Assembly (NCBI GenBank): GCA_021771915.1
Contig: JAETNY010000006.1
Coordinates: forward strand, 1-64,000
Reading direction: 5' to 3'
DNA: 64,000 nucleotides
DNA from: Bacillota bacterium
GTDB lineage: Bacteria; Bacillota; Dehalobacteriia; UBA4068; UBA4997
Shown: positions 1 through 64,000 of the stretch, piece after piece
How the letters are laid out: every line of letters starts with the position of its first letter
How positions within the stretch are numbered: the stretch's first letter is position 1
Made by a program: the position numbers and the translations under genes
Notes under the pieces: generated by a model
Database searches by the model: none
Seen by the model: only the letters and a program-made list of their open reading frames with translations
Told to the model about the DNA's origin: nothing

Positions 1-74
1 TGGAGCGGGTGAAGGGAATCGAACCCTCGTATTCAGCTTGGAAGGCTGACTCTCTACCATTGAGTTACACCCGC
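1..74 (-). tRNA. tRNA-Gly (anticodon TCC)
   Basis: The minus strand folds into a complete cloverleaf: a 7-bp acceptor stem (GCGGGTG with CACCCGC), an anticodon stem TCAGC/GCTGA around the loop CTTCCAA (anticodon TCC), a T arm with loop TTCGATT, and an encoded CCA at positions 3-1. It should decode GGA and GGG glycine codons. It lies at the window edge, downstream of rdgB on the same strand, and has its own promoter. Confidence 0.95.
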
Positions 75-93
75 AATTCAACAACTATCAAAT

Positions 94-122
94 AATATAG
101 CATATTTTGTTAAAAAAATCAA
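94..122 (-). promoter_or_regulatory. Promoter of tRNA-Gly
   Basis: On the minus strand, TTGATT (122-117) and TATATT (99-94) are separated by exactly 17 nt. The -10 ends about 20 nt before the first tRNA base, which fits a housekeeping sigma-A promoter. Confidence 0.7.
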
Positions 123-184
123 GACCTATTTTAAGTTTTTCTCTATTAAAATACTTTATAATTTATTAATTAAATCCGTAAAAT

Positions 185-787
185 TTAACTTAAAACGGCC
201 AAACGCTGCAAAACAGGCAACATTTCTGACAAAGCCGCCGCCCGATGACTGATACGATTTTTAGTAGCCATATCTAATTCTGCCATCGTGCAATCCTCGT
301 AAGCCTGCACAAAAAACAAAGGGTCATAACCAAAACCATGCGTACCGCGCTCCGCATAGCCAATCATGCCTTCGCACCGCCCCTCCGTTTCATAACGCTG
401 ACCTTCCGGCCCTGCCAATACCAGCGCACAAATAAATCTGGCCTTACGTTCTGCTGTTGGGCAATCCTGCATAGCAGACAGCAGCTTGCGGTTATTTGCC
501 GCATCATCTTTTTGCTCGCCCGCATATCTGGCCGAATAAACCCCGGGCGCTCCCTGTAAATAATCAACAGCCAGTCCGCTATCGTCAGCAAGTGTCCAAA
601 GACCTGTAGCTAAAACACCAGCTTCCGCTTTTAATGCCGCGTTACCAACAAAATCAGGCGCTGTTTCCTCCGGCAACTGCAAACCCGGAAAATCTTTAAG
701 GCTTAAAACTTCCCAACCACTATCCTGCAAAAGTTCTCGAATTTCCGCCACCTTGTGCTCATTGCCACTGGCCACCAATAACTGCAT
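185..787 (-). CDS. rdgB: RdgB/HAM1-type XTP/dITP diphosphatase
   Basis: This cytosolic house-cleaning enzyme hydrolyses ITP, dITP and XTP to monophosphates, keeping deaminated purines out of nucleic acids. The 200-residue protein starts MQLLVASGNEHKVAEI, the SGNxxKxxE signature of the family. It also has LADDSGLAVD followed by GAPGVYSARYAG, and FGYDPLFF near the C-terminus. I chose the ATG at 787 because a GGGGGAA ribosome site precedes it; a longer reading frame runs upstream to 958, but its extra N-terminus does not look like protein from this family. tRNA-Gly follows on the same strand with a separate promoter. Confidence 0.93.
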   Translation of the reverse strand: MQLLVASGNEHKVAEIRELLQDSGWEVLSLKDFPGLQLPEETAPDFVGNAALKAEAGVLATGLWTLADDSGLAVDYLQGAPGVYSARYAGEQKDDAANNRKLLSAMQDCPTAERKARFICALVLAGPEGQRYETEGRCEGMIGYAERGTHGFGYDPLFFVQAYEDCTMAELDMATKNRISHRAAALSEMLPVLQRLAVLS

Positions 788-1100
788 AAAAGTATTCCCC
801 CAAACTAAATAATTCCGCTTATCTGAAACAAAACGAATGTGTTTACAAAAAAAGAAATCCGCTGATAAAAAGACTAGCGGCCGCCAACCCGACCTTGCCC
901 TTTTATCACCTGCGGACTTCTTGCTTTTATTATGCCTTATCCGCAGATTAATATACATGAAAAAATATTTTAAAAATTTTTTCTTAAACTATTTCTTAAA
1001 ATTTTTTACCCAAAAATAAGTTTTGGCATACATAAAGCCTGCCAACTTGAACCATAATATAAGTGCAGTTGTAAGACAAACAAAAAAAGGAGTGAAAACA
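788..1100. other. Intergenic region with an imperfect inverted repeat
   Basis: No gene is seen here. The region holds an inverted repeat, TCCGCTGATAAAAAG (858-872) against CTTTTATCACCTGCGGA (900-916), which pair except for a 3-nt bulge across a 27-nt loop. There is no clear T-tract beside it. The AT-rich stretch from 950 to 1080 must contain the promoter of the microprotein gene at 1101, but I cannot place it firmly. Confidence 0.4.
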
Positions 1101-1235
1101 ATGGCTAACAATCGCACTAACAATCAGCAGACTAACCGTCAGTCCAACCAACAGACTAATCGTCAGTCTAATCAGCAGACCAACCGTCAGTCCAACCAGC
1201 AGACTAATCAGCAGTCTAACAACAACTGCCGATAA
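1101..1235 (+). CDS. 44-residue Q/N-rich tandem-repeat microprotein
   Basis: I do not recognise this small protein. It starts ATG at 1101 behind a good ribosome site (AAAGGAGTG, 1087-1095) and is 44 residues long. Its body is four copies of an eight-residue unit, QQTNRQSN, encoded by 24-bp DNA repeats at 1125-1148, 1149-1172, 1173-1196 and 1197-1220 (the last reads QQTNQQSN), ending in NNCR. Third-position changes between units (AAC/AAT, TCC/TCT) suggest selection on the protein rather than recent DNA slippage. Apart from three or four arginines and one terminal cysteine it is polar and uncharged, with no signal peptide or membrane segment. Small repeat proteins of this composition recall gamma-type spore proteins, but there is no specific match. 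Confidence 0.6.
   Translation: MANNRTNNQQTNRQSNQQTNRQSNQQTNRQSNQQTNQQSNNNCR
1125..1220 (+). repeat. Four tandem 24-bp repeats inside the microprotein gene
   Basis: Four consecutive 24-bp units start CAGCAGAC or CAACAGAC and encode QQTNRQSN, the last with one Arg-to-Gln change. Units differ mainly at synonymous positions. Confidence 0.85.
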
Positions 1236-1274
1236 GCCTGGCCGGAGTTCGCCTGAAAAAGAAATCTAATATAA

Positions 1275-1312
1275 ATAATAAATCGGTATATTTGGATATA
1301 CCGATTTATTAT
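1275..1312. terminator. Bidirectional terminator hairpin
   Basis: A perfect 16-bp inverted repeat (1275-1290 with 1297-1312, core AATCGGTATA) closes a 6-nt loop between the converging microprotein and GIY-YIG-like genes. Its AT-rich ends give weak U-tracts in both directions. Confidence 0.75.
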
Positions 1313-1322
1313 TTATATAAAC

Positions 1323-1910
1323 TTAAGCCTTATATGCTTTAGCCGCCGCTGTCAGCTGTTTACGGCAACGCTTAACCTCTGCACCATACTGATTGTTTTT
1401 GTTGTTTGTCAAATTCAAAACCGGCGCATTAGAAGTAATCATAGCCGGAACCAACTGGTCAATCGTATCAGGAGAAGCCGCAACCACACTGATATACAAA
1501 TTATCTTTCATCCAATCCGTAAGTTTCGCCTCGCTCTCCTCCGTCAGGGCATAGTTATCAAAACGGTCCACATCTTCCTCGTCTGTAGTGCGCGGTTTAG
1601 CCTGTAAATCATATTTATAGGCCAACATTGCCGCCAGAGAACGTCTAAGACCAGTAGCGCCTGTATCTGGCTGACCAAGGTGACGTACAATTTGTGAAGC
1701 TGCATCAACATAAAGCATCGCCAACTCGTCCGTTTTGCCAATGCCCAAGCCAAGTTCTCGCCCATTATAAAATACGGCAAAAATACCAGGCGTCTGCGCA
1801 ATATTCTCCAGTTCTGCAACCGGTATATCCGCCAGTTTTTTGGTATTGGCCTGCAAATTCAATGTCATCTGTTGAGCCACCTGCCATAGAACCTGTTCTT
1901 TTTCAATCAT
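1323..1910 (-). CDS. GIY-YIG-like family protein
   Basis: A 195-residue soluble protein resembling stand-alone GIY-YIG nuclease-like proteins. The GIY element reads GIF (residues 42-44) and the YIG element reads GIG inside LGLGIGKT (53-60). A conserved block TGATGLRRSLA follows at 83-93, then PR, a DWMKDNL segment, and a C-terminal PVLNLTNNKN with KRCRK. Both catalytic tyrosines of the GIY-YIG motif are replaced (Phe, Gly), so nuclease activity is uncertain. The start has AAAGGAGG 10 nt upstream. It faces the microprotein gene across a shared terminator and follows hpt on the same strand after about 75 nt. The family assignment rests on motif order only. Confidence 0.55.
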   Translation of the reverse strand: MIEKEQVLWQVAQQMTLNLQANTKKLADIPVAELENIAQTPGIFAVFYNGRELGLGIGKTDELAMLYVDAASQIVRHLGQPDTGATGLRRSLAAMLAYKYDLQAKPRTTDEEDVDRFDNYALTEESEAKLTDWMKDNLYISVVAASPDTIDQLVPAMITSNAPVLNLTNNKNNQYGAEVKRCRKQLTAAAKAYKA

Positions 1911-1984
1911 AATAAATTGCCTCCTTTAAAACCTTATTATTAAGCTGTTTTTTATTTTCAAACTGTTTTTATTTTCATCAGAAT

Positions 1985-2527
1985 TTATTCCGCCAAGATT
2001 AATTCAGCAATATAAGGCAGACCCCTAAAATAACTGTTATAATCCAGACCATAACCAACCAGAAACTTCTCTGGCGCGGAAAAGCCTACATAATCGACCG
2101 GCACCTGATAACGCCTAGCGGCCGCCTTATCCAACAGGGAACAAAGCTTTAAGCTAGCCGGTTTTCTATCTTGCAAACGCTTCAAAAGAAGTTGCATAGT
2201 ATAACCGGTATCGACAATATCCTCCACCAATAAAACATGCTGCCCCTCTATATTCTCAATATCCTTACTGATAATAAGATTACCACTGCTTTGCTGACCA
2301 ACATAACTTGAGGCTTGCATAAAATCAAGCCGTGCTGGTGTTTGCAACGTACGCAGTAAATCAGCATAAAATACACAGGCACCCCTAAGCACGCAAACCA
2401 GCAAAATATCCTTAGCGCCAAGCTTTATGTAATCAGCATCAATCCTGGCCGCCAACTCATGCACCCTTTGGGCAATATCATCAGCACTAAAAAGTTCTAC
2501 CAATTCATAATTTTCCGGCAACGGCAT
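1985..2527 (-). CDS. hpt: Hypoxanthine phosphoribosyltransferase
   Basis: This purine-salvage enzyme transfers phosphoribosyl from PRPP to hypoxanthine or guanine in the cytosol. The 180-residue sequence has the PRPP-binding signature VLLVEDIVDTGYTM, the early loop LRGACVFYADLL, and the C-terminal VPVDYVGFSAPEKFLVGYGLDY typical of bacterial HPRTs. I use the ATG at 2527, which is preceded by a G-rich ribosome site (GGGGGGG then TGCTTTG); an in-frame start 24 nt further upstream is possible but lacks a site. In Bacillus hpt lies next to tilS and ftsH, so its isolated place here is a difference. Confidence 0.93.
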   Translation of the reverse strand: MPLPENYELVELFSADDIAQRVHELAARIDADYIKLGAKDILLVCVLRGACVFYADLLRTLQTPARLDFMQASSYVGQQSSGNLIISKDIENIEGQHVLLVEDIVDTGYTMQLLLKRLQDRKPASLKLCSLLDKAAARRYQVPVDYVGFSAPEKFLVGYGLDYNSYFRGLPYIAELILAE

Positions 2528-2701
2528 CAAAGCACCCCCCCAAGCCGACATAATTTTTTATATTATAATTATTCTCGCATAATTAACAAAACCCTGCAAA
2601 AATTTGCGGTAAGAAAAAAATTTTCTCTCAGCCATGTATTTTATTCTATATTTTCTCATATTTTTTCTTATGGTAAATCTCAAAAGAAAGGTATTGGTTT
2701 T

Positions 2702-3421
2702 ATGAATACTACGAAATTAAGTGTGAAAAAAATTCTTATACCCACCGGGCTGGCATTATTACTGATTATTGGCGTAATCTGTTATATCCGCCCCAACCTG
2801 AATGCCCCAAAACTACCGCCGACAGAATTGGCTCAAACCGCTATTGATAATTTGCTGGCCGCCGAAAGTTTATGCTTTAATACTCAAAGCTGTCTGTTGC
2901 TGGGCGATGAAGAAATGAAGCTGGGAGATATTCACGGAGAAATTAATGGCAGCGATTATCATATAAATGGCGAGGTTCTTGGCACGCCAATGGATTTATA
3001 TCAAATCGGCACCAAAACCTATCGTCAGGATACATTGACTGACCAATGGCTGGTTTTGGAAGACCAGGCCATGCTAAACCAGGAAGCACTGCTTAGTGAC
3101 ATCAACCCACGCGCTGCTTTTCAGCTAACAGGAATTTTAAATGTCAGTGAAGCTGAAACGGAAAATGTGGCTGAAGAAAAATGTTATAAATTAACTTTTG
3201 AGCCGCAAACCGCATCTGGCTACTATGAAAAATATTTTGCCAGCCTTACCTACACAATTTGGGTAACTTTAGACGACCACCAACTGCGCCAGGCTCAAAT
3301 TAATGCCTCCGCCAGCGCCAACAATATCCAAAGCACCCTGCAAATAACCACCGATTTCTGGGATTGGAACAACACACCGCCCATTGAAGCGCCGGTTATT
3401 GAAGAAACAGCTACATATTAA
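2702..3421 (+). CDS. Membrane-anchored secreted protein of unknown function
   Basis: I do not recognise the family. From the ATG at 2702 (AAAGAAAGG upstream) the protein is 239 residues. A short positive N-terminus (TTKLSVKK) is followed by one hydrophobic helix at about residues 11-30, then a soluble extracellular domain with no lipobox, so it is probably an uncleaved or signal-anchored protein. The domain has alternating beta-like segments (INGSDYHINGEVLGTPMDLY, then TYRQDTLTDQWLVLED) and two cysteines that could form a disulphide. The pattern recalls the LolA/LppX-like lipoprotein folds, but that is only an impression. It has its own terminator, so it is probably monocistronic. Confidence 0.75.
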   Translation: MNTTKLSVKKILIPTGLALLLIIGVICYIRPNLNAPKLPPTELAQTAIDNLLAAESLCFNTQSCLLLGDEEMKLGDIHGEINGSDYHINGEVLGTPMDLYQIGTKTYRQDTLTDQWLVLEDQAMLNQEALLSDINPRAAFQLTGILNVSEAETENVAEEKCYKLTFEPQTASGYYEKYFASLTYTIWVTLDDHQLRQAQINASASANNIQSTLQITTDFWDWNNTPPIEAPVIEETATY

Positions 3422-3445
3422 ATGGTGTATTGATAAACATGACAA

Positions 3446-3476
3446 ATATCCCCCAGCCAGGCTGAGGGATATTTTT
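3446..3476 (+). terminator. Rho-independent terminator
   Basis: ATATCCC (3446-3452) pairs with GGGATAT (3466-3472), and the stem continues as CAGC/GCTG after one mismatch around a 3-nt loop, then TTTT. It follows the membrane-anchored protein gene. Similar ATATCCC/GGGATAT stems occur at 20283-20322 and 28387-28423. Confidence 0.8.
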
Positions 3477-3515
3477 AACAAAGTAAAAGTCTGCCAGCAT
3501 ATATCTGCAAACAAA

Positions 3516-3872
3516 TTACATCATTTCTGCTTTTTTGGCCAAAATTGCCGCCCCTGCCGTACAGGCCGGGCAGTCACAAAATGTTGCGCCGGACGCCTGA
3601 AGCTCTCTGGCATGCGCATTCATCTGCGCGGCTCTCTCTGCGCCAAACAACTGAACGCCAGCCTCGGAAGCGCTAAAAGCAATGCAAGCCTCCACTGGTA
3701 AAACGTCCTGCTCCAGTTCGGCAATAAATTTTTTGGTTTCCTCAGCCTCTTTGTCGGTTCCCATTGCTGCCAACCAGCTTTCCGCAGCAGCTTTGGCCTC
3801 TGCACTGCAAGACACTGCATTCATCATTTCTTTAGCTTTTGCAGCAACATATTCTCTAACCTGCTGTTCCAT
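3516..3872 (-). CDS. Small conserved protein with a CDCPAC cysteine cluster
   Basis: A 118-residue, acidic, mostly helical soluble protein. It has the pattern of a small Firmicutes family that is sometimes labelled as an Hsp90 chaperone in databases; nothing in it resembles Hsp90. The striking element is the C-terminal FCDCPACTAGA at about residues 98-108, three closely spaced cysteines that could bind a metal, together with C22 and C63. The segments EAKAAAESWL and ETKKFIAELE are well-formed amphipathic helices. The ribosome site AAAGGAATG precedes the ATG. Function is unknown; a metal- or redox-related role is inference from the cysteines. Confidence 0.75.
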   Translation of the reverse strand: MEQQVREYVAAKAKEMMNAVSCSAEAKAAAESWLAAMGTDKEAEETKKFIAELEQDVLPVEACIAFSASEAGVQLFGAERAAQMNAHARELQASGATFCDCPACTAGAAILAKKAEMM

Positions 3873-4000
3873 CTTTTTATCATTCCTTTCATTTAATTAA
3901 TTGAACAAGTTATATTGACTTTTTGTAAACTTCTTCCAATATATTATAATACACTAAAATTATTTTGTCAAATTATCAACATAACTGTTCAAGCGCTTTA

Positions 4001-4321
4001 TCAGGCTTTTTCTTCTTGCTGTATATCAGATGATGAATCCTGCAAATCATCAGGCAACTGCTCTGGCGGCTGATATTCCAGCAAATCACTAATTTGGCAA
4101 TTCAGAACAAAACATACCTTTGCCAAAAAGCCCAAATCCACATAAACAATGTCCTGCGCTTTATAATAACGGTCAATAATACCGTATTTTAAATCAGTTA
4201 AAGTTCGCAGGCGGTTTCTGGTAATGCCTTTTTTCTGAAGCAATTCCGCCAGCTTCACCTTTACATTACCATAATCCACAATTTCCATTTCATGCTTAAA
4301 TAAACTTCTTGTAGTATCCAT
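4001..4321 (-). CDS. XRE-family helix-turn-helix regulator
   Basis: From the ATG at 4321, which has a perfect AGGAGG site 8 nt upstream, the protein is 106 residues. The helix-turn-helix lies in VKLAELLQKKGITRNRLRTL and the segment after it, followed by FLAKVCFVLNCQISDLLEY, which matches the compact Cro/CI-type domain ending in the usual DLLEY motif. The C-terminal tail is Gln/Asp/Ser-rich and probably disordered. It is transcribed divergently from the SLOG-domain gene at 4450. The intergenic DNA carries a pair of inverted 14-bp repeats, one of them over the -10 element of the divergent promoter, so local autoregulation and control of the neighbour are likely. Confidence 0.85.
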   Translation of the reverse strand: MDTTRSLFKHEMEIVDYGNVKVKLAELLQKKGITRNRLRTLTDLKYGIIDRYYKAQDIVYVDLGFLAKVCFVLNCQISDLLEYQPPEQLPDDLQDSSSDIQQEEKA

Positions 4322-4334
4322 ATATTTTACCTCC

Positions 4335-4404
4335 TTTAAGTATATATATATTGTATCAAAGTAAGCCGCACTTGACATTTACCTTTATATTATATATACT
4401 TAAA
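4335..4404. promoter_or_regulatory. Divergent promoter region with inverted AT repeats (candidate operator)
   Basis: On the plus strand, TTGACA (4372-4377) and TATACT (4395-4400) with a 17-nt spacer form a near-consensus promoter for the SLOG-protein gene. TTTAAGTATATATA (from 4335) and its reverse complement TATATATACTTAAA (4391-4404) flank the region. The right copy covers the -10 element and the left copy covers the ribosome site and leader of the XRE gene, as expected for an operator pair. Confidence 0.7.
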
Positions 4405-4449
4405 CAAGACTATACTGTTATAAGGTAATACCCTAATCAGGAGAGACAA

Positions 4450-4908
4450 ATGCCTACCTGCTTTTTCATCGGTCATAAAAATGCTCCAGAAGAATTATAC
4501 CCATTGCTGTTGACTTCTATAAAACAACACATAACTGAGTTCGGTGTGAAGAATTTTATAGTCGGTGATTATGGCAATTTTGACCAGCTTGCAACGCGCG
4601 CCCTGCTCAAGCTAAAAAAGCAATATCCAGAAATAATTATCACGCTGTTGCTGGTTTATCACCCCTTTTATACTGCCCAGCAGCATGCAATCTTTGATGC
4701 CAGTTTTTACCCACCAGACATGGAATTTGTCCCCAAACGCGCCGCCATTATCCGCGCCAATCAATATATGATTAATCATTGCGATTATCTGATTGCATAT
4801 AACAACGGCCATATCGGCAACACCCGAAAACTGTTGCAAAGCGCTGACCGCCGGCAAAAACGCGGCCTGTTGCAAATTAAGAATCTGGCTGAACAATTAT
4901 TTTTATAA
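4450..4908 (+). CDS. SLOG-superfamily protein (DUF1273/YpsA-like)
   Basis: The 152-residue protein reads FFIGHKNAPEE at its start, then VGDYGNFDQLATRALLKLK, LLLVYHPF, YPPDMEFVPKRAAIIRANQYMI, HCDYLIAYNNGHIGNTRKLL. This is the Rossmann-like fold with a glycine-rich nucleotide site seen in the DUF1273/YspA branch of the SLOG superfamily (relatives of LOG, DprA and TIR-linked sensors). Such proteins are thought to bind nucleotides or nucleotide-derived ligands; no reaction can be assigned here. The ribosome site AGGAGAGA precedes the ATG. Its divergent pairing with an XRE regulator and a palindromic control region suggests regulated expression rather than housekeeping. Confidence 0.8.
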   Translation: MPTCFFIGHKNAPEELYPLLLTSIKQHITEFGVKNFIVGDYGNFDQLATRALLKLKKQYPEIIITLLLVYHPFYTAQQHAIFDASFYPPDMEFVPKRAAIIRANQYMINHCDYLIAYNNGHIGNTRKLLQSADRRQKRGLLQIKNLAEQLFL

Positions 4909-5066
4909 CTTTTTAATACAAATGTTCTAATTTAAGCAATTATTTACTATCCAGATAAAAGTATATTTGCCAGGACAACCAGCATTACACCAAAGACTAT
5001 TAACTAATGCTTTTTTACAAGCTTCGCGAAAAGACAACACCGAAATTTAATCGTACACAAACAATA

Positions 5067-5106
5067 AATAACCCAACCGCTCCATTTGGATTACGGTTGG
5101 GTTATT
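5067..5106. terminator. Hairpin terminator
   Basis: A perfect 13-bp stem (5067-5079 with 5094-5106, core ACCCAACCG/CGGTTGGGT) with a 14-nt loop. It lies just after the 40-residue membrane-protein gene read on the minus strand, where TTTATTG follows. The 150 nt between it and the SLOG gene are AT-rich and hold nothing I can identify. Confidence 0.7.
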
Positions 5107-5130
5107 CAGTGATGACAAAACAATTAAATT

Positions 5131-5253
5131 TTAGTCACCCACGCCGCTTAAGGCCCAAAGCAAAGGTACGCCAGCACCAATAAAAAGCACCAATGCACCA
5201 GCGCCGATACCGATAAGCATAAAAATTCGGTCAACAATTTTTTCAAACTTCAC
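5131..5253 (-). CDS. 40-residue small membrane protein (GTG start)
   Basis: A short reading frame with a GTG start at 5253, preceded by AAAGGAGTG about 8 nt upstream. The product begins MKFEKIVDRIFMLIGIG and has one long hydrophobic segment (about residues 10-36, glycine and alanine rich, interrupted by a proline) ending in LSGVGD. The positive start and hydrophobic body predict a single-pass or hairpin membrane peptide. It lies between recN and a perfect hairpin terminator on the same strand, 41 nt after the recN stop, so it may be the last gene of the tlyA-nadK-argR-recN run. Function unknown. Confidence 0.65.
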   Translation of the reverse strand: MKFEKIVDRIFMLIGIGAGALVLFIGAGVPLLWALSGVGD

Positions 5254-5294
5254 GGCTATACACTCCTTTCTCAATTACCAACACAAAATTATAT

Positions 5295-6980
5295 TCAACG
5301 CAGCTTGCGTCCGGCTTCAATCAGTTCGTCAGCCTGACGACGCGTAGTTGCCGTAACCTTATCCCCGGCCAGCATACGGCTTATTTCCAAAACCTTGGCT
5401 TCGCCAGCCAATTCCTGCACCGTAGTAATCGTGCGACCGTCATGCTCGTTTTTTTCCACCAGCAAATTGTTATCCGCATAGGCCGCCAAAACCGGAGCAT
5501 GCGTAACACAAATAGCCTGAGTTGAACGAGCCACCTCCACCAGTTTTTCCGCCACACTGCCCAGAGCCCTGCCACCCAGCCCGGTATCAATTTCATCAAA
5601 AATCAAAGTCGACACTTCGTCCAAACTGGCCAAAATAACCTTAATCGCCAACATAATGCGCGACATTTCGCCACCAGAAGCAATCTTCGCCACCGGCTTC
5701 ATTTCCTCACCCGGATTGGGGCTAATCATAAACTGCACTTCATCAAAACCATCAGCAGACGATGCTTTAGCTGCCAAATCCACCGCAAAAACCGCCTTAG
5801 ACATCTGCAAATATTTCAGTTCTGCCGTAATCTTGGCCGCCAATTCCTGCCCGGCGTTTGCGCGCAACTGGTGCAGTTTTTGCGCAGCTTGTTGATAAAA
5901 CGCGGCCAATTTAGTTTCTTTATCTGCCAGGTCAGCCAGATATTCCTCCCGATTTTCTCGCCGCTCCAATTCCTGCTGATTATCAGCCAGAATTTTCAGC
6001 AAACCGGACTCATCAGCTTTATATTTTTTACCCAACACTTTCAGAGCAAAAAGTCGAGAATTTATTTCTTCCAAACGCTCTGGGTCGTCCACAATCGCCT
6101 CCCGATAACTGCGCAATTCCAGCGCCGTATCTTCCAGTTCATAATAAAGATTTTGCAGACGCGTTTGCAAAGGCTCAACTTCGGCATCAATCCGCTTCAG
6201 CTCGTCCAACTCGTCAACCACCGTTGAAAGATTAGTCAGCGCGGCATTATTACCGGCATATAAAGCCGCGTAAGCCCGGCCGGCGTGTTCGCTACGTTGC
6301 TGCACACTTTCCAGCCCTGAAGCTTCTTTAGTCAATTCTTCAACCTCGCCAGGGTGCAACTTGGCCTCTGTCAGTTCGGCAATTTGAAACTGCAAAAAAC
6401 GCCGTCTTTCTGCATCGTCCGCCGTTTCCTGTTTGGCCTGCGCCAGCTGCTTCGCCACCTGTTGCCAGCTTTGATAGGCCGCTGCTGTTTCCTGTCGCTG
6501 TGCAGCAATCAAATCGCCTCCAAAGCTGTCCAGCAAATGCAATTGCTTTTCCGGCTCCAACAAACTGACATGTTCACTTTGCCCGTGAATGTTTATCAAC
6601 AACCGACCAACAGCTTTTAAAGCAGCCAGCGGCACCGGCTGCAAATTAATGCGACAAGTGGAACGCCCTGCCGCCAAAACCTCGCGGCTTAAAATAAGTT
6701 CCTCGTTTTCCTCCGAATCAAAATCCAGCCCCAATTCGGTCAGTTTCTGGCGCAGGGTTGCAGAAAAAGGCGGCAAAAACACACCCTGCACCCGACAACG
6801 CTCCGCCCCACGCCGCACCTGCTCCTTGCCGGCTCGGCTGCCCAACAGCAGCGATACAGCGTCTAACAGCATGGATTTACCAGCACCGGTTTCACCGGAA
6901 AGCACATTCAGGCCAGGCTGCCAAAGCAGCACCGTTTTTTCAATCAGAGCAAGATTTTCAATATAAAGCTCCGCAAACAT
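5295..6980 (-). CDS. recN: DNA repair protein RecN
   Basis: An SMC-like ATPase that gathers DNA ends in double-strand-break repair by homologous recombination. At 561 residues it is full length. Visible motifs are the Walker A SGETGAGKS (residues 28-36), the ABC signature IASGGEMSRIMLAIK, and the Walker B LIFDEIDTGLGG, with a long coiled-coil region (about 160-360) rich in Glu, Leu, Gln and Arg between them. The ribosome site AGGAGAAG precedes the ATG. It follows argR after 20 nt, as in many Firmicutes, and is probably co-transcribed with argR and nadK. Confidence 0.96.
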   Translation of the reverse strand: MFAELYIENLALIEKTVLLWQPGLNVLSGETGAGKSMLLDAVSLLLGSRAGKEQVRRGAERCRVQGVFLPPFSATLRQKLTELGLDFDSEENEELILSREVLAAGRSTCRINLQPVPLAALKAVGRLLINIHGQSEHVSLLEPEKQLHLLDSFGGDLIAAQRQETAAAYQSWQQVAKQLAQAKQETADDAERRRFLQFQIAELTEAKLHPGEVEELTKEASGLESVQQRSEHAGRAYAALYAGNNAALTNLSTVVDELDELKRIDAEVEPLQTRLQNLYYELEDTALELRSYREAIVDDPERLEEINSRLFALKVLGKKYKADESGLLKILADNQQELERRENREEYLADLADKETKLAAFYQQAAQKLHQLRANAGQELAAKITAELKYLQMSKAVFAVDLAAKASSADGFDEVQFMISPNPGEEMKPVAKIASGGEMSRIMLAIKVILASLDEVSTLIFDEIDTGLGGRALGSVAEKLVEVARSTQAICVTHAPVLAAYADNNLLVEKNEHDGRTITTVQELAGEAKVLEISRMLAGDKVTATTRRQADELIEAGRKLR

Positions 6981-7000
6981 ATTCTTCTCCTAAATAAATA

Positions 7001-7450
7001 TTACTCAACATATTCCTGCAAACGGCTCACCATCTCCTGAGCGCTTTGGCTGCTGTTAGCCAGTGCAAAAATCGTATCATCACCAGCCACCGAGCCCAGC
7101 AAATTATCCCAGTTCATGCCGTCCAAACAGGCCGCCACTGCCGAAGCCATACCCGGCAGGGTTTTCAGCAGCACAATATTTTCTGAACCAACCACTTTAA
7201 GCACATTATCCCGAAACATACGCCGGGAACGGTCAACATTATTCACCACAACCGCCGTCGGCAAGCTGTATCGAAAAGTATTCTCGCCGGAAACAACCTT
7301 TATCAGCCCCAGTTCCTTAATATCACGGGAAATTGTTGCCTGCGTAACATCAAAACCAAACTTACGTAATTCCTGCGTCAGCTGCAACTGGGTTTCAATG
7401 TTCTGATTTTCCACAATCTCTCTAATCATACGATGTCTTTTATTTTTCAT
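7001..7450 (-). CDS. argR: Arginine repressor ArgR
   Basis: Arginine-responsive transcriptional regulator (ArgR/AhrC). The 149 residues contain an N-terminal winged helix with TQELRKFGFDVTQATISRDIKEL, the recognition pattern of the family, and a C-terminal hexamer/arginine-binding domain ending in SVAGDDTIFALANSSQSAQEM, where GDDTIF supplies the arginine-contacting aspartates. A ribosome site AGAGGAG lies upstream. No arg gene lies in the window, so its targets are elsewhere. Its place between nadK and recN is the usual one in Firmicutes. Confidence 0.96.
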   Translation of the reverse strand: MKNKRHRMIREIVENQNIETQLQLTQELRKFGFDVTQATISRDIKELGLIKVVSGENTFRYSLPTAVVVNNVDRSRRMFRDNVLKVVGSENIVLLKTLPGMASAVAACLDGMNWDNLLGSVAGDDTIFALANSSQSAQEMVSRLQEYVE

Positions 7451-7490
7451 AGGGGTTAAACTCCTCTTTGCTTAAATTCTACATAATAAA

Positions 7491-8372
7491 TTATTCTGCC
7501 AGCAGCTTACTTTTCAGCTTTTTCAAGAACATTCCGCGTTCTGGCCAGACAAAAATTGCCGAATGAGAAAATTTGCGCACTTCAATTACATCACCATTGG
7601 CAATATCCTGAAACTGCTGGCCGTCATAGGCAATTTTGGCCGAATCCGCCGCGCTGCTGACACGCAGCTTAATATCGCTTTCAGCGGATACAACCATCGG
7701 CCGGGAATAAAGATTATGCGCCGCCACCGGCGTAATCAACATAACCTTCGTTTCTGGCAAAACAATTGAACCGCCAGCGGAAAGTGAATAAGCAGTGGAA
7801 CCGGTGGGTGTGGCGACAATCAGACCATCGCCTTTCATCTCCACAGCTAAAATACCATCAATCCAGACATTTATATCAATCATGCGGCTGATATTGCCGT
7901 TATTAATTACAATATCGTTTTGGGCAATTCCCTCCATAAGCTGTTGACCATCGCGCCAAACTCGACCGCAAATCTGCATGCGCTGCTCCAGAATATAATC
8001 TCCCTGTACCAGCCGCAGCAAATTATGCGGCATACCTTCCGGTTCCAACGACATCAAAAAACCCAGATTACCCATATTCACCCCAACCAGCGGTATATCC
8101 AGCCGGGAAATCGCCCTGGCAACGGCAATCAGCGTACCGTCGCCGCCAAAAACAACGGCCAATTCAGGCCATTGAACCTTATCCAGATTTTGCAAATCGT
8201 TCAGCAAGAGTTCCGGCCGATGACCAGAATAACCCGGCAAATCGCCAACCGTCGGCACTAACAGTTCCACGCCCTGGGATTCCAGCAATGCGGCCGCTGC
8301 GCAAGCCGCCTTAACCCCCCAGGCCTTATGTTCATTTAATAAAAATACCACTCTGCTTATCGGTTTAGCCAT
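7491..8372 (-). CDS. nadK: NAD kinase
   Basis: Phosphorylates NAD+ to NADP+ in the cytosol. From the ATG at 8372 (AAGGAGG upstream) the protein is 293 residues, with the defining GGDGT motif at 76-80, the NMGNLGFL segment, GDGLIVATPTGSTAYSLSAGG as the second conserved block, and a C-terminal beta region. A longer frame upstream to 8456 runs through the promoter and is rejected. A promoter with a 17-nt spacer lies just upstream, and a hairpin separates the gene from tlyA, so nadK-argR-recN is probably one transcript. Confidence 0.95.
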   Translation of the reverse strand: MAKPISRVVFLLNEHKAWGVKAACAAAALLESQGVELLVPTVGDLPGYSGHRPELLLNDLQNLDKVQWPELAVVFGGDGTLIAVARAISRLDIPLVGVNMGNLGFLMSLEPEGMPHNLLRLVQGDYILEQRMQICGRVWRDGQQLMEGIAQNDIVINNGNISRMIDINVWIDGILAVEMKGDGLIVATPTGSTAYSLSAGGSIVLPETKVMLITPVAAHNLYSRPMVVSAESDIKLRVSSAADSAKIAYDGQQFQDIANGDVIEVRKFSHSAIFVWPERGMFLKKLKSKLLAE

Positions 8373-8435
8373 TGTCTGAACCTCCTTGCTTATCAGTTTG
8401 TTATGCATAATATACAACAATATACACCTATATAT

Positions 8436-8464
8436 ACAATATGTTTTTTTCTGCAATTTGTCAA
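8436..8464 (-). promoter_or_regulatory. Promoter of nadK-argR-recN
   Basis: On the minus strand, TTGACA (8464-8459) and TATTGT (8441-8436) have a 17-nt spacer, about 60 nt before the nadK start. Confidence 0.6.
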
Positions 8465-8475
8465 GTATTTTTAGG

Positions 8476-8522
8476 CAAAAAGCCGAAGAAAGCTAAAAAA
8501 TCTTTTTAACTCTCTCCGGCTT
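8476..8522 (-). terminator. Probable terminator of tlyA
   Basis: AAGCCG (8480-8485) pairs with CGGCTT (8517-8522), and the pairing continues imperfectly inward (GAAGAAAG against CTCTCT). Read on the minus strand, the stem is followed by TTTTGCC. It sits directly after the tlyA stop codon. Confidence 0.5.
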
Positions 8523-8526
8523 ATAA

Positions 8527-9375
8527 TTAATTTTTCTGTATATTTTCGCTTTGCTTATCAGTTTTATCTTTATTTAATGCCCCAAAAGCAGCCGCAACTG
8601 CCTTTTCCGGCGTCAACACCGGATTGGCGGCAGCATCTGCCGGCTGTTTGCCCAGCCAAAGCAGATATTCAATATTACCCTCCGGGCCTTTGATTGGTGA
8701 AAAATCCAGCCCCCAACAGTAAAAACCCAAATTGGTCGCCGCCATCTGCACATTCTGGATAACCTGCAAATGTACGGCCGGGTCACGCACCACGCCCTTT
8801 TTGCCAACTTTATCACGCCCAGCTTCAAACTGCGGCTTAATCAGCGCCATAATAAAGCCCTCTGGCTTTAAAAGCGGATAAAGCGCCGGCAACAGCTTAC
8901 TCAATGAGATAAAAGCTGCATCAATCGTTGCGGCGTCCAGCGGCTCCGGAATTTTTGTCGTCGTCAAATAACGGGCATTTGTTTTTTCCAAAACCACCAC
9001 TCGCTCGTCCTGACGCAGTTTCCATGCCAGCTGACCGTAACCAACGTCAACGGCGTAAACCCGAGCCGCCCCGTTTTGCAATGCGCAATCCGTAAAACCG
9101 CCCGTGCTGGCGCCAATATCGGCCACAACCAGACCATTAAAATCCAGACCAAAGCTAACCACCGCCTTGGCCAGCTTTAAGCCGCCGCGGCTGACATATG
9201 GAAGCTGCTGTCCGCTCACCAGCAAAGCGGCTTCCTGATGCACCTGCGCCCCGGCCTTATCCACAATCTGCCCGTCTACGCTGACCTTACGCGACATTAT
9301 TGCTGTCCGCGCCTGCTCCCGGCTGGGGAAGAGCCCCTGCTCCACTAATAAAACGTCCAATCGCATTTTTGCCAT
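8527..9375 (-). CDS. tlyA: TlyA-family rRNA 2'-O-methyltransferase / hemolysin
   Basis: S4-domain plus FtsJ-type SAM-dependent methyltransferase; TlyA proteins methylate 16S/23S rRNA at cytidines, and some were first described as hemolysins. The 282 residues show an N-terminal S4 RNA-binding domain (MRLDVLLVEQGLFPSREQAR, then SVDG), the SAM motif VVADIGASTGGFTDCAL, DVGYGQLAWKLR, and a KPQFE motif (ALIKPQFEAG). ATG at 9375 is chosen over an upstream frame extension into the promoter; a GAGG lies 13 nt before it, and an ATG three codons on is the alternative. It heads the classic tlyA-nadK-argR-recN order. Confidence 0.92.
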   Translation of the reverse strand: MAKMRLDVLLVEQGLFPSREQARTAIMSRKVSVDGQIVDKAGAQVHQEAALLVSGQQLPYVSRGGLKLAKAVVSFGLDFNGLVVADIGASTGGFTDCALQNGAARVYAVDVGYGQLAWKLRQDERVVVLEKTNARYLTTTKIPEPLDAATIDAAFISLSKLLPALYPLLKPEGFIMALIKPQFEAGRDKVGKKGVVRDPAVHLQVIQNVQMAATNLGFYCWGLDFSPIKGPEGNIEYLLWLGKQPADAAANPVLTPEKAVAAAFGALNKDKTDKQSENIQKN

Positions 9376-9409
9376 AATTCTGCCATACCTCAAATCTAAA
9401 TCTTCATTA

Positions 9410-9438
9410 ATTATACAACACAATTACCAATCTGGCAA
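9410..9438 (-). promoter_or_regulatory. Promoter of tlyA
   Basis: Minus-strand TTGCCA (9438-9433), 17-nt spacer, TATAAT (9415-9410), leaving a leader of about 30 nt. Confidence 0.75.
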
Positions 9439-9535
9439 GTTTTTTTGGACTCTTGATAAATATATGGGTTTAGACGATTGACGAAGGCACAAATCAGGCA
9501 TCATATGCATTCAAAGATAAGCATTTATTGGCATT

Positions 9536-11479
9536 TTAATTTGCCGTGGCGATAATAATTCTAATTCTGCCGCCAGAATTAGCGCCCTGGTCATAATAAG
9601 CGCGCAAAGTATAATTCTGTGTATTTAAAAGGTTAAGACTGGTCTGATAATATTCACCACTGCGGCTCTCATAAATCTGCGCGCTGTCACTAAGCAGCCA
9701 GCTTTGGCCGCCGCTATCGGTAATGCTGTTGCTGCTGTCAATCGAAGCCACTGAAACACCGCTCAAATTACGGATTGAAACAATATTGCCATCAATATTC
9801 AACATACCAAAAGCACCGCGGTTTACATTATAAGACACATTGCCGCTGGCAAACTTCTGCACCTGCCCATTGCTGATATATTCATAGCTGCCGCTGCTGC
9901 CGTCTTCCTCTGCTTTCTGCAAAATACCATAGGTGAATAAATCACCACTGAAATTTTTCAACACCAGCTTGCTGATATAACCGTCCTCGTCCTGCTCCCA
10001 ATACAACACATCAGAAGCCTGCAACTTTGTACCGGCCAAACGGCTACGGTGCAGCTTAACCGCCTTGGCGCGTACCGGCGTGCCATTGCTCTGGTAAATA
10101 TCCAGAATTTCCGCATTAGCCGCCAGTTCCCGGTTGCCAATCCGCGTAGCGTCAGCATTAACCGTGCCGGAAAGCTGACCGCGCGTATTACTGTTCAGGC
10201 CGCTGATAGTGCTGTTGCCATTAATAGTGCGCACTTTAACCAGCGCGCCTACATTATAGCCCTTGTTGGTAGAAATATCATAGGTCTGGCCGTCCGTAGC
10301 CATAACCTGAATATATTCATTAATGCGGTCGTTACCGGAACTGTCGCTGTAATTTTTTGTGCCAGTACCAACAATTATGCCACAGATTTCCGTAGTACTG
10401 TTGGCGGTGGGGTTACCCACAATGCCCGTGCCGGAAGCGCCTAAAATAGCCACAATGCTGTCATCACGCCCCAAAAGCACCGTCAGTGTTTCACCAAGAC
10501 TATGGCCGCCCAAAACAGAAAGCGCATAGGCCGCTTCTGAAGAGCCGACATTATACTGCACGCCGGAAATTGTAACGCTGCTGGGGCTGGTGCGATCCGG
10601 CGCGGCGCTTTCATAGGTGCCGGTGCGCTGTTTGTTATATGCCCAAACTGTGCGCATACCACTGGAATAATAAATTACATCATTCACCTGCACCGCCGCT
10701 GAAGAACTGGCCGCGTCATTGCGATAAACCGTAGTCGGCTCAAAGCCTAGACGACTGACCCAGCTGCTGTCAGCTACTACAAAGGGACCGGAAATTTTAT
10801 CGTTCAGCAAAGAAAGATAGTCAATCTTGCCAGACGCGTCCAGATTATAACCCAAAGTATCAGCCAAAATATTACCGCTCTTAGTTTTAGCGTTCAGCAT
10901 ATTATAGATTAGATACGCACAGTCGCGTCGGGTCAGTCCTGCGTCTGCATCATTAAGGCTCAAACCATCGTCCAGGCTCAAAGAATGATACAATGACATC
11001 TGGCCGGTAGGATAACTGCCGGCAAAATCGGCTTCGGTATAGCCCAGATTTTTCAGCGCCACCGTCACCGCCTCGGCCAGCTTAACACCATCATCTGGTT
11101 TAAATGTGCCGTCCAAATAACCACTGATAAGCCCCATATCTCGCGCCGTTTTGATATAACCGGCCGCCCAGTGGCTACGCGTCACATCGCCATAAGGTGA
11201 AAAACTGCTCTGGCTTTCCACCGCATCTTTGGCGCTGCTGGCTGCCAGCACCATTTTGGTAAACTCAGCGCGCGTCACCGGAGAACTTAAATTCAGACTG
11301 CCGCTTTCATCGCCGTTCATAATCTCCAGCGCCGCCAGCACATTCAAAATGCTGGTTTCATTCAAGGCCTGGCCGCCCTCAGCAGCGTAAGCGGCATTTG
11401 CTGCACCCGGAAGAAAAAGCAGACCAAAAGCCAGCAACAGCGCCACGCACATAGCCGAAAATTTATACTTATGTTTCAT
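9536..11479 (-). CDS. S-layer-homology domain surface protein
   Basis: A 647-residue exported protein. A signal peptide (KHKYK, then a hydrophobic core, ending near ANAAYA at residue 33) is followed by S-layer-homology segments: NVLAALEIMNGDE...SSPVTRAEFTKM at about 45-80, YGDVTRSHWAAGYIKTARDMGLISGYLDGTFKP at about 95-132, and a weaker third one to about 195. These anchor proteins to secondary cell-wall polymer. The remaining roughly 450 residues are Ser/Gly/Asn-rich, beta-type, and match nothing I know. The gene starts 19 nt after the MacB-like permease stop with its own AAGGAG, so it is the last gene of the exporter operon, which raises the possibility that exporter and surface protein work together. 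Confidence 0.88.
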   Translation of the reverse strand: MKHKYKFSAMCVALLLAFGLLFLPGAANAAYAAEGGQALNETSILNVLAALEIMNGDESGSLNLSSPVTRAEFTKMVLAASSAKDAVESQSSFSPYGDVTRSHWAAGYIKTARDMGLISGYLDGTFKPDDGVKLAEAVTVALKNLGYTEADFAGSYPTGQMSLYHSLSLDDGLSLNDADAGLTRRDCAYLIYNMLNAKTKSGNILADTLGYNLDASGKIDYLSLLNDKISGPFVVADSSWVSRLGFEPTTVYRNDAASSSAAVQVNDVIYYSSGMRTVWAYNKQRTGTYESAAPDRTSPSSVTISGVQYNVGSSEAAYALSVLGGHSLGETLTVLLGRDDSIVAILGASGTGIVGNPTANSTTEICGIIVGTGTKNYSDSSGNDRINEYIQVMATDGQTYDISTNKGYNVGALVKVRTINGNSTISGLNSNTRGQLSGTVNADATRIGNRELAANAEILDIYQSNGTPVRAKAVKLHRSRLAGTKLQASDVLYWEQDEDGYISKLVLKNFSGDLFTYGILQKAEEDGSSGSYEYISNGQVQKFASGNVSYNVNRGAFGMLNIDGNIVSIRNLSGVSVASIDSSNSITDSGGQSWLLSDSAQIYESRSGEYYQTSLNLLNTQNYTLRAYYDQGANSGGRIRIIIATAN

Positions 11480-11497
11480 ATTGCTATACTCCTTAAT

Positions 11498-12676
11498 TTA
11501 ATCATATCTTAATGCATCAATAGGATTGAGTTTGGCCGCCTTATTGGCTGGTAAATAACCGAAAATAATGCCAATACCCACAGAAATGCCGAAAGAAAGC
11601 AGAATTGGGCTTAAAGTCGGGGTAATCGTGGTATTCATAAAAACCCCGGCCGCCATACCAACAACCGTGCCCAGAACAATGCCTACCACACCGCCGATAG
11701 CGCTGGTGCTGGCCGCTTCAATGATAAATTGCAGACGAATATCACGGCGTTTGGCGCCCAAAGATTTACGGATACCGATTTCCCGGGTGCGCTCGGTCAC
11801 GGATACCAGCATAATATTCATAATGCCGATACCACCCACCAGCAAAGAGATACCGGCAATCGCCGCTAACACGGTCACAATGGTATTCTGCATTTTGTTG
11901 TATTCTTCCAGCATCTCGCTTAAGCTTTCCACATAATAGAAACCATCGCCGGAAAGTTTTTCCTCCAGAAAAGCTTCAATCGTCAGACGCGCCGCCGCAA
12001 TGTTTTCCTTGGTGGTGGCGTTCACGCCGTAGCTGTCCACAAAGTTGGTGCCATTAATCTGCAAGGCGTTGGTATAAGGAATAAATATCTGATTATCCTC
12101 ACTGCGTTCCGTATTATCGCCCATCTGCTCCATGATGCCGATTACCGTAAAATTCTCGCCGTTTATCTTGATAACCTTGCCCATGCCGTCGCCGTCCAAA
12201 TAGTTATCAACAACATAGGTGCCAACCACGCAAACCTTTTCCTTGCGCGCCACGTCTACATATTGTAGAAAACGCCCCTCGCTCAGCTTAAGCAGCTGCA
12301 AGCTGTCATAGGCTTCGCTTACGCCGCTCACGCTGGGGTGTTCCATTACTTCATTGCCACATTTTACCTGCCCCTCAATATATACGATAGGGCTTAAATC
12401 ACAAAGCAAATCCTGATTTTCATTCACAAAATCATACATATCGTTCACGGTAACCGTGCGGTTAGATTCACCGCGAACATATAGCCCAACCTGAATAATA
12501 TTACTGCCCAGACTGCTGAACATCTCATTAACGCTGTTCATCAGACCCTGACCAATGCTCATAATGGCAATAACTGCCGCAACGCCAATAATAATACCCA
12601 GCATCGTCAGCAGAGAGCGAAGCTTGCTGGCCATCAGGCTCTTAAACGACATCTTAAATGCCTGTTGAATATCCAT
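11498..12676 (-). CDS. MacB/FtsX-type ABC transporter permease
   Basis: A 392-residue permease of the mechanotransmission (MacB/LolCE/FtsX) class. It has one N-terminal membrane helix (about residues 20-45, SLLTMLGIIIGVAAVIAIMS), a large extracytoplasmic domain (about 50-270), and three C-terminal helices, with the characteristic RTREIGIRKSLGAKRRDI cytoplasmic loop between the first two of these. Its ATG overlaps the ATPase stop by one base (TAATG), so the two are translationally coupled. With the adaptor upstream it forms a MacAB-like export pump, which in Gram-positives usually exports peptides or lipids; the substrate is unknown. Confidence 0.92.
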   Translation of the reverse strand: MDIQQAFKMSFKSLMASKLRSLLTMLGIIIGVAAVIAIMSIGQGLMNSVNEMFSSLGSNIIQVGLYVRGESNRTVTVNDMYDFVNENQDLLCDLSPIVYIEGQVKCGNEVMEHPSVSGVSEAYDSLQLLKLSEGRFLQYVDVARKEKVCVVGTYVVDNYLDGDGMGKVIKINGENFTVIGIMEQMGDNTERSEDNQIFIPYTNALQINGTNFVDSYGVNATTKENIAAARLTIEAFLEEKLSGDGFYYVESLSEMLEEYNKMQNTIVTVLAAIAGISLLVGGIGIMNIMLVSVTERTREIGIRKSLGAKRRDIRLQFIIEAASTSAIGGVVGIVLGTVVGMAAGVFMNTTITPTLSPILLSFGISVGIGIIFGYLPANKAAKLNPIDALRYD

Positions 12677-13467
12677 TAACCTGCCTGCACCTCCTCCGCC
12701 GGCGTTATTGGTATTGCTGAAAATTCGTCCGGCTGCACTACGGCTTCCGGCCGATCCGCCGCGCCGTCATAAATAATTTTGCCGTCCGACAGCCGCACAA
12801 TGCGCTGCGCCTGCCGGGCAATCGAATTATCATGCGTAATCAATACGATTGTATTGCCGTCCTTGTGCAGCTTCTGCAAAAAACTTAAAACCTCACGGCC
12901 GGTGTGGCTATCCAACGCGCCGGTCGGCTCGTCAGCCAGAATTACCGGCGGATTACCGGCCAAAGCCCGGGCAATGGAAACACGCTGCTGCTGGCCGCCG
13001 GAAAGCTGGCTGGGCAAATTTTGCGCCTTATCCTCCAAACCAACTCTGGCCAGTGAAGCCATGGCGCGCTGCTGGCGCTCAGCCGGCGACAAGCCGGCAT
13101 ATAAAAGCGGCAATTCCACATTCTCACATAAATTCAGCTTGGGAATTAAATTATATTGCTGAAAAATAAAGCCCAACATTTTGTTGCGTATTTCCGCCTG
13201 TTCATCATCTTTCATGGTGGAAACGTCCACGCCGTTCAGGTGATAAGTGCCGGAAGTCGGCACGTCCAGACAGCCGATAATATTCATGCAGGTTGATTTG
13301 CCGGAACCGCTCTGCCCCACAATCGCCACAAACTCACCACGCCGAATATTTAGACTTATACCGTCCAGCGCATGTACCTCGCTGTCACCCATATGGTAAA
13401 TCTTATAAATATCTTCTAATTTAATTAAAACCTCCGCCTCTGTTTGAGAGCTGTTAATTTCCTGCAT
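12676..13467 (-). CDS. MacB/LolD-type ABC transporter ATPase
   Basis: A 263-residue ATP-binding subunit with Walker A GQSGSGKST, Q-loop FIFQQYNLIPKL, signature LSGGQQQRVSIARAL, Walker B VILADEPTGALD and the switch LITHD. The sequence is typical of the LolD/MacB ATPase group. A C-terminal extension of about 30 residues after the core is Pro/Glu/Ala-rich. It sits between the membrane-fusion-type adaptor (16 nt upstream) and the permease (1-nt overlap) in one operon. Confidence 0.94.
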   Translation of the reverse strand: MQEINSSQTEAEVLIKLEDIYKIYHMGDSEVHALDGISLNIRRGEFVAIVGQSGSGKSTCMNIIGCLDVPTSGTYHLNGVDVSTMKDDEQAEIRNKMLGFIFQQYNLIPKLNLCENVELPLLYAGLSPAERQQRAMASLARVGLEDKAQNLPSQLSGGQQQRVSIARALAGNPPVILADEPTGALDSHTGREVLSFLQKLHKDGNTIVLITHDNSIARQAQRIVRLSDGKIIYDGAADRPEAVVQPDEFSAIPITPAEEVQAG

Positions 13468-13482
13468 CAGTTTCAGCCCCCT

Positions 13483-15075
13483 TTAACCTGCGGATACGGA
13501 AACTTCAACACTGTTGGGAGGGCCGCCAAAACCGCCCTGATTTTGCATCATTCCGTTAGCCGGCACGGCAATCATTTCACCCTCCTGCAAACCGGAAACA
13601 ATCTCTATGTATTCATCATCATTCACGCCCAGTTCAACCTCACGCCAAACATAACCTTCCGGCGTCGTCTGGCCGGCCGGCGCCTCCACACTACTTTCCG
13701 TGCCTTCAACCATAATCAGGTTACCGCGCATTACTGCACCCACAGGCACAGTCAGTACATTTTCCGCATTGCTGACAATAATTTCTGCATTAACATTCAT
13801 ACCAGGCAACAAATTGCCGTATTCGTCCAGTTTAACCGTAACCGGATAGGTGGTAACCCCGTTGCTGCTTTTGCCGTTGATACTGATTTTGCTGACATAA
13901 CCCTCAAACTGCTGCCCCTCCAGCGCATCACAGGTTATCTGCACTTTCTGGCCAACCTCCAGGTTACCAACGTCCAACTCGTCAATATTCATGGTAAACT
14001 CCAGCTGGGTCATATCATAAATAATCGCCATCTCGCTGGCATTATTGTTAGAGTCAATCGTGTCGCCCTTTTCAAACTTCTTTTCAATTACCGTACCGGC
14101 AATCGGTGAGGTAATAGTATATTCGTCCAGCTGTGCCTGCGCATTATCCAAATTAAGCTGGGCATTTTTCAGATTATTCTGCACACTGGAGGAACTTAAT
14201 TGCATAAGGCTCTGCCCACGGCTTACAATATCGCCCTCTTTAACCAGCAACGATGCCACATCACCGTTAACTTCAGCTAAAATATTCTCACTATGGCGGT
14301 ATTCAAACGTACCACTGCCAGCGCAGACAAAACCGCCAGCCTCCGCCGTAGCAAACATGCCCTCGGTCAAACCGCCCGGGTTCTGTACCAAAATACTAAC
14401 CTCATGCGTCAATGTACCGCCAGTGCCAACCTGCTGCACACTGGAAATCTCCTGAATGGTGCCGCCAAAGCGCTCGCCTGTACTCTGCATGATAACCTCT
14501 GCCGACTGACCAGCATACAACTGGGTGGCCTCATTAGTCAAAAACGGTACCTTAAGAAGCATATTCTGCCGGTCCTGCAAATCAATCAGCGCATTGCCGG
14601 CGTTAATGCTCTCACCTTGCTCACAGTGAATTTTTACCACCTGCCCGTCAACCGGAGCGGTAACATTCAGCTTGGCCGCTTCCTCCTGGGCAACTTGCAG
14701 ACTGAGATGGCTTTGTGTATAGTTGTTTTTGGCTCTGTCCGGGTCAATCTGAAACAACAACGCCCCGGCCTCGATTACATCTCCCTCCTCAAAAGGCGCG
14801 TTTAAAACATCGCCCGTCACCAAGGCTTTTACCGTATAAGAGTTAACCGGCTGCACAGTACCGGTGCCCTCCAACGTGGCAACAATATTGCGGCGTCCCA
14901 CCGCTTCATAAAAATACTCGGGAGCCTGTGGAGCCGGCCCGGCCAAGGCCCCCGGAATTTTGGCTGCAACAAGCAGCAAGACTACCACAACAGCTGTAAG
15001 CGCCAGCTTTTTCTTGCCGCTTAAACCGCTCCACTTGTTTTTACCCTTTTGGGCAATTTGTGAGAGTTTAGACAT
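13483..15075 (-). CDS. MacA/HlyD-type periplasmic adaptor, enlarged
   Basis: A 530-residue adaptor of the RND/MacA family, with one membrane helix at about residues 25-45 and an extracytoplasmic body. It is longer than the usual 330-400 residues. It contains two sets of split lipoyl halves: TGDVLNAPFEEGDVIEAG with DGQVVKIHCEQGESINAG in the first half, and NGDVASLLVKEGDIVSRG with AGTVIEKKFEKGDTID in the second. Each set is followed by beta-barrel-like sequence, and a helix region lies between the second pair (SVQNNLKNAQLNLDNAQAQL). The C-terminal tail is Gly/Asn/Gln-rich. It is the first gene of the exporter operon and diverges from a two-component system. Confidence 0.88.
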   Translation of the reverse strand: MSKLSQIAQKGKNKWSGLSGKKKLALTAVVVVLLLVAAKIPGALAGPAPQAPEYFYEAVGRRNIVATLEGTGTVQPVNSYTVKALVTGDVLNAPFEEGDVIEAGALLFQIDPDRAKNNYTQSHLSLQVAQEEAAKLNVTAPVDGQVVKIHCEQGESINAGNALIDLQDRQNMLLKVPFLTNEATQLYAGQSAEVIMQSTGERFGGTIQEISSVQQVGTGGTLTHEVSILVQNPGGLTEGMFATAEAGGFVCAGSGTFEYRHSENILAEVNGDVASLLVKEGDIVSRGQSLMQLSSSSVQNNLKNAQLNLDNAQAQLDEYTITSPIAGTVIEKKFEKGDTIDSNNNASEMAIIYDMTQLEFTMNIDELDVGNLEVGQKVQITCDALEGQQFEGYVSKISINGKSSNGVTTYPVTVKLDEYGNLLPGMNVNAEIIVSNAENVLTVPVGAVMRGNLIMVEGTESSVEAPAGQTTPEGYVWREVELGVNDDEYIEIVSGLQEGEMIAVPANGMMQNQGGFGGPPNSVEVSVSAG

Positions 15076-15383
15076 TTTATACCTCCTACATTTTTTAGCT
15101 GCAATATACTTTTAATAATTATACAATACCTTTTTCAAGATTAGATGTTACTTATCTGAATTTATTGTGAACAAAACGAAAAAATTATGTGTACATCGGC
15201 AATTTTTTCATATATTATTATACTTTCAAATTAATAAATTTTCAATAAGTAAGGCCTTATTATTTACGTATTTAAACAAATAAAATATACTCTTAATATC
15301 CAGTTAATCAAGCAGGTGTAGAATGTTGGCAGATTGAATAAACATTAAAATGCACAAAATATTTAAAATAAGGAGCCGGAGAT
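15076..15383. other. Divergent intergenic region, exporter operon / two-component system
   Basis: An AT-rich 308-nt region holding the promoters of the macA-like operon (minus) and the response-regulator gene (plus). TATAAT-like elements occur on the minus strand (at about 15118-15123) without a good -35 partner, and TATATT/TATTAT runs occur at 15210-15220. I see no gene, repeat or clear operator. Confidence 0.4.
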
Positions 15384-16055
15384 ATGTTTAATATTTTAGT
15401 TGTAGAAGATGATGCAGCACTGCGCAAAATGATGCAAAGCGTTTTGCAGCGCAACGGCTATCGGCCGCTACTGGCAGAGGACGGCCAGGCCGCTTTAGAT
15501 ATTCTGGAACGTGAACAGGCTGATTTAATTATCACTGACATTATGATGCCCAATATGGACGGCTATGAATTAACCGAACTGCTGCGGCAAAGCAACTATA
15601 ACATGCCGATTTTAATGGTAACGGTTAAGGAAACCTATACGGACAAGCACCGCGGCTTTTCAGCCGGTATTGACGATTACATGGTAAAACCAATCGACAT
15701 TAATGAGATGATTTTGCGAGTGCGCGCCCTGCTGCGCCGCGCCCAAATTGCCAATGAGCATCGTTTACAGGTGGGTAATACCCTGTTGGACTGGGATTCT
15801 CTGCAAGTTTATTTTGATAATCAGCAGCTTTCCCTGCCACAAAAGGAATTTTATCTGCTGTTTACGCTGCTTTCTTATCAGGGCAAAATCTTTACTCGCC
15901 AGCAACTGTTAGACGAAATCTGGGGTATGGATACGGAAAGTGATGAGCGCACGGTAGACGTGCATATTAACCGTCTGCGTGACCGCTTCAAAAACAATCC
16001 GGATTTTGAGATTGTCACTGTGCGTGGTCTTGGTTATAAGGCGGTGGCACAGTGA
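15384..16055 (+). CDS. OmpR/PhoB-family response regulator
   Basis: A 223-residue regulator with a receiver domain (VVEDD at 6-10, phospho-acceptor D52 in LIITDIMMPNMDG, lysine in MVKPID) and a C-terminal winged helix (LSLPQKEFYLLFTLL, then ERTVDVHINRLRDRF and VRGLGYKA). The usual LT-x-K-D element reads VTVKE. It has an AAGGAG site 11 nt before the ATG and overlaps the kinase gene by four bases. Its divergent position next to the macAB-like operon makes that operon its likely target, a common arrangement for exporters. Confidence 0.94.
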   Translation: MFNILVVEDDAALRKMMQSVLQRNGYRPLLAEDGQAALDILEREQADLIITDIMMPNMDGYELTELLRQSNYNMPILMVTVKETYTDKHRGFSAGIDDYMVKPIDINEMILRVRALLRRAQIANEHRLQVGNTLLDWDSLQVYFDNQQLSLPQKEFYLLFTLLSYQGKIFTRQQLLDEIWGMDTESDERTVDVHINRLRDRFKNNPDFEIVTVRGLGYKAVAQ

Positions 16056-17152
16056 AACGCAAGTTGACTAACAGGGATTTGCACCTGCTGCAAAATCTTA
16101 AAATTTCCCGTCTGAACATCACAATGCGTTTTACCGCCCTGATTTTATTAGTTATTTTCTGCGCACATGTTATCATGTTCTGTCTGCTGAACATCATGCC
16201 GATAGATGAACTGCTGCTCTCTGAAAATCAGATTATTTTTATAACCGCCCTGGCAACGCTTATCAGCTGTATTATGATGGGATTGCTTTTCAGCAACATT
16301 TTTTACCGTTTGATTTTTGAACCGCTGCAAAATCTGCTCTCTGCAATACGTGAGGTTGGCCGGGGCAATTTTCAGGTTCGCCTGAACAGTAACGACAACA
16401 ATGAGATTGGTTTTCTGGCTAACGCCTTTAACCAAATGATTGAACAGCTGGGCGAGTTAGAAACTCTGCGCAACGATTTTATCGCCAATGTGTCGCATGA
16501 GTTCAAAACGCCGCTGGCCGCTATTCAGGGCTGCGCCGCTATTTTGCAGGACGATAACCTCTCGCCAGCAGAACGCCGCCAATACAGCGACCTGATTTAT
16601 AATTCTGCCAAACGCCTTTCCGTCCTCTCCAGCAATATTTTGGAACTTTCCCGACTTGAACATGGCGAAGTTGAAGTTAAAAAAGTTAACTTTTCTCTTG
16701 ATGAGCAGCTGCGTCAGGCGCTTTTGGTTCTGCAAATGGATTGGCAGCAGAAAAATATTGAATTAAATCTGGATTTGGACGAAGTGCATTATTATGGCAG
16801 CGAGGAACTTTTAATGCAGGTTTGGCTGAACCTGCTGGGCAACGCTATAAAATTCAGCAATGAGGGCGGCAATGTCAGCGTTATCCTGGAAAAACTGCCG
16901 AACGCCGTGGCCGTAACCGTGCAGGACGAGGGCATTGGCATGACGCCGGCAGCGCAAAGACACATCTTCGATAAATTTTATCAGGCAGATACAGCCCACA
17001 AAACCGAGGGTAACGGTCTGGGGCTGGCCATGGTGAAAAGAATATTAGAACTATTAGAAAGTAATATTGAAGTAGAAAGTATACCCGGTCAGGGAGCAAT
17101 CTTCACCGTATACCTGCCGGTAACCGCGGAACAAAAAAATACCGGCAATTAA
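16052..17152 (+). CDS. Sensor histidine kinase
   Basis: A 366-residue membrane kinase starting with GTG inside the regulator stop codon (GTGA). Two membrane helices (about residues 26-48 and 62-82) enclose a very short external loop of about 12 residues, so the sensor probably reads the membrane or a partner protein. A HAMP domain follows (PLQNLLSAIREVGRGNF), then the H-box FIANVSHEFKTPL with H149, and an ATPase domain with N (LLGNAIKFSN), G1 (VQDEGIGM) and G2 (GNGLGLAMVK) boxes. The tiny extracellular loop resembles intramembrane-sensing kinases paired with ABC exporters, which fits the neighbouring MacAB-like pump. Confidence 0.94.
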   Translation: MKRKLTNRDLHLLQNLKISRLNITMRFTALILLVIFCAHVIMFCLLNIMPIDELLLSENQIIFITALATLISCIMMGLLFSNIFYRLIFEPLQNLLSAIREVGRGNFQVRLNSNDNNEIGFLANAFNQMIEQLGELETLRNDFIANVSHEFKTPLAAIQGCAAILQDDNLSPAERRQYSDLIYNSAKRLSVLSSNILELSRLEHGEVEVKKVNFSLDEQLRQALLVLQMDWQQKNIELNLDLDEVHYYGSEELLMQVWLNLLGNAIKFSNEGGNVSVILEKLPNAVAVTVQDEGIGMTPAAQRHIFDKFYQADTAHKTEGNGLGLAMVKRILELLESNIEVESIPGQGAIFTVYLPVTAEQKNTGN

Positions 17153-17189
17153 ATGTCGCATAATTATAAGCGCCTGATTATAGAAAACC

Positions 17190-18029
17190 TCACTTTTCCG
17201 TTTTACGCTGCTGACAAAATATTTCCCGATAAGCCGCTGGAGTTAAACCAATAAAACGACTAAAATAATTGGTTAAATGACTTTGGTCAGCAAAACCTGT
17301 GCGCATGGCAGCCTCCAGTGGTGACACTCCTTGCGCCAATAGTTTCTTTGCAGCATTGATGCGGATATTTTCCAGATACCGATATGGCGTTAACCCTTTA
17401 TCTCTGGTAAAAGCGCGCAGCAAGGCAGATTTGCTCAGACCAACGCTTTGACAAATCTGCGCTAAACCGATGTGCTCGGCCAAATGCTGCTCCATAAAAG
17501 CACAGGCTTTATCAATCTCTTGACGACATTCCGGCACACGTTCAACAAAAGAATGTGCATATTTTTTGATAAACATATCAAGCAAAAACAGCCATTTTTC
17601 TTCCAATGCCAAACCGTTTTCGCCTTGCATAATCATTTCATGTAAAATGTGCAAATAAACACTAATTTCCTTATCATAAACTACATTCTGACTAAAGCCA
17701 GGTAACTCGCGCCGGCCGCTTATCTCCTCAGCCCAGTCCAACATAACCTGCTGACTGATATTAATACCACGATAAGCAAAAGCCTCCTGACCAAGCTGGA
17801 CACAGGCATGATTATCGCCCGGATTAAATAACAGAATATCACCCTTGTGCAAAGTGCAATTCTCCTGACGATTATCATTACAAAACAAACGACGCTGCCC
17901 GGACTCCACCAGCCCCAGCACATAATATTCATGAAAATGCCGTGGAAAGGCATGTGTTGTTCCCTGCAAATAATAACTTTCCAGCCCCAGTTCTTCGGCA
18001 TATACAACTTTCCGAACTTCTTTTTTCAT
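17190..18029 (-). CDS. AraC-family transcriptional regulator
   Basis: A 279-residue regulator with an N-terminal cupin sensor domain (FPRHFHEYYVLGLVESGQRR, then LHKGDILLFNPGDNHAC) and a C-terminal double helix-turn-helix (IGLAQICQSVGLSKSALLRAF and AAMRTGFADQSHLTNYFSRF, then GLTPAAYRE). Such proteins usually respond to small ligands such as sugars or aromatic compounds. No operon partner is adjacent; the two-component system converges on it. A copy of a dispersed 69-nt element lies 89-157 nt upstream of its start, with a TATAAT on the right strand, so that element may be part of its promoter or leader. Confidence 0.9.
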   Translation of the reverse strand: MKKEVRKVVYAEELGLESYYLQGTTHAFPRHFHEYYVLGLVESGQRRLFCNDNRQENCTLHKGDILLFNPGDNHACVQLGQEAFAYRGINISQQVMLDWAEEISGRRELPGFSQNVVYDKEISVYLHILHEMIMQGENGLALEEKWLFLLDMFIKKYAHSFVERVPECRQEIDKACAFMEQHLAEHIGLAQICQSVGLSKSALLRAFTRDKGLTPYRYLENIRINAAKKLLAQGVSPLEAAMRTGFADQSHLTNYFSRFIGLTPAAYREIFCQQRKTEK

Positions 18030-18117
18030 CTAAAATAAAGTCACCTTTCCCAGTCTATATATTTTATACCACAGGGACAACATTATTCTATTTTACCACA
18101 AAAAATTGCACTATGGC

Positions 18118-18186
18118 ATTTGTTCACAAAGGACTCTGCCAGCGCCCTTTGAAATTGGCAATCGCCTTTGCTTCCATTATATCACA
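18118..18186 (-). repeat. Dispersed 69-nt intergenic element, copy A
   Basis: 57 of 69 positions match 50777-50845 in the same orientation. Read on the minus strand the element starts with TGATATAATG (a -10-like hexamer), then CAAAGG...CCTTTG enclosing TGCCA...TGGCA, and ends TTGTGAACAAAT. AAGACA lies 17 nt before the TATAAT. It is upstream of the AraC-family gene and would form the first part of its leader. The rest of 18030-18287 is AT-rich with no gene. Confidence 0.7.
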
Positions 18187-18287
18187 CAAGCTATAAAATG
18201 TCTTGTAAAAAAACAGCCATATTACTTTGCCAAAGCAGACAAATATAATTTTTTCTGATAAATTTACAGCAATTTTGCTTTAAGGGC

Positions 18288-18316
18288 TTGACAAAACGAC
18301 CAGAATTTGCTATTAT
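18288..18316 (+). promoter_or_regulatory. Promoter of the tRNA-His/Gln/Leu cluster
   Basis: TTGACA (18288-18293), a 17-nt spacer and TATTAT (18311-18316), about 40 nt before the first tRNA. Confidence 0.85.
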
Positions 18317-18357
18317 AGTCCTTGCTAAATAGCTTCTATGCTTTTGGTAGCTGTTAT

Positions 18358-18434
18358 GGTGGATATGGCGAAGCGGTTAACGCACCGGATTGTGGCTCCG
18401 GCACGCATGGGTTCGATCCCCATTATCCACCCCA
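18358..18434 (+). tRNA. tRNA-His (anticodon GTG)
   Basis: Cloverleaf with acceptor GTGGATA/TATCCAC, anticodon stem CCGGA/TCCGG around TTGTGGC (anticodon GTG), and encoded CCA (18432-18434). The extra G-1 (18358) opposite C73 (18431), the histidine identity pair, is encoded. Confidence 0.95.
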
Positions 18435-18442
18435 TTTTTTTT

Positions 18443-18517
18443 TGGGGCGTCGCCAAGCGGTAAGGCAACGGGTTTTGGCTCCGTTATGCGTAGGTTCGAA
18501 TCCTGCCGCCCCAGCCA
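18443..18517 (+). tRNA. tRNA-Gln (anticodon TTG)
   Basis: Acceptor TGGGGCG/CGCCCCA with its weak first U-A pair typical of glutamine tRNAs, anticodon loop TTTTGGC (anticodon TTG), discriminator G and encoded CCA. It starts 8 nt after tRNA-His. Confidence 0.95.
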
Positions 18518-18557
18518 AAAGCCGGGCAGAAAATGCCCGGCTCTCTTTTTATTATAA

Positions 18558-18640
18558 GCGGACGTGGCGGAATTGGCAGACGCACCAGACTTAGGATCTG
18601 GCGAGCAATCGTGAGGGTTCAAGTCCCTCCGTCCGCACCA
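18558..18640 (+). tRNA. tRNA-Leu (anticodon TAG)
   Basis: An 83-nt class II tRNA with acceptor GCGGACG/CGTCCGC, anticodon stem CCAGA/TCTGG around CTTAGGA (anticodon TAG), a long variable arm, and encoded CCA at 18638-18640. Confidence 0.95.
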
Positions 18641-18690
18641 GATAATGCAAACTTGAACAAATGCTCTTTCTCAGGTTTGCCAAAACATTC

Positions 18691-18725
18691 AGGCCTGTCG
18701 ATTATAATAACCGACAGGCCTTTTG
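18691..18725 (+). terminator. Terminator of the tRNA cluster
   Basis: A perfect 10-bp stem AGGCCTGTCG/CGACAGGCCT (18691-18700 with 18712-18721) followed by TTTTG. Confidence 0.9.
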
Positions 18726-18784
18726 TGTGAACCATTTCAACCAGCCGTGCCCCTTAAGGCAGCGACTGGTTGATTTCATTAAAA

Positions 18785-19021
18785 CTAATCTTCCTCATCT
18801 TCTCTGATAACCAGCAAATCCTCAATGGAACTACCAAACTGACGACTTATATTATAGGCCAAGGATACAGATATGTTTTTATCAGTTGTCAGCAATTTGC
18901 GCACATATCTATCAGAAATATCAATTTCTTCTGCAAATTCTTCCTGCGTCAACTTCAATCTGCGTAATTCCTCAGCAAACTTTAAGTGATTTAACAGCGC
19001 CGTCTTTTTCTCTGTTTTCAT
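18785..19021 (-). CDS. Small XRE-family regulator
   Basis: A 78-residue DNA-binding protein, essentially one helix-turn-helix: HLKFAEELRRLKLTQEEFAEEIDISDRYVRKLLTTDKNISVSLAYNISRQF, ending SIEDLLVIREDEED. The ATG at 19021 has AAGGAG 9 nt upstream; the GTG nine bases earlier is too close to that site. It is monocistronic, between the tRNA cluster terminator and the ferredoxin-protein gene, which is divergent, so that gene is a candidate target. Confidence 0.88.
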   Translation of the reverse strand: MKTEKKTALLNHLKFAEELRRLKLTQEEFAEEIDISDRYVRKLLTTDKNISVSLAYNISRQFGSSIEDLLVIREDEED

Positions 19022-19202
19022 ATTCACCAACTCCTTCTACTATTAAACATAGAAGAAATAGGCAATTTGTGACAGGAATTATAGTACTTTTTTATCAAAA
19101 AGTTACAACTTTCAACAAAAAAACTTAATTTTCTCGCATAACAAAAAAAACACGAACCACTATACAAATCAGCAAAACATAAGCAATTATCAAAAAACTG
19201 TA

Positions 19203-19231
19203 TTGACTTTTAGCAAACATTATTGTATTGT
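19203..19231 (+). promoter_or_regulatory. Promoter of the EFR1-type gene
   Basis: TTGACT (19203-19208), a 17-nt spacer and TATTGT (19226-19231), 44 nt before the start codon. Confidence 0.5.
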
Positions 19232-19274
19232 TTATATATCGGATTCTTAATTTATTAAAAGAAAGGGATAAAAA

Positions 19275-20042
19275 ATGACTGTTTTCAATATCACATTCAG
19301 CCCCACCGGCGGCACCCAAAAGGCAGCCGATTTGTTCGCCAAATCGTTCGCCCCAGAATACGATAACATCAATCTTCTTGATTGCAAGCAGGATTTTTCC
19401 GCCTATACATTTAACCAGGAGGATACCTGTCTGGTTGCGGTGCCATCTTATGGCGGACGCGTTCCGGCGATTGCAGTATCTCGCTTGAGCCAGATGCAGG
19501 GAAATGGCGCAAACGCAATCCTGATTGTGGTTTATGGTAACCGGGCTTATGATGATACATTTGTCGAATTACAGGATACATTGAGCGACTGCGGCTTTAA
19601 TTGTATTGCCGCCGTAGCAGCGTTGGCTGAACATTCTATCATGCGTCAGTTTGCAGCCGGACGACCAGATGAAAATGGCGAAAAGGAACTGGCCGATTTT
19701 GCCCAGAAAATTCTGGCTAAAATACAGTCCGACGCTCCCACAACTCCCCTACTTCTGCCCGGCAATCGGCCGTATCGCAAATATGGCGGCGTACCCATGA
19801 AACCTATAACCAGTAAAGCCTGTAATCAATGCGGCGTTTGCGCGCGTGAATGTCCAGTTGGAGCAATTAATGCCGAAAATCCCTCGCAAACCAACACCGA
19901 AACCTGCATTTCCTGCATGCGCTGTCTGGCTGTCTGTCCACAAAATGCCCGGCATATCAGCAAAATGTTGCTCACTGCCGGCAGCCTGAAACTGAAATCC
20001 GCCTGCTCCGGCTACAAAAACAACGAATTATTTTTGCCCTGA
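19275..20042 (+). CDS. EFR1-type flavodoxin/ferredoxin protein
   Basis: A 255-residue soluble electron-transfer protein. The N-terminal half is flavodoxin-like, with the FMN phosphate loop FSPTGGTQKAA (residues 8-18) and PSYGGRVPAIAVSRL. The C-terminal part holds two 4Fe-4S clusters: CNQCGVCARECP and CISCMRCLAVCP. This domain order is typical of anaerobic Clostridia (EFrodoxin/EFR1 family), where the proteins carry electrons in unspecified reductive steps. The ribosome site AAAGGG lies before the ATG. The gene stands alone between two regulatory/tRNA units. Confidence 0.92.
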   Translation: MTVFNITFSPTGGTQKAADLFAKSFAPEYDNINLLDCKQDFSAYTFNQEDTCLVAVPSYGGRVPAIAVSRLSQMQGNGANAILIVVYGNRAYDDTFVELQDTLSDCGFNCIAAVAALAEHSIMRQFAAGRPDENGEKELADFAQKILAKIQSDAPTTPLLLPGNRPYRKYGGVPMKPITSKACNQCGVCARECPVGAINAENPSQTNTETCISCMRCLAVCPQNARHISKMLLTAGSLKLKSACSGYKNNELFLP

Positions 20043-20086
20043 CCGATAAAAATTTTTGACCGTTGAAAAAAATTTGCCAAAAACTA

Positions 20087-20115
20087 TTGCAAAATTGCTG
20101 ACAAAGTAGTATTAT
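20087..20115 (+). promoter_or_regulatory. Promoter of tRNA-Ala
   Basis: TTGCAA (20087-20092), a 17-nt spacer and TATTAT (20110-20115), 20 nt before the tRNA. Confidence 0.7.
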
Positions 20116-20135
20116 ATATCGTGTTAGAAATTTGT

Positions 20136-20211
20136 GGGCTTGTAGCTCAGCTGGGAGAGCGCTGCGTTCGCATCGCAGAGGCCGAGGGTTCAATCCCCTT
20201 CAAGTCCACCA
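20136..20211 (+). tRNA. tRNA-Ala (anticodon CGC)
   Basis: Acceptor GGGCTTG/CAAGTCC with the G3-U70 wobble that marks alanine tRNAs, anticodon stem CTGCG/CGCAG around TTCGCAT (anticodon CGC, reading GCG), T loop TTCAATC, and encoded CCA (20209-20211). Confidence 0.95.
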
Positions 20212-20231
20212 GCGATATTACAACACAAAAA

Positions 20232-20276
20232 AGAGCAAAGCGGAGATTAGGTATTATCCAATCTCCGCTTTACTCT
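20232..20276 (+). terminator. Long hairpin after tRNA-Ala
   Basis: GCAAAGCGGAGATT pairs with AATCTCCGCTTT and flanking AGAG/CTCT across a short loop. There is no T-tract of its own; it precedes a second hairpin that has one. Confidence 0.6.
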
Positions 20277-20282
20277 TGGTAA

Positions 20283-20327
20283 AAATATCCCTTATGCCTT
20301 TTTAACGGCGTAAGGGATATTTTTTTG
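20283..20327 (+). terminator. Rho-independent terminator before yqfC
   Basis: AAATATCCCTTATGCC (20283-20298) pairs with GGCGTAAGGGATATTT (20307-20322) with one G-T wobble, followed by a run of T to 20326. It belongs to the ATATCCC/GGGATAT stem group seen elsewhere in the window. Confidence 0.85.
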
Positions 20328-20382
20328 CCCAAGGCGCATATATATTATAGCCTGAAAATTTGCCAAAAGGGAGGGAAAAGCC

Positions 20383-20781
20383 TTGGCCGCCAGAAAAGCA
20401 AAAAAACGCCTGCTACATATGCAAAGTCTGTTCGCCGAAGCGCTGGAGGTACCGGAAGAACTGGCGCTGGATTTACCGCGCATCACGCTGCTTGGCAACA
20501 TCAGTCTGGAGGTGGAAAATCACAAGGGAATTATAAGTTATTCCGCCCGGGAGGTGCGGCTGCGCGTCAGCGACGGTTATCTGATTGCCCGTGGCAACGG
20601 CTTTAAACTGCGCAGTATCAGCAAAATGGACGCCACTCTGGAGGGAGAAATCAACAATCTGGCCATAGTTTTGGACGCCGACGCCGACAATGTGAATAAC
20701 AACTGGCTGAACCAGGAGGATTTGGCGGAACTGTTGCAGGAAGAATTAAGCGCAGAAAACGCGCAAAATACGGAGGAATAA
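20383..20781 (+). CDS. yqfC: Sporulation protein YqfC
   Basis: A 132-residue protein of the YqfC family, small proteins made in the mother cell during sporulation in Bacillus and usually encoded right before yqfD. The start is a TTG at 20383 behind AGGGAGGG. The core ITLLGNISLEVENHKGIISY and VRLRVSDGYLIARGNGFKL matches the family's beta-rich domain; the C-terminal 45 residues are acidic and Asn-rich and look disordered. It is followed by yqfD after 3 nt. Its molecular function is not known even in model organisms. Confidence 0.85.
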   Translation: MAARKAKKRLLHMQSLFAEALEVPEELALDLPRITLLGNISLEVENHKGIISYSAREVRLRVSDGYLIARGNGFKLRSISKMDATLEGEINNLAIVLDADADNVNNNWLNQEDLAELLQEELSAENAQNTEE

Positions 20782-20784
20782 GCC

Positions 20785-21966
20785 ATGTTAACCATATTTT
20801 TAGGCTGGCTGCGCGGCTTTGTGGTGCTACACATCAGCGGCGGCGGTCAGGAACGCCTGCTTAATCTGGCTTTGCAGCGCGATATTGATGTTTATGATAT
20901 TAACTGGCTGGCTGATGATTTGCTGGAGGTTAAAGCTGGCTGGCGCGAGGTCGGCCAACTGAAAAAAATCGCCAAAATCTGTGGCTGCAACCTGCAAACT
21001 CGCCGTAATCAGGGACTTCCCTTTGTATATCGCTATCTGCGCCGACGCAAAACACTGGCCGCCGGTTTGCTGCTTTTCGCGCTCGGTCTGCTGGGACTTT
21101 CCCAAGTTGTCTTTCAGGTACAGGTTCTGCCACAGGAAAGTCTAATGCAGCTGGATACACAAACCGTGCTACGGCAGGCTTCAGAATTGGGTATCAAGCC
21201 GGGCGCGCTTTGGCGGCGGCTGGATTTTGACCAGCTTGCGGAAGAACTTAAGCAGGATATAGAGGAGTTGTCCTGGGTATACATTGAACGTCAGGGTACT
21301 ATTTTGAATATTAAAATTGCCGAGCGCTCTATTTATCCGGAGGAACTGGAAAACGCTACCATCGGTGCAATATGGGCCAATCGTGACGCGCTGATTGAGG
21401 ACGTTTTGATAAAACACGGTCAGGCCATGGTGCAACACGGGGACACGGTACAAAAAGGCACATTGCTGGTATCCCCTCTGGCCGACGGCCGCGCTGACGC
21501 TATCGTTAAAGCGCGCGTCTGGTATGAGGGTTATGGCGAGGGGCCGCTGCGCGAAGAAATTGTGCAGGCCGCCGAGGAAAGCCGCCAGATTTACAGTCTG
21601 AGCAAGGGTGAGGCGCAGCTGCAAATCTGGGGTTGGCCGCCTAAAGCTGAGGGCGAAAATATGACGCTGGCCCGGGAGCATTTTACACGCGAATTGCCGC
21701 TGGATTGGCTAATCTCAAGCGAGCAGACCCCACCGTTAGAAGTGGAAGTTATCTGTGCGCAAACAGTTTTCTGGCGGCAAAACAGTGAGGAAGAAGCCAA
21801 AGCCCAGGCTATGGCGCAGGCCACCGCCAGCCTGCAAGCCCAGATTGCCGACCCAAACAGTCAGCTGTTGAATGAAGAAGTAACTTATCAACTGTTGGAA
21901 GGAGATGTTTGGGCAGCCACCGTGCGCTGGGAATGTATGGAGGAGATTGGCGAGCGCAAAAGATAG
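20785..21966 (+). CDS. yqfD: Sporulation protein YqfD
   Basis: A 393-residue membrane protein of the YqfD family, needed for normal sporulation in Bacillus. The N-terminal soluble part (FVVLHISGGGQERLLNLAL to about residue 85) is followed by one membrane helix (about 92-112) and a large extracytoplasmic domain containing LWRRLDFDQLAEELKQD, NATIGAIWANRDALIEDVLIKHG and the GDTVQKGTLLVSP element. GGAGGA precedes the ATG. Together with yqfC, ytaF and yunB it points to a spore-forming ancestry, though not all carriers sporulate. Confidence 0.92.
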   Translation: MLTIFLGWLRGFVVLHISGGGQERLLNLALQRDIDVYDINWLADDLLEVKAGWREVGQLKKIAKICGCNLQTRRNQGLPFVYRYLRRRKTLAAGLLLFALGLLGLSQVVFQVQVLPQESLMQLDTQTVLRQASELGIKPGALWRRLDFDQLAEELKQDIEELSWVYIERQGTILNIKIAERSIYPEELENATIGAIWANRDALIEDVLIKHGQAMVQHGDTVQKGTLLVSPLADGRADAIVKARVWYEGYGEGPLREEIVQAAEESRQIYSLSKGEAQLQIWGWPPKAEGENMTLAREHFTRELPLDWLISSEQTPPLEVEVICAQTVFWRQNSEEEAKAQAMAQATASLQAQIADPNSQLLNEEVTYQLLEGDVWAATVRWECMEEIGERKR

Positions 21967-21976
21967 CGTTTGGCTA

Positions 21977-22005
21977 TTGCATTTTTCTTCCGAATATGCT
22001 ATAAT
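21977..22005 (+). promoter_or_regulatory. Promoter of the que operon
   Basis: TTGCAT (21977-21982), a 17-nt spacer and TATAAT (22000-22005). The leader before queD is about 140 nt and contains the preQ1 riboswitch. Confidence 0.85.
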
Positions 22006-22033
22006 ATTATTTGTTATTTTGCGCCATACGCGC

Positions 22034-22107
22034 CGACAGTCGCAGCCCCTGTCGTTAAACAAAACATCTCGTAACGAGCAAAAGGGCTGTTTTAAAAGCC
22101 CTTTTTT
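22034..22107 (+). promoter_or_regulatory. preQ1-I riboswitch with terminator
   Basis: The aptamer has P1 CGACAG/CTGTCG (22034-22039 with 22049-22054), loop L1 TCGCAGCCC (22040-22048), and an A-rich tail TTAAACAAAACA (22055-22066). Loop and tail are almost those of the Thermoanaerobacter preQ1-I aptamer (UCGCAG in the loop, UUAACAAAACA tail). A terminator stem follows, AAAAGGGCT/AGCCCTTTT (22080-22088 with 22097-22105), running into T6. L1 CAGCCC (22043-22048) is complementary to GGGCTG (22084-22089) in the terminator's 5' arm. Ligand-free pairing could therefore prevent termination, and preQ1 binding would release the terminator, giving an OFF switch for queuosine-precursor synthesis. The mechanism is inference; the aptamer match is direct. 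Confidence 0.88.
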
Positions 22108-22153
22108 CTTTTGCCCCAAAATATTTTATTATGGAAAGAAAGTGATTTTATTC

Positions 22154-22585
22154 ATGTATAGTTTGCAAGCTGAAGCTAGCTTTGACGCCGCCCATTTTCT
22201 GGCCGGCCATGCCGACAAATGCCGCAACCTGCACGGCCACCGCTGGCTGGTGCGCGCGGAACTTTGCGCCCCTGACCTGCAAACGGCCGGCACTGAACGC
22301 AGTATGCTATTGGATTTTGCCAATTTTAAGCAAACATTAAAGCGGCTGGCCGCAGACCTTGACCACAAATTTATTTATGAACGCGGCAGCTTACAGCCCA
22401 GCACCATCGCCGCCCTGCAAGCCGAGGGTTTTGCGCTGGCTGAAATGCCTTTTCGACCCACGGCGGAGGAACTGGCACGCTGGTTTTATCAGGCACTGAC
22501 GGAACATGGATTAAAGCCGACAAGAGTTTGGCTTTATGAAACGCCGGAAAACTGCGCTTCTTATTTTGAGGAAGGCGGAGTTTAA
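22154..22585 (+). CDS. queD: 6-carboxytetrahydropterin synthase QueD
   Basis: Makes 6-carboxy-5,6,7,8-tetrahydropterin from dihydroneopterin triphosphate, the second step from GTP to preQ0. The 143-residue protein has the zinc ligands H14, H27 and H29 (FDAAHFLAGH, CRNLHGHRW) and catalytic C23, plus LLDFANFK and the C-terminal VWLYETPENCASY with the substrate-binding Glu. I use the ATG at 22154; a GTG at 22142 in frame, closer to GGAAAG, is the alternative. It is the first gene of queD-queE-queC-queF behind the preQ1 switch. Confidence 0.94.
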   Translation: MYSLQAEASFDAAHFLAGHADKCRNLHGHRWLVRAELCAPDLQTAGTERSMLLDFANFKQTLKRLAADLDHKFIYERGSLQPSTIAALQAEGFALAEMPFRPTAEELARWFYQALTEHGLKPTRVWLYETPENCASYFEEGGV

Positions 22586-22587
22586 TA

Positions 22588-23250
22588 ATGTATAATATTG
22601 CCGAAAAGTTTGTCAGTATCAACGGCGAGGGACAACGCGCCGGCCAGTTGGCGGTTTTTATCCGTTTTTTTGGCTGCAATCTGCGTTGCGCCTACTGCGA
22701 TACTGCTTGGGCGTGGGAGTTTGACCAACCCGGCGAGCGCCTGTCTGCTGACGAAATTTATCAGTTTATCAAGCAAAGTGGCGTTTTTAACGTCACCCTA
22801 ACCGGAGGCGAGCCACTTTTGCAGCCGGATATTCTGCCACTACTGCAACATCTGACGGCAGACCCCCAATTAAGCGTGGAAATTGAAACTAACGGCAGCC
22901 AACCACTGGCGGCTGTTTTGGCACTCCCTCTCCGCCCAATTTTGACGGTGGATTACAAACTGCCCGGCAGCGGCATGGAAAACCATATGCAGCCACAGGA
23001 GTTAACCCAACTAGACAAGCGCGACGTGGTTAAATTTGTCTGCGGCAGTCTGGACGATTTACAGCGTGCCGCCGAGATTATCCGCCAGCTGCTGCTTATC
23101 AGCAGCACCAACGTCTATTTAAGCCCAGTTTGGGGGCAAATTGCGCCGGCCGACATGGTGGAATTTATGAAACAGAACGCCCTGAACGGCGTCAATCTGC
23201 AACTGCAAATGCACAAATTTATCTGGCCGCCTGAAGCCAGAGGAGTATAA
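22588..23250 (+). CDS. queE: 7-carboxy-7-deazaguanine synthase QueE
   Basis: A radical SAM enzyme that converts 6-carboxytetrahydropterin to 7-carboxy-7-deazaguanine. The 220-residue sequence has the SAM-cluster motif C30-NLR-C34-AY-C37, the glycine-rich TLTGGEPLLQ, and the ending LQLQMHKFIW typical of QueE. It starts 2 nt after the queD stop. The tight packing supports operon membership and translational coupling. Confidence 0.95.
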   Translation: MYNIAEKFVSINGEGQRAGQLAVFIRFFGCNLRCAYCDTAWAWEFDQPGERLSADEIYQFIKQSGVFNVTLTGGEPLLQPDILPLLQHLTADPQLSVEIETNGSQPLAAVLALPLRPILTVDYKLPGSGMENHMQPQELTQLDKRDVVKFVCGSLDDLQRAAEIIRQLLLISSTNVYLSPVWGQIAPADMVEFMKQNALNGVNLQLQMHKFIWPPEARGV

Positions 23251-23278
23251 CTTAAGCAAAGTAAAGAGGTATTATAAT

Positions 23279-23983
23279 ATGAAAGCATTAGTTTTAGCGT
23301 CCGGCGGTGTGGACAGCACCACCTGTCTGGCTCTGGCCGTACAGCAATATGGCGCAGAAAATGTTCTGGCGCTCTCTCTGTTTTATGGCCAAAAGCACTA
23401 CAAAGAATTACAGGCCGCCCAGCAGGTTGCGGCCTATTATCAGACTCAGCATTTACAGCTGGATTTAAGCGATATTTTCAAATTTGGGGATAATGCACTG
23501 CTGGCCAACTCTGCACAGGAAATTCCTAAAACCAGCTACGCCGACCAGCTGGAGCAGCAAAACGGCCCGGTTAACACTTATGTACCGTTTCGCAACGGTC
23601 TGTTTATCTCTGCTGCCGCCAGCATTGCCATAGCACAGGATTGCAGTCTGCTCTATTACGGCGCACACCGCGACGATGCAGCCGGTGCCGCCTATCCGGA
23701 TTGCAGCGAGGAATTTCAACAGGCTATGGCCGAGGCTATCTGGCAGGGCAGCGGCGGCCAGCTGCGTCTGGAAGCGCCTTTTATCCAGGACACCAAAGCC
23801 GGCGTAGTCGCCAGAGGTTTGGCCTTACAGGTGCCATATCAACTAACCTGGAGCTGCTATGTGGGACAGGAATTGCCCTGCGGTATTTGCGGTACCTGCC
23901 GTGACCGCCTGGCCGCATTCCGCCAAAATGGCGTTGACGACCCTTTAATTTATCCACAAGCCGAACAGGAGGAAAATAAATGA
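23279..23983 (+). CDS. queC: 7-cyano-7-deazaguanine synthase QueC
   Basis: ATP-dependent conversion of 7-carboxy-7-deazaguanine to preQ0 with ammonia. The 234 residues have the PP-loop SGGVDSTT (8-15) and the four-cysteine zinc site in [18 protein letters not shown] near the C-terminus. AAAGAGG precedes the ATG, and the stop overlaps queF by four bases (ATGA). Confidence 0.96.
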
Positions 23984-24480
23984 AACGCACTGACAAAGAT
24001 TTACAGGGTATAACCAAGCTGGGCGCTGGCGCGCAACACACAGCCTACCCTACTGATTATGCGCCAGAGGTTTTGGAAACTTTTGCCAACAAGCACCCGG
24101 ACAACGATTATTTTGTTAAATTTAATTGTCCGGAATTTACCAGCCTTTGCCCGGTTACCGGGCAGCCGGATTTTGCGACAATTTACATCAGTTATGTACC
24201 GGACAAACTGCTAGTGGAAAGCAAAAGCTTAAAGCTTTATCTTTTTAGCTTCCGCAACCATGGCGATTTTCATGAGGACTGTGTAAATATCATCATGAAA
24301 GATTTGTGCCGTCTGCTGGAACCAAAATATATCGAGGTTTGGGGCAAATTTCTACCGCGCGGCGGCCTTTCCATTGACCCCTACTGCAATTTCGGCAAGC
24401 CAGGCACACGCTGGGAAAAAGCCGCCGCAGACCGATTACTTTATCATGATATGTACCCGGAGAAGGTAGACAATCGTTAG
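23980..24480 (+). CDS. queF: NADPH-dependent 7-cyano-7-deazaguanine reductase QueF
   Basis: Reduces the nitrile of preQ0 to preQ1, the ligand sensed by the riboswitch upstream of the operon. The 166-residue type I (YkvM-like) enzyme has catalytic C57 in [12 protein letters not shown] and the QueF motif ESKSLK (80-85) that binds NADPH, then [13 protein letters not shown]. The tRNA-modifying partners (tgt, queA, queG/H) are not in the window, but gluQ (56775-57722) acts later in the same pathway. The 144 nt after the gene hold nothing recognised. Confidence 0.95.
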
Positions 24481-24624
24481 CTCGCTGCAATTATGCGATA
24501 AAACGACATTATACTGGCAAAACCTACCAGAAATATTAAAATATTATTGGCTGTTCCCAGAGAGTACGAAAATGGCAGACATCACATAATTTGTTTGTTA
24601 AAATTTATGAACGCAATTAAACCG

Positions 24625-25161
24625 CTAAAACAGCTTATCAAACAAAGAAAGCTTCAGCTGCTTGCGAATATAAGCACAATTAGTATAGCCGCGTTTTTCA
24701 GCTTCTTTCAGCAGCTTTGCCGCCTGTCGCTTATCGCCGGTCTTGCCCAGCGCGAAAGCATAATTTGCCAGAATTGTCGGATAATCACGGTCATTCAGCT
24801 TATTGGCAACCTCCAGCAGCCACACAGCCTTAGCATAAAACTCACTGGCCGCGGTATAGTTTTCCTGCACCAGATGCACGCCGCCCAGATTAGCATAAGC
24901 CCAGGGGTCGTCACGGTCAAGCAACAAAACCTTTTCATAACAGCTAACCGCCTTATCCAGAAAGCCGGCGGCTCGATATGCTCGCCCCAGCTTATTCCAA
25001 ATCATGGTATCGTCCGGCTTTAACTTCAGCACAAAAGACAGCATACGCGCTTCGCCGCCATAATCACGCTGCTGGCGGCATTTTTCTGCGTCCATCAGCA
25101 AATCCAGAACTTTGGCGTCGCGCATTTCCAGCTCCACAGCACTGTCATTATCCATAAGCAT
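24625..25161 (-). CDS. TPR-repeat protein
   Basis: A 178-residue soluble protein built mainly of tetratricopeptide repeats: RMLSFVLKLKPDDTMIWNKLGRAYRAAGFLDKAVSCYEKVLLLDRDDPWAYANLGGVHLVQENYTAAS forms two clear 34-residue units at about residues 45-115, with a further degenerate one to about 165. The ATG at 25161 has GGAGG 8 nt upstream. It follows the chromate-transporter genes and starts just past their last stop, so it may be co-transcribed. Such proteins mediate protein contacts; no partner is evident. Confidence 0.85.
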   Translation of the reverse strand: MLMDNDSAVELEMRDAKVLDLLMDAEKCRQQRDYGGEARMLSFVLKLKPDDTMIWNKLGRAYRAAGFLDKAVSCYEKVLLLDRDDPWAYANLGGVHLVQENYTAASEFYAKAVWLLEVANKLNDRDYPTILANYAFALGKTGDKRQAAKLLKEAEKRGYTNCAYIRKQLKLSLFDKLF

Positions 25162-25181
25162 TTTCTGCACCTCCTTAGCCG

Positions 25182-25718
25182 TCAGGCTCCAAACAGATTG
25201 GCATAAGCAATGCCCCAAAGACCAAAAACGGAAACCAGAATAATTGGATTAAGATTAAATTTGCGCAGCAGCAAAAGTGAAAGCAGAAACAGCGCCAATT
25301 CATAAAGCGAAGTAATATTTTCAAAAGCCAGTACCACCGCCGAGCCGGCCGTCAGCGCCACCACCATTGGCCGCACCCCGGAAATAATCTGGCGCATGGT
25401 CGGGTTATCCGGGTTATGGCGCAACAGATACATCAACCCCAAAATGATGAAATAGGCCGGCACCACCAGACCGAAAGTCGCCAGCAACGCCCCGGGAATA
25501 CCACCAATTTTAAACCCGGTGTAGGTTGCGGTATTCACAGCTACCGGCCCCGGCGTGGATTGAGATATAGCTAACATATCAGTATATTCCTGCACAGTCA
25601 GCCAGCCATGCACATCAACCACCTGATTTTGGATAAAGGCAATCATGGCATAACCGCCGCCAAAATTCAAAATGCCAATAAAAATAAAGGTTAAAAAAAG
25701 CTGTCCTAAAATAGCCAT
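25182..25718 (-). CDS. chrA: Chromate transporter half, subunit 2
   Basis: A 178-residue short-chain CHR protein with the family signature at its start (FGGGYAMIAFIQNQVVD, then GWLTVQEYTDMLAISQSTPGPVAVNTATYTGF) and about five membrane helices. Short CHR proteins occur as adjacent pairs with opposite topology and act together as an anion exporter or sulfate/chromate antiporter; the physiological anion is uncertain. Its start lies 1 nt beyond the stop of the other half, with its ribosome site inside that gene. Confidence 0.9.
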   Translation of the reverse strand: MAILGQLFLTFIFIGILNFGGGYAMIAFIQNQVVDVHGWLTVQEYTDMLAISQSTPGPVAVNTATYTGFKIGGIPGALLATFGLVVPAYFIILGLMYLLRHNPDNPTMRQIISGVRPMVVALTAGSAVVLAFENITSLYELALFLLSLLLLRKFNLNPIILVSVFGLWGIAYANLFGA

Positions 25719-25719
25719 T

Positions 25720-26325
25720 TCATTCGCCCTCCTTTTTATCCGCTGAGGTATTGCTCTCCCCTGCCGCCTGCTGACGATAGCGTTTCAGGCGTGGATATAA
25801 CAATCCCAAAACAGCGCCGGTGATGATTACCAGAACCGTATTTATGGAAGCCAAAAGCAGCATGACTAACCCCAAGGCCAGCAGGAAAAAATCAAAACGC
25901 GATTGCACCATGGTTTTGCGCAGCTTCAGCGCCGCATCTAACAGCAGAGCCGCCACAATCGGCCGCACCCCGGCAAAAAACTGTTGCAGCCAGTCAATAT
26001 TCTGCCCCTGCAAAATCATATAGGCCAAAATAAGGATAATTACAATAGAGGGCGTAACCATACCCAACATGGCCGCCGTGGAGCCAATCAGACCCCTCTG
26101 CGTATAACCGATATAAATGGAAGCGTTAATAGTAAAGGCACCCGGCGCACTGTTGGTGATAGCCAGCATATCCGCAAATTCCTCATCATTCAGCCAGTGC
26201 TTATCCTCCACCACCGCCTTTTGAATAAACGGCAACATAACCGCACCACCGCCAATGGTAAACAGACCAATCTGTGCAAAGACATTAAAAAGTTCCGTCA
26301 AACGGGTAGCCGAATTGTTTGGCAT
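25720..26325 (-). CDS. chrA: Chromate transporter half, subunit 1
   Basis: A 201-residue short-chain CHR protein, paired with the next gene. It has FTIGGGAVMLPFIQKAVVED and WLNDEEFADMLAITNSAPGAFTINASIYIGY, the same signature as its partner but diverged, so the two arose by an old duplication. The C-terminal tail is polar (Gln/Ser/Asp/Lys). I use the ATG at 26325, 8 nt from GGGGGAG; a TTG six bases earlier is too close to it. It diverges from thrS. Confidence 0.9.
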   Translation of the reverse strand: MPNNSATRLTELFNVFAQIGLFTIGGGAVMLPFIQKAVVEDKHWLNDEEFADMLAITNSAPGAFTINASIYIGYTQRGLIGSTAAMLGMVTPSIVIILILAYMILQGQNIDWLQQFFAGVRPIVAALLLDAALKLRKTMVQSRFDFFLLALGLVMLLLASINTVLVIITGAVLGLLYPRLKRYRQQAAGESNTSADKKEGE

Positions 26326-26377
26326 AAGCAAAACTCCCCCTGAACTAAAAAATCTTATAATAATTATAACACAGTAT

Positions 26378-26406
26378 TTGACAAAAAAAAAGAATTATAA
26401 TATAAT
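26378..26406 (+). promoter_or_regulatory. Consensus promoter of thrS
   Basis: Perfect TTGACA (26378-26383), 17-nt spacer, TATAAT (26401-26406). The leader is only about 48 nt, too short for a T-box. Confidence 0.9.
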
Positions 26407-26460
26407 TAAAAGATAAAAAGATTTGGACAAATATATAATATACAAGAGGTGTTAACTGAT

Positions 26461-28380
26461 ATGAGTTTAAAAGTAATATTCCCGGATGGGCAAAGCCGGG
26501 AATTTGCCGAAGCCCAGACGGCAATGGAGGTTGCCAAGTCTATCAGCGGAAAACTGGCCAAAAAAGCGCTGGCCGCCAAAATTAACAACGAAAAAATTGT
26601 CGATTTGGCCACGCCGCTGGAGGGAGAAGTGCAGTTGCAAATTCTCACCTTTGATGATGAGGAGGGCAAAAAAGTTTTCTGGCACAGTTCTGCCCATATT
26701 ATGGCCCAGGCCATTAAACGTCTTTTCCCGGATACACAGTTCGGCATTGGCCCGGCCATTAAAGAGGGCTTTTATTATGACGTGGACAGTTCCCATGTTT
26801 TTGTGCCGGAGGATATGGAGCCAATCCAGCAGGAAATGCTGAAAATTGCCAAGGAAAACCTTACTTTCCAGCGTGCCGAGGTCAGCCGCAATGAAGCGCT
26901 GAACTTCTTCAAAGCGCGTGGCGAGAGTTATAAGGAAATTCTGATTAACGACCTGCCGGAAGACGCGGTTATCAGCACCTATACCCAGGGCGATTTTACC
27001 GACCTTTGCCGTGGACCACATCTGCCCGGCACCGGCCTGATTAAAGCTGCGGCGGTGTTAAGCTTTGCCGGCGCTTATTGGCGCGGCGACTCCAAAAACA
27101 AGATGCTGCAACGCATTTATGCCATAACATTCCCGGACAAAAAAGAGTTGGACGCTTACCTGTTCCGTCTGGAAGAAGCAAAAAAACGCGACCACCGTAA
27201 GCTTGGCGTTGAACTTGGCCTGTTCACTTTTGTAGACGAGGGGCCGGGCTTCCCGTTCTTCCTGCCCAACGGCATTGTATTGCGCAATCAGCTAGAGGCT
27301 TACTGGCGTGAAATTCACAGTCAGGCCGGTTATGTGGAAATACGCACGCCGATTATTCTTAACCGCTCACTTTGGGAGCGCAGCGGCCATTGGGACCATT
27401 ACAAGGAAAATATGTACTTCACCAAAATTGATGAAGAAGATTACGCTATCAAACCGATGAACTGCCCTGGCGGTATTCTGGTTTATAAACAAGGACTGCA
27501 CAGCTATCGCGACCTGCCCCTGCGCATTGGCGAGATTGGTCTGGTACACCGGCACGAGCTTTCCGGCGCGCTGCATGGCCTGATGCGTGTGCGCTCTTTC
27601 TGGCAGGACGACGCCCACATCTTCATGCTGCCGGAACAGATTACGCAGGAGATTATCGGCGTAACCAAGCTGATTGATAAAGTTTATAAACAGTTCGGTT
27701 TCAGCTATTTTGTGGAACTTTCCACCATGCCGGAAGACCACGCCGGCGATGACGCAGTTTGGGAACAGGCCACGCAGGCTCTGCGCGATGCCATGGATTC
27801 TATCAACATGCCTTATCAGGTTAACGAGGGCGATGGTGCCTTCTATGGCCCCAAGCTGGACTTTCACCTGACCGACAGTATCGGCCGTACCTGGCAATGC
27901 GGTACTATTCAGCTGGATTTTGTTATGCCGGAGCGTTTTGATATCAACTACGTCGGCGAGGACAACCAGAAACATCGCCCGGTAATGATTCATCGCGTCT
28001 GCTTCGGCAGTATCGAGCGCTTTATCGGTATTTTGATTGAGCATTACGCTGGCGCTTTTCCTCTCTGGTTAAGCCCGGTACAGGCACGAATTTTGACAAT
28101 TACCGAGCATCAGAACGAATACGCCAAACAAGTGGCCGAAACCCTGCGCGCCCAGGGTCTGCGCGTGGAAACAGATTTGCGCAATGAAAAGATTGGCTAT
28201 AAAATCCGTGAAGCGCGCAATTTGAAAACACCTTATATTCTTGTTATCGGCGCCAAAGAGGCCGAAAGCAGCGCGCTAGCCGTCCGCAAACGCGGCAGCG
28301 AAGAAAGCGTAGTTATGCCGGTGGAGGAATTTGCCACCCAAGCCAAGGCAGAGGCCGAGGCTCGCGGACTAACGTTTTAA
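26461..28380 (+). CDS. thrS: Threonyl-tRNA synthetase
   Basis: Charges tRNA-Thr in the cytosol. From the ATG at 26461 the protein is 639 residues, with an N-terminal TGS domain, the editing domain (HSSAHIMAQAIKRLFPD, then DLCRGPHLPGTG), the class II catalytic core (motif 2 VHRHELSGALHGLMRVRSF, catalytic zinc ligands in MNCPGG and later His, motif 3 IERFIGILIEH), and the anticodon-binding domain from VQARILTI. A GTG at 26449 in frame overlaps the ribosome site AAGAGGTG and is less likely. The lack of a T-box is unusual for a Firmicute thrS. Confidence 0.97.
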   Translation: MSLKVIFPDGQSREFAEAQTAMEVAKSISGKLAKKALAAKINNEKIVDLATPLEGEVQLQILTFDDEEGKKVFWHSSAHIMAQAIKRLFPDTQFGIGPAIKEGFYYDVDSSHVFVPEDMEPIQQEMLKIAKENLTFQRAEVSRNEALNFFKARGESYKEILINDLPEDAVISTYTQGDFTDLCRGPHLPGTGLIKAAAVLSFAGAYWRGDSKNKMLQRIYAITFPDKKELDAYLFRLEEAKKRDHRKLGVELGLFTFVDEGPGFPFFLPNGIVLRNQLEAYWREIHSQAGYVEIRTPIILNRSLWERSGHWDHYKENMYFTKIDEEDYAIKPMNCPGGILVYKQGLHSYRDLPLRIGEIGLVHRHELSGALHGLMRVRSFWQDDAHIFMLPEQITQEIIGVTKLIDKVYKQFGFSYFVELSTMPEDHAGDDAVWEQATQALRDAMDSINMPYQVNEGDGAFYGPKLDFHLTDSIGRTWQCGTIQLDFVMPERFDINYVGEDNQKHRPVMIHRVCFGSIERFIGILIEHYAGAFPLWLSPVQARILTITEHQNEYAKQVAETLRAQGLRVETDLRNEKIGYKIREARNLKTPYILVIGAKEAESSALAVRKRGSEESVVMPVEEFATQAKAEAEARGLTF

Positions 28381-28386
28381 TCTTAA

Positions 28387-28423
28387 AATAAATATCCCCC
28401 GGCCAAGCCGGGGGATATTTATT
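28387..28423. terminator. Bidirectional terminator between thrS and pncB
   Basis: A perfect 17-bp stem (28387-28403 with 28407-28423, core ATATCCCCCGGC) around a 3-nt loop between converging genes, with AT-rich ends serving both strands. Confidence 0.92.
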
Positions 28424-28433
28424 GCTGAAAAAA

Positions 28434-29483
28434 TTATTTCATCTTCACCAAACGCGGATTTGGCGTTTCACCGGGAATACGCCCGCGTTTAGCAACCGGT
28501 TTACCATTAACCTCTTTCAAATCCATTGTCATATCAATGGCCGGCGCTGCCGAGATATAGCTGCCAACGCCAAAAGCGTCAGCCCCGGCCGCGGAAAGCT
28601 GTTGTACTCGCTCCGGCGTAAGACCGCCAGAAACAAAAATTTTCACATAATCAAAGCCCTCCATATCCAGACGCTGACGCAACTCACTGACCAGACCAGT
28701 GGTTACACCGCCCCTTTCCGAGGGTGTATCCAGACGAACGCCCTGCAAACGCCGGCCCATTTCTCTGGCTACGCACAACGCTTCCTCTACCTCGTCCCGG
28801 AAAGTATCAACCAGAATTACGCGCGCCGCATTTTCAGGCATCAGCTTATCATAAGCCTGAGCGGCAGTCAGTGTATCGCCCATCGTTAAAAATAAAGCGT
28901 GCGGCGTGGTGCCAGAGGGATAATTATTCAAAAGCTTGGCGCCAAGAATACAGCTGCAAGCATCACAACCGCCCAGAACAGCTGCACGCTCCATAACTGG
29001 CGCTACGGCCGGATGAATATGCCGCGCACCAAAGCAGGAAATCGGCTTATCCGGACAGACCGCTTTAATATCCCGAGCAGCAGTAGCCCAGCCGCTGCTG
29101 CTGGCCAAAATACCCAGCAAAGCCGTTTCATAAACGCCAAAATCCGCATAACGCCCTTTAATACGGCAAACAACCTCCTTGGGGGACATCTCACTGCCCT
29201 CCGGCAGCGCCCAAACCTCCACCGGCGCGTCTTTCAGCAGACCCAAAAGTTCCTCCACGCCTACCAGAAGCCCCGGTTTGCGGCCAAAAATCTCCGCCGT
29301 CACCACCGTATCTTCCTGCTGCAACTGTCGTAAAATATCCTGCGTTTTCACAAAATAAATATCACTGGTAGCCCCGGCCAATATTTCCGCATGTGTGGCA
29401 GAATGCAGCCGGCGGTTTTGACCGGTTTCAAACGCGTCCACCTCCTGCACAGAGCCAAGCAGCTTTATTTTCTGTTCAGTCAT
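28434..29483 (-). CDS. pncB: Nicotinate phosphoribosyltransferase
   Basis: Salvages nicotinate to nicotinate mononucleotide for NAD synthesis. The 349-residue protein belongs to the shorter phosphoribosyltransferase branch: GQNRRLHSATHAEI near the start, SCFGARHIHPAVAPVMERAA, the PRPP/nucleotide-site GVRLDTPSERGG, and FVSGGLTPERVQQLSAAGADAFGVGSYI as the conserved phosphate-binding segment. The ATG at 29483 follows GGGGGAG. It faces thrS across a strong terminator. With nadK in the same window, two NAD(P) steps are represented, but in separate units. Confidence 0.9.
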   Translation of the reverse strand: MTEQKIKLLGSVQEVDAFETGQNRRLHSATHAEILAGATSDIYFVKTQDILRQLQQEDTVVTAEIFGRKPGLLVGVEELLGLLKDAPVEVWALPEGSEMSPKEVVCRIKGRYADFGVYETALLGILASSSGWATAARDIKAVCPDKPISCFGARHIHPAVAPVMERAAVLGGCDACSCILGAKLLNNYPSGTTPHALFLTMGDTLTAAQAYDKLMPENAARVILVDTFRDEVEEALCVAREMGRRLQGVRLDTPSERGGVTTGLVSELRQRLDMEGFDYVKIFVSGGLTPERVQQLSAAGADAFGVGSYISAAPAIDMTMDLKEVNGKPVAKRGRIPGETPNPRLVKMK

Positions 29484-29567
29484 AAAATACTCCCCCAATT
29501 ATAGGCATTTATCAACACCAAAATGTCCCAAGAACAAATTATATAAATCAAAATTTTTATAACAAAT

Positions 29568-30230
29568 TTAATAAAGTTCCTGATACTCCTGATAGATACG
29601 CAAAACCTTATCAACATATTTCTGCGTTTCATTAAAAGGAATATCCGCCAGATTTTCACCTGTACCGTCCCAAATACCTTCATTAAGCCAACGCGCCACA
29701 TTGGTTTGACCGGCGTTATAAGAAGCCAGCGCCTTACAAACGTCCCACTGCCAATAATCCAGCAGAAAACGCAGATACTGACAGCCCAGACGAATATTAT
29801 ATTCCGGCTCATAAAGCCGCTCCGGTTCAAATTCATAACCGCCCTTGGTAGCCAGCCACTCCGCCGTGGAGGGCATTAACTGCATCAATCCCATAGCGCC
29901 AGCCGAAGACTGCGCATCTTCCCTGAAATTGCTTTCCGCCTTAATTACCGCCGAAACCAGATAAGGGTCAATATCCACGCTTTGCGCCTCTGCACTGATA
30001 ATTTCAAAATAATCCACCGGATAAATATAATAGGGCAATTTCTGCCGAGCCAGCAGTGCGCCTATAATCAACGCCGCCATCAACAGCGTCAGCAGAAACA
30101 GCCCCTGCCGGCTTAAAACCCGGCGACGCCCACGCCGTCTGACATGCGGCCGGCCTACCGATTTAATAAATGTTGTATTGGATTGAACCTTGATATCCTC
30201 GATTGTGTTGTCCCCCTGCTCTTTTTTCAA
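29568..30230 (-). CDS. Membrane-anchored lytic transglycosylase
   Basis: A 220-residue SLT-type peptidoglycan lytic transglycosylase. One membrane helix (about residues 44-65) anchors it. The catalytic Glu lies in YLVSAVIKAESNFREDAQSS, followed by GAMGLMQLMPSTAEWLA and ALASYNAGQTNVARWL, the standard motifs. The reading frame starts with TTG at 30230, 9 nt after the coaE stop and without a good ribosome site, so translation may depend on coaE. In Bacillus-type genomes a transglycosylase often follows coaE in the polA-mutM-coaE run, which supports the assignment. Confidence 0.9.
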   Translation of the reverse strand: MKKEQGDNTIEDIKVQSNTTFIKSVGRPHVRRRGRRRVLSRQGLFLLTLLMAALIIGALLARQKLPYYIYPVDYFEIISAEAQSVDIDPYLVSAVIKAESNFREDAQSSAGAMGLMQLMPSTAEWLATKGGYEFEPERLYEPEYNIRLGCQYLRFLLDYWQWDVCKALASYNAGQTNVARWLNEGIWDGTGENLADIPFNETQKYVDKVLRIYQEYQELY

Positions 30231-30239
30231 ACAAATTAC

Positions 30240-30875
30240 TTAAGCAGGCCCGGCTTGCTCCATCATTATTGACGGAAAATCCTGACAAAATTGCTGCCAG
30301 ACCTGCGCCAATTCCTGCTCCAACTCACCCCGTCCATTATTATTATGCACAATATAACGCGCATATTTCGCTTTTTGTGCCTGTGGCATTTGATTATTCA
30401 TTCTGGCCAAAGCCTGCTGCCGGTCAAGCTTATCTCTGGACATTACACGCTTTAAGCGCACATCATCATCAGCCCAAACCAGCCAAAGCTGATTTAAAAT
30501 TGACAAATAATCGGCCTCCACCAAAAGCGCCGCCTCCACAACTATCACACGCTGCGGCTCCTCAGCCTGCACCGCGGCAATTTTCTGACAAAGCACACGC
30601 CGCACCGCCGGGTGAATAATACCATTCAGCCGCGCCAACTGCTCTTTATCATTAAAAACCAAATCAGCCATACGTGGCCGCAGCAACCAGCCATCAGGCG
30701 AAAAAAACTCCGCCCCAAAGCTTTGCCGCAGCTGCTCATAAGCCTCTCCGCCCGGCTCCGACACACTTCTTCCCAGTAAATCCGCATTAAGACACAAACA
30801 GCCCCTGGCCGCCAAAAGCTGACAAACCGTAGTTTTACCACTGCCAATATTACCGGTCAGGCCTATAACTGCCAA
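30240..30875 (-). CDS. coaE: Dephospho-CoA kinase
   Basis: Phosphorylates dephospho-CoA in the last step of CoA synthesis. The 211 residues have the P-loop GLTGNIGSGKTTVCQLL at the start, CLNADLLGRSVSEPG, and VVEAALLVEADY (Walker B region), then VMSRDKLDRQQALARMNNQM as the lid. AAGGGGAG lies upstream. Its place in polA-mutM-ytaF-coaE is the same as in Bacillus subtilis. Confidence 0.95.
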   Translation of the reverse strand: MAVIGLTGNIGSGKTTVCQLLAARGCLCLNADLLGRSVSEPGGEAYEQLRQSFGAEFFSPDGWLLRPRMADLVFNDKEQLARLNGIIHPAVRRVLCQKIAAVQAEEPQRVIVVEAALLVEADYLSILNQLWLVWADDDVRLKRVMSRDKLDRQQALARMNNQMPQAQKAKYARYIVHNNNGRGELEQELAQVWQQFCQDFPSIMMEQAGPA

Positions 30876-30950
30876 TGTTTTCTCTCCCCTTTACAAATAA
30901 ATACCCAATTATTATACAACATTTTGCCAGCAAATACAATCCCAAAATGC

Positions 30951-31466
30951 TTATTTTTGCAAATTACGCGCAATATAATAAGCCAGCCGATTGGCAAAAG
31001 CCAGTAAAATATAGCAAAATACCGCGGAAAGCAATGTATATAGCCATACATTTTCCAACAAAATACCAAGCGCCAAACCACCGCCCAGAGAGTCCAGCGC
31101 CAGCGCCACACCCAGCAATGCCGCCTCTTTAGGCGTTATGCGCTTATCGGCATTATTATCCACGGCTTCCGGCCGCCGCCACAAACCGGCCAAACCGTTG
31201 CGTGAATTTTGACCGCAATATTTGGCAATCAGATACAGGGTGAAGCAAAGCAAAAAGCCCAGAGCCAGTTTGCTCAAAATTTCTGCATGTAGCCAGGCAA
31301 AAAGCCAGCCGCCCACATTCATGGCCAAGGCCAGAAACAGCGCCGAAAGCGCCGCCACCAGCAAACAAGCACCGGAAGTAATACGCACCCCGGCAAAACC
31401 AAAAGCCAGGCCGGTTAAAAAAGCGTCAAAATTCAACAACAATAAAAAAAGGCATAGTTCCCACAT
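30951..31466 (-). CDS. ytaF: YtaF/MntP-like membrane protein
   Basis: A 171-residue protein with six hydrophobic segments in two repeats. The first starts LLLLNFDAFLTGLAFGFAGVRI and the second has LLGVALALDSLGGGLALGI, the paired D-x-(x)-x motifs of the MntP manganese-exporter superfamily. The location between mutM and coaE identifies it with YtaF, a membrane protein linked to sporulation. AAGGAGG precedes the ATG, and a hairpin lies just upstream of that site. Transport of Mn2+ or another cation is inferred from family membership. Confidence 0.87.
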   Translation of the reverse strand: MWELCLFLLLLNFDAFLTGLAFGFAGVRITSGACLLVAALSALFLALAMNVGGWLFAWLHAEILSKLALGFLLCFTLYLIAKYCGQNSRNGLAGLWRRPEAVDNNADKRITPKEAALLGVALALDSLGGGLALGILLENVWLYTLLSAVFCYILLAFANRLAYYIARNLQK

Positions 31467-31481
31467 GGCAATCCTCCTTTA

Positions 31482-31511
31482 CATATCCAAAAGGTTCTCT
31501 TTTGGTATATG
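31482..31511 (-). promoter_or_regulatory. Hairpin next to the ytaF ribosome site
   Basis: CATATCCAAAAG (31482-31493) pairs with CTTTTGGTATATG (31499-31511) with one bulged base, a few bases upstream of the ytaF AAGGAGG. It could be a weak attenuator between mutM and ytaF or a translational control element. I see no match to a manganese riboswitch. Confidence 0.4.
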
Positions 31512-31561
31512 AAAGCGGACAAGCCAGCGCTATGCCTTTACCATATTATTTTGCTTATGTA

Positions 31562-32389
31562 TTATTTCAGCTGACAATGCGGACAAAAATAACTGCTGCG
31601 CCCGGCCACCTTAATCCGCTGGATTTGTTGACCACAATTTGGACAGGGCTGGTTCAGTTTTTGAAAAACACGCAGAAATTCCTGATAACCACCCTTTTGG
31701 TTATTGCCGTCAACATAATCGCGAAAAGTAGTGCCGCGCTGCTCAATAGAGGCCTGCAAAATTTCACGCATAGCCTGCGCCAGACGCTGGTTTTCTTCAT
31801 CAGTCAGAGTACCTAACGGCCTTTCCGGGTGTACGCCAGCCTGAAAAAGCACCTCATCAGCATAAATATTACCCAAACCGGCCACTACTGTCTGGTCTAA
31901 CAAAGCCACTTTGACCTGAGTTTTGGGGCGGCGCTTAATTTTTTCCTGCCAATAGGCGGCCGAAAATTCAGCGTCCAGCGGCTCCAAACCCAGTGAATTC
32001 AAACCACTGACCTGCGCTGCGTCCTGCGTCAGCCAAAAACGCCCAAAAGCACGCGTATCATTATAAACCAACTCACTGCCGTCCGCAAATTGCAAACGCG
32101 CATGGTCATGCTTTTGCAGCGGCTCAGGCTGTTGATGATAAAGCAGCTTGCCGGTCATGCGCAAATGCACTACCCAAAGCAAATCCGCCGGCTCATTCAG
32201 CTTAAACAGCAGATATTTGCCCCGGCGGCCTATCTCTGCCAATTCATAACCGACCAATCCGGCATAAGCAGCTTCATCACCCAGGGCTAAAATTGCCGGC
32301 TTAAAAATCTCCACCGCCTTAATCTCTTTATGCAAAACCAAATCCGTCAAACTGCGGCGGACGGTTTCCACCTCTGGTAATTCAGGCAT
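31562..32389 (-). CDS. mutM: Formamidopyrimidine-DNA glycosylase MutM
   Basis: Base-excision repair enzyme removing 8-oxoguanine and formamidopyrimidines, with AP-lyase activity. The 275-residue protein starts MPELPEVETVRR (catalytic Pro1 and Glu2), has KYLLFKL, the QTVVAGLGNIYADEVLFQAG motif, and a C-terminal zinc finger (CPNCGQ, then CPHC). I use the ATG directly before PELPEV; a GTG three codons upstream is in frame. It lies 17 nt after polA. Confidence 0.96.
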   Translation of the reverse strand: MPELPEVETVRRSLTDLVLHKEIKAVEIFKPAILALGDEAAYAGLVGYELAEIGRRGKYLLFKLNEPADLLWVVHLRMTGKLLYHQQPEPLQKHDHARLQFADGSELVYNDTRAFGRFWLTQDAAQVSGLNSLGLEPLDAEFSAAYWQEKIKRRPKTQVKVALLDQTVVAGLGNIYADEVLFQAGVHPERPLGTLTDEENQRLAQAMREILQASIEQRGTTFRDYVDGNNQKGGYQEFLRVFQKLNQPCPNCGQQIQRIKVAGRSSYFCPHCQLK

Positions 32390-32406
32390 CAAACTCACCT
32401 CGTCAA

Positions 32407-35082
32407 TTATATTTTATGCATTTCGTACCAGTTTTCGCCAAGCTTCGCGTCTACTACCAACGGCACTTTCAACGCAAACGCGCTCTCCATCGCCAGGCGC
32501 ACCAATTCCGTCATGGGCTGCTGTTCCGCCAGCGGCACATCAAAAATCAATTCGTCATGCACCTGCAAAAGCATTTTAGACTTCATTCCGGCCGCCTGCA
32601 TATCCGCCGCAACTTTAAGCATAGCCAGCTTGATAATATCGGCCGCCGTTCCCTGAATTGGCGTATTCAGCGCCGTGCGCTCCGCAAAACTGCGCAAATT
32701 GAAATTACGGCTGTGCAAATCCGGCAGCCAACGCTTGCGGCCGCAAAGCGTCTGCACATAACCATGCTCCCTGCCCTGCTCCACAATATTCTTCATATAA
32801 TGACGAACGCCGTCATAGCGCTGCAAATAGGCCTCAATATACGCCTTGGCCTCCGCCCGGCTGATGCCCAAATCCTGAGAAAGGCCAAAATCGCTAATAC
32901 CATACACAATGCCAAAATTGACCGCCTTGGCGTTGCGCCGCTGCTCCGGCGTTACCGCCTGCATGTCAATACCCAGCACCTCTGCCGCCGTGCGCGCATG
33001 AATATCTTCATTATTAAAGAAGCTTTGCTGTAAAACCTTATCGTCAGAAATATGCGCCAAAACACGCAACTCAATTTGAGAATAATCAGCCGCCAGCAAC
33101 ACACAGCCCGGCGAAGCACAGAACGCCTTGCGCAATCGCCTCCCCATATCCGTCCGCACCGGAATATTCTGCAAATTGGGGTCGGTGGAAGAAAGACGGC
33201 CAGTAGCCGTAACCGTCTGATTAAAAGAGGTATGCAGGCGGCCATCGTCAGCAATCAGCGTCTGCAAGCCCTCAGCATAGGTACTGCGCAGTTTTGAAGC
33301 CGAACGAAAGGCCAAAACCTCCGCGGCAATCTCATATTGCCCGGCCAGCTGCTCCAAAACCTCCACACTGGTAGAAAAGCCGGTTTTGGTCTTAGTCTTT
33401 TTCAGCGGCTCAATGCCCAACTCCACAAACAGAATTTCGCCCAGCTGTTTGGGAGAATTAATATTAAAGGAATGGCCAGCCAACTCGTAAATCCGAGCTG
33501 CGTGCGCAGCCTCCTCCTGCGTAAACTCGCGGTTCAGCCCCTCCAGCGTGCTGCGGCTGACCACAATCCCCGTGGCCTCCATATCCGCCAGCACCTGAAT
33601 TAAAGGCTGCTCAATTTCGTCATATAAATGCTGCAAATCCTCCGTTTGCAGCCTCTGCCAGATTTTTTGCTTCAAATCCGTCAGGGCGGCAATGCCATAG
33701 GCAGCCAGCGCCGCCGGCTCATATTGCTTCTCCGCCAACAGCGGCCAGCCCAGATAACGTACCGCCAGCGCCTGCGCCTGATAATCTGCCGCCGTCGGTT
33801 CCAACAGATAAGCCGCCAACGCCAAATCAATAAGCCTGGGGCTGGCATCTGCCCGGCCATAGCGCAAAAGCATGGTTAAAAACGGCTTAATATCACAGCC
33901 GCATATCTGACAGCCAGACAGCCATTCTCCAAAAGACGGCTCGGCCAACGCTGTCAGCAGCGCCTGCTTTTCCGTTACATAAATTTTTTCTGGCGCCGCC
34001 TTATCCGCAAAGGCAAAATAATCTTTATAAGCATTCAGATAAACCGTTTCAGCTGCGGCCAAAAGCTGCGTCAGGCTGGCCGGCGTAAACAACTGCTCAT
34101 ACTCCGGCATAGCCACGTCCGCCTGCGGTTCAGGCTTATCTTCAATATCGGACTTCTTAGCTGAGCCGTTCTTAGACATAGCCGCCGCACTTTTGCCAGC
34201 CGGCTTAACCGCCCCCTCCAAGGGTTTTAACAGGCTGGTAAAGCCCATGCGCTTATAAAATTCAATTAAAGGCTGATTAAATGCCAGCGGCTGCGACTGA
34301 TAATCGTATTTTGTCAAATCGGCATAACCCGACATATGACAGTCAATAATTGCCAACTGTCGGGAAAGAAGAGCGCTTTCCCGGCCGTTTTCCAACTTGG
34401 CGCGCAAAGCTTTGCCGTTCACATTTTCAATATTGGCCAACACAGTATCCAAATCGTGATATTCCGCCAGCAGTTTAAGCGCCGTTTTCTCGCCAATACC
34501 AGCCACGCCGGGAATATTATCAGAAGCATCGCCCATCAGGGCTTTTAAATCAATCATCTGTGCCGGACGCAGACCATAATGCTCCTGGAGCGCGGCCAAA
34601 TCCCAAAGTTCTGTGACAGAAATCCCCTTGCGCGTCATCATTACACGTACATTTTCCGTAATCAGCTGAAAGCTGTCCCTATCGCCGGTTAAAATCAGAA
34701 CCTCATTTTTATCCGCCGCACCAAGTCTGGCCAGAGTACCGATAATATCATCGGCTTCAAAACCCTCTCGCTCCTCCCAGACAATTCCCATTGTCTGCAA
34801 AAGCTGCTTGCAACTTTCAAACTGCGGCGAAAGTTCGGCTGGCGTGGCGGCGCGCTGCCCCTTATAATCAGCATAAAGTTCTGTGCGGAAAGTGTGGCGG
34901 CTCTTATCAAAGCAAACGGCCACGCGCTGCGGCTGCTCCTTTTGCAAAACCTTACCCAACATGGTGGCAAAACCGTAAACGGCGTTGGTAAACTCTCCGC
35001 CAGGGCTGGTTAACAGCGGCAAGGCAAAAAAGGCCCGGTGCAGCAGGGAACTACCATCAACAACTAAAAACTTTGTCGGCAT
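32407..35082 (-). CDS. polA: DNA polymerase I
   Basis: An 891-residue polymerase for repair and Okazaki-fragment processing. The N-terminal 5' nuclease domain carries the acidic sites (LVVDGSSLLHRAFFALP, FEADDIIGTLA, LTGDRDSFQL). The middle exonuclease-like domain lacks the D-E-D-D residues (YLNAYKD where D-x-E is expected), so proofreading is absent, as in Bacillus. The polymerase domain has DYSQIELRVLAHIS, RRNAKAVNFGIVYG and LLQVHDELIFD. AAAGGAG precedes the ATG at 35082. A linker rich in Lys, Ser, Ala and Glu joins the first two domains. Confidence 0.97.
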   Translation of the reverse strand: MPTKFLVVDGSSLLHRAFFALPLLTSPGGEFTNAVYGFATMLGKVLQKEQPQRVAVCFDKSRHTFRTELYADYKGQRAATPAELSPQFESCKQLLQTMGIVWEEREGFEADDIIGTLARLGAADKNEVLILTGDRDSFQLITENVRVMMTRKGISVTELWDLAALQEHYGLRPAQMIDLKALMGDASDNIPGVAGIGEKTALKLLAEYHDLDTVLANIENVNGKALRAKLENGRESALLSRQLAIIDCHMSGYADLTKYDYQSQPLAFNQPLIEFYKRMGFTSLLKPLEGAVKPAGKSAAAMSKNGSAKKSDIEDKPEPQADVAMPEYEQLFTPASLTQLLAAAETVYLNAYKDYFAFADKAAPEKIYVTEKQALLTALAEPSFGEWLSGCQICGCDIKPFLTMLLRYGRADASPRLIDLALAAYLLEPTAADYQAQALAVRYLGWPLLAEKQYEPAALAAYGIAALTDLKQKIWQRLQTEDLQHLYDEIEQPLIQVLADMEATGIVVSRSTLEGLNREFTQEEAAHAARIYELAGHSFNINSPKQLGEILFVELGIEPLKKTKTKTGFSTSVEVLEQLAGQYEIAAEVLAFRSASKLRSTYAEGLQTLIADDGRLHTSFNQTVTATGRLSSTDPNLQNIPVRTDMGRRLRKAFCASPGCVLLAADYSQIELRVLAHISDDKVLQQSFFNNEDIHARTAAEVLGIDMQAVTPEQRRNAKAVNFGIVYGISDFGLSQDLGISRAEAKAYIEAYLQRYDGVRHYMKNIVEQGREHGYVQTLCGRKRWLPDLHSRNFNLRSFAERTALNTPIQGTAADIIKLAMLKVAADMQAAGMKSKMLLQVHDELIFDVPLAEQQPMTELVRLAMESAFALKVPLVVDAKLGENWYEMHKI

Positions 35083-35115
35083 AAGCACTCCTTTGGTTCA
35101 AAATACGATAATTGG

Positions 35116-35874
35116 TTATATATCAAGCTTTTCAATTAATTCTTCCGGAATATCAGCGTTGCTGTAAACATTCTGGGTATCGTCATAATCCTCCAGCTTG
35201 CTCAACAACGTCAGAACTTTAGTTGCGGTTTCTTCGTCGGTAATTTCAATCGTGTTAGACGGCAACATGGTAATCTCCGCGTTATCCGTGTTATAGCCGG
35301 CAGCCTCCACAGCATTTTTAACCGCTTCCAAATCTTCAGTGGCGCAAACGATTTCCGCCTCCTCCGGGTTATCGGTCAAGACGTCCTCTGCGCCGGCGTC
35401 CAGCGCCAGCAACATCAGCTCGTCCATATCCTGACCGTCCTCCAACGGCACCAGCATGCGACCCTTACGCTCAAACATATAGGAAACACAGCCGGTTTCA
35501 CCCAAATTACCGTTGTTACGAGAGAAAAGGTAACGAATATCACTGGCCACACGGTTGCGGTTATCCGTCAGCAATTCACACATAATCGCAATACCGCCAG
35601 CGCCATAGCCCTCATAAACAATTTCTTCATAAGCCACGCCATCCTGATTGCCGGCGGCCTTTTGAATGGCTCTGTTTACATTATCCATCGGCATATTGGC
35701 CGCTTTAGCCTTCTGGATACACAAACGCAGGCGGAAGTTGGCCGTGGGGTCCGGCCCGGATTGACGCACTGCCACAAAAATCTCCTTGGAAATCTGGGTA
35801 AACACTTTGGCACGCGCCGCGTCAGCCTTACCCTTTTTGTGCTTGATTGTAGACCATTTATTATGTCCTGACAT
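35116..35874 (-). CDS. yebC: YebC/PmpR-family protein
   Basis: A 252-residue protein of the YebC family, described as transcriptional regulators and, more recently, as translation factors for proline-rich stretches. It starts with the conserved SGHNKWSTIKHKKGKADAARAKVFTQISKEI and has NMPMDNVNRAIQKAAG, YEGYGAGGIAIMCELLTDNRNR and ELMLLALDAGAEDV. GGAGGG precedes the ATG. It is upstream of polA on the same strand with only 33 nt between them. Confidence 0.95.
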   Translation of the reverse strand: MSGHNKWSTIKHKKGKADAARAKVFTQISKEIFVAVRQSGPDPTANFRLRLCIQKAKAANMPMDNVNRAIQKAAGNQDGVAYEEIVYEGYGAGGIAIMCELLTDNRNRVASDIRYLFSRNNGNLGETGCVSYMFERKGRMLVPLEDGQDMDELMLLALDAGAEDVLTDNPEEAEIVCATEDLEAVKNAVEAAGYNTDNAEITMLPSNTIEITDEETATKVLTLLSKLEDYDDTQNVYSNADIPEELIEKLDI

Positions 35875-35990
35875 AGTTAACCCTCCAAAAAAACATAAAT
35901 AATATTTGTCTTATTTATTTTACTCGAAAATCACTAATATGTAAAGTTTTTTTTGCAATTTTATGGAAGATTTAACATAACGTCCATCTG

Positions 35991-36701
35991 CTATTGTCCG
36001 GGACGCAGCCAGCCCTGAAGCGCGGAGTCCACGCTCAAATAGGTTTCCGGTATCGGCCCCACAATTACACTTTCCACAATCGGCAGCGTATCGCTTATCT
36101 GCGTAAAGGTTGTTTGGAATGGCAACAAAATACCCATATCAACAACAATATCCAGCATAATGCTGTGTCGAGTCTGATTGATGCCGGCCGCAGAAAATTC
36201 ATCATGAATATTCACAGAAACTGAACCCAGCGGCAGCAGTGCCACAGTCAGGTTCGGCCCCTTATCCGCCAGCAGCGAGTTACCAGTCAGCAGACCCAGC
36301 GGCACCCGAATATCCTCCCGGCTTAAACTGCTGATTTTCTCCTCCAAATCACGAGCCACCGATGTTACCAGCCGGGTTATTTTCACCGTGTCCGGCTGCA
36401 TAAGCGTCACTCTGCCCTCCGCGTCAGTTGATACGTTAATTAGCTGCTGATAGGCTACGCCATTGCCCAACTGGTCATAAACGGCTTCATTTATCAAACG
36501 CACCACCGCCAAATGCACTTGCTGCGCCGCCACCTGCTCCAAAATCGGCCTCAGCGCCGCGTCAAGAACTGTAAACACGCCCACCGCCAAAATAAGATAA
36601 GCCAGCAGATAAAAACGCAGCTTAAAACGCAAACGCCCATATCCTCGCCTTGGCCAACTATTTCTTTCTCTCTTTCCATGTACCAAATCAGATAAACTCA
36701 C
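35991..36701 (-). CDS. yunB: Sporulation protein YunB
   Basis: A 236-residue protein of the YunB family, expressed in the Bacillus mother cell under sigma-E. One membrane helix (about residues 30-50, YLLAYLILAVGVFTVLDAAL) is followed by an external domain with VRLINEAVYDQL, DTVKITRLVTSVARDLEEKI, VPLGLLTGNSLLADKGPNL, and the ending DTLPIVESVIVGPIPETYLSVD, all typical. The start codon is GTG at 36701. It diverges from the penicillin-binding-protein gene. Confidence 0.9.
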   Translation of the reverse strand: MSLSDLVHGKRERNSWPRRGYGRLRFKLRFYLLAYLILAVGVFTVLDAALRPILEQVAAQQVHLAVVRLINEAVYDQLGNGVAYQQLINVSTDAEGRVTLMQPDTVKITRLVTSVARDLEEKISSLSREDIRVPLGLLTGNSLLADKGPNLTVALLPLGSVSVNIHDEFSAAGINQTRHSIMLDIVVDMGILLPFQTTFTQISDTLPIVESVIVGPIPETYLSVDSALQGWLRPGQ

Positions 36702-36781
36702 ACTCTCTCACCACTTTTAGTCAAAAAATAACATTTTTATGAACTGGCAGCATAAAAAAACAGTAATTATCTGGAAAAATA

Positions 36782-36810
36782 TTGCTTGCCGCTCCAAAAT
36801 GTGCTATACT
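36782..36810 (+). promoter_or_regulatory. Promoter of the penicillin-binding-protein gene
   Basis: TTGCTT (36782-36787), a 17-nt spacer and TATACT (36805-36810). The leader of about 110 nt shows no structure I recognise. Confidence 0.65.
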
Positions 36811-36927
36811 ATATTAGACTTTGCTTAACTGGTTTTTTTCGCTTTATTTATATGCCCGATTTAATCTGAAATTAACCAAAAACATTTAAAATATAATGGT
36901 GATATTGTAGGAGGAACAATAAAATTC

Positions 36928-39720
36928 ATGAGTAATCCAACTAACAATGGCCCGACTAATAAAAGTTTGTGGGACAACGACCGCCGCTATGATACAGCCA
37001 GACGCGCCGGCGCGCCCAGTATGGCCAACACGCCGTCAGCGCGTTCACTGGCGCCGCAGGTATCTAACACAAATACAACACCGCAGACGCCGCCCGGCGC
37101 AGATTCCAACAACTCCTCTGGCGGCAAACGCAAAAAGAAACGCAAACTGAAAAAACGGCGCATACTGCTGGCCATATTAATGCTCTTTGTTTTTCTATTT
37201 GTGGTTGGCGGCGTTTCCACAGCAGCTTATGTGGCTTATGTGCTAAAGGATTTGCCGGACTGGGACGAAACCATGCTGTCTTCAGACAAGACTACTTTCC
37301 TTTATGACGCTAATGGTCAGATTTTTAGTGAGTTACATTCGCATGAAAACCGCACCTATGTCAAGTTAAGCGATATGCCCGATTATCTGATAGACTGCCT
37401 GCTGGCCACCGAGGATACGCGTTTTTACAAGCATCATGGCGTAGACGTTATCCGTATCGGCGGCGCATTGCTGGTGGATATTCGCAAAATGGATTTCAGT
37501 CAGGGCGCCAGCACACTGACTATGCAGCTGGCTCGTACCGCTATTCTGGACGACCGGGATAAAAATATTGACCGTAAAATAAAAGAAGCCGCTTTGGCTA
37601 TTCAGCTGGAAAACGAATATTCCAAAGACGATATTCTGGCTATGTACTTAAATGAGGTTTATTTTGGTCACAGCGCCTACGGCGTGCAGGCAGCCAGCCA
37701 AACCCTTTTCGGCAAAGATGTTGGTGAAATAAGCATGGCTGAAGCTGCAACGCTGGTTGGTATTGTGCGCAATCCGCGTTTATATTCGCCCATTTTGAAC
37801 CCGGAAAATTCGGAAAGAGTTAAGCGTCAGGTTTTAACCAATTTAAGCAACTATTACGGCGATAAATACAGCGCCGCCGATATTGCCGCCGCCAAGGAGG
37901 AGGTTGTGCAAACCGGCGAATCCGCTTATGAAACTGCTTATAATTACCCCTGGTATACCGATTATGTAATTGACTGCGGCGAGGATATTCTATCTTCTCT
38001 GGGTTATGCGTCTTCCAGTATTTATACCGGCGGCTATCGCATTTATACCACACTGAACCCACAGGTACAGGGATTGATGGAAACAGCTTTTGCGGATAGT
38101 GAAAACTTCCCCTCCACCAACTCTGACGATATTGTGGAAAGCGCTATGGTGGTTCTATCCACTCAAAACAACTCTATTCTGGGTCTGGTGGGCGGCCGTG
38201 AATACACCACCAAACGCGGTTATAATCGTGCTACTGATATGAAACGGCAACCTGGCTCCACCTTCAAGCCAATTGCCGACTATGCCCCGGCCATTGAAGC
38301 CGGCTATGCTCCGGCCACCGTGGTTAATGATGTACGTACCACTTTCGGCACCAACTGGCAGCCGGTTAATTATGACGGTAAATATCGCGGTATCATTTCC
38401 ATGCGCACCGCCGCCCAGAACTCGGTTAACGTGGCCTCAATTAAATTCTTACAGCTGGCCACCATTCCCAACTCTCTGGCGATGCTGGCCAAAATGGGCA
38501 TTGAACTTGACCCGGAAAAGGATAACAATTTAAGTATTGCCCTGGGCGGTATCACTTATGGCGTATCGCCCCTGCAAATGGCCGCAGCCTATGGCACTCT
38601 GGCCAACGGCGGCGTTTATACCCAGCCCTGGTGTATCACGCGCATTGAAGACAGTCAAAACAAAGTGATTTATGAAAATGAGTTGGCGCAAACCATTGCC
38701 ATGAAAGAAACTACCGCCTATCTGGTAACAGATATGCTGCGCACGGTTACAACTTCCGGCACCGGCACCAGAGCACAGCTGCCTAACCGTGACGTAGCCT
38801 CCAAAACCGGCACAGTACAGCTGCCCGATTTAAGCTATTTCAAAGGCTTAAACGGCAACCGCGACGCCTGGTTTGCAGCCTACTCTCCGGAAATGGTTGG
38901 CGTGGTCTGGATGGGATATGACAACGATAAGGACGCAAACGGCAAGGTTCAGTATCTGCGCCAGATTTATGGCGGCAAATACCCTGCGCTGATTTGGAAG
39001 TATGTTATTGGCGGCGCCAGCACTGATTTGCCGGAAAGTCGTTTCAAACGGCCAGCCGGTATCGTTTCCGTCACCGTAGACGCCAAAACCGGTATGTTGC
39101 CCAGCGAGCATACCACCCAAACCGTAACCGAACTGTTTGATAAGGATAATGTGCCAACTTCATCGGCCGAGACAGTTTATTCGGCGCTGGTTTGTTCTGA
39201 AACCAATCTGCTGGCCAGCGAGTTCTGCCCGGAAACAGAAACTCTATATAAAATTCCGGAGCCAGATGAAAGCAACAATACCAGTTCATCTACTCTGCCG
39301 ACGGAATACTGCACGGTTCATACCATGCCGCCGGATTTGATTGATATTTATAACCCAGAAGAAAACAACAACACCCCGGACGTTAATATTGGCAATGGTG
39401 ACAACAATTCAAATTCCAATATTGAAACACCGCCGTCCAGCAGCAACCAAACCCTGACTGCGCCCAGCAACGTATCCGCCAGCAAGCGCAACAATACCAA
39501 CGCATACGTCAGCTGGACCAACAGCAACTCCGGCAATGTGAAATATCAGGTGGAATATTGGACCGAGGGCGGCAAGCACCAAACAATAACCACCTACTTT
39601 ACCGATTTAACGGTTTCCAATCTGTCCGCCAACCAAACTTATAACTTCCGCGTACGCGCCCTGACTGACGCTGAAGATGCTTATAGTCCCTGGTCCGGAA
39701 CCTGTACAGTTTCTTTGTAA
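36928..39720 (+). CDS. Class A penicillin-binding protein (PBP1A-like) with C-terminal Fn3 domain
   Basis: A 930-residue bifunctional peptidoglycan synthase. A basic, Asn/Pro-rich cytoplasmic tail (1-80) ends in KRKKKRKLKKRR, then comes one membrane helix (about 82-105). The GT51 domain has LATEDTRFYKHHGVD and QGASTLTMQLAR; the transpeptidase has the SxxK motif GSTFKPIA, SVN, and KTGT. After a Ser/Asn-rich linker (about 790-850) there is a fibronectin type III domain (LTAPSNVSASKRN to the end). GGAGG precedes the ATG. The Fn3 tail is found in several Firmicutes PBPs and may bind wall or position the enzyme. Confidence 0.95.
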   Translation: MSNPTNNGPTNKSLWDNDRRYDTARRAGAPSMANTPSARSLAPQVSNTNTTPQTPPGADSNNSSGGKRKKKRKLKKRRILLAILMLFVFLFVVGGVSTAAYVAYVLKDLPDWDETMLSSDKTTFLYDANGQIFSELHSHENRTYVKLSDMPDYLIDCLLATEDTRFYKHHGVDVIRIGGALLVDIRKMDFSQGASTLTMQLARTAILDDRDKNIDRKIKEAALAIQLENEYSKDDILAMYLNEVYFGHSAYGVQAASQTLFGKDVGEISMAEAATLVGIVRNPRLYSPILNPENSERVKRQVLTNLSNYYGDKYSAADIAAAKEEVVQTGESAYETAYNYPWYTDYVIDCGEDILSSLGYASSSIYTGGYRIYTTLNPQVQGLMETAFADSENFPSTNSDDIVESAMVVLSTQNNSILGLVGGREYTTKRGYNRATDMKRQPGSTFKPIADYAPAIEAGYAPATVVNDVRTTFGTNWQPVNYDGKYRGIISMRTAAQNSVNVASIKFLQLATIPNSLAMLAKMGIELDPEKDNNLSIALGGITYGVSPLQMAAAYGTLANGGVYTQPWCITRIEDSQNKVIYENELAQTIAMKETTAYLVTDMLRTVTTSGTGTRAQLPNRDVASKTGTVQLPDLSYFKGLNGNRDAWFAAYSPEMVGVVWMGYDNDKDANGKVQYLRQIYGGKYPALIWKYVIGGASTDLPESRFKRPAGIVSVTVDAKTGMLPSEHTTQTVTELFDKDNVPTSSAETVYSALVCSETNLLASEFCPETETLYKIPEPDESNNTSSSTLPTEYCTVHTMPPDLIDIYNPEENNNTPDVNIGNGDNNSNSNIETPPSSSNQTLTAPSNVSASKRNNTNAYVSWTNSNSGNVKYQVEYWTEGGKHQTITTYFTDLTVSNLSANQTYNFRVRALTDAEDAYSPWSGTCTVSL

Positions 39721-39729
39721 TAACAAAAC

Positions 39730-39761
39730 AAGCAGATTTGCCGTCTGGCAAGTCTGCTTTT
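39730..39761 (+). terminator. Terminator after the PBP gene
   Basis: AAGCAGATTTGCC/GGCAAGTCTGCTT (39730-39742 with 39747-39759) with one wobble, followed by TTTT. Confidence 0.9.
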
Positions 39762-39778
39762 GATTAATGGAGGTTATT

Positions 39779-41341
39779 ATGCGCAAATATTTACCGATAA
39801 TTTTTACCATCATCTTAACCCTAACTTTCAGCACCCCGGCCAGCGCCGCCGAATTTAACGACGTGGCAGCAGGCAGCTGGTATCAGCCGGCGATTACAGA
39901 GATGAGTAAAATTGGCTGGCTGACTGGCTATGCCGACGGCAGTTTTAAGCCAGAAAAATCTATAACCGCCAGCGAATTTGTTACCATCACGGCACGCGCC
40001 GCCGGACTGGAAATCAAACCGGCCGCCGCCAGTAAACACTGGGCAGCCGACGTCATGCAAAGCGCTTTGGCCGCCGGCTGGTATGACTGGGACGAAATTC
40101 CGCCTACAACCGAACTTTATGACCAGCCTATTTCCCGACAGTTAGCCGTAAAAATTTTAATGCGTGCTTTATTGCCACAGGCCAGCGGCGATTATAACAG
40201 CCAAAGCAAAAAAATCAGCGATTTTGCCGCCCTGCCCGGCCGCTATTATGAACCGGTACTGGCTGCCTATCAGGTAGGCGTGCTTACCGGCGACGCTGAC
40301 GGCGCTTTCCGGCCACAGTCTGCTTTAAGCCGTGCCGAAGCATGTACCTTACTGCTGCGCGCCAGCCAGCTAAATAAAACCACGCCAACCGAACAACAGT
40401 CACCCCAGACGAATAATCTGCCCCAACCCTCCCCAGCGCCCACAGTTGCCGGCCATGTCAGTCAGAACGGACGTTTACAGGTAATCGGTACGCAGCTTTG
40501 TAATGCCGCTGGCCAGCCGATTATTTTGCGCGGCTTGAGCAGCCACGGTCTGCAATGGTATCCGCAGTTTGCCGGCAAAGCCGCCATAGCTAACACCGTG
40601 CAGCGCGGCGCCAATGTTTTCCGTCTGGCAATGTATACAGCGGAAGGCGGCTATATCAGCAACCCAGCTCTAAAGGAAACAGTTAAACAGGCCGTGCAGG
40701 CCGCCATACAAAATGATATATATGTAATTATTGACTGGCATATTCTTTCTGACGGCAATCCTTTAACCAATCTGGACTCTGCCAAAGATTTTTTCACTGA
40801 AATGGCGCAGCTATATCAGGACACGCCCAATGTCATTTATGAAATATGCAATGAGCCAAATCGTGTCAGCTGGGCTGGCGAGGTTCGCCCTTATGCCGAG
40901 GAGATTGTCGCAGCAATCCGCGCGATTGATGAACAGGCGATAATTCTGATTGGCAGCCCCACCTGGAGCCAAGACCTGCATTTAGCGGCGGCCAATCCCC
41001 TGCCCGGCCATAATTTGATGTATACCTGCCATTTTTATGCCGGTACTCACGGAGCAGAACTGCGCCAGAGAATTGACGAGGCATTGAATAACGGTTTACC
41101 GATTTTCATATCTGAATGGGGCGTTAGCCGGGCTGACGGCAGCGGCGGCGTATTTTTGCAGGAAGCCTCCGAATGGCTCAATTTTCTGCATCAACGCAGT
41201 CTGAGCTGGTGTGCATGGTCGCTTTGTGATAAAGCGGAAACTTCCGCTGTCCTGCGTCCCGGAACTTCACCGAACCAAACCTGGAGCGATAATGATTTAA
41301 CTGAAGCCGGCTTGTTTATTTTCAGCCATATACAGGATTAA
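39779..41341 (+). CDS. S-layer-anchored GH5 glycoside hydrolase
   Basis: A 520-residue exported enzyme. A signal peptide (to about residue 24, STPASAAE) precedes S-layer-homology repeats: FNDVAAGSWYQPAITEMSKIGWLTGYADGSFKPEKSITASEF at about 25-70, a second near 75-140 and a third with GVLTGDADGAFRPQSALSRAEA. A Thr/Pro/Gln linker (about 198-225) leads to a GH5 domain with VIIDWHILSDG, the acid/base Glu in YEICNEPNRVSW and the nucleophile Glu in PIFISEWGVSRADG. It resembles GH5 subfamily 2 endoglucanases, so beta-1,4-glucan cleavage at the cell surface is likely. GGAGG precedes the ATG at 39779. Confidence 0.93.
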   Translation: MRKYLPIIFTIILTLTFSTPASAAEFNDVAAGSWYQPAITEMSKIGWLTGYADGSFKPEKSITASEFVTITARAAGLEIKPAAASKHWAADVMQSALAAGWYDWDEIPPTTELYDQPISRQLAVKILMRALLPQASGDYNSQSKKISDFAALPGRYYEPVLAAYQVGVLTGDADGAFRPQSALSRAEACTLLLRASQLNKTTPTEQQSPQTNNLPQPSPAPTVAGHVSQNGRLQVIGTQLCNAAGQPIILRGLSSHGLQWYPQFAGKAAIANTVQRGANVFRLAMYTAEGGYISNPALKETVKQAVQAAIQNDIYVIIDWHILSDGNPLTNLDSAKDFFTEMAQLYQDTPNVIYEICNEPNRVSWAGEVRPYAEEIVAAIRAIDEQAIILIGSPTWSQDLHLAAANPLPGHNLMYTCHFYAGTHGAELRQRIDEALNNGLPIFISEWGVSRADGSGGVFLQEASEWLNFLHQRSLSWCAWSLCDKAETSAVLRPGTSPNQTWSDNDLTEAGLFIFSHIQD

Positions 41342-41454
41342 TGTAAACTACTTATAAATATTAATGTTGAGTTTAATAAAATATTATATTATATACAATA
41401 CTTATAATGTAATAATTGGCTGACGAAAAATTTGTAGTAACATAGGAGTATATA

Positions 41455-42996
41455 ATGTTTTTACGTAAACTTTTACGCTTTCTTTACAGCCGCGTTTTCA
41501 TCATCTGCCTGCTGCTGGTTGTTCAGCTGACGTTTATTTTAAGCACCATTATTGTCTTAAATGACTCATATTGGCTGGTTTCCATATTCACAACGATTGC
41601 CAGTATTGGCATTGTGCTGGTACTGATTAACAATCAGGAACAAAACCCCTCCACTAAACTGGCCTGGATTTTGGTTGTTCTGCTCCTGCCTATCGTTGGC
41701 GCCACGCTTTATCTGATGTTTGGTTCACATTATGCCTCCCTTAAACTGCGCAAACAGGTATTGAAAGTGATAGAGGATTCCGCCGAGGTTATGCCGGACA
41801 AAAGTCAGGTCATTACCGATTTGGAGAAGTTTGACCCAGCCATGGCCTCGCAATGCAAATATCTGTTGCACGCCACCGGCATGCCGCCCTTTGCTATTAA
41901 CTCAGACGGCACCAAATATTACACCAGCGGTGAGGCTCTTTTTCCCGATTTGTTGGCGGAATTAAAAAAGGCGCAGCATTATATATTTATTGAAAGCTTT
42001 ATTATTCATGAGGGTATTTTCTGGAACAGTATTCTGGAGATTTTAACCGCCAAGGTTATCGCCGGGGTTGATGTACGCGTGATGTTCGATGATTTCGGCT
42101 GTATCAATACTCTGCCCCATAATTATCAACAAAAACTGCGCGGTCTGGGCATAAAATGTACTGTTTTCAATCCCATCAAAGCACATCTGGACGTTGGTCT
42201 GAACAATCGTGACCACCGCAAAATTATAGTTATTGACGGCAAAACCGGAATTATTGGCGGCATTAATCTGGCTGATGAATATATCAACAAAGCCCCTCGT
42301 TTCGGATATTGGAAAGACGCCGCCATGATTATACGCAGTGAGAGTGTTTATGCCCTCTGCGTAATGTTCCTGCAAAACTGGAACCTTTACAATCCCAAAG
42401 AACAGTTGGATTATCGCCAGTATTATCAACCAAATCCACTGGATAAGGCAACCGCTTTTATTCAGCCTTTTCATGACAATCCCTTTGACGGCGAGCATGT
42501 TGGCGAGTCAGCGTTTACCAACATGATTAATGCTGCCAATAATTATATTTACATCAACACCCCTTATTTTATTGTAGATAATGAACTTCTGCAAACGCTG
42601 CTACTGGCAGCAAAGCGTGGCGTAGATGTGCGTATCTGCACGCCGCATGTTCCCGACAAATGGTATGTGCATATGATGACCCAGGCCTATTACCATCCCA
42701 TGCTTAAAGCCGGCATCAAGGTTATGGAATTTAAGCCAGGCTTTAACCACACCAAAAGTATGGTGGCTGATGATAAGGTGGCTTTTGTTGGCACTATCAA
42801 CTGTGATTACCGCAGCTTTTATCATCATTTTGAATGTGGCGCGCTACTTTACAACACGGACAGCATCGCTGTTATCAAGCAGGATTTTCTAGACACAGAA
42901 AAACGCTGCATTAACGGCGAACAGGCCACTATTAATACGCCGTTGCCTATGCGCTTTCTCCGCACATTACTGCGTTTGTTTGCACCGCTCTTTTAA
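41455..42996 (+). CDS. cls: Cardiolipin synthase
   Basis: Condenses two phosphatidylglycerols to cardiolipin in the membrane. At 513 residues it has two N-terminal membrane helices (about 10-32 and 62-82), then two phospholipase-D HKD motifs: HRKIIVIDGKTGIIGGIN and HTKSMVADDKVAFVGTIN. TAGGAG precedes the ATG. The metallophosphoesterase gene starts 16 nt after its stop, so the two are probably co-transcribed. Confidence 0.95.
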   Translation: MFLRKLLRFLYSRVFIICLLLVVQLTFILSTIIVLNDSYWLVSIFTTIASIGIVLVLINNQEQNPSTKLAWILVVLLLPIVGATLYLMFGSHYASLKLRKQVLKVIEDSAEVMPDKSQVITDLEKFDPAMASQCKYLLHATGMPPFAINSDGTKYYTSGEALFPDLLAELKKAQHYIFIESFIIHEGIFWNSILEILTAKVIAGVDVRVMFDDFGCINTLPHNYQQKLRGLGIKCTVFNPIKAHLDVGLNNRDHRKIIVIDGKTGIIGGINLADEYINKAPRFGYWKDAAMIIRSESVYALCVMFLQNWNLYNPKEQLDYRQYYQPNPLDKATAFIQPFHDNPFDGEHVGESAFTNMINAANNYIYINTPYFIVDNELLQTLLLAAKRGVDVRICTPHVPDKWYVHMMTQAYYHPMLKAGIKVMEFKPGFNHTKSMVADDKVAFVGTINCDYRSFYHHFECGALLYNTDSIAVIKQDFLDTEKRCINGEQATINTPLPMRFLRTLLRLFAPLF

Positions 42997-43012
42997 AAAA
43001 CCAGGATTATAT

Positions 43013-43867
43013 ATGAAAATTATACTAATACTTTTAGCGCTGTTTGCATGCCTGCGTTTTGTGTGCAGCAATCGGCTGAAAACGGTTTTTTATCAACTGC
43101 CCAGCCCCAAAATCCAACAGCCCGTCCGACTGGCACTGTTAACCGATTTACACTCCTGCCTTTATGGCTCCAAACAGCAAAAACTGCTGCACGCTATTCA
43201 AAAACAGCAGCCGGCGCTAATTTTATTTGCCGGGGATATTTATGATGACAAATATCCAGGTATTAACACCGAACTCTTATTGCAAGGTTTACGGAACTAT
43301 ACCTGCTTTTACGCCAGCGGCAATCATGAATATCGCAGCCAACAACCCCTGCCGGCAGAAATTTTTCAGCTGCTCCGCACCTATGGTCTGAATATACTGC
43401 AAGGCAAGTGTGCAACAGTTTCCGCCAATGGCCAGCTGCTCAATATTTGCGGCGTAGACGACCCCAGCGTTCGGCTTTACAGCTATTACGACGACTCTAC
43501 GGAACAGCAGCTGGCGGCTATTGGTCAGGCCGATGCCAACGGCTGCTTTACTATCCTGCTGGCGCACCGACCGGAACGTATCAAACAGTACATGTGGTAT
43601 GGTTTCGATTTGGTGCTTTGTGGTCATGCGCACGGCGGTCAATGGCGCATACCCGGACTTATGAACGGTCTTTTTGCCCCCAATCAGGGACTTTTTCCGC
43701 CCTATGCCGGCGGCCGTTATCAGTTTGAACGAGGGCAAATGATTGTCAGCCGCGGCCTAGCTAAAAATCACCCATTTGTACCGCGTATTTTCAATCGACC
43801 AGAATTGGTGATTATTGATTTAATGCCACAAATCAACCAGCCGCTACTAAATGGTATGGCTGGTTGA
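43013..43867 (+). CDS. Membrane-anchored metallophosphoesterase (YkuE-like)
   Basis: A 284-residue calcineurin-like phosphoesterase. A short N-terminal hydrophobic segment (residues 2-15) anchors or exports it. Metal-binding motifs are LLTDLHSCLYG, FAGDIYDD, ASGNHEYRS, LAHRPE and CGHAHGGQWRIPG, in the order and spacing of the YkuE family. These enzymes may hydrolyse phospholipid head groups or nucleotides outside the membrane; in this position next to cls a lipid-related role is attractive but unproven. I use the ATG at 43013 behind CAGGA. Confidence 0.9.
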   Translation: MKIILILLALFACLRFVCSNRLKTVFYQLPSPKIQQPVRLALLTDLHSCLYGSKQQKLLHAIQKQQPALILFAGDIYDDKYPGINTELLLQGLRNYTCFYASGNHEYRSQQPLPAEIFQLLRTYGLNILQGKCATVSANGQLLNICGVDDPSVRLYSYYDDSTEQQLAAIGQADANGCFTILLAHRPERIKQYMWYGFDLVLCGHAHGGQWRIPGLMNGLFAPNQGLFPPYAGGRYQFERGQMIVSRGLAKNHPFVPRIFNRPELVIIDLMPQINQPLLNGMAG

Positions 43868-43908
43868 AAATAAAAGAACCGTTCAAAATTGAACGGTTCT
43901 TTTATTTT
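43868..43908. terminator. Bidirectional terminator
   Basis: A 17-18-bp perfect stem (AAATAAAAGAACCGTTC and its complement) with a short loop between the metallophosphoesterase and KamA-like genes, T-rich on both sides. It is followed by a TTATTTTATCTTATC-like AT repeat (43900-43940). Confidence 0.92.
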
Positions 43909-43939
43909 ATTTTATCTTATCTTATTCTTTTATTTTATC

Positions 43940-45037
43940 TTAACAGGGTAACTCCAGCCAGCACTGCTCCGGCTGCACCTGCTCCACAAATACGCGACTG
44001 GCGTCGGCCGCATTTTTGGCTTGATTAAACTTAAACAACATTTGCCCGTCTGGCATTTTACCAACAATCTCAACCTTGCCGCGCGGTGTAGACATGCAAT
44101 AACGCAGACACTTACCCACTCCATTCTGAGCGTTCTTAGCCGATTCCACAATATCCAAACCCTGCAACAGCGGCACCTGGAACTGCGCCTTAACACCACG
44201 CACTGGCCGGCACTGGAAAATATAATAAGGCGATACGCCAACTGCCGTTAACTCTCGCAGCAACTGCTTCAAAACCTCCGGGTCATCATTAACGCCCTTT
44301 AACAGAACTGTTTGATTGCGCAACATAATGCCAGCGCCAATAAAGAATTTAATAACCGCCTTGGCCTGCTCGGTCAGTTCTCTATGATGATTAAACTGAG
44401 TTATAACATAAAGCTGCTTACGCTTGGCATACTCTTTAAAAATATCCTGTAACTGCTGGTCCTGCAAAATTCGGTCTGGATAAACCACTGGCACCCGGGA
44501 ACCGAAACGAATAAAATCAAGCTGCGGCAACGCAGTCAATTCACGCAAATATTTTTCCAGCGTTGAATTGGATAACAACAGCGAATCACCACCGGAAACC
44601 AGAATATTAGTAATCTCCGGGTGAGCTTTGATATACTCCAGCATGGCGTCAAAATTCTGAGCAATCTCGTCCTCATTAGAACCAACCAGACGCTTACGGA
44701 AACAATGACGGCAATACATCGCACAACGATTAGTAGAAAGAATTAAAGCTGTTTCCCGATATTTATGCTGCAAACCAGTTATCACTGTGTTATCGGCCTC
44801 ACCACTGGTATCAAAATCGCCCGACATATCCGTTTCCGTCAAAGAAGGAATACACATACGCTTTATAGGGTCGTTGGGATTTTGCCAATCTATCAATGAT
44901 AAGTAATATTGAGGAATTGCCATTGGGTAAACGTCCAAAATGCTTTGCAAGCTGGCTTCTTCGTCCGCGGAAAGCCCCATAAAACCGCTGATTTCAGCAG
45001 CTTGCGTGTAAACCTTATTTTTTTTCTGCTCTGTCAT
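43940..45037 (-). CDS. KamA-family radical SAM aminomutase-like protein
   Basis: A 365-residue radical SAM enzyme of the lysine 2,3-aminomutase family. The cluster motif is CAMYCRHC in STNRCAMYCRHCFRKRL, followed by ILVSGGDSLLL (SAM binding), FGSRVPVVYPDRI, and QTVLLKGVNDDPEVL. The family also includes EF-P lysyl-modifying EpmB and glutamate aminomutases. At 365 residues it is shorter than canonical KamA (about 415), and I cannot tell the substrate. AGGAGG precedes the ATG. It lies after dxs with a long hairpin between. Confidence 0.88.
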   Translation of the reverse strand: MTEQKKNKVYTQAAEISGFMGLSADEEASLQSILDVYPMAIPQYYLSLIDWQNPNDPIKRMCIPSLTETDMSGDFDTSGEADNTVITGLQHKYRETALILSTNRCAMYCRHCFRKRLVGSNEDEIAQNFDAMLEYIKAHPEITNILVSGGDSLLLSNSTLEKYLRELTALPQLDFIRFGSRVPVVYPDRILQDQQLQDIFKEYAKRKQLYVITQFNHHRELTEQAKAVIKFFIGAGIMLRNQTVLLKGVNDDPEVLKQLLRELTAVGVSPYYIFQCRPVRGVKAQFQVPLLQGLDIVESAKNAQNGVGKCLRYCMSTPRGKVEIVGKMPDGQMLFKFNQAKNAADASRVFVEQVQPEQCWLELPC

Positions 45038-45147
45038 TTTGTCACCTCCTCTTAAAAAGTTTATTTTTCTCCCAAAAACAACAAAAGATATAAAATTATA
45101 CTATGGCTAAATAGATTATATCATACTATTATTAAATCAATATTAAC

Positions 45148-45183
45148 TATCCGATACAATATTAGCAAATATCGTATCGGATA
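45148..45183 (-). terminator. Hairpin after dxs
   Basis: TATCCGATAC (45148-45157) pairs with GTATCGGATA (45174-45183), extended by AATATT/AAATAT inside. The T-tract on the minus strand is poor, so termination may be partial. Confidence 0.6.
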
Positions 45184-45204
45184 ATAACAAAATTTAACAA
45201 ATTT

Positions 45205-47076
45205 TTATAACTGCCAACGCTGCATAATACGTTCACCCAGCTGTTCCGGCAATAGATTATAACGCGCAAAAAGCTGCTCCGGCTTACCATGTGGTATAAA
45301 CTCCGCCGGAAAAGCCGCCAATTCAACTTCCGCCGCAATTCCCCGGGATTGCAACAGCGCCAGAATATTCTCGCCAACGCCGCCGGATATCACGCCGTTT
45401 TCCCAAACTACCAACCGGCCAAAGCTTTGCGCAAAATCACAAAGCAATTCTTCATCTAAAGGCTTGGCAAAACGCAAATCAGCCACAGCCGCCGTCACAC
45501 TACGCTCCGCCAGCCAATCAGCCAACGCCAGACTATTCTGCACCATATCACCCACCGCTAAAATACCCAGTTTAGCCTGCGGCGGCCGCCGCAAAATTTC
45601 GCCCTTACCCCAAACCAACGGTTGAAGCGGATACTGGGCCAAAGTTGGCGCAGAGCCGCGCGGATAACGCAAAGCTACTGGCTGACCAAGCTGCAAAGCA
45701 TAATCAAGCATTTGCTGCAAAGCGGCGGCGTCACGCGGCGCCAAAACCGTCATATTGGGCATAGCGCAAAGCATGGATAAATCAAACAAACCCTGATGTG
45801 TTTCACCGTCCTCGCCAACCAGACCAGCGCGGTCAATCGCCAAAACCACAGGCGAATTAGCCAGACAAATATCCTGAAACAGCTGGTCATAGGCGCGCTG
45901 CAAAAAAGTTGAATAAACCGCCACCACCGGCCGCAGACCGCGCGCCGCCATTGCGCCGGCAAAGGTCAGCATATGCTGCTCCGCAATACCCACATCGTAA
46001 AAACGCTCTGGAAAACGCTTCTGAAAAGCTGCCAGCCCTGTACCGTCTGGCATGGCCGCCGTTACGGCCACCAATCGTGGCTCCGCCTCGGCCAGCTTTA
46101 AAAGCTGTTCCGCAAAATAATCCGTCCAGCTGGGCGGCTTGGGCGATGTTTGTCCTGTTAGCAAATCAAAACTGCCAATACCATGAAATTTGGTCGGGTC
46201 AGCCTCGGCCGGCCCATAGCCCCTGCCCTTTTGCGTAATGACATGAATTAACACCGGCTTTTCAATCTGCCCAGCCAAACGCAATGTTTCCAACAATTCA
46301 GCAATATTATGACCGTCTACCGGCCCCAGATAAACGAAGCCCATTTCCTCGAACAAAACGCCGCGCACTAGAAAATATTTAACAGCATCACGAAATCGTT
46401 CCAGTCCATAATAAAACGACTTGCCCAAGCGCTTGCGTTTCAGCAAAAACCGGGTCAGCCTGTCTTTCAAATGCCGATATCGCTTGTTGGAGCGCAGACG
46501 CATTAAATATTTGCTCATCGCACCAACATTTTCCGCAATCGACATTTCATTATCATTCAAAATAACCGTAAACGGCAGACGCAAATCGCCGCCATGATTT
46601 AGGGCTTCATAAACCATGCCGCCGCTCATCGCTCCATCGCCAATCACAGCAAATACCTTTTTTTGCTGCCCCAGCTGCCTGGCCGCCTGACTGATACCAA
46701 CCGCCACTGAAATAGACGTGCTGCTATGCCCGGAAACATAAGAATCTGCCGGGTTTTCATGCGGCTTAGGAAAACCGCTTAAGCCGTCCAGCCGGCGCAG
46801 CGTATCAAACTGCTCTCGCCGGCCCGATAACAGCTTATGAGCATAACACTGATGCCCCACGTCCCAGACAATTTCATCAGGCCCCGGCGCCAAATCCAGA
46901 TAATAATGCATAGCTATAGTCAACTCTACAATCCCCAGATTAGAGGCCAAATGGCCGCCGTTCTGGCTGACAACACGCAGAATTTCCTGCCGCAGTTCCG
47001 CCGCCAAAACCTCCAGCTGAGCCTGATTTAGCTTTTTAACATCGGCTGAATTGTTAATTTGCTCCAAAACTACCAT
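45205..47076 (-). CDS. dxs: 1-deoxy-D-xylulose-5-phosphate synthase
   Basis: First enzyme of the MEP isoprenoid pathway, joining pyruvate and glyceraldehyde 3-phosphate with thiamine diphosphate. The 623 residues contain SNLGIVELTIAMHYYLD, the ThDP motif VIGDGAMSGGMVYEALNHGG with its distal Asn (NDNEMSIAENVGAM), GRGYGPAEADPTKFHG, and the transketolase-like central domain (DVGIAEQHMLTFAGAMA). AAGGGAAAA lies upstream. It is the third member of the OLE RNA-oapA-dxs unit; linkage of OLE to isoprenoid genes is a known feature of that RNA. Confidence 0.96.
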   Translation of the reverse strand: MVVLEQINNSADVKKLNQAQLEVLAAELRQEILRVVSQNGGHLASNLGIVELTIAMHYYLDLAPGPDEIVWDVGHQCYAHKLLSGRREQFDTLRRLDGLSGFPKPHENPADSYVSGHSSTSISVAVGISQAARQLGQQKKVFAVIGDGAMSGGMVYEALNHGGDLRLPFTVILNDNEMSIAENVGAMSKYLMRLRSNKRYRHLKDRLTRFLLKRKRLGKSFYYGLERFRDAVKYFLVRGVLFEEMGFVYLGPVDGHNIAELLETLRLAGQIEKPVLIHVITQKGRGYGPAEADPTKFHGIGSFDLLTGQTSPKPPSWTDYFAEQLLKLAEAEPRLVAVTAAMPDGTGLAAFQKRFPERFYDVGIAEQHMLTFAGAMAARGLRPVVAVYSTFLQRAYDQLFQDICLANSPVVLAIDRAGLVGEDGETHQGLFDLSMLCAMPNMTVLAPRDAAALQQMLDYALQLGQPVALRYPRGSAPTLAQYPLQPLVWGKGEILRRPPQAKLGILAVGDMVQNSLALADWLAERSVTAAVADLRFAKPLDEELLCDFAQSFGRLVVWENGVISGGVGENILALLQSRGIAAEVELAAFPAEFIPHGKPEQLFARYNLLPEQLGERIMQRWQL

Positions 47077-47166
47077 TGTTTTTCTATTTTCCCTTGATTA
47101 TCCTTAAGTTTTTAAATTAAAAACTTTTTCTTATCCCAAAATATACCCAATTATTGCTGTTTAATG

Positions 47167-47784
47167 CTATCTTTCCGTTTGATGCTGCTTCAAATAATAG
47201 CGCAAAACCTCTGGCCAATCCAGCAAACGGCCAACATTAAAAATAATATGGTCGGCTTTCTCAATGGCAAAGCTTTTACCCAAAGCCTTACCGGCTACGG
47301 TCATAGCCGCAATACAGCCGGCGATACCCACGCTAACCAGCAGACCGCGCGTGCCGCCGGAAGTTGTTAAAACCGCCGCCAGAGCCGTACCAATACCACC
47401 AGAAACCGTACCGCAAACGTCGCCAATTACGTCGTTACATATATTGGCCACCCGGCTGGCATTTCTAGTCAGCAGCAGCGCTTTTTTGGCTCCGGGAATT
47501 TTACGCGAAGCCTTGGCATTCAAATGCGTCTGACCGCAAACGGAAACGGCCGTACCGATAATATCAAAGAAAACGCCAATCAAAACCACCAGCATCAAAA
47601 CCGTAAAGCCCAGCCAAAAAGATTCCATATTGGCCAGCACAAAGGTTGACACCAGAGAAATCAGGCAGGCACAAAAAAAAGTGCTGACGAAAACAACCAA
47701 TGTGTAAACGGCCGCACTGTTCTGCTTAGTATTTGTTTTACCGCCGTTTTTCGCGGCAGGTTTTTTGTCTGACTTGTCTGACAA
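47167..47784 (-). CDS. oapA: OLE-associated membrane protein OapA
   Basis: A 205-residue membrane protein with four hydrophobic segments (about 27-50, 55-82, 128-145, 150-170), separated by a polar loop containing LTRNASRVANICNDVIGD. The family is related to the DUF21/CNNM transmembrane domain and is sometimes labelled a Mg2+/Co2+ transporter. In OLE-carrying bacteria its homologue OapA binds OLE RNA and places it in the membrane. The basic, Lys/Asn-rich N-terminal tail (residues 1-24) could contact RNA. The start is TTG behind GGAG. The gene follows directly after the candidate OLE RNA and precedes dxs. The assignment rests on size, topology and context; no search was run. Confidence 0.82.
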   Translation of the reverse strand: MSDKSDKKPAAKNGGKTNTKQNSAAVYTLVVFVSTFFCACLISLVSTFVLANMESFWLGFTVLMLVVLIGVFFDIIGTAVSVCGQTHLNAKASRKIPGAKKALLLTRNASRVANICNDVIGDVCGTVSGGIGTALAAVLTTSGGTRGLLVSVGIAGCIAAMTVAGKALGKSFAIEKADHIIFNVGRLLDWPEVLRYYLKQHQTER

Positions 47785-47825
47785 ATTTTTTCCACTCCAT
47801 ATTTTATTATTATTAAATAAAAATA

Positions 47826-48425
47826 ATATGTGACAATCACCAGGTAAACTTTATGGCTTAGGTCTGGCAAGGTTTCCTATTGGCCACGCCACCGCGTCAC
47901 CGCTGTGGCGGTTCCCTCTTACGGGCCAATCTGAGGCGTTGCCGCAACTCAGCGCCAAATCACCACTTAGTCCATACTATAATCCCTGATGACATCAGTC
48001 TAGGAGCTTTCCTCAACGCCACAAACCACATTTTTAGCCTCTTTTGCAACAATGGTTTCATCAAAGTCTCCGCCAGTCTGGTCAAACCGGTCAGTCTTTG
48101 TTTTTAAGCCCCTAAAAAAGAGGCAATCCACCAGTGCCACTCAAGGCAGGCTACACTGCACCCAGCATTTAACCGAATGCAGGTTTAATCCCAAGCCATA
48201 GTTATCATGCCTGACCAAAGACATCTCCCCACGCACTTGGGTCTCCACGGAAATTGGGTCGGCTTCCACATGCCGTTGCAGAGCGCCCAAAAACCTTAAC
48301 TCCCACTACCAGCCCCCGACTGGGCGTCAGAAGCCAGCACCAGAAACTTCATCGATGTGCCCTTAACGGATTTTTAGCCCCGTCTTCAAAATGCAGCGTG
48401 ACGACTAGAATACTGTGTCACATAT
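47826..48425 (-). ncRNA. ole: OLE RNA (Ornate Large Extremophilic RNA), candidate
   Basis: A 600-nt ORF-free, GC-richer region. Its ends pair: ATATGTGACA at 48425-48416 on the minus strand against TGTCACATAT at 47835-47826, a perfect 10-bp closing stem. Inside are nested hairpins, such as ATTGGCC/GGCCAAT (47879-47885 with 47924-47930) around CGCCAC/GTGGCG (47887-47892 with 47905-47910), CTGAG/CTCAG (47931-47952), and CTGAT-GAC-ATCAG near 47986. A perfect promoter lies just upstream and oapA and dxs just downstream. Length (known OLE about 600 nt), secondary structure and the adjacent OapA all fit. RNase P, tmRNA and 6S signatures are absent. In other bacteria OLE with OapA forms a membrane ribonucleoprotein linked to stress tolerance. 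Confidence 0.85.
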
Positions 48426-48433
48426 CATTTCTT

Positions 48434-48462
48434 ATTATAACATAGCCAAAAAGTTTTGTCAA
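48434..48462 (-). promoter_or_regulatory. Consensus promoter of OLE RNA-oapA(-dxs)
   Basis: On the minus strand TTGACA (48462-48457), a 17-nt spacer and TATAAT (48439-48434), both perfect. The expected start at about 48427 coincides with the start of the OLE closing stem. Confidence 0.93.
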
Positions 48463-48552
48463 CTTCTTAAAAGCCTGCCCAACCCCAGTTTTGGCCACAT
48501 AAAATTGATTTCTTTCGACAAACCAATATAAGCGCCCAACGACAAGCCAAAT

Positions 48553-48906
48553 TTACCAATGCAAAAAATCTTCAATCAAATCCATTGTTCCTGTTGCAGA
48601 AATCGTCAAAAGCAAAAAACTGCAAGCACAATCCATAGATGCATGTTTTTTCAACCAAACCTGCGCAGCCTGATACAAGCGGCGGCGCTTATCCGCACTC
48701 ACCGCCTCCGCCGGCGCAACCCAACTATCCGCGCCGCGATATTTAACCTCAACAAAATAAATAACTCCGCCTTTGCGGCAGATTATATCAATCTCTCCTC
48801 GGCCGCCCCGGAAATTACGCTGCAAAATCTCATAACCCTGCGCCTGCAAAAAGGCCGCCGCCCTGTCCTCGGCCTGCCGCCCCAGCTGCGCGCTCAATCT
48901 GCCCAT
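48553..48906 (-). CDS. yraN: YraN-family endonuclease-like protein (UPF0102)
   Basis: A 117-residue protein with the PD-(D/E)XK-like core GRGEIDIICRKGGVIYFVEVKYR, the Asp and Glu-x-Lys pattern of the YraN family of presumed nucleases, next to Holliday-junction resolvase-like folds. It starts with GRQAEDRAAAFLQAQGYEILQRNFR, also typical. AAAGGGGCG precedes the ATG. Its order after rnhB and a small membrane protein is common in Clostridia. Substrate unknown. Confidence 0.92.
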   Translation of the reverse strand: MGRLSAQLGRQAEDRAAAFLQAQGYEILQRNFRGGRGEIDIICRKGGVIYFVEVKYRGADSWVAPAEAVSADKRRRLYQAAQVWLKKHASMDCACSFLLLTISATGTMDLIEDFLHW

Positions 48907-48917
48907 ATAACGCCCCT

Positions 48918-49097
48918 TTATCCTTCACTCCGTCCATTGATTTTTACGCTATCCGCGTCTATGCCCACATAATCCAAAGGCGCTCCGCTCTTAAGCATCT
49001 TATGCGGCGTAAAAGGCAGCATTACCGCCAGCAAAATCAGCAGCGCCAGTGTAATTTTCAACCAATGCAGCCAAAATCTATATCCATATATCTTCAT
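48918..49097 (-). CDS. 59-residue small membrane protein
   Basis: A short reading frame exactly between rnhB and yraN. Its ATG (49097-49095) immediately follows the rnhB stop TAG and has AAGGGG 6 nt upstream, inside rnhB. The product has a basic start (MKIYGYRFWLHWLKI), one hydrophobic helix of about 20 residues (LALLILLAVMLPF), then a polar tail of about 27 residues containing YVGIDADSVKING. One membrane helix with the tail probably outside. No family known to me. Its overlap with rnhB and spacing to yraN (11 nt) argue for expression. Confidence 0.65.
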   Translation of the reverse strand: MKIYGYRFWLHWLKITLALLILLAVMLPFTPHKMLKSGAPLDYVGIDADSVKINGRSEG

Positions 49098-49859
49098 CTA
49101 TTCCCCTTTAATCGGCCGTAAAACAAAACTGCGCCGGTGTATCGGTGAGCGACCCAGCGCAAAAACTGCGCGCTTATGTTCTATGGTCGGATAACCGGCA
49201 TGCTGCGCCAGATTATAACCAGGATACTTTTCATCATAAATCTGCATCATTCTATCCCGATGGCATTTGGCCAAAATGCTGGCCGCGGCAATGCTCATAC
49301 TTTTAGCGTCACCCTTAATCAGCGCTGTCTGCGGCAGCTGGGCATATTCACGCAAATTCTGCCACAAGGCTGCCGACGGCAGCTTCATATCCGCCAGGCG
49401 TAAAGCGTCCAGCAGCAAATGTTGCGGTTTTAAAGGCAGCTTATACAAGGCGCGCAACATAGCCAATTTGGTGGCCTGCAATATATTATAGCGGTCAATC
49501 TCCCACACACCAACCGCCGCCACCGCCCATGCCAGCGCCGCCTGCTTAATCAGCGGTTCCAGCGCATAGCGTTTTTTGGCGGAAAGCTTTTTTGAGTCGT
49601 CAACCCCAGCCAACCAACAGCCCGGCCGCCAAATTACAGCCGCCGTCACCACCGGCCCGGCAATCGGCCCCCGGCCAACCTCGTCTAACCCGGCCACCAA
49701 CTCCGCGCCGCTCTGCCAAAGCGTTTGCTCACAGGTCAGCATCTGCTTTAAACGCTCCATTTCTGCTGATTCGTCGCTTGCCAAAGCCGCCTTATCAATC
49801 TCGCCGCCACCCTGTCCAGCCAGCTGCCAAGCCTCAGCCGGCAAATCTCCAACCTGCAT
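49098..49859 (-). CDS. rnhB: Ribonuclease HII
   Basis: Removes ribonucleotides from RNA-DNA hybrids. The 253-residue enzyme has LVAGLDEVGRGPIAGPVV with catalytic Asp and Glu, LDDSKKLSAKKR-like WLAGVDDSKKLSAKKRY, LLLDALRL, and KGDAKSMSIAAASILAKCHRDR with the later catalytic residues. An N-terminal extension of about 50 residues of low conservation resembles that of Bacillus RnhB. I use the ATG at 49859, 6 nt from GAGG; a TTG six bases earlier is in frame. Confidence 0.95.
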   Translation of the reverse strand: MQVGDLPAEAWQLAGQGGGEIDKAALASDESAEMERLKQMLTCEQTLWQSGAELVAGLDEVGRGPIAGPVVTAAVIWRPGCWLAGVDDSKKLSAKKRYALEPLIKQAALAWAVAAVGVWEIDRYNILQATKLAMLRALYKLPLKPQHLLLDALRLADMKLPSAALWQNLREYAQLPQTALIKGDAKSMSIAAASILAKCHRDRMMQIYDEKYPGYNLAQHAGYPTIEHKRAVFALGRSPIHRRSFVLRPIKGE

Positions 49860-49871
49860 ATACAACCTCGC

Positions 49872-50735
49872 TCATATCTCGTCCAAAGTAAAACTACCAA
49901 TTTTGCCATTACGAAACTCTGCCAGCAACAGCCGCGCCGTTTCCTCCAAACGCACCACGCCACCAGCCGCCAACAGCCCCCTGGCCCGGCCAATCGCTTC
50001 CAGAACCATTTCTGGCGGCTGACCGGTCAAATCTGCCACAGCCAGCTTATAACGCGCCGCCAATTCCGCCGCACCATGCTGCGTCAGCCATTCCACCAGT
50101 TGCAGCGAAACCTGATAATAATCATAAACCGTTTCACTAATCGCCCCGGTTACCGCCAAACGAAAAGCCACCTCTGGCTGCTCAAATTTCGGCCAAAGAA
50201 CGCCGGGCGTATCCAAAAGTTCTATCTGCTCGCCCAGCCGCACCCACTGTTTGCCACGCGTAACCCCCGGTTTATTGCCGGTTTTGCTGACCGCCTTGGG
50301 CAGAAGCGAATTAATCAAAGTACTTTTGCCGGTGTTCGGTGAACCAACCACCATAACTCGAACCGGCCGCCGCCGCCGACCCTTGGCCGCCAACTCCGCA
50401 AACAGAGGCTCCGCTGCCTGCATAATCTGCCGCTCCAAAACCTTAACGCCCTGCGTTTGCTGCGCATTAATGGCCACCGCCCCCACGCAGCCCGGAAAAC
50501 GCTGCGGCAAAGCCGTCAGCCAGCGCTTAGTTGCCGCGCTATCAGCCAAATCACGCTTGTTAAGCACCATTAAAACCGGTTTTTGGCGCAAAATCTTATC
50601 AAAATCCGGATTATAGCTTGATTTTGGTATTCGCGCGTCCAACACCACCAGCGACAAATCAACAATCCGCATGTCTTCCTGCATCAGGCGCTTGGCCTTG
50701 GCCATATGCCCCGGATACCACTGTATAACTGTCAT
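49872..50735 (-). CDS. rbgA: Ribosome biogenesis GTPase RbgA (YlqF)
   Basis: A circularly permuted GTPase for late 50S assembly. In the 287 residues, the G4 motif VLNKRDLAD comes first (about 58-66), followed by G1 GSPNTGKSTLINSLL and G3 DTPGVLWPKFE, and a C-terminal RNA-binding domain. The start IQWYPGHMAKAKRLMQEDM is the family hallmark. An AGGAG lies 6 nt before the ATG. A TATAAT at about 50762-50767 with TTGTGA 16 nt upstream, at the edge of repeat copy B, may be its promoter. Confidence 0.95.
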   Translation of the reverse strand: MTVIQWYPGHMAKAKRLMQEDMRIVDLSLVVLDARIPKSSYNPDFDKILRQKPVLMVLNKRDLADSAATKRWLTALPQRFPGCVGAVAINAQQTQGVKVLERQIMQAAEPLFAELAAKGRRRRPVRVMVVGSPNTGKSTLINSLLPKAVSKTGNKPGVTRGKQWVRLGEQIELLDTPGVLWPKFEQPEVAFRLAVTGAISETVYDYYQVSLQLVEWLTQHGAAELAARYKLAVADLTGQPPEMVLEAIGRARGLLAAGGVVRLEETARLLLAEFRNGKIGSFTLDEI

Positions 50736-50776
50736 ATTGTTACTCCTGTATTCTTATTTAATTATACCATAATTAT

Positions 50777-50845
50777 ATTTGTTCACAATGGGTTCTGCCA
50801 GCGCCCTTTAGGCTTGGCAATCGTCTTTGTTAACATTATATCATA
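50777..50845 (-). repeat. Dispersed 69-nt intergenic element, copy B
   Basis: The second copy, 57 of 69 positions identical to 18118-18186 and in the same orientation. Read on the minus strand it starts with TGATATAATG, which overlaps the last codons and stop of the XRE gene at 50841, keeps GATTGCC and AAAGGGCGCTGGCAGA, and ends TTGTGAACAAAT about 42 nt before rbgA. The outer helix is weaker than in copy A (one mismatch), the inner TGCCA/TGGCA is kept. Confidence 0.7.
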
Positions 50846-51137
50846 AATCTGTTTTTTCTGCATCTGATTTTTGCCTGATTTTTTTTCTTTTCTTCATTGG
50901 TGCTTCAGGAATGTTAATTTCTATGCCGATTGACTTCAAATACTCATCTCGGCCGAGCAGATAATCAACAGGTATATTAAAAATATCAGCCAGCAGAACC
51001 AAAGTTTCCAGCGGCGGCTTGGTATCCCCCTGCTCATATTTCTGATAAGCTCCCAAAGTCATATTTAACAAGTCGGCCATATTCTGTTGAGTATATTTAT
51101 TATATAGACGAAGTGTACGTATTCGTTTGTTCAACAT
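50841..51137 (-). CDS. XRE-family regulator
   Basis: A 98-residue regulator with an N-terminal helix-turn-helix (IRTLRLYNKYTQQNMADLLNMTLGAYQKYEQGDTKP, then LETLVLLADIFNIPVDYLLGRDEYL) and a Lys/Arg-rich C-terminal tail (PMKKRKKIRQKS). The ATG at 51137 follows TTGGAGGA. Its stop codon lies in repeat copy B, so the last codons belong to the element. It diverges from a small coiled-coil protein gene, with a palindrome between them. Confidence 0.87.
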   Translation of the reverse strand: MLNKRIRTLRLYNKYTQQNMADLLNMTLGAYQKYEQGDTKPPLETLVLLADIFNIPVDYLLGRDEYLKSIGIEINIPEAPMKKRKKIRQKSDAEKTDL

Positions 51138-51153
51138 TTTATCCTCCAAGGTA

Positions 51154-51215
51154 TTGACATCACATAAAAATTATAATATAATACATATAAATTTGATACA
51201 TCTAATCAAGATGTA
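51154..51215 (+). promoter_or_regulatory. Perfect promoter and palindrome upstream of the coiled-coil gene
   Basis: TTGACA (51154-51159), 17-nt spacer, TATAAT (51177-51182). Downstream, TACATCT-AATCA-AGATGTA (51197-51215) is a 7-bp inverted repeat placed in the early transcribed region, a candidate operator for the divergent XRE protein. Confidence 0.75.
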
Positions 51216-51243
51216 ATATAAACGCAATAAGGAAGGAAGAAAC

Positions 51244-51480
51244 ATGAAGGAGAATAACTTAGAAGAAATACAGTATCAAATTGAAAAAATTCAGGAAGAA
51301 ATCAGCAAAATGTATAGTTTATCTTATGTAATCTGCCTGGCCACAGACGATGGTGATGTTCCGTCTTCTGATTTAAGCGGCGCCTTGTATATCTTAAATG
51401 ATAAAATCAGCGAAATTAACCAGGAACTAGACAAAATTATCCGTTACATAAACAGTATTGCAGAAAAAAAAATAAAATAA
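51244..51480 (+). CDS. Small coiled-coil protein of unknown function
   Basis: A 78-residue protein. The N-terminal stretch (residues 3-24, EEIQYQIEKIQEEISKM) and C-terminal stretch (about 47-77, ILNDKISEINQELDKIIRYIN) are heptad-like helices, separated by a polar turn containing TDDGDVPSSDLSG. It reads like a helical-hairpin protein, perhaps dimeric. AAGGAAGG precedes the ATG. With a perfect promoter and a divergent XRE gene it forms a two-gene control unit whose purpose I cannot name. Confidence 0.7.
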   Translation: MKENNLEEIQYQIEKIQEEISKMYSLSYVICLATDDGDVPSSDLSGALYILNDKISEINQELDKIIRYINSIAEKKIK

Positions 51481-51489
51481 GCAAAATTA

Positions 51490-51521
51490 AGCCGCCGTTT
51501 CCAGAAAAAACGACGGCGTTT
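51490..51521 (+). terminator. Terminator-like hairpin
   Basis: GCCGCCGTTT pairs with AAACGACGGC with one bulge after the coiled-coil gene, followed by GTTTAT. It also faces the converging anti-sigma-like gene. Confidence 0.6.
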
Positions 51522-51531
51522 ATCTGCCAGG

Positions 51532-52575
51532 CTATTCCCTTTCAGCCGGCTGAAAACTGTATTCTTTCGTTGCATAATCAAAATTAACATTGACGCTGTC
51601 TACAATTTCACAAGCGTCATATTCTGACGTGTCGCTGTCGTCAAAACAAAGGTCAGCCTCAAAGCGCAGCGTGGTATTATTCAACCATTGCAAATCATAA
51701 CAGCTGCTATAAGTTTCAAAATCACTGCGGATAACCGCCGCTCGGTTAGTAATCCCTTGCTGCACCAGCCGGTTCGCCCAAAGCGCCCGGGCGCTGCCCA
51801 CCAACTCACTGCTGATATAACCGTCGATAAAATCCAAAACCACCGCAAAATTGCTTTTGTTGGAGGAAAGACTGACCGCCAGCAACCGCCCGTCCGGCGA
51901 AGGATAAATCCCGGTGATATAACTCATTGGCTCCAAAAAGCTGGTATATTGACTAAGCTGGCCGTCTTTAATGCGCCAAATCTGGTTATGACTGCCATAA
52001 TCAGAATAATCATTGAACAACGTAAAAAAGATACTGCCGTCAGCCATATGATACAGCTGCGGATTTTGCAAATTGTCCGTCAAAATATCCAACGCCAAAG
52101 CCGCCGCCTCGGCCAGCTTCGGCTCCGGGCTGTTCAAAAACGGCTGCAAAGCTGATACCGCTCGCGCGCGCAAATCTGGGTCGTTATAAAACTCAACCAG
52201 ACGGTTAACCGCAATATACTGATAATATATATCGTCAGATTGCAAAGCAACAAAAAGGCGCTCCGGCTGCTTTGTAATATCCAGCTCCGCAACACTTTCC
52301 GTTTGCAGCGCCAGCATATCCGGCGTCAGATAACGCAGATAAAACTCCTTATTTTCCTGTTGCAGTGTGTTGACTGCCCAGGCCAGCGAGGAACAGGAAC
52401 ACAGCAGCGCCAACGCCAGAACAGCCGCCAGTCCCTTATACCAGCTGTGTCTGGCCGCCGGCCTCATTTCCAGGCTTTCCGCCAGCATATCCCCGTCCAC
52501 ATCATTCAGCAGTTGAGCCATCGCCAAACCGTCCTCCTGCTTATCCATAAGATTTTGCGCCATTTTTTCTTTCAT
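51532..52575 (-). CDS. Single-pass membrane protein, likely anti-sigma partner
   Basis: A 347-residue protein encoded just after the ECF sigma gene with a 4-nt overlap, the standard position of a cognate anti-sigma factor. The cytoplasmic N-terminus is 45-50 residues (QLLNDVDGDMLAESLEMRP), followed by one membrane helix (about 48-68, LAAVLALALLCSCSSLAWAV) and a large external domain. That domain has helical repeats reminiscent of HEAT units (about 105-170) and then a beta-rich part with YPSPDGRLLAVSLSSN. No zinc-binding anti-sigma motif is seen, so its role as anti-sigma is inferred from context. Confidence 0.72.
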   Translation of the reverse strand: MKEKMAQNLMDKQEDGLAMAQLLNDVDGDMLAESLEMRPAARHSWYKGLAAVLALALLCSCSSLAWAVNTLQQENKEFYLRYLTPDMLALQTESVAELDITKQPERLFVALQSDDIYYQYIAVNRLVEFYNDPDLRARAVSALQPFLNSPEPKLAEAAALALDILTDNLQNPQLYHMADGSIFFTLFNDYSDYGSHNQIWRIKDGQLSQYTSFLEPMSYITGIYPSPDGRLLAVSLSSNKSNFAVVLDFIDGYISSELVGSARALWANRLVQQGITNRAAVIRSDFETYSSCYDLQWLNNTTLRFEADLCFDDSDTSEYDACEIVDSVNVNFDYATKEYSFQPAERE

Positions 52576-53129
52576 ATGTTAAAACCCTCCTTTTGCAAAT
52601 GCACTTTCAAAGCTGCGCGCATCCGACACAGTCTGGCCGCCACCGCTCCGTTTGACAGACCAGACTGCCCGGCAAGTTCGTCCAACGAATTAAAATACCA
52701 GTAACGCCGCAAAAACAGCTGCCGGTTTAGTTTGTTTTGCTGGCGCAAAAAGCTGTTAATCGCCGCAAGCAGTTCCCCCCGGTTCAATTCCTCGTCCAGC
52801 ACCGTCGCGGACGGCGCTACTTCGGCCAGTTCGCTCAATGAAAGCGAAACCTCCGGACAGCGCTTTTGCGCGCTGTTATAGGCATACCTTTTCAGCGCCA
52901 GATTGCGCACCACACGCAGTAGAAAAGCCGGCAAATGCTGCGGCCGCTGCGGCGGTATCAACTGCCATAACTGAAAATAAGCGTCGTTCAAACATTCGCT
53001 GATATCGTCCGGCAAAGTCAAAATATGTTGCGCAGTCTGCCAGCACAAGCGCTCATATTTCAATTTAACCTCAGCCAAACCGTTTTCCTGCCGCTGCCAA
53101 AGCATTTCAATAATCTGTTCGTCCTCCAT
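52572..53129 (-). CDS. ECF-type RNA polymerase sigma factor
   Basis: A 185-residue sigma-70-family protein with region 2 (LPDDISECLNDAYFQLWQLIPP and the preceding helix) and region 4 (FLRRYWYFNSLDELAGQSGLSNGAVAARLCRMRAALKVHL) typical of ECF sigma factors. The ATG at 53129 and another in-frame ATG at 53147 are separated by a run of ten G (C at 53136-53145 on the plus strand); the first would add MGGGID. Changes in tract length would shift the upstream start out of frame or alter the ribosome-site spacing. It overlaps the membrane partner gene by ATGA. Confidence 0.88.
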   Translation of the reverse strand: MEDEQIIEMLWQRQENGLAEVKLKYERLCWQTAQHILTLPDDISECLNDAYFQLWQLIPPQRPQHLPAFLLRVVRNLALKRYAYNSAQKRCPEVSLSLSELAEVAPSATVLDEELNRGELLAAINSFLRQQNKLNRQLFLRRYWYFNSLDELAGQSGLSNGAVAARLCRMRAALKVHLQKEGFNI

Positions 53130-53135
53130 ATCAAT

Positions 53136-53145
53136 CCCCCCCCCC
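53136..53145 (-). repeat. G10 homopolymer tract at the ECF sigma start
   Basis: Ten consecutive G on the coding strand lie 6 nt before the ATG at 53129, serving as (or replacing) the ribosome site and reading as Gly codons from the upstream ATG at 53147. Confidence 0.85.
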
Positions 53146-53219
53146 ATTCGCGCCTACATATATTAAGTACGTTTTCAGGCGGCAATATTACGCCCCCTGG
53201 CAAAATTTTTACAAAATAC

Positions 53220-53248
53220 TTGCCAAACCGAACAAAAATACGTATAAT
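53220..53248 (+). promoter_or_regulatory. Promoter of the AlkD-like gene
   Basis: TTGCCA (53220-53225), 17-nt spacer, TATAAT (53243-53248), 40 nt before the start codon. Confidence 0.8.
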
Positions 53249-53287
53249 TATATTGATTTGATTTTTTACATACCAAGGAGTTTTTTT

Positions 53288-53992
53288 ATGACTGATAATA
53301 ACGCCGATTTCACTTATGTTCGCGATTTTCTGCTGGCAAATGCGGAAAAGGATTACCAAAACTTTTCAGCCGGTCTGGTACCGGGCTGTGATAATATGCT
53401 GGGCGTGCGCATACCTAGTCTGCGCCAGCTGGCCAGACAAATCAGTAAACAGGACTTCCGCGCCTTTTTAAGCAACAATCCTGCCGAATATTTTGAAGAA
53501 ATTATGCTGCAAGGCATGGTGCTGGCTAATGCTAAAATGCCCATGTCAGAACGACTGCAATGGCTGGAGAAATTTTTGCCGCAAATTACCAACTGGTCAA
53601 TCTGTGATTGCACCACAACCACATTCAACCTGAAAAAACAGGAAGAAGCCCAACAAATGTATGCCTTTCTTTTGCAAAACACCAACAACCCCCTGCCCTT
53701 TGCCCGGCGTTTTGTGCTGGTAATGCTGCTGGCTCACTATTTGCAGCCAGCCTATTTGTCGGATATTTGCCGGCTGCTGGAGGAAATCCCAGGCGGCGAA
53801 TATTATGTCGATATGGGCAAAGCCTGGCTTCTTTCCACCCTCTTTGTCAAATACCGCGAGGAGGGCCTGGCCTACCTGCACCAAAGCCGTCTGGACGATT
53901 TCACCTATAACAAAAGTCTGCAAAAAATTTTAGAGTCACGGCGCATGCAGCCGGAAGACCGGGAACTTATCCGCTCCCTGAAAAGAAAATAA
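53288..53992 (+). CDS. AlkD-like DNA alkylation repair protein
   Basis: A 234-residue all-helical protein of the ALR/HEAT-like AlkD superfamily: VPGCDNMLGVRIPSLRQLARQI near the start, MVLANAKMP, WSICDCTTTTFNLKK, PFARRFVLVMLLAHYL, and YVDMGKAWLLSTLFVKY. AlkD enzymes excise N3- and N7-alkylpurines without base flipping. The catalytic Asp region is less clear here, so some members may have other roles. AAGGAG precedes the ATG at 53288. Monocistronic, with its own promoter and terminator. Confidence 0.87.
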   Translation: MTDNNADFTYVRDFLLANAEKDYQNFSAGLVPGCDNMLGVRIPSLRQLARQISKQDFRAFLSNNPAEYFEEIMLQGMVLANAKMPMSERLQWLEKFLPQITNWSICDCTTTTFNLKKQEEAQQMYAFLLQNTNNPLPFARRFVLVMLLAHYLQPAYLSDICRLLEEIPGGEYYVDMGKAWLLSTLFVKYREEGLAYLHQSRLDDFTYNKSLQKILESRRMQPEDRELIRSLKRK

Positions 53993-53997
53993 CATAC

Positions 53998-54034
53998 AAA
54001 CGGCCTGCTGGCATACACCGGCAGACCGTTTTTT
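53998..54034 (+). terminator. Terminator after the AlkD-like gene
   Basis: A 14-bp stem (53998-54011 with 54018-54031, two wobble pairs) followed by T6. Confidence 0.9.
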
Positions 54035-54065
54035 ATGTCCATACATAATATTTTTGTTGCAACAA

Positions 54066-54746
54066 TTAACGCTCCAAAACATTAGCGCAGCGACCGCAAC
54101 TCATAGCCCCCTCAAAGCAAATACCCATGCTTTCACAGGTGGGGCCAGCCTTGTCGAAAAGTAACGGCGCCACCTGACGCACCTCGGCCAGCATGGCATT
54201 AGCCAGCGCCCGAATTTCCCACTGCGCACGCTGACAACAGCGCAACTCAAAGAAATGCCACAAACTACGCACATTCATCGTCAAAACCAGGCTGGTAGAA
54301 GCTGCATTAGGTAAAACAAAACGCGCGTCTTCCGCCGGCACCCCGGCCGCCAAAAGCTGCTCATAAACATGCTGCATATCAATCATGGCCTGCTCAAATT
54401 TAGCCGCCAATTCCGGTTTGGCCGCAATTTTGGGCGGCGTTACATATTCAAACTGCTTCTCCTTAACATAACGCTGAGATTTTTGCGAATAAGAAGCGCC
54501 AATCCGGTGGCGCACCAGCTGATGCGAGCAAGCGCGGCTAATGCCGGCAATAGCAAAGGTAAAGCTTACATGCTCCATCGGGCTTTCATGCCCCAGAGAA
54601 ACCAGCTTGCGCACAAAAGCAGACACCTTATCCGGCGTAAAATCCTGCAAAAGTTCATCAGCCGCCTTGTCAGAATAGCAAAGCCTGGCCGCCGCCGCCA
54701 CCAAACGCTCCGGCTCCGGCGTATGTTCTAGCAAAATTACTTTCAC
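54066..54746 (-). CDS. thyX: Flavin-dependent thymidylate synthase ThyX
   Basis: Makes dTMP from dUMP with methylene-THF and FAD. The 226-residue protein has the ThyX motif RHRIGASYSQKSQR, with GHESPMEHVSFTF before it and SLWHFFELRCCQRAQWEIR after. A cysteine-rich tail (CESMGICFEGAMSCGRC) is an extension of unknown role, perhaps metal binding. It overlaps mrnC by four bases. No thyA is seen in the window. Confidence 0.95.
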   Translation of the reverse strand: MKVILLEHTPEPERLVAAAARLCYSDKAADELLQDFTPDKVSAFVRKLVSLGHESPMEHVSFTFAIAGISRACSHQLVRHRIGASYSQKSQRYVKEKQFEYVTPPKIAAKPELAAKFEQAMIDMQHVYEQLLAAGVPAEDARFVLPNAASTSLVLTMNVRSLWHFFELRCCQRAQWEIRALANAMLAEVRQVAPLLFDKAGPTCESMGICFEGAMSCGRCANVLER

Positions 54747-55147
54747 TGCATTTCCTCCCTACGCAGCTGCCAAAGCTGCTTAAAACAGTAATCCAGACGG
54801 TCCCAATCGCCGCTCAGATACCAATAACCCACCAGTGCCTCCAAACCCGTGGCCAAACGATAATTGGCCACTGTGGCCCCCTTGGGAATATGCATACCCT
54901 TTGCGTTGCGGCCGCGCCGCAAAACCGTTTCTTCCGCCTGATTTAAACATGGCTGCAAACGATGCGCCAGCTGCGCCTGCGTTGTGGCACAAACCAACTC
55001 AATAGCATGCTTATGCAAATCATCAACCCGACGCAAGCCCTGACCCAACAGGAAATTGCGCACCACCATTTCATAGTATCCGTCCCCAATATATGCCAGG
55101 GTTAAGGCTGGCAGCAGCTCCGGCTGGTCAGTTAAATATTTTTCCAT
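54743..55147 (-). CDS. mrnC: Mini-ribonuclease III MrnC
   Basis: A dimeric RNase III-like enzyme without an RNA-binding domain that matures 23S rRNA ends in Bacillus. The 134 residues begin near LPALTLAYIGDGYYEMVVRN, the catalytic helix with its Asp and Glu, and have AQLAHRLQP and GYWYLSGDWDRLDYCFKQL later. I use the ATG at 55147 with GGGAAG upstream rather than a longer frame. The cysS-mrnC order is the usual Firmicutes one. Confidence 0.92.
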   Translation of the reverse strand: MEKYLTDQPELLPALTLAYIGDGYYEMVVRNFLLGQGLRRVDDLHKHAIELVCATTQAQLAHRLQPCLNQAEETVLRRGRNAKGMHIPKGATVANYRLATGLEALVGYWYLSGDWDRLDYCFKQLWQLRREEMQ

Positions 55148-55247
55148 TTTATATTCTTCCCTATCTTTTAAATAGCTATCTTTTATCATCTTGAAATTTT
55201 GCTCATATCAAATTACTCCTGAAAATTTTTATTTTTATTTGTAATTT

Positions 55248-56663
55248 TTAGATTAATTTCCAACGCACAGCGTCAGCGCCGTCTTCCAGCGCAATACCAC
55301 AATCTTTCAGAGCATCGCGAATATAATCCGCCGTCCCCCAGTCTTTTTTCTGGCGCGCCTGCTGACGCACCTCAATTATCAAATCCATCAGCCGGCCAAT
55401 CATCTCATCATTAGCCCCTATACCAGCCGCCGGCTGCGGCTTAATGCAGGCAATAACCTCGTCCAGAGCCTCCATCAGCTGCAAACCATCTGCCAGCGTG
55501 GCCGCTTCCGCCTGCCGGGCATAAGTATTAATCGCTTTGGTATAATCGAAAATCGCCGCAATAGCCAATGCCGTATTAAAATCATCGTCCATAGCCTCAG
55601 CAAAACAGCAACGCAAAGTTTCCGTCGCCCGGCGCATAGCCGCGTCCGCAGAAGCATCTGACGCTTCAGGCTGTTCTGCCAACTCCTGCAAAAGCAGATA
55701 AGCATTGCGAATACGCCCTAAACTTTTCGCGGCAATTTGCAGCTTTTCATCATCAAAATCAATAGGACTGCGATAATGTGTGTTTAACAGATAAAAACGC
55801 ACCACATCACCGGGAAATTTTTCCAGAATTTCACGCAGCAGGAAAAAATTGCCTAAAGATTTGCTCATTTTCTCATCATTAACTGTAATAAAACCGTTAT
55901 GCAACCAATAACGCGCAAATGTGCAGCCAGACGCCGCCTCTGCCTGAGCAATCTCATTTTCATGATGCGGAAAAATTAAATCCGCACCACCGCCATGAAT
56001 ATCAAAATTGTCACCCAAATATTCTTTGCTCATCACCGAACATTCAATATGCCAGCCCGGCCGACCCTCGCCCCAGGGACTTTGCCAGCTTGGCTCGCCC
56101 GGTTTGGCCGCTTTCCAAAGCGCAAAATCCATCGGGTTACGCTTCTGCTCGCCCACGCGCACACGCGCTCCAGCCAACATATCCTCCAAATCACGGCCGG
56201 AAAGCTTGCCATAATCCTGAAAGTTCTCCACGGCAAAATAAACGTCGCCATTAACCTCATAAGCCGCGCCCCGAGCCAAAAGCTGCTCCACCAGGGCGAT
56301 AATCTGCGGCATATGCTCCGTTACGCGTGGATGCACATCAGCCTTAAGCACATTCAACGCGCGCACGTCCTCAAAATAGGCGGCAATATATTTTTCCGCC
56401 ACCGCTGATGCCGTACTCTGCTCCTCCTGCGCCCGATTGATAATTTTATCGTCCACATCGGTAAAATTCTGCACATATGTAACATCATAACCAGCATATT
56501 TGAAATAACGGCGAATTGTATCAAAAACCACAATCGGCCGGGCATTACCCAAATGAATATAATTGTAAACCGTGGGGCCGCAAACATACATTGATACCTT
56601 ACCGGCGTCGCGCGGCACAAACTCCACCTTATGCCCGTCCATTGTATTATAAACCTGAATCAT
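55248..56663 (-). CDS. cysS: Cysteinyl-tRNA synthetase
   Basis: Charges tRNA-Cys. The 471 residues contain MYVCGPTVYNYIHLGNARP (zinc ligand Cys and the HIGH-like signature), WHIECSVMSKEYLG with the second zinc ligand region, HHENEIAQAEAA, and the KMSKS-type KMSKSLGNFFLL. A C-terminal helical DALR domain ends the protein. AAAGGAG precedes the ATG at 56663. No T-box fits in the 110-nt gap upstream. Confidence 0.97.
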   Translation of the reverse strand: MIQVYNTMDGHKVEFVPRDAGKVSMYVCGPTVYNYIHLGNARPIVVFDTIRRYFKYAGYDVTYVQNFTDVDDKIINRAQEEQSTASAVAEKYIAAYFEDVRALNVLKADVHPRVTEHMPQIIALVEQLLARGAAYEVNGDVYFAVENFQDYGKLSGRDLEDMLAGARVRVGEQKRNPMDFALWKAAKPGEPSWQSPWGEGRPGWHIECSVMSKEYLGDNFDIHGGGADLIFPHHENEIAQAEAASGCTFARYWLHNGFITVNDEKMSKSLGNFFLLREILEKFPGDVVRFYLLNTHYRSPIDFDDEKLQIAAKSLGRIRNAYLLLQELAEQPEASDASADAAMRRATETLRCCFAEAMDDDFNTALAIAAIFDYTKAINTYARQAEAATLADGLQLMEALDEVIACIKPQPAAGIGANDEMIGRLMDLIIEVRQQARQKKDWGTADYIRDALKDCGIALEDGADAVRWKLI

Positions 56664-56774
56664 TGCCAACACTCCTTTTGCTCTAACATTAGCCAATTTG
56701 CTTATATTTTTTTATTTTAACACAAAAGCCGTATTAAAGCAAGCCATTCAGAACATTATCAATACGGATATTGT

Positions 56775-57722
56775 TTAACTTTCGACAAAAATATCCTCCA
56801 CCACAATATCCCGGCTGCCCACCTGCGCCCAGCTGAAATTGTCGATTAACTCTGACGGCTCAACCGGGCGCGGCTCCGGCTGCAAACCGGCCAGCGAGGC
56901 CAAAGCGCCAATTAGCTGCGGCGCGGTATAACGCTGCCGCAAAGCACTCATATCCATACTGCGTTCCCGTTTGGCCAAACGTTTGCCGTCCGCCGCCAAA
57001 AGCAGCGGCACATGTGCAAAACTGGGCGGCGGATAGCCCAACATTTTGTGCAGCCAAATCTGGCGCGGCGTGGAGTTCAACAAATCCCGGCCGCGTACCA
57101 CCCGGTTAACGCCCATGGCCGCATCGTCCACCACCACCGCCAGCTGATAAGCGAAAACCCCATCAGAACGCTTGATAATGAAATCACCACAGTCTGTTGC
57201 TAAATTTTCCCAATATTCACCCATATTATCGTCCAACAGCCTCACCTCCTCTGCTGGTACACACACGCGCCAAGCCGGTTTTCGCGACTCGGCAGACATT
57301 TTTTCTACCCTCTCTGAAACCGCCAAACTGCGGCAGGAACAACTGCCAGCCTGCATATTTTCGCCCAAATGCGGTGCAGAAAGTAAATTATTAGCCAAAC
57401 GTTCGGCTCGACTGCAAAAACAGGGGTAAACCAATCCGGCCGACTGCAATTTAGCAAAAGCAGCCTGATAATGCTCCGTGCGTCTGCTCTGGCAATATGC
57501 CGGCTTTAAACCGCCCTCGTCCCAGTTCAACCCCAACCATTGCAAATCAGCCAGAAGCTGTTTCGCCTTGGCCAGAGAACAACGCTGCGTATCCAAATCC
57601 TCAATGCGCAAAATCAGCCTCCCACCAGCCTGCCGCACATCAAGCCAGGCCAGCAGCGCCGTAAACACATTACCTAAATGCATTCTGCCGCTGGGTGACG
57701 GCGCAAAACGCCCAACAATCAA
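56775..57722 (-). CDS. gluQ: Glutamyl-Q tRNA(Asp) synthetase
   Basis: Attaches glutamate to the queuosine base of tRNA-Asp without an anticodon-binding domain. The 315 residues have RFAPSPSGRMHLGNVFTALLAW (HIGH-like signature) and LILRIEDLDTQRC, a zinc site (YPCFCSRAE, then CSCRS), and LLLAADGKRLAKRE as the KMSKS-like loop. The sequence stops before an anticodon domain, distinguishing it from GluRS. The start is TTG behind GGGGAGG. It complements the que operon in this window functionally. Confidence 0.9.
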   Translation of the reverse strand: MIVGRFAPSPSGRMHLGNVFTALLAWLDVRQAGGRLILRIEDLDTQRCSLAKAKQLLADLQWLGLNWDEGGLKPAYCQSRRTEHYQAAFAKLQSAGLVYPCFCSRAERLANNLLSAPHLGENMQAGSCSCRSLAVSERVEKMSAESRKPAWRVCVPAEEVRLLDDNMGEYWENLATDCGDFIIKRSDGVFAYQLAVVVDDAAMGVNRVVRGRDLLNSTPRQIWLHKMLGYPPPSFAHVPLLLAADGKRLAKRERSMDMSALRQRYTAPQLIGALASLAGLQPEPRPVEPSELIDNFSWAQVGSRDIVVEDIFVES

Positions 57723-57749
57723 AATGTTTCCTCCCCCCAGGGAAAATAT

Positions 57750-57781
57750 AAAGGGCAGTCCCCCAGTGGAAACTGCCCTTT
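57750..57781 (-). terminator. Terminator of the ybjQ unit
   Basis: AAAGGGCAGT/ACTGCCCTTT (57750-57759 with 57772-57781). Read on the minus strand it lies after ybjQ and before gluQ, with TATATTTT following the stem. The plus strand reads T5, so it may act both ways. Confidence 0.75.
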
Positions 57782-57836
57782 TTGTCTAACAAATCGTTTT
57801 ATAAGTTATTTGAGTTTTCCTGCATATAAAGCGTTA

Positions 57837-58148
57837 TCATACAAAACGAACAGCCGTACCGTAGGCCATAACCTCGGCAGCACCCTGCATAACTGTGGCT
57901 GATGCATAACGAACATTAACAACAGCGTCAGCGCCCAGCTTATTAGCTTCTTCAACCATACGCTTAGTCGCCAGGGCTCTGGCGTCGTTCATCATCTCTG
58001 TATAAGCCTTAAGTTCGCCGCCCACAAGAGTCTTAAAGCCCTGGGTTATATCCCGGCCAATATTTTTGGATTGAATTGTGCTGCCCTTAACCAGACCCAG
58101 CATTTCCAATGTTTTACCCTCAATATAATCAGTATTGACTAATATCAT
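57837..58148 (-). CDS. ybjQ: YbjQ/UPF0145 heavy-metal-binding domain protein
   Basis: A 103-residue protein of the YbjQ family, small pentameric proteins of unknown function: ILVNTDYIEGKTLEMLGLVKGSTI, then GGELKAYTEMMNDARALATKRMVEEANKLGADAVVNVRY and the VMAYGTAV ending. The ATG at 58148 is used, with GAGGAAG immediately upstream; a GTG three codons earlier is also possible. Its start lies within the end of the upstream membrane-protein gene (about 20-nt overlap). Confidence 0.9.
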   Translation of the reverse strand: MILVNTDYIEGKTLEMLGLVKGSTIQSKNIGRDITQGFKTLVGGELKAYTEMMNDARALATKRMVEEANKLGADAVVNVRYASATVMQGAAEVMAYGTAVRFV

Positions 58149-58380
58149 CTTCCTCACCGCTTTCTATTTCTTTAATTCGCTCCCATAGCACAAATACACT
58201 AACCCCACAGCCGCCGCATATACACAAGCAAAACAAAACAGGCAACAGGGCTGAACCATTAAACGCATAATAAACCGTACCAACAAATAAAAACGCAAAC
58301 AAATAACCGATAAGCACAATTAGCATCAAAATGGTTATCAGCACTGGCGCCCAAAGCTTACGCCAATACTTCTTTACCAC
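58129..58380 (-). CDS. Small membrane protein upstream of ybjQ
   Basis: An 83-residue protein with two hydrophobic segments (about residues 10-38, LWAPVLITILMLIVLIGYLF, and 44-68, with three cysteines CLCICGGC) and an acidic C-terminus (ERIKEIESGEEDD). The start is taken as GTG at 58380, 9 nt after a perfect AGGAGG. It overlaps ybjQ, so the two are probably translated together. No known family. Confidence 0.7.
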   Translation of the reverse strand: MVKKYWRKLWAPVLITILMLIVLIGYLFAFLFVGTVYYAFNGSALLPVLFCLCICGGCGVSVFVLWERIKEIESGEEDDISQY

Positions 58381-58413
58381 AATTATACACCTCCTCAATT
58401 AATAAGTCAATAG

Positions 58414-60126
58414 TTAATCAGCCATATTAGTAATAGTTACTGTTTTGGTACTGTTATCCCATTGAACCTTACACTGCAACGCTTCAGCCACAGCACGCAG
58501 CGGCAGCATAGTTCGGCCATTCACTGAAACCGCCGGCACGTCTATGGTCTGCGTTTTATTACCAACCTGCATTTGCGTGGAATCCAAAGCCAGCTTGATG
58601 ACAATATCACCTCTCCGCGCCTCAATCCTGCGGTCAGCGTAATTAACCGTTGCGCCCAGTTCCTGGAAAATTATGCGCATCGGCAACATTACACGGCCAG
58701 CTTCAATATATGGCTGTTGGTCAAATGTCAGCTGTTTGCCGTCCACCAGCACCCTGATTTCACCATTGCCGGTCGAAACTTCAGTAATAGACGGCTGATT
58801 AGGCTTGTTTGAATTATTAGTACTACTATTGGCAGTGCTATTGGTATTATTATTTAAATTACCGTTAACCGCACTGGAATTATCAGTCTGGCCGGCATAT
58901 GCTTGCTGTAAAACGCGCTGCAATGCCTGACTGCCAGAGATTGAGCCATAGCGGAAGTGAATAGTGCCGGCCACCTGAGTTTTAGCCGAACAGGCCTTAA
59001 TCTGCCGGGTAATTTCTGCACCGTCATACCAGGGACTATCCGCCGCCTTGGCTTCCAGCGTCTTATAATCAGCCAAACCAATATAAAGCTTAACCTTAGT
59101 GCCACTCACCACATCAGACCACCAATTCAACAACGCCGTAAAATCAGCAGTTTTATGGCCAGCCTCCCAGTAAATTTGTGGCGCGATATAGTCCAGCCAA
59201 CCAGATTTTACCCAACCGCGACTATCCGCGTACATATTATAATAAGAAGAATATGTACTGGTAGTAGCGCTGCCAGCCGGGTTCAGGGTATTGCTGGCCC
59301 AAATACCGGCCGGGCTGATACCAAACTGAATTTCCGGCCGCACCTTATGCAACGCGTCATTCAGCCCCTGCACCAGCAAATTGACATTATTTCGCCGCCA
59401 ATCACCAATATCCGCATAGCTGCCGCCCTGTGCCGCATATTCCTTAGCGTCGTCAAAATCCGTGCCAGGATAAAAATAATCGTCCAAATGCACACCATCA
59501 ACAGCATAATTCTGCGCCAACTCTACCGCGCCATCAATCACCAGCTGACGCACCTCCGGCAAAGCCGGATTGAAATAATAATTATCCTTATAAAGCACCG
59601 TCCATTCCGGGTGCTTTTTGGCCGGTGAACTGGCCGCCAGCTTATCCCATTCAGCCAACGATTTGGTAATACGATAAGGGTTAATCCAGGCATGCAACTC
59701 CAACCCACGCTTATGTGCACCCTCAACCCAATAAGCCAGAGGGTCAAAACCAGAATTGGGCGCAACGCCCTGCTGGCCAGTCAGATAAATGCTCCAAGGA
59801 TATATTTCTGATTTGTAAAGCGCGTCCGCACAGGGGCGCACCTGCAAAAATATGGCATTAAAACCACAGTCCACCGCGCCGTCTAAAATTGCGTCGGCCT
59901 GCTTGCGCAATTCATCAGCCGAGGTGGTTGGCGCTTTGGGATAATCAAGGTTAATTACACTGGAAACCCAAACGCCGCGCATCTCCTTATCAGACGTCGG
60001 CGTAGTCGCAGTAGCCGCGGCTTCAGCCTCGCCGGTCTGCCAGCCGGGCAAAAGCGGCACCATTAAACCAAATGCCAACACCGCAAACGCCGCCAGCGTT
60101 AACAATTTACTAAAAAATCTGGGCAA
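58414..60126 (-). CDS. DUF187/GHL10 glycosidase-like exported protein
   Basis: A 570-residue exported protein. A signal peptide (to about residue 36) leads to the GHL10 (DUF187) TIM-barrel: EMRGVWVSSVINLDYP, AIFLQVRPCADALYKSEIYPWS, LHAWINPYRI, VDGVHLDDYFYPGTDFDD with likely catalytic acids, and GWLDYIAPQIYWE. After a Ser/Asn-rich linker (about 420-450), a copper-amine-oxidase-N-like domain (GNGEIRVLVDGKQLTFDQQP to the end, VMLPMRIIFQELG) may bind the wall. The start is TTG behind AGGAGAGGA. It resembles YngK-type proteins; the substrate is unknown but probably a cell-wall or mucin glycan. Confidence 0.9.
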   Translation of the reverse strand: MPRFFSKLLTLAAFAVLAFGLMVPLLPGWQTGEAEAAATATTPTSDKEMRGVWVSSVINLDYPKAPTTSADELRKQADAILDGAVDCGFNAIFLQVRPCADALYKSEIYPWSIYLTGQQGVAPNSGFDPLAYWVEGAHKRGLELHAWINPYRITKSLAEWDKLAASSPAKKHPEWTVLYKDNYYFNPALPEVRQLVIDGAVELAQNYAVDGVHLDDYFYPGTDFDDAKEYAAQGGSYADIGDWRRNNVNLLVQGLNDALHKVRPEIQFGISPAGIWASNTLNPAGSATTSTYSSYYNMYADSRGWVKSGWLDYIAPQIYWEAGHKTADFTALLNWWSDVVSGTKVKLYIGLADYKTLEAKAADSPWYDGAEITRQIKACSAKTQVAGTIHFRYGSISGSQALQRVLQQAYAGQTDNSSAVNGNLNNNTNSTANSSTNNSNKPNQPSITEVSTGNGEIRVLVDGKQLTFDQQPYIEAGRVMLPMRIIFQELGATVNYADRRIEARRGDIVIKLALDSTQMQVGNKTQTIDVPAVSVNGRTMLPLRAVAEALQCKVQWDNSTKTVTITNMAD

Positions 60127-60247
60127 AAAAATCCTCTCCTCTCTGCACTAACACAGAATTATTTATCATTACAGTTTATTTGCCTTAAATTATACCACAT
60201 ATCTGGCTTAATTTCCAGCCAAATTTATCGGCAAATTTTACTAATCC

Positions 60248-61156
60248 TCATACTTCATTATCAGCCGTACGCCAATGCACCGCCAAATAATACGGCTCGC
60301 CAGTTTCCTCATTCAGATAATATTTCACCTGTAACTTGGTATAATGCGGAAAATCCTGCGTATTACCGCTAATAATCGTCTGACGAATAGCCTCGTCCAT
60401 GCTCATTTCGCCGCTAATCAATTCCTCGCCAAAGGCTTCATAAACAGCGCGCTCGCCCGGCTCCGCATCAGCCATTTTTTCGGCCAGCGCCGCCCGATTT
60501 TGCTCCAGCGTCAATTCCGCATCAGGCCAGAAAAAGTTATATTCATTAAGATAGTCATCATAAAGCACAGCCGTATAAATTATTCTGCCATCAACATTCT
60601 CCGCCGACAATTCGGCTAACTCATAATACATCAGAGGAATACTGCCGCCAGCCCAGCCATAATAATACTCGCCGTCAAAATCATAATATTTACCAGTATC
60701 AATCTGATGTTGCAGTTCAACATCGCCAAAATGTGCCTGCACCCACGCGTCGAACTCCGCCTGAGAAATCATGGCAGAACCTGCGGAACCATATTGACTG
60801 ACCTCCGGCACCTCGCCCCAAACACTATTCCATTCAAAGTAACCATATTCGTCCCAACCGACAACTTCAGCCAACAGCAATAAATACCAATAATCCAGCG
60901 GATGGTTCGACTGCTTACCCTCGTCAAACTCAGGCAGATAAAACCAACCCTCCAGACGGCTCAAACTAAAATAATATTCTCGCAACTCCGGCGTGACGGC
61001 AATTTCCACACTCTCGCCCGGCTGCAAATTTGCCACCTCCACCACCTCCGGCGGCTGCGGCAACTGTGGCACATTTACCGGTTGTTTATCGGCAGCTTTT
61101 TCACAACCTGTCAAACAGACTAAAATACATAACAGTACTATCAAAATTTTTTTCAT
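60248..61156 (-). CDS. Lipoprotein of tandem paralogous pair, copy 2
   Basis: A 302-residue lipoprotein with signal KKILIVLLCILVCLTGCEK (lipobox LTGC). Mature protein: a proline-rich linker, then a domain shared with its neighbour, ANLQPGESVEIAVTPELREYYFSLSRLEGWFYLPEF, plus AHFGDVELQH, ELAELSAENVDGRIIYTA and KLQVKYYLNEETGEPYYL. The domain is rich in Tyr, Glu and Trp. I know no family. ATG at 61156 after GAGGTG. It follows its paralogue by 29 nt. Confidence 0.8.
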   Translation of the reverse strand: MKKILIVLLCILVCLTGCEKAADKQPVNVPQLPQPPEVVEVANLQPGESVEIAVTPELREYYFSLSRLEGWFYLPEFDEGKQSNHPLDYWYLLLLAEVVGWDEYGYFEWNSVWGEVPEVSQYGSAGSAMISQAEFDAWVQAHFGDVELQHQIDTGKYYDFDGEYYYGWAGGSIPLMYYELAELSAENVDGRIIYTAVLYDDYLNEYNFFWPDAELTLEQNRAALAEKMADAEPGERAVYEAFGEELISGEMSMDEAIRQTIISGNTQDFPHYTKLQVKYYLNEETGEPYYLAVHWRTADNEV

Positions 61157-61185
61157 CAACTATCACCTCAAATTTTATATATCCT

Positions 61186-62145
61186 CTATTCCCCGTTAAA
61201 CTCTATTACCTGCAAATAAAACGGCTCTCCGGTTGCATCATCAAGATAATATTTCACCTGCAACTGATAACCAACCTTAAATCCCTGCGTATCACCGTCA
61301 ACAATCATCTGGCGAATAGCCTCATCAAAGCTAATCTTGTTATGCAGCAGCTGCTCGCCATAAGCGTCATAAAGCGCCCTGTTTTCCGGATACCCCTCCA
61401 CGCATTGCGCAAAATAACCCATATTCTCCTCAAACGTGCCAGCTTCATAATAGCTGAACAAACCATGCTCATTAAAACGATACCAATCAAGCAAGGCGGT
61501 GTAAACAATCCGCCCGTCCACATTTTCCGCGCTTAACTCCGTCAGGCCATAATAAGACCAACTCCAAACTCCCTCCAAACAGGTAAAATAATAATTGCTT
61601 CCGTCAAAATAATAGTTCTTACAATGCCTGGCGTCATTATGAAATTCATGCTCCAGCGAAACATCGCCAAAATGTGCGGCTACCCATTCGTCAAACTCGC
61701 CCACGGAAACTGCCGTATAAATTCCCGAGGTATTATTTTCCCTCATCTGACCGTTTTCATCAACGCCATATACATCATAATATTTTTCTATATCCAGATA
61801 ACCCTGATGTAGCCAGGGACTAGGGCCGGTTAAATTGCCATACTTATCCCAACCGGTGCGCCCCTCCGTCATCAGCATAAACCAATACAACACGGGGTCA
61901 GTGGGCAGTTCCGTCGGGGAGCTGAACTCCGGCAGATAAAACCAGCCCTCCAAGCGACTTAAACCAAAATAATATTCTCGCAACTCCGGCGTAACGGCAA
62001 TTTGCAAACTTTCACCCGGCTGCAAATTTGCCACCTCCGATATCTGCAACACGTTTACTTGTTGGTTATCATCAGACTTTTCACAACCTATCAAACAACA
62101 AACCACAAGAGCCAAAATCCCGATAAGCTTAACAAACTTTTTCAT
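61186..62145 (-). CDS. Lipoprotein of tandem paralogous pair, copy 1
   Basis: A 319-residue lipoprotein (lipobox CLIGC at about residue 21) related over its whole length to the next gene: ANLQPGESLQIAVTPELREYYFGLSRLEGWFYLPEF, AHFGDVSLEHEF, LTELSAENVDGRIVYTALL, EAIRQMIVDGDTQGF, LQVKYYLDDATGEPFYL. The two differ mostly in the central part. Tandem duplication of a surface lipoprotein suggests diversification of ligand binding. ATG at 62145 after AAGGGGG. Confidence 0.8.
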   Translation of the reverse strand: MKKFVKLIGILALVVCCLIGCEKSDDNQQVNVLQISEVANLQPGESLQIAVTPELREYYFGLSRLEGWFYLPEFSSPTELPTDPVLYWFMLMTEGRTGWDKYGNLTGPSPWLHQGYLDIEKYYDVYGVDENGQMRENNTSGIYTAVSVGEFDEWVAAHFGDVSLEHEFHNDARHCKNYYFDGSNYYFTCLEGVWSWSYYGLTELSAENVDGRIVYTALLDWYRFNEHGLFSYYEAGTFEENMGYFAQCVEGYPENRALYDAYGEQLLHNKISFDEAIRQMIVDGDTQGFKVGYQLQVKYYLDDATGEPFYLQVIEFNGE

Positions 62146-62181
62146 CAACTATACCCCCTTTTACAGCCCAATGAATTAGAC

Positions 62182-62215
62182 AAAAGTCTGCTAACCAAAC
62201 GGTCAACAGACTTTT
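62182..62215 (-). terminator. Terminator of the GNAT gene
   Basis: AAAAGTCTG/CAGACTTTT (62182-62190 with 62207-62215) between the GNAT gene and the lipoprotein pair. It is T-rich on the plus strand and moderately so on the minus. Confidence 0.7.
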
Positions 62216-62221
62216 TGTATA

Positions 62222-62662
62222 TCACTTAACATTTTCAGCCAGCCACTGCATTTGCAATTCCGGCACGCCCGTTTCCGTATCCACAGATTTTTCTACAATC
62301 TGAAATTTCTCACGCTGATAAAACTGCACCGCACGCTCATTTTGCTGATAAACGCGCAGAGTCAGGCGTGTATGCGCAGCTTTTATAAAATCCAGCAGCT
62401 TTTTGCCAATACCCTGTGAGCGCGCGCTGAAATCCACAAAAATGCCGGCAATATAGTCACCGTCCAACCCCACAAAGCCCAAAATCTCCTGGCTGCTATC
62501 CTCGGTATAAACATAAACCTCCGCCTGCGGCAACATTTGCCGCACCAGCACCAGATTAGACTGCCAATAATCAGCCGCCACAAAGCTATGCGCCTGCAAA
62601 TTAGCGGCCAGCCAAATCTCCATAAGCCTGTCCAAATCAGCAGGCTCCATTTTCCTGAGCAT
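62222..62662 (-). CDS. GNAT-family N-acetyltransferase
   Basis: A 146-residue acetyltransferase: RKMEPADLDRLMEIWLAANLQAHSFVAADYW at the start, then IAGIFVDFSARSQGIGKKLLDFIK, the acetyl-CoA-binding R/Q-x-x-G-x-G/A loop (QGIGKK), and LRVYQQNERAVQFYQREKF. The start fits the YjaB-type subgroup. It begins 6 nt after the SDR stop and lacks a strong ribosome site, so it probably depends on translational coupling. Substrate unknown. Confidence 0.88.
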   Translation of the reverse strand: MLRKMEPADLDRLMEIWLAANLQAHSFVAADYWQSNLVLVRQMLPQAEVYVYTEDSSQEILGFVGLDGDYIAGIFVDFSARSQGIGKKLLDFIKAAHTRLTLRVYQQNERAVQFYQREKFQIVEKSVDTETGVPELQMQWLAENVK

Positions 62663-62668
62663 GGCGTT

Positions 62669-63469
62669 TTACGGACGCTGACCCATACCACCCTCCAGGG
62701 TGATAGTTTCGCCAGTCATATATTTAAAGTCCGGAGAAGCCAGCTGCACGCAAACCCGGCCGATTTCCAATTCCGCATCGCCATAATGACCAGCCGGAGG
62801 CATCTTGACATTAGCCTTAAACGCCTCCGGATACTGGTTGGCAAAGCCCTCCAGCTGCGCCGTCCAGGCCAGCGGACAAATGATGTTAACATTTACGCCG
62901 TCCTTGGCCCATTCCGTAGCCGCCACACGAGAAAGGCCACGAATGCCCTCTTTGGCTGCCGCATAAGCACACTGGCCAAAATTGCCAAACAAACCAGCGC
63001 CAGAAGCAAAATTGATAACCGTGCCTTTGGTTTCCACCAAATGCGGATAGCAGGCCTGCATATAATAAAATGCGGCATAAAGCCCGGAATACATAGCCAA
63101 ATCAAACTGCTCCGTGGTGTGGTCAACCAGCGTAACACCAGAAGCCGAAGCCTGCGCATTGTTAATCAAAACATCAATCCGGCCAAATTTTTCCATGGTC
63201 TGGCGCACAACCTCCGCCACAACCGCCTTATTATCTGCCTGAGCGTTCACATCAGCCGCCACCGTCAAAACCTGAATACCATAAAGGCGCTCCAGTTCCT
63301 CCTTGGCGTCCTGCAATTTCTGCACATTGCGGCCTGTTATAACAATATTCGCGCCCTCTTTGGCATAAGCCGTGGCAATACCATAACCGATAGAACCGCA
63401 GCGCCCATCACTTAAAACCGCCCGTCCGGCGCCGGTGATAATCGCTGTCTTACCCTGCAAAAAACCCAT
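62669..63469 (-). CDS. SDR-family oxidoreductase
   Basis: A 266-residue short-chain dehydrogenase. The nucleotide motif is TGAGRAVLSDGRCGSIGYGIA, with an insertion after TGAGR compared with the classical TGxxxGxG. The rest is standard: NAG-type LINNAQA, catalytic Ser in INFASGAG, YAAAK (Tyr and Lys), and the C-terminal GETITLEGGMGQ. The insertion resembles that in a group of Clostridia SDRs and enoyl-reductase-like proteins. ATG at 63469 behind GGAGGAGG. Its GNAT neighbour is probably in the same transcript. Confidence 0.88.
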   Translation of the reverse strand: MGFLQGKTAIITGAGRAVLSDGRCGSIGYGIATAYAKEGANIVITGRNVQKLQDAKEELERLYGIQVLTVAADVNAQADNKAVVAEVVRQTMEKFGRIDVLINNAQASASGVTLVDHTTEQFDLAMYSGLYAAFYYMQACYPHLVETKGTVINFASGAGLFGNFGQCAYAAAKEGIRGLSRVAATEWAKDGVNVNIICPLAWTAQLEGFANQYPEAFKANVKMPPAGHYGDAELEIGRVCVQLASPDFKYMTGETITLEGGMGQRP

Positions 63470-63568
63470 AATAAAAACCTCCTCCAAAATCAAAAATAAG
63501 AGTCTATATCAAGTATAACATATAAAATGGTATAATGCACCTGTTTTTACAAAATATCTCAAAAGCAA

Positions 63569-64000
63569 TCAGCCAAGCAAAAATTTTTTAACCAGACTGG
63601 CAATCTCCTCCGCCCGGGAATTAATCAAAGGGTGCGCTCCCTGGGCAAAAACCTGATAATTGATGAGCGGATTGCTGGCCTGCCAAAGCGCGCACTCCGC
63701 CGCCACATCATTTTGCAGCATTTCATCTTCCAAACTGACCGTAATCAACAGCGGCACCTCAATCGTTTTAATCGGTCGGCTGAACAGCGGCGTATGGTTC
63801 TGCTCATATTGCACCAAAACCGCCGTATCCTGGTCAACAACCGTTTCCCAGTCCTCGCCCTGACACCATTCATAAAACTGACGCGCCGCTAAGTCCTGTT
63901 TAGCCTGGCGTCGCTCCTGCAAAATTGCCGCCGCAAAACCTTCCGCCAGAAACTCACCGTCAAAGCTATCCGCCACAACTTTGGCAAACAACTCCGGCGC
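63569..64000 (-). CDS. Alpha/beta hydrolase, C-terminal part (cut by the window edge)
   Basis: The reading frame is open to the end of the window, so the N-terminus is missing; 143 residues are seen. It has the C-terminal half of an alpha/beta hydrolase: the cap-like helices (FLAEGFAAAILQERRQAKQ), the strand with the likely catalytic Asp (PLLITVSLEDEML), and FAQGAHPLINSR with the catalytic His. The serine nucleophile would be beyond the edge. Substrate unknown. Confidence 0.8.
   Translation of the reverse strand, partial: APELFAKVVADSFDGEFLAEGFAAAILQERRQAKQDLAARQFYEWCQGEDWETVVDQDTAVLVQYEQNHTPLFSRPIKTIEVPLLITVSLEDEMLQNDVAAECALWQASNPLINYQVFAQGAHPLINSRAEEIASLVKKFLLG

Follow-up and report, generated by a model that had tools for sequence, protein, structure and literature searches.

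Does a region of about 600 nucleotides, lying in a Bacillota genome between yraN and a membrane-protein gene next to dxs, encode OLE, a large and structured RNA of bacteria that acts at the cell membrane, and how does this locus compare with the corresponding site in related genomes? A preliminary description of the window (the whole 64,000-nucleotide stretch of DNA analyzed here), made from the sequence letters, had inferred an OLE locus with its partner OapA and proposed a covariance search. We performed this search with cmscan, and the Rfam OLE model RF01071 aligned on the minus strand over all of its 616 positions, scoring far over the gathering score (427.5 vs. 50 bits; Table 1). The whole model aligned, and the largest deletion (approximately 13 nt) falls in a small hairpin. 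This is a full-length OLE RNA, with P7, P8, P9, and the P13 loop present (P13 loop region CGGUGACG retained), and is neither variant 1 nor variant 2. It is found as a single copy in the window's genome, and just spurious short ORFs overlap it, in keeping with the ORF-free region first described. With the adjoining membrane protein belonging to the OapA family, we consider it nearly certain that this is an ordinary full-length OLE ribonucleoprotein locus; its RNA family, OapA family, partner-gene presence, and synteny are established, and the locus is a new, standard representative of a known family.

Table 1. Features of the OLE locus in the window, and related loci without ole and oapA
Feature	Position	Strand	Evidence
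OLE RNA gene, full-length type	47814–48437	−	cmscan RF01071, 427.5 bits, E = 3.4e-122, model 1–616 of 616
Promoter TTGACA-N17-TATAAT, directly before the RNA	48434–48462	−	exact match
Closing stem 5' arm (taken to be P1)	48416–48432	−	17 contiguous pairs with 47819–47835; compensatory changes in relatives
Closing stem 3' arm	47819–47835	−	pairs with 48416–48432; compensatory changes in relatives
oapA, 205 aa, TTG start, DxxxD at residues 118–122	47167–47784	−	homologous loci, DxxxD, weak PF01595, CNNM/CorB fold
dxs	45205–47076	−	TIGR00204, E = 5e-220
KamA-family radical SAM gene, downstream of dxs	43940–45037	−	TIGR00238, E = 6.8e-69
yraN (UPF0102), upstream neighbor	48553–48906	−	PF02021, E = 2.7e-25
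rnhB, ribonuclease HII	49098–49865	−	NF000594, E = 4.1e-75
ylqF, ribosome biogenesis GTPase	49872–50735	−	TIGR03596, E = 3e-92
Loci without ole-oapA, flanks in place	L088, L091, L095, L098, L099, L102, L122–L124, L126, L129		

The ends of the RNA bear out what had been read from the sequence, namely a perfect promoter and a 10-bp stem joining end to end at the transcript start. The promoter is exact, and relatives carry a TATAAT-like −10 element at the equivalent position. The −10 box extends to 48434, so initiation shortly past it, by a few bases, would place the 5' end of the transcript within the closing stem. The core of this stem (48416–48425 with 47826–47835) consists of ten perfect Watson-Crick pairs and extends outward to 17 pairs, two of them G-U. 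The stem is kept in relatives by compensatory changes; for example, where this RNA has GUGAC/GUCAC, some relatives have GUGGC/GCCAC and a further one has GAUGGU/ACCAUC. The Rfam OLE structure leaves it unpaired. Across the window, we found four exact copies of TTGACA-N17-TATAAT vs. none in 100 shuffles. The other three lie at 3943–3971, 26378–26406, and 51154–51182, where chance would lead one to expect none.

The TTG-started ORF of 205 residues noted earlier is present, and it starts 29 nt past the end of the OLE RNA match. We found homologues at 45 loci by searching genome contigs, and the closest named record, OapA from an uncultured Peptococcaceae MAG, is 99% identical. The DxxxD motif is invariant in all homologous loci covering it (95/95). 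The Pfam CNNM model PF01595 matched weakly (E = 2.3e-5; 24.6 bits, under the 28.4-bit cut-off), no NCBIfam model matched this protein, and weak CNNM homology of OapA has already been published (PMC11332333). An AlphaFold2 model built from 20 sequences (mean pLDDT 80.7) has long helices at residues 19–52, 56–82, 109–143, and 145–175, which is consistent with the putative four-helix membrane protein first described. When we compared this model with the PDB using Foldseek, the top five matches were MtCorB and CorC structures of the CNNM family (probability 1.00), at weak E values (0.008–0.24); MtCorB 7M1U is the structure also named for OapA in PMC11332333. The predicted CNNM-like membrane fold is thus shared with the CNNM magnesium transporters MpfA, CorB, and CorC, but unlike them the protein has DxxxD and lacks CBS and CorC_HlyC domains within its 205 residues. 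By its DxxxD motif, CNNM-like fold, and place directly downstream of OLE in relatives, the protein belongs to the OapA family, as the comparison with OapA suggested in the preliminary description had anticipated.

Next to oapA lies dxs, also as described. In most homologous loci that we read, the OLE motif pair immediately precedes oapA, and dxs comes next in nearly all of them; this adjacency is a rule for OLE-oapA that has already been published. The genes tlyA, nadK, and recN come after dxs in most relatives, and four genomes of the window's genus (G001, G003, G004, and G008) keep dxs-tlyA. A KamA-family gene follows dxs only in the window's subclade, that is, in the window's genome and its near relatives G005–G007. 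The tlyA-nadK-recN block of the window, previously placed about 40 kb away, lies at 5295–9423, approximately 36 kb from dxs, because a rearrangement inside the genus moved it away from the OLE locus.

We also searched the window's genome for the other known partners of OLE. OapC is encoded as an L7Ae-like (YbxF-like) protein upstream of rpsL, with YbxF 4lck as its best solved match (E = 4.1e-12), and bS21 is encoded as well (PF01165, E = 3.3e-23). The 119-aa protein between map and infA, which we located by this gene position, is probably OapB; its best PDB match is OapB 7k9b at a marginal E value (0.063), no Pfam or NCBIfam model fitted it, and a search with PF00467 (KOW) returned two other KOW proteins and did not pick it up. 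No more than about 60% of OLE-bearing species have an OapB (PMC11332333). Since OapC, bS21, and a probable OapB are all encoded, the known partner set is probably complete. Using the CorC_HlyC domain as the marker for MpfA-type proteins, we detected none in this genome.

We compared the locus with the OLE-OapA system of Halalkalibacterium halodurans, drawing the features of the family from PMC11332333, PMC12054373, PMC9723947, and PMC12265935. Both have an RNA of family RF01071 with full-length architecture, oapA directly downstream and dxs nearby, a CNNM-like OapA with DxxxD, and OapC and bS21 encoded elsewhere. The locus here differs in its upstream genes (ylqF-rnhB-yraN), in having a promoter directly before the RNA, in the distance to tlyA-nadK-recN, and in P6. 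Three U-U mismatches interrupt this helix (window 48249–48295; GGUUUUUGGG/CCCAAUUUCC), which is A/U-rich and contains no exact anti-Shine-Dalgarno mimic. At its inner end, the conserved G-C pairs are retained. We treated the exact mimic as a feature of H. halodurans that does not define the family, and CCUCC occurs in 3 of the 16 distinct P6 sequences read. As the H. halodurans mutants M1–M3, without the exact anti-Shine-Dalgarno sequence, still bind bS21 (PMC12054373), a missing mimic is compatible with membership in the OLE ribonucleoprotein. The presence of bS21 in a genome whose P6 lacks the exact mimic suggests that this mimic is not general.

Such local differences could also be read as decay of an OLE locus whose function has been lost in this lineage. 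P6 and P7 contain several non-standard pairs, the bit score is somewhat below that of many relatives, and the small hairpin around model positions 416–435 is shortened (10 nt here vs. 20–24 nt in distant relatives), as it also is in other families of the order. The unusual P6, however, is common to the genus, so it is inherited rather than a sign of fresh decay. The end-to-end match to RF01071, an intact oapA with the invariant DxxxD, the kept promoter and closing stem, and the retention of OLE in each of the other genomes searched from the genus (eight) and the family (one) make decay very improbable. We regard it as less probable still that the region is a cis-acting leader of oapA-dxs and yields no separate RNA. 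It does lie directly upstream of both genes on the same strand, with 29 nt separating the RNA match from oapA, yet its closing stem defines a discrete molecule, and in H. halodurans OLE exists as an RNA of its own, processed and very abundant, which functions together with OapA (PMC12054373, PMC11332333).

As an OLE ribonucleoprotein, the locus may work as follows. The dedicated promoter would drive an OLE RNA of approximately 600 nt, whose ends would close on each other to give a discrete folded particle. By homology, the CNNM-like OapA would bind this RNA, with two OapA per RNA, and would anchor it at the membrane as in H. halodurans. OapC, bS21, and probably OapB, whose genes lie elsewhere in the genome, would make up the rest of the particle, and OapC and bS21 may remodel it (PMC12054373, PMC9723947, PMC12265935). 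In H. halodurans, the particle aids coping with cold, alcohol, high magnesium, and poor carbon sources (PMC11332333, PMC12054373, PMC9723947, PMC12265935); from this species we infer membrane localization, protein binding, and a role in stress and magnesium responses here.

Finally, we determined where OLE is present and where it is missing. OLE was found in 72 of the 101 genomes searched (the window's own counted) and, within the order, in 19 of 35, leaving 16 without it. We could read across the locus in 11 of these ole-lacking genomes (G014, G016, G018–G020, G022, G024, G026, G027, G029, and G034), where ole and oapA are jointly missing from a conserved ylqF-rnhB-yraN-dxs-tlyA arrangement; the yraN-dxs gap measures 40–148 nt in these, vs. 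1314–1480 nt with OLE. Most of the 11 encode an MpfA-type protein. Across the order, CorC_HlyC proteins were found in 1/19 OLE-bearing vs. 13/16 ole-lacking genomes, the three without a detected MpfA being G022, G031, and G034 (89, 73, and 61% complete, respectively). G003, of the same genus as the window, is an exception to the exclusion, carrying both OLE and an MpfA-type protein (C34:8558-8797 and C16:33353-33970).

In an RpoB tree, the sampled ole-lacking genomes group into a single clade (support 94/99) that is nested among genomes with OLE, and a Dxs+TlyA tree requires two OLE changes; therefore, there were one or two losses of OLE. The contrast in MpfA gives a Fisher p value of 4.6e-6 that ignores the kinship of the genomes and is not to be taken at face value because they are non-independent and represent one or two OLE changes, which also left too few pairs for an independent-pairs test. 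Outside the order, CorC_HlyC occurs in 21/53 OLE-bearing vs. 10/13 OLE-less genomes, so coexistence of OLE and MpfA is common. A phylum-wide anticorrelation between the two has been published, with Negativicutes as the one class reported to be without OLE (PMC11332333); the pattern in this order agrees with it, narrowed to one branch. Negativicutes as the host of the window was rejected on the basis of the Peptococcaceae record closest to its OapA. Our tentative reading, held with rather more doubt than confidence, is that ole and oapA disappeared together in one clade, whose locus is otherwise unchanged and which carries an MpfA-type magnesium transporter instead, as a natural knock-out and replacement. 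Being just one or two evolutionary events, the contrast is suggestive of replacement and is not proof of it. The joint loss of ole-oapA in the sister clade, together with the contrast in MpfA-type proteins, is perhaps new.

Taken alone, the window's locus is one more well-preserved example of OLE. The added value lies in closely related genomes with and without ole-oapA at the same site, which bring the idea of replacement between OLE and MpfA from a phylum-wide correlation down to one branch and offer matched gene sets for tests in H. halodurans. If the replacement is true, it would support the view that the OLE complex and MpfA are functionally equivalent, which has hitherto been argued from the anticorrelation across the phylum.
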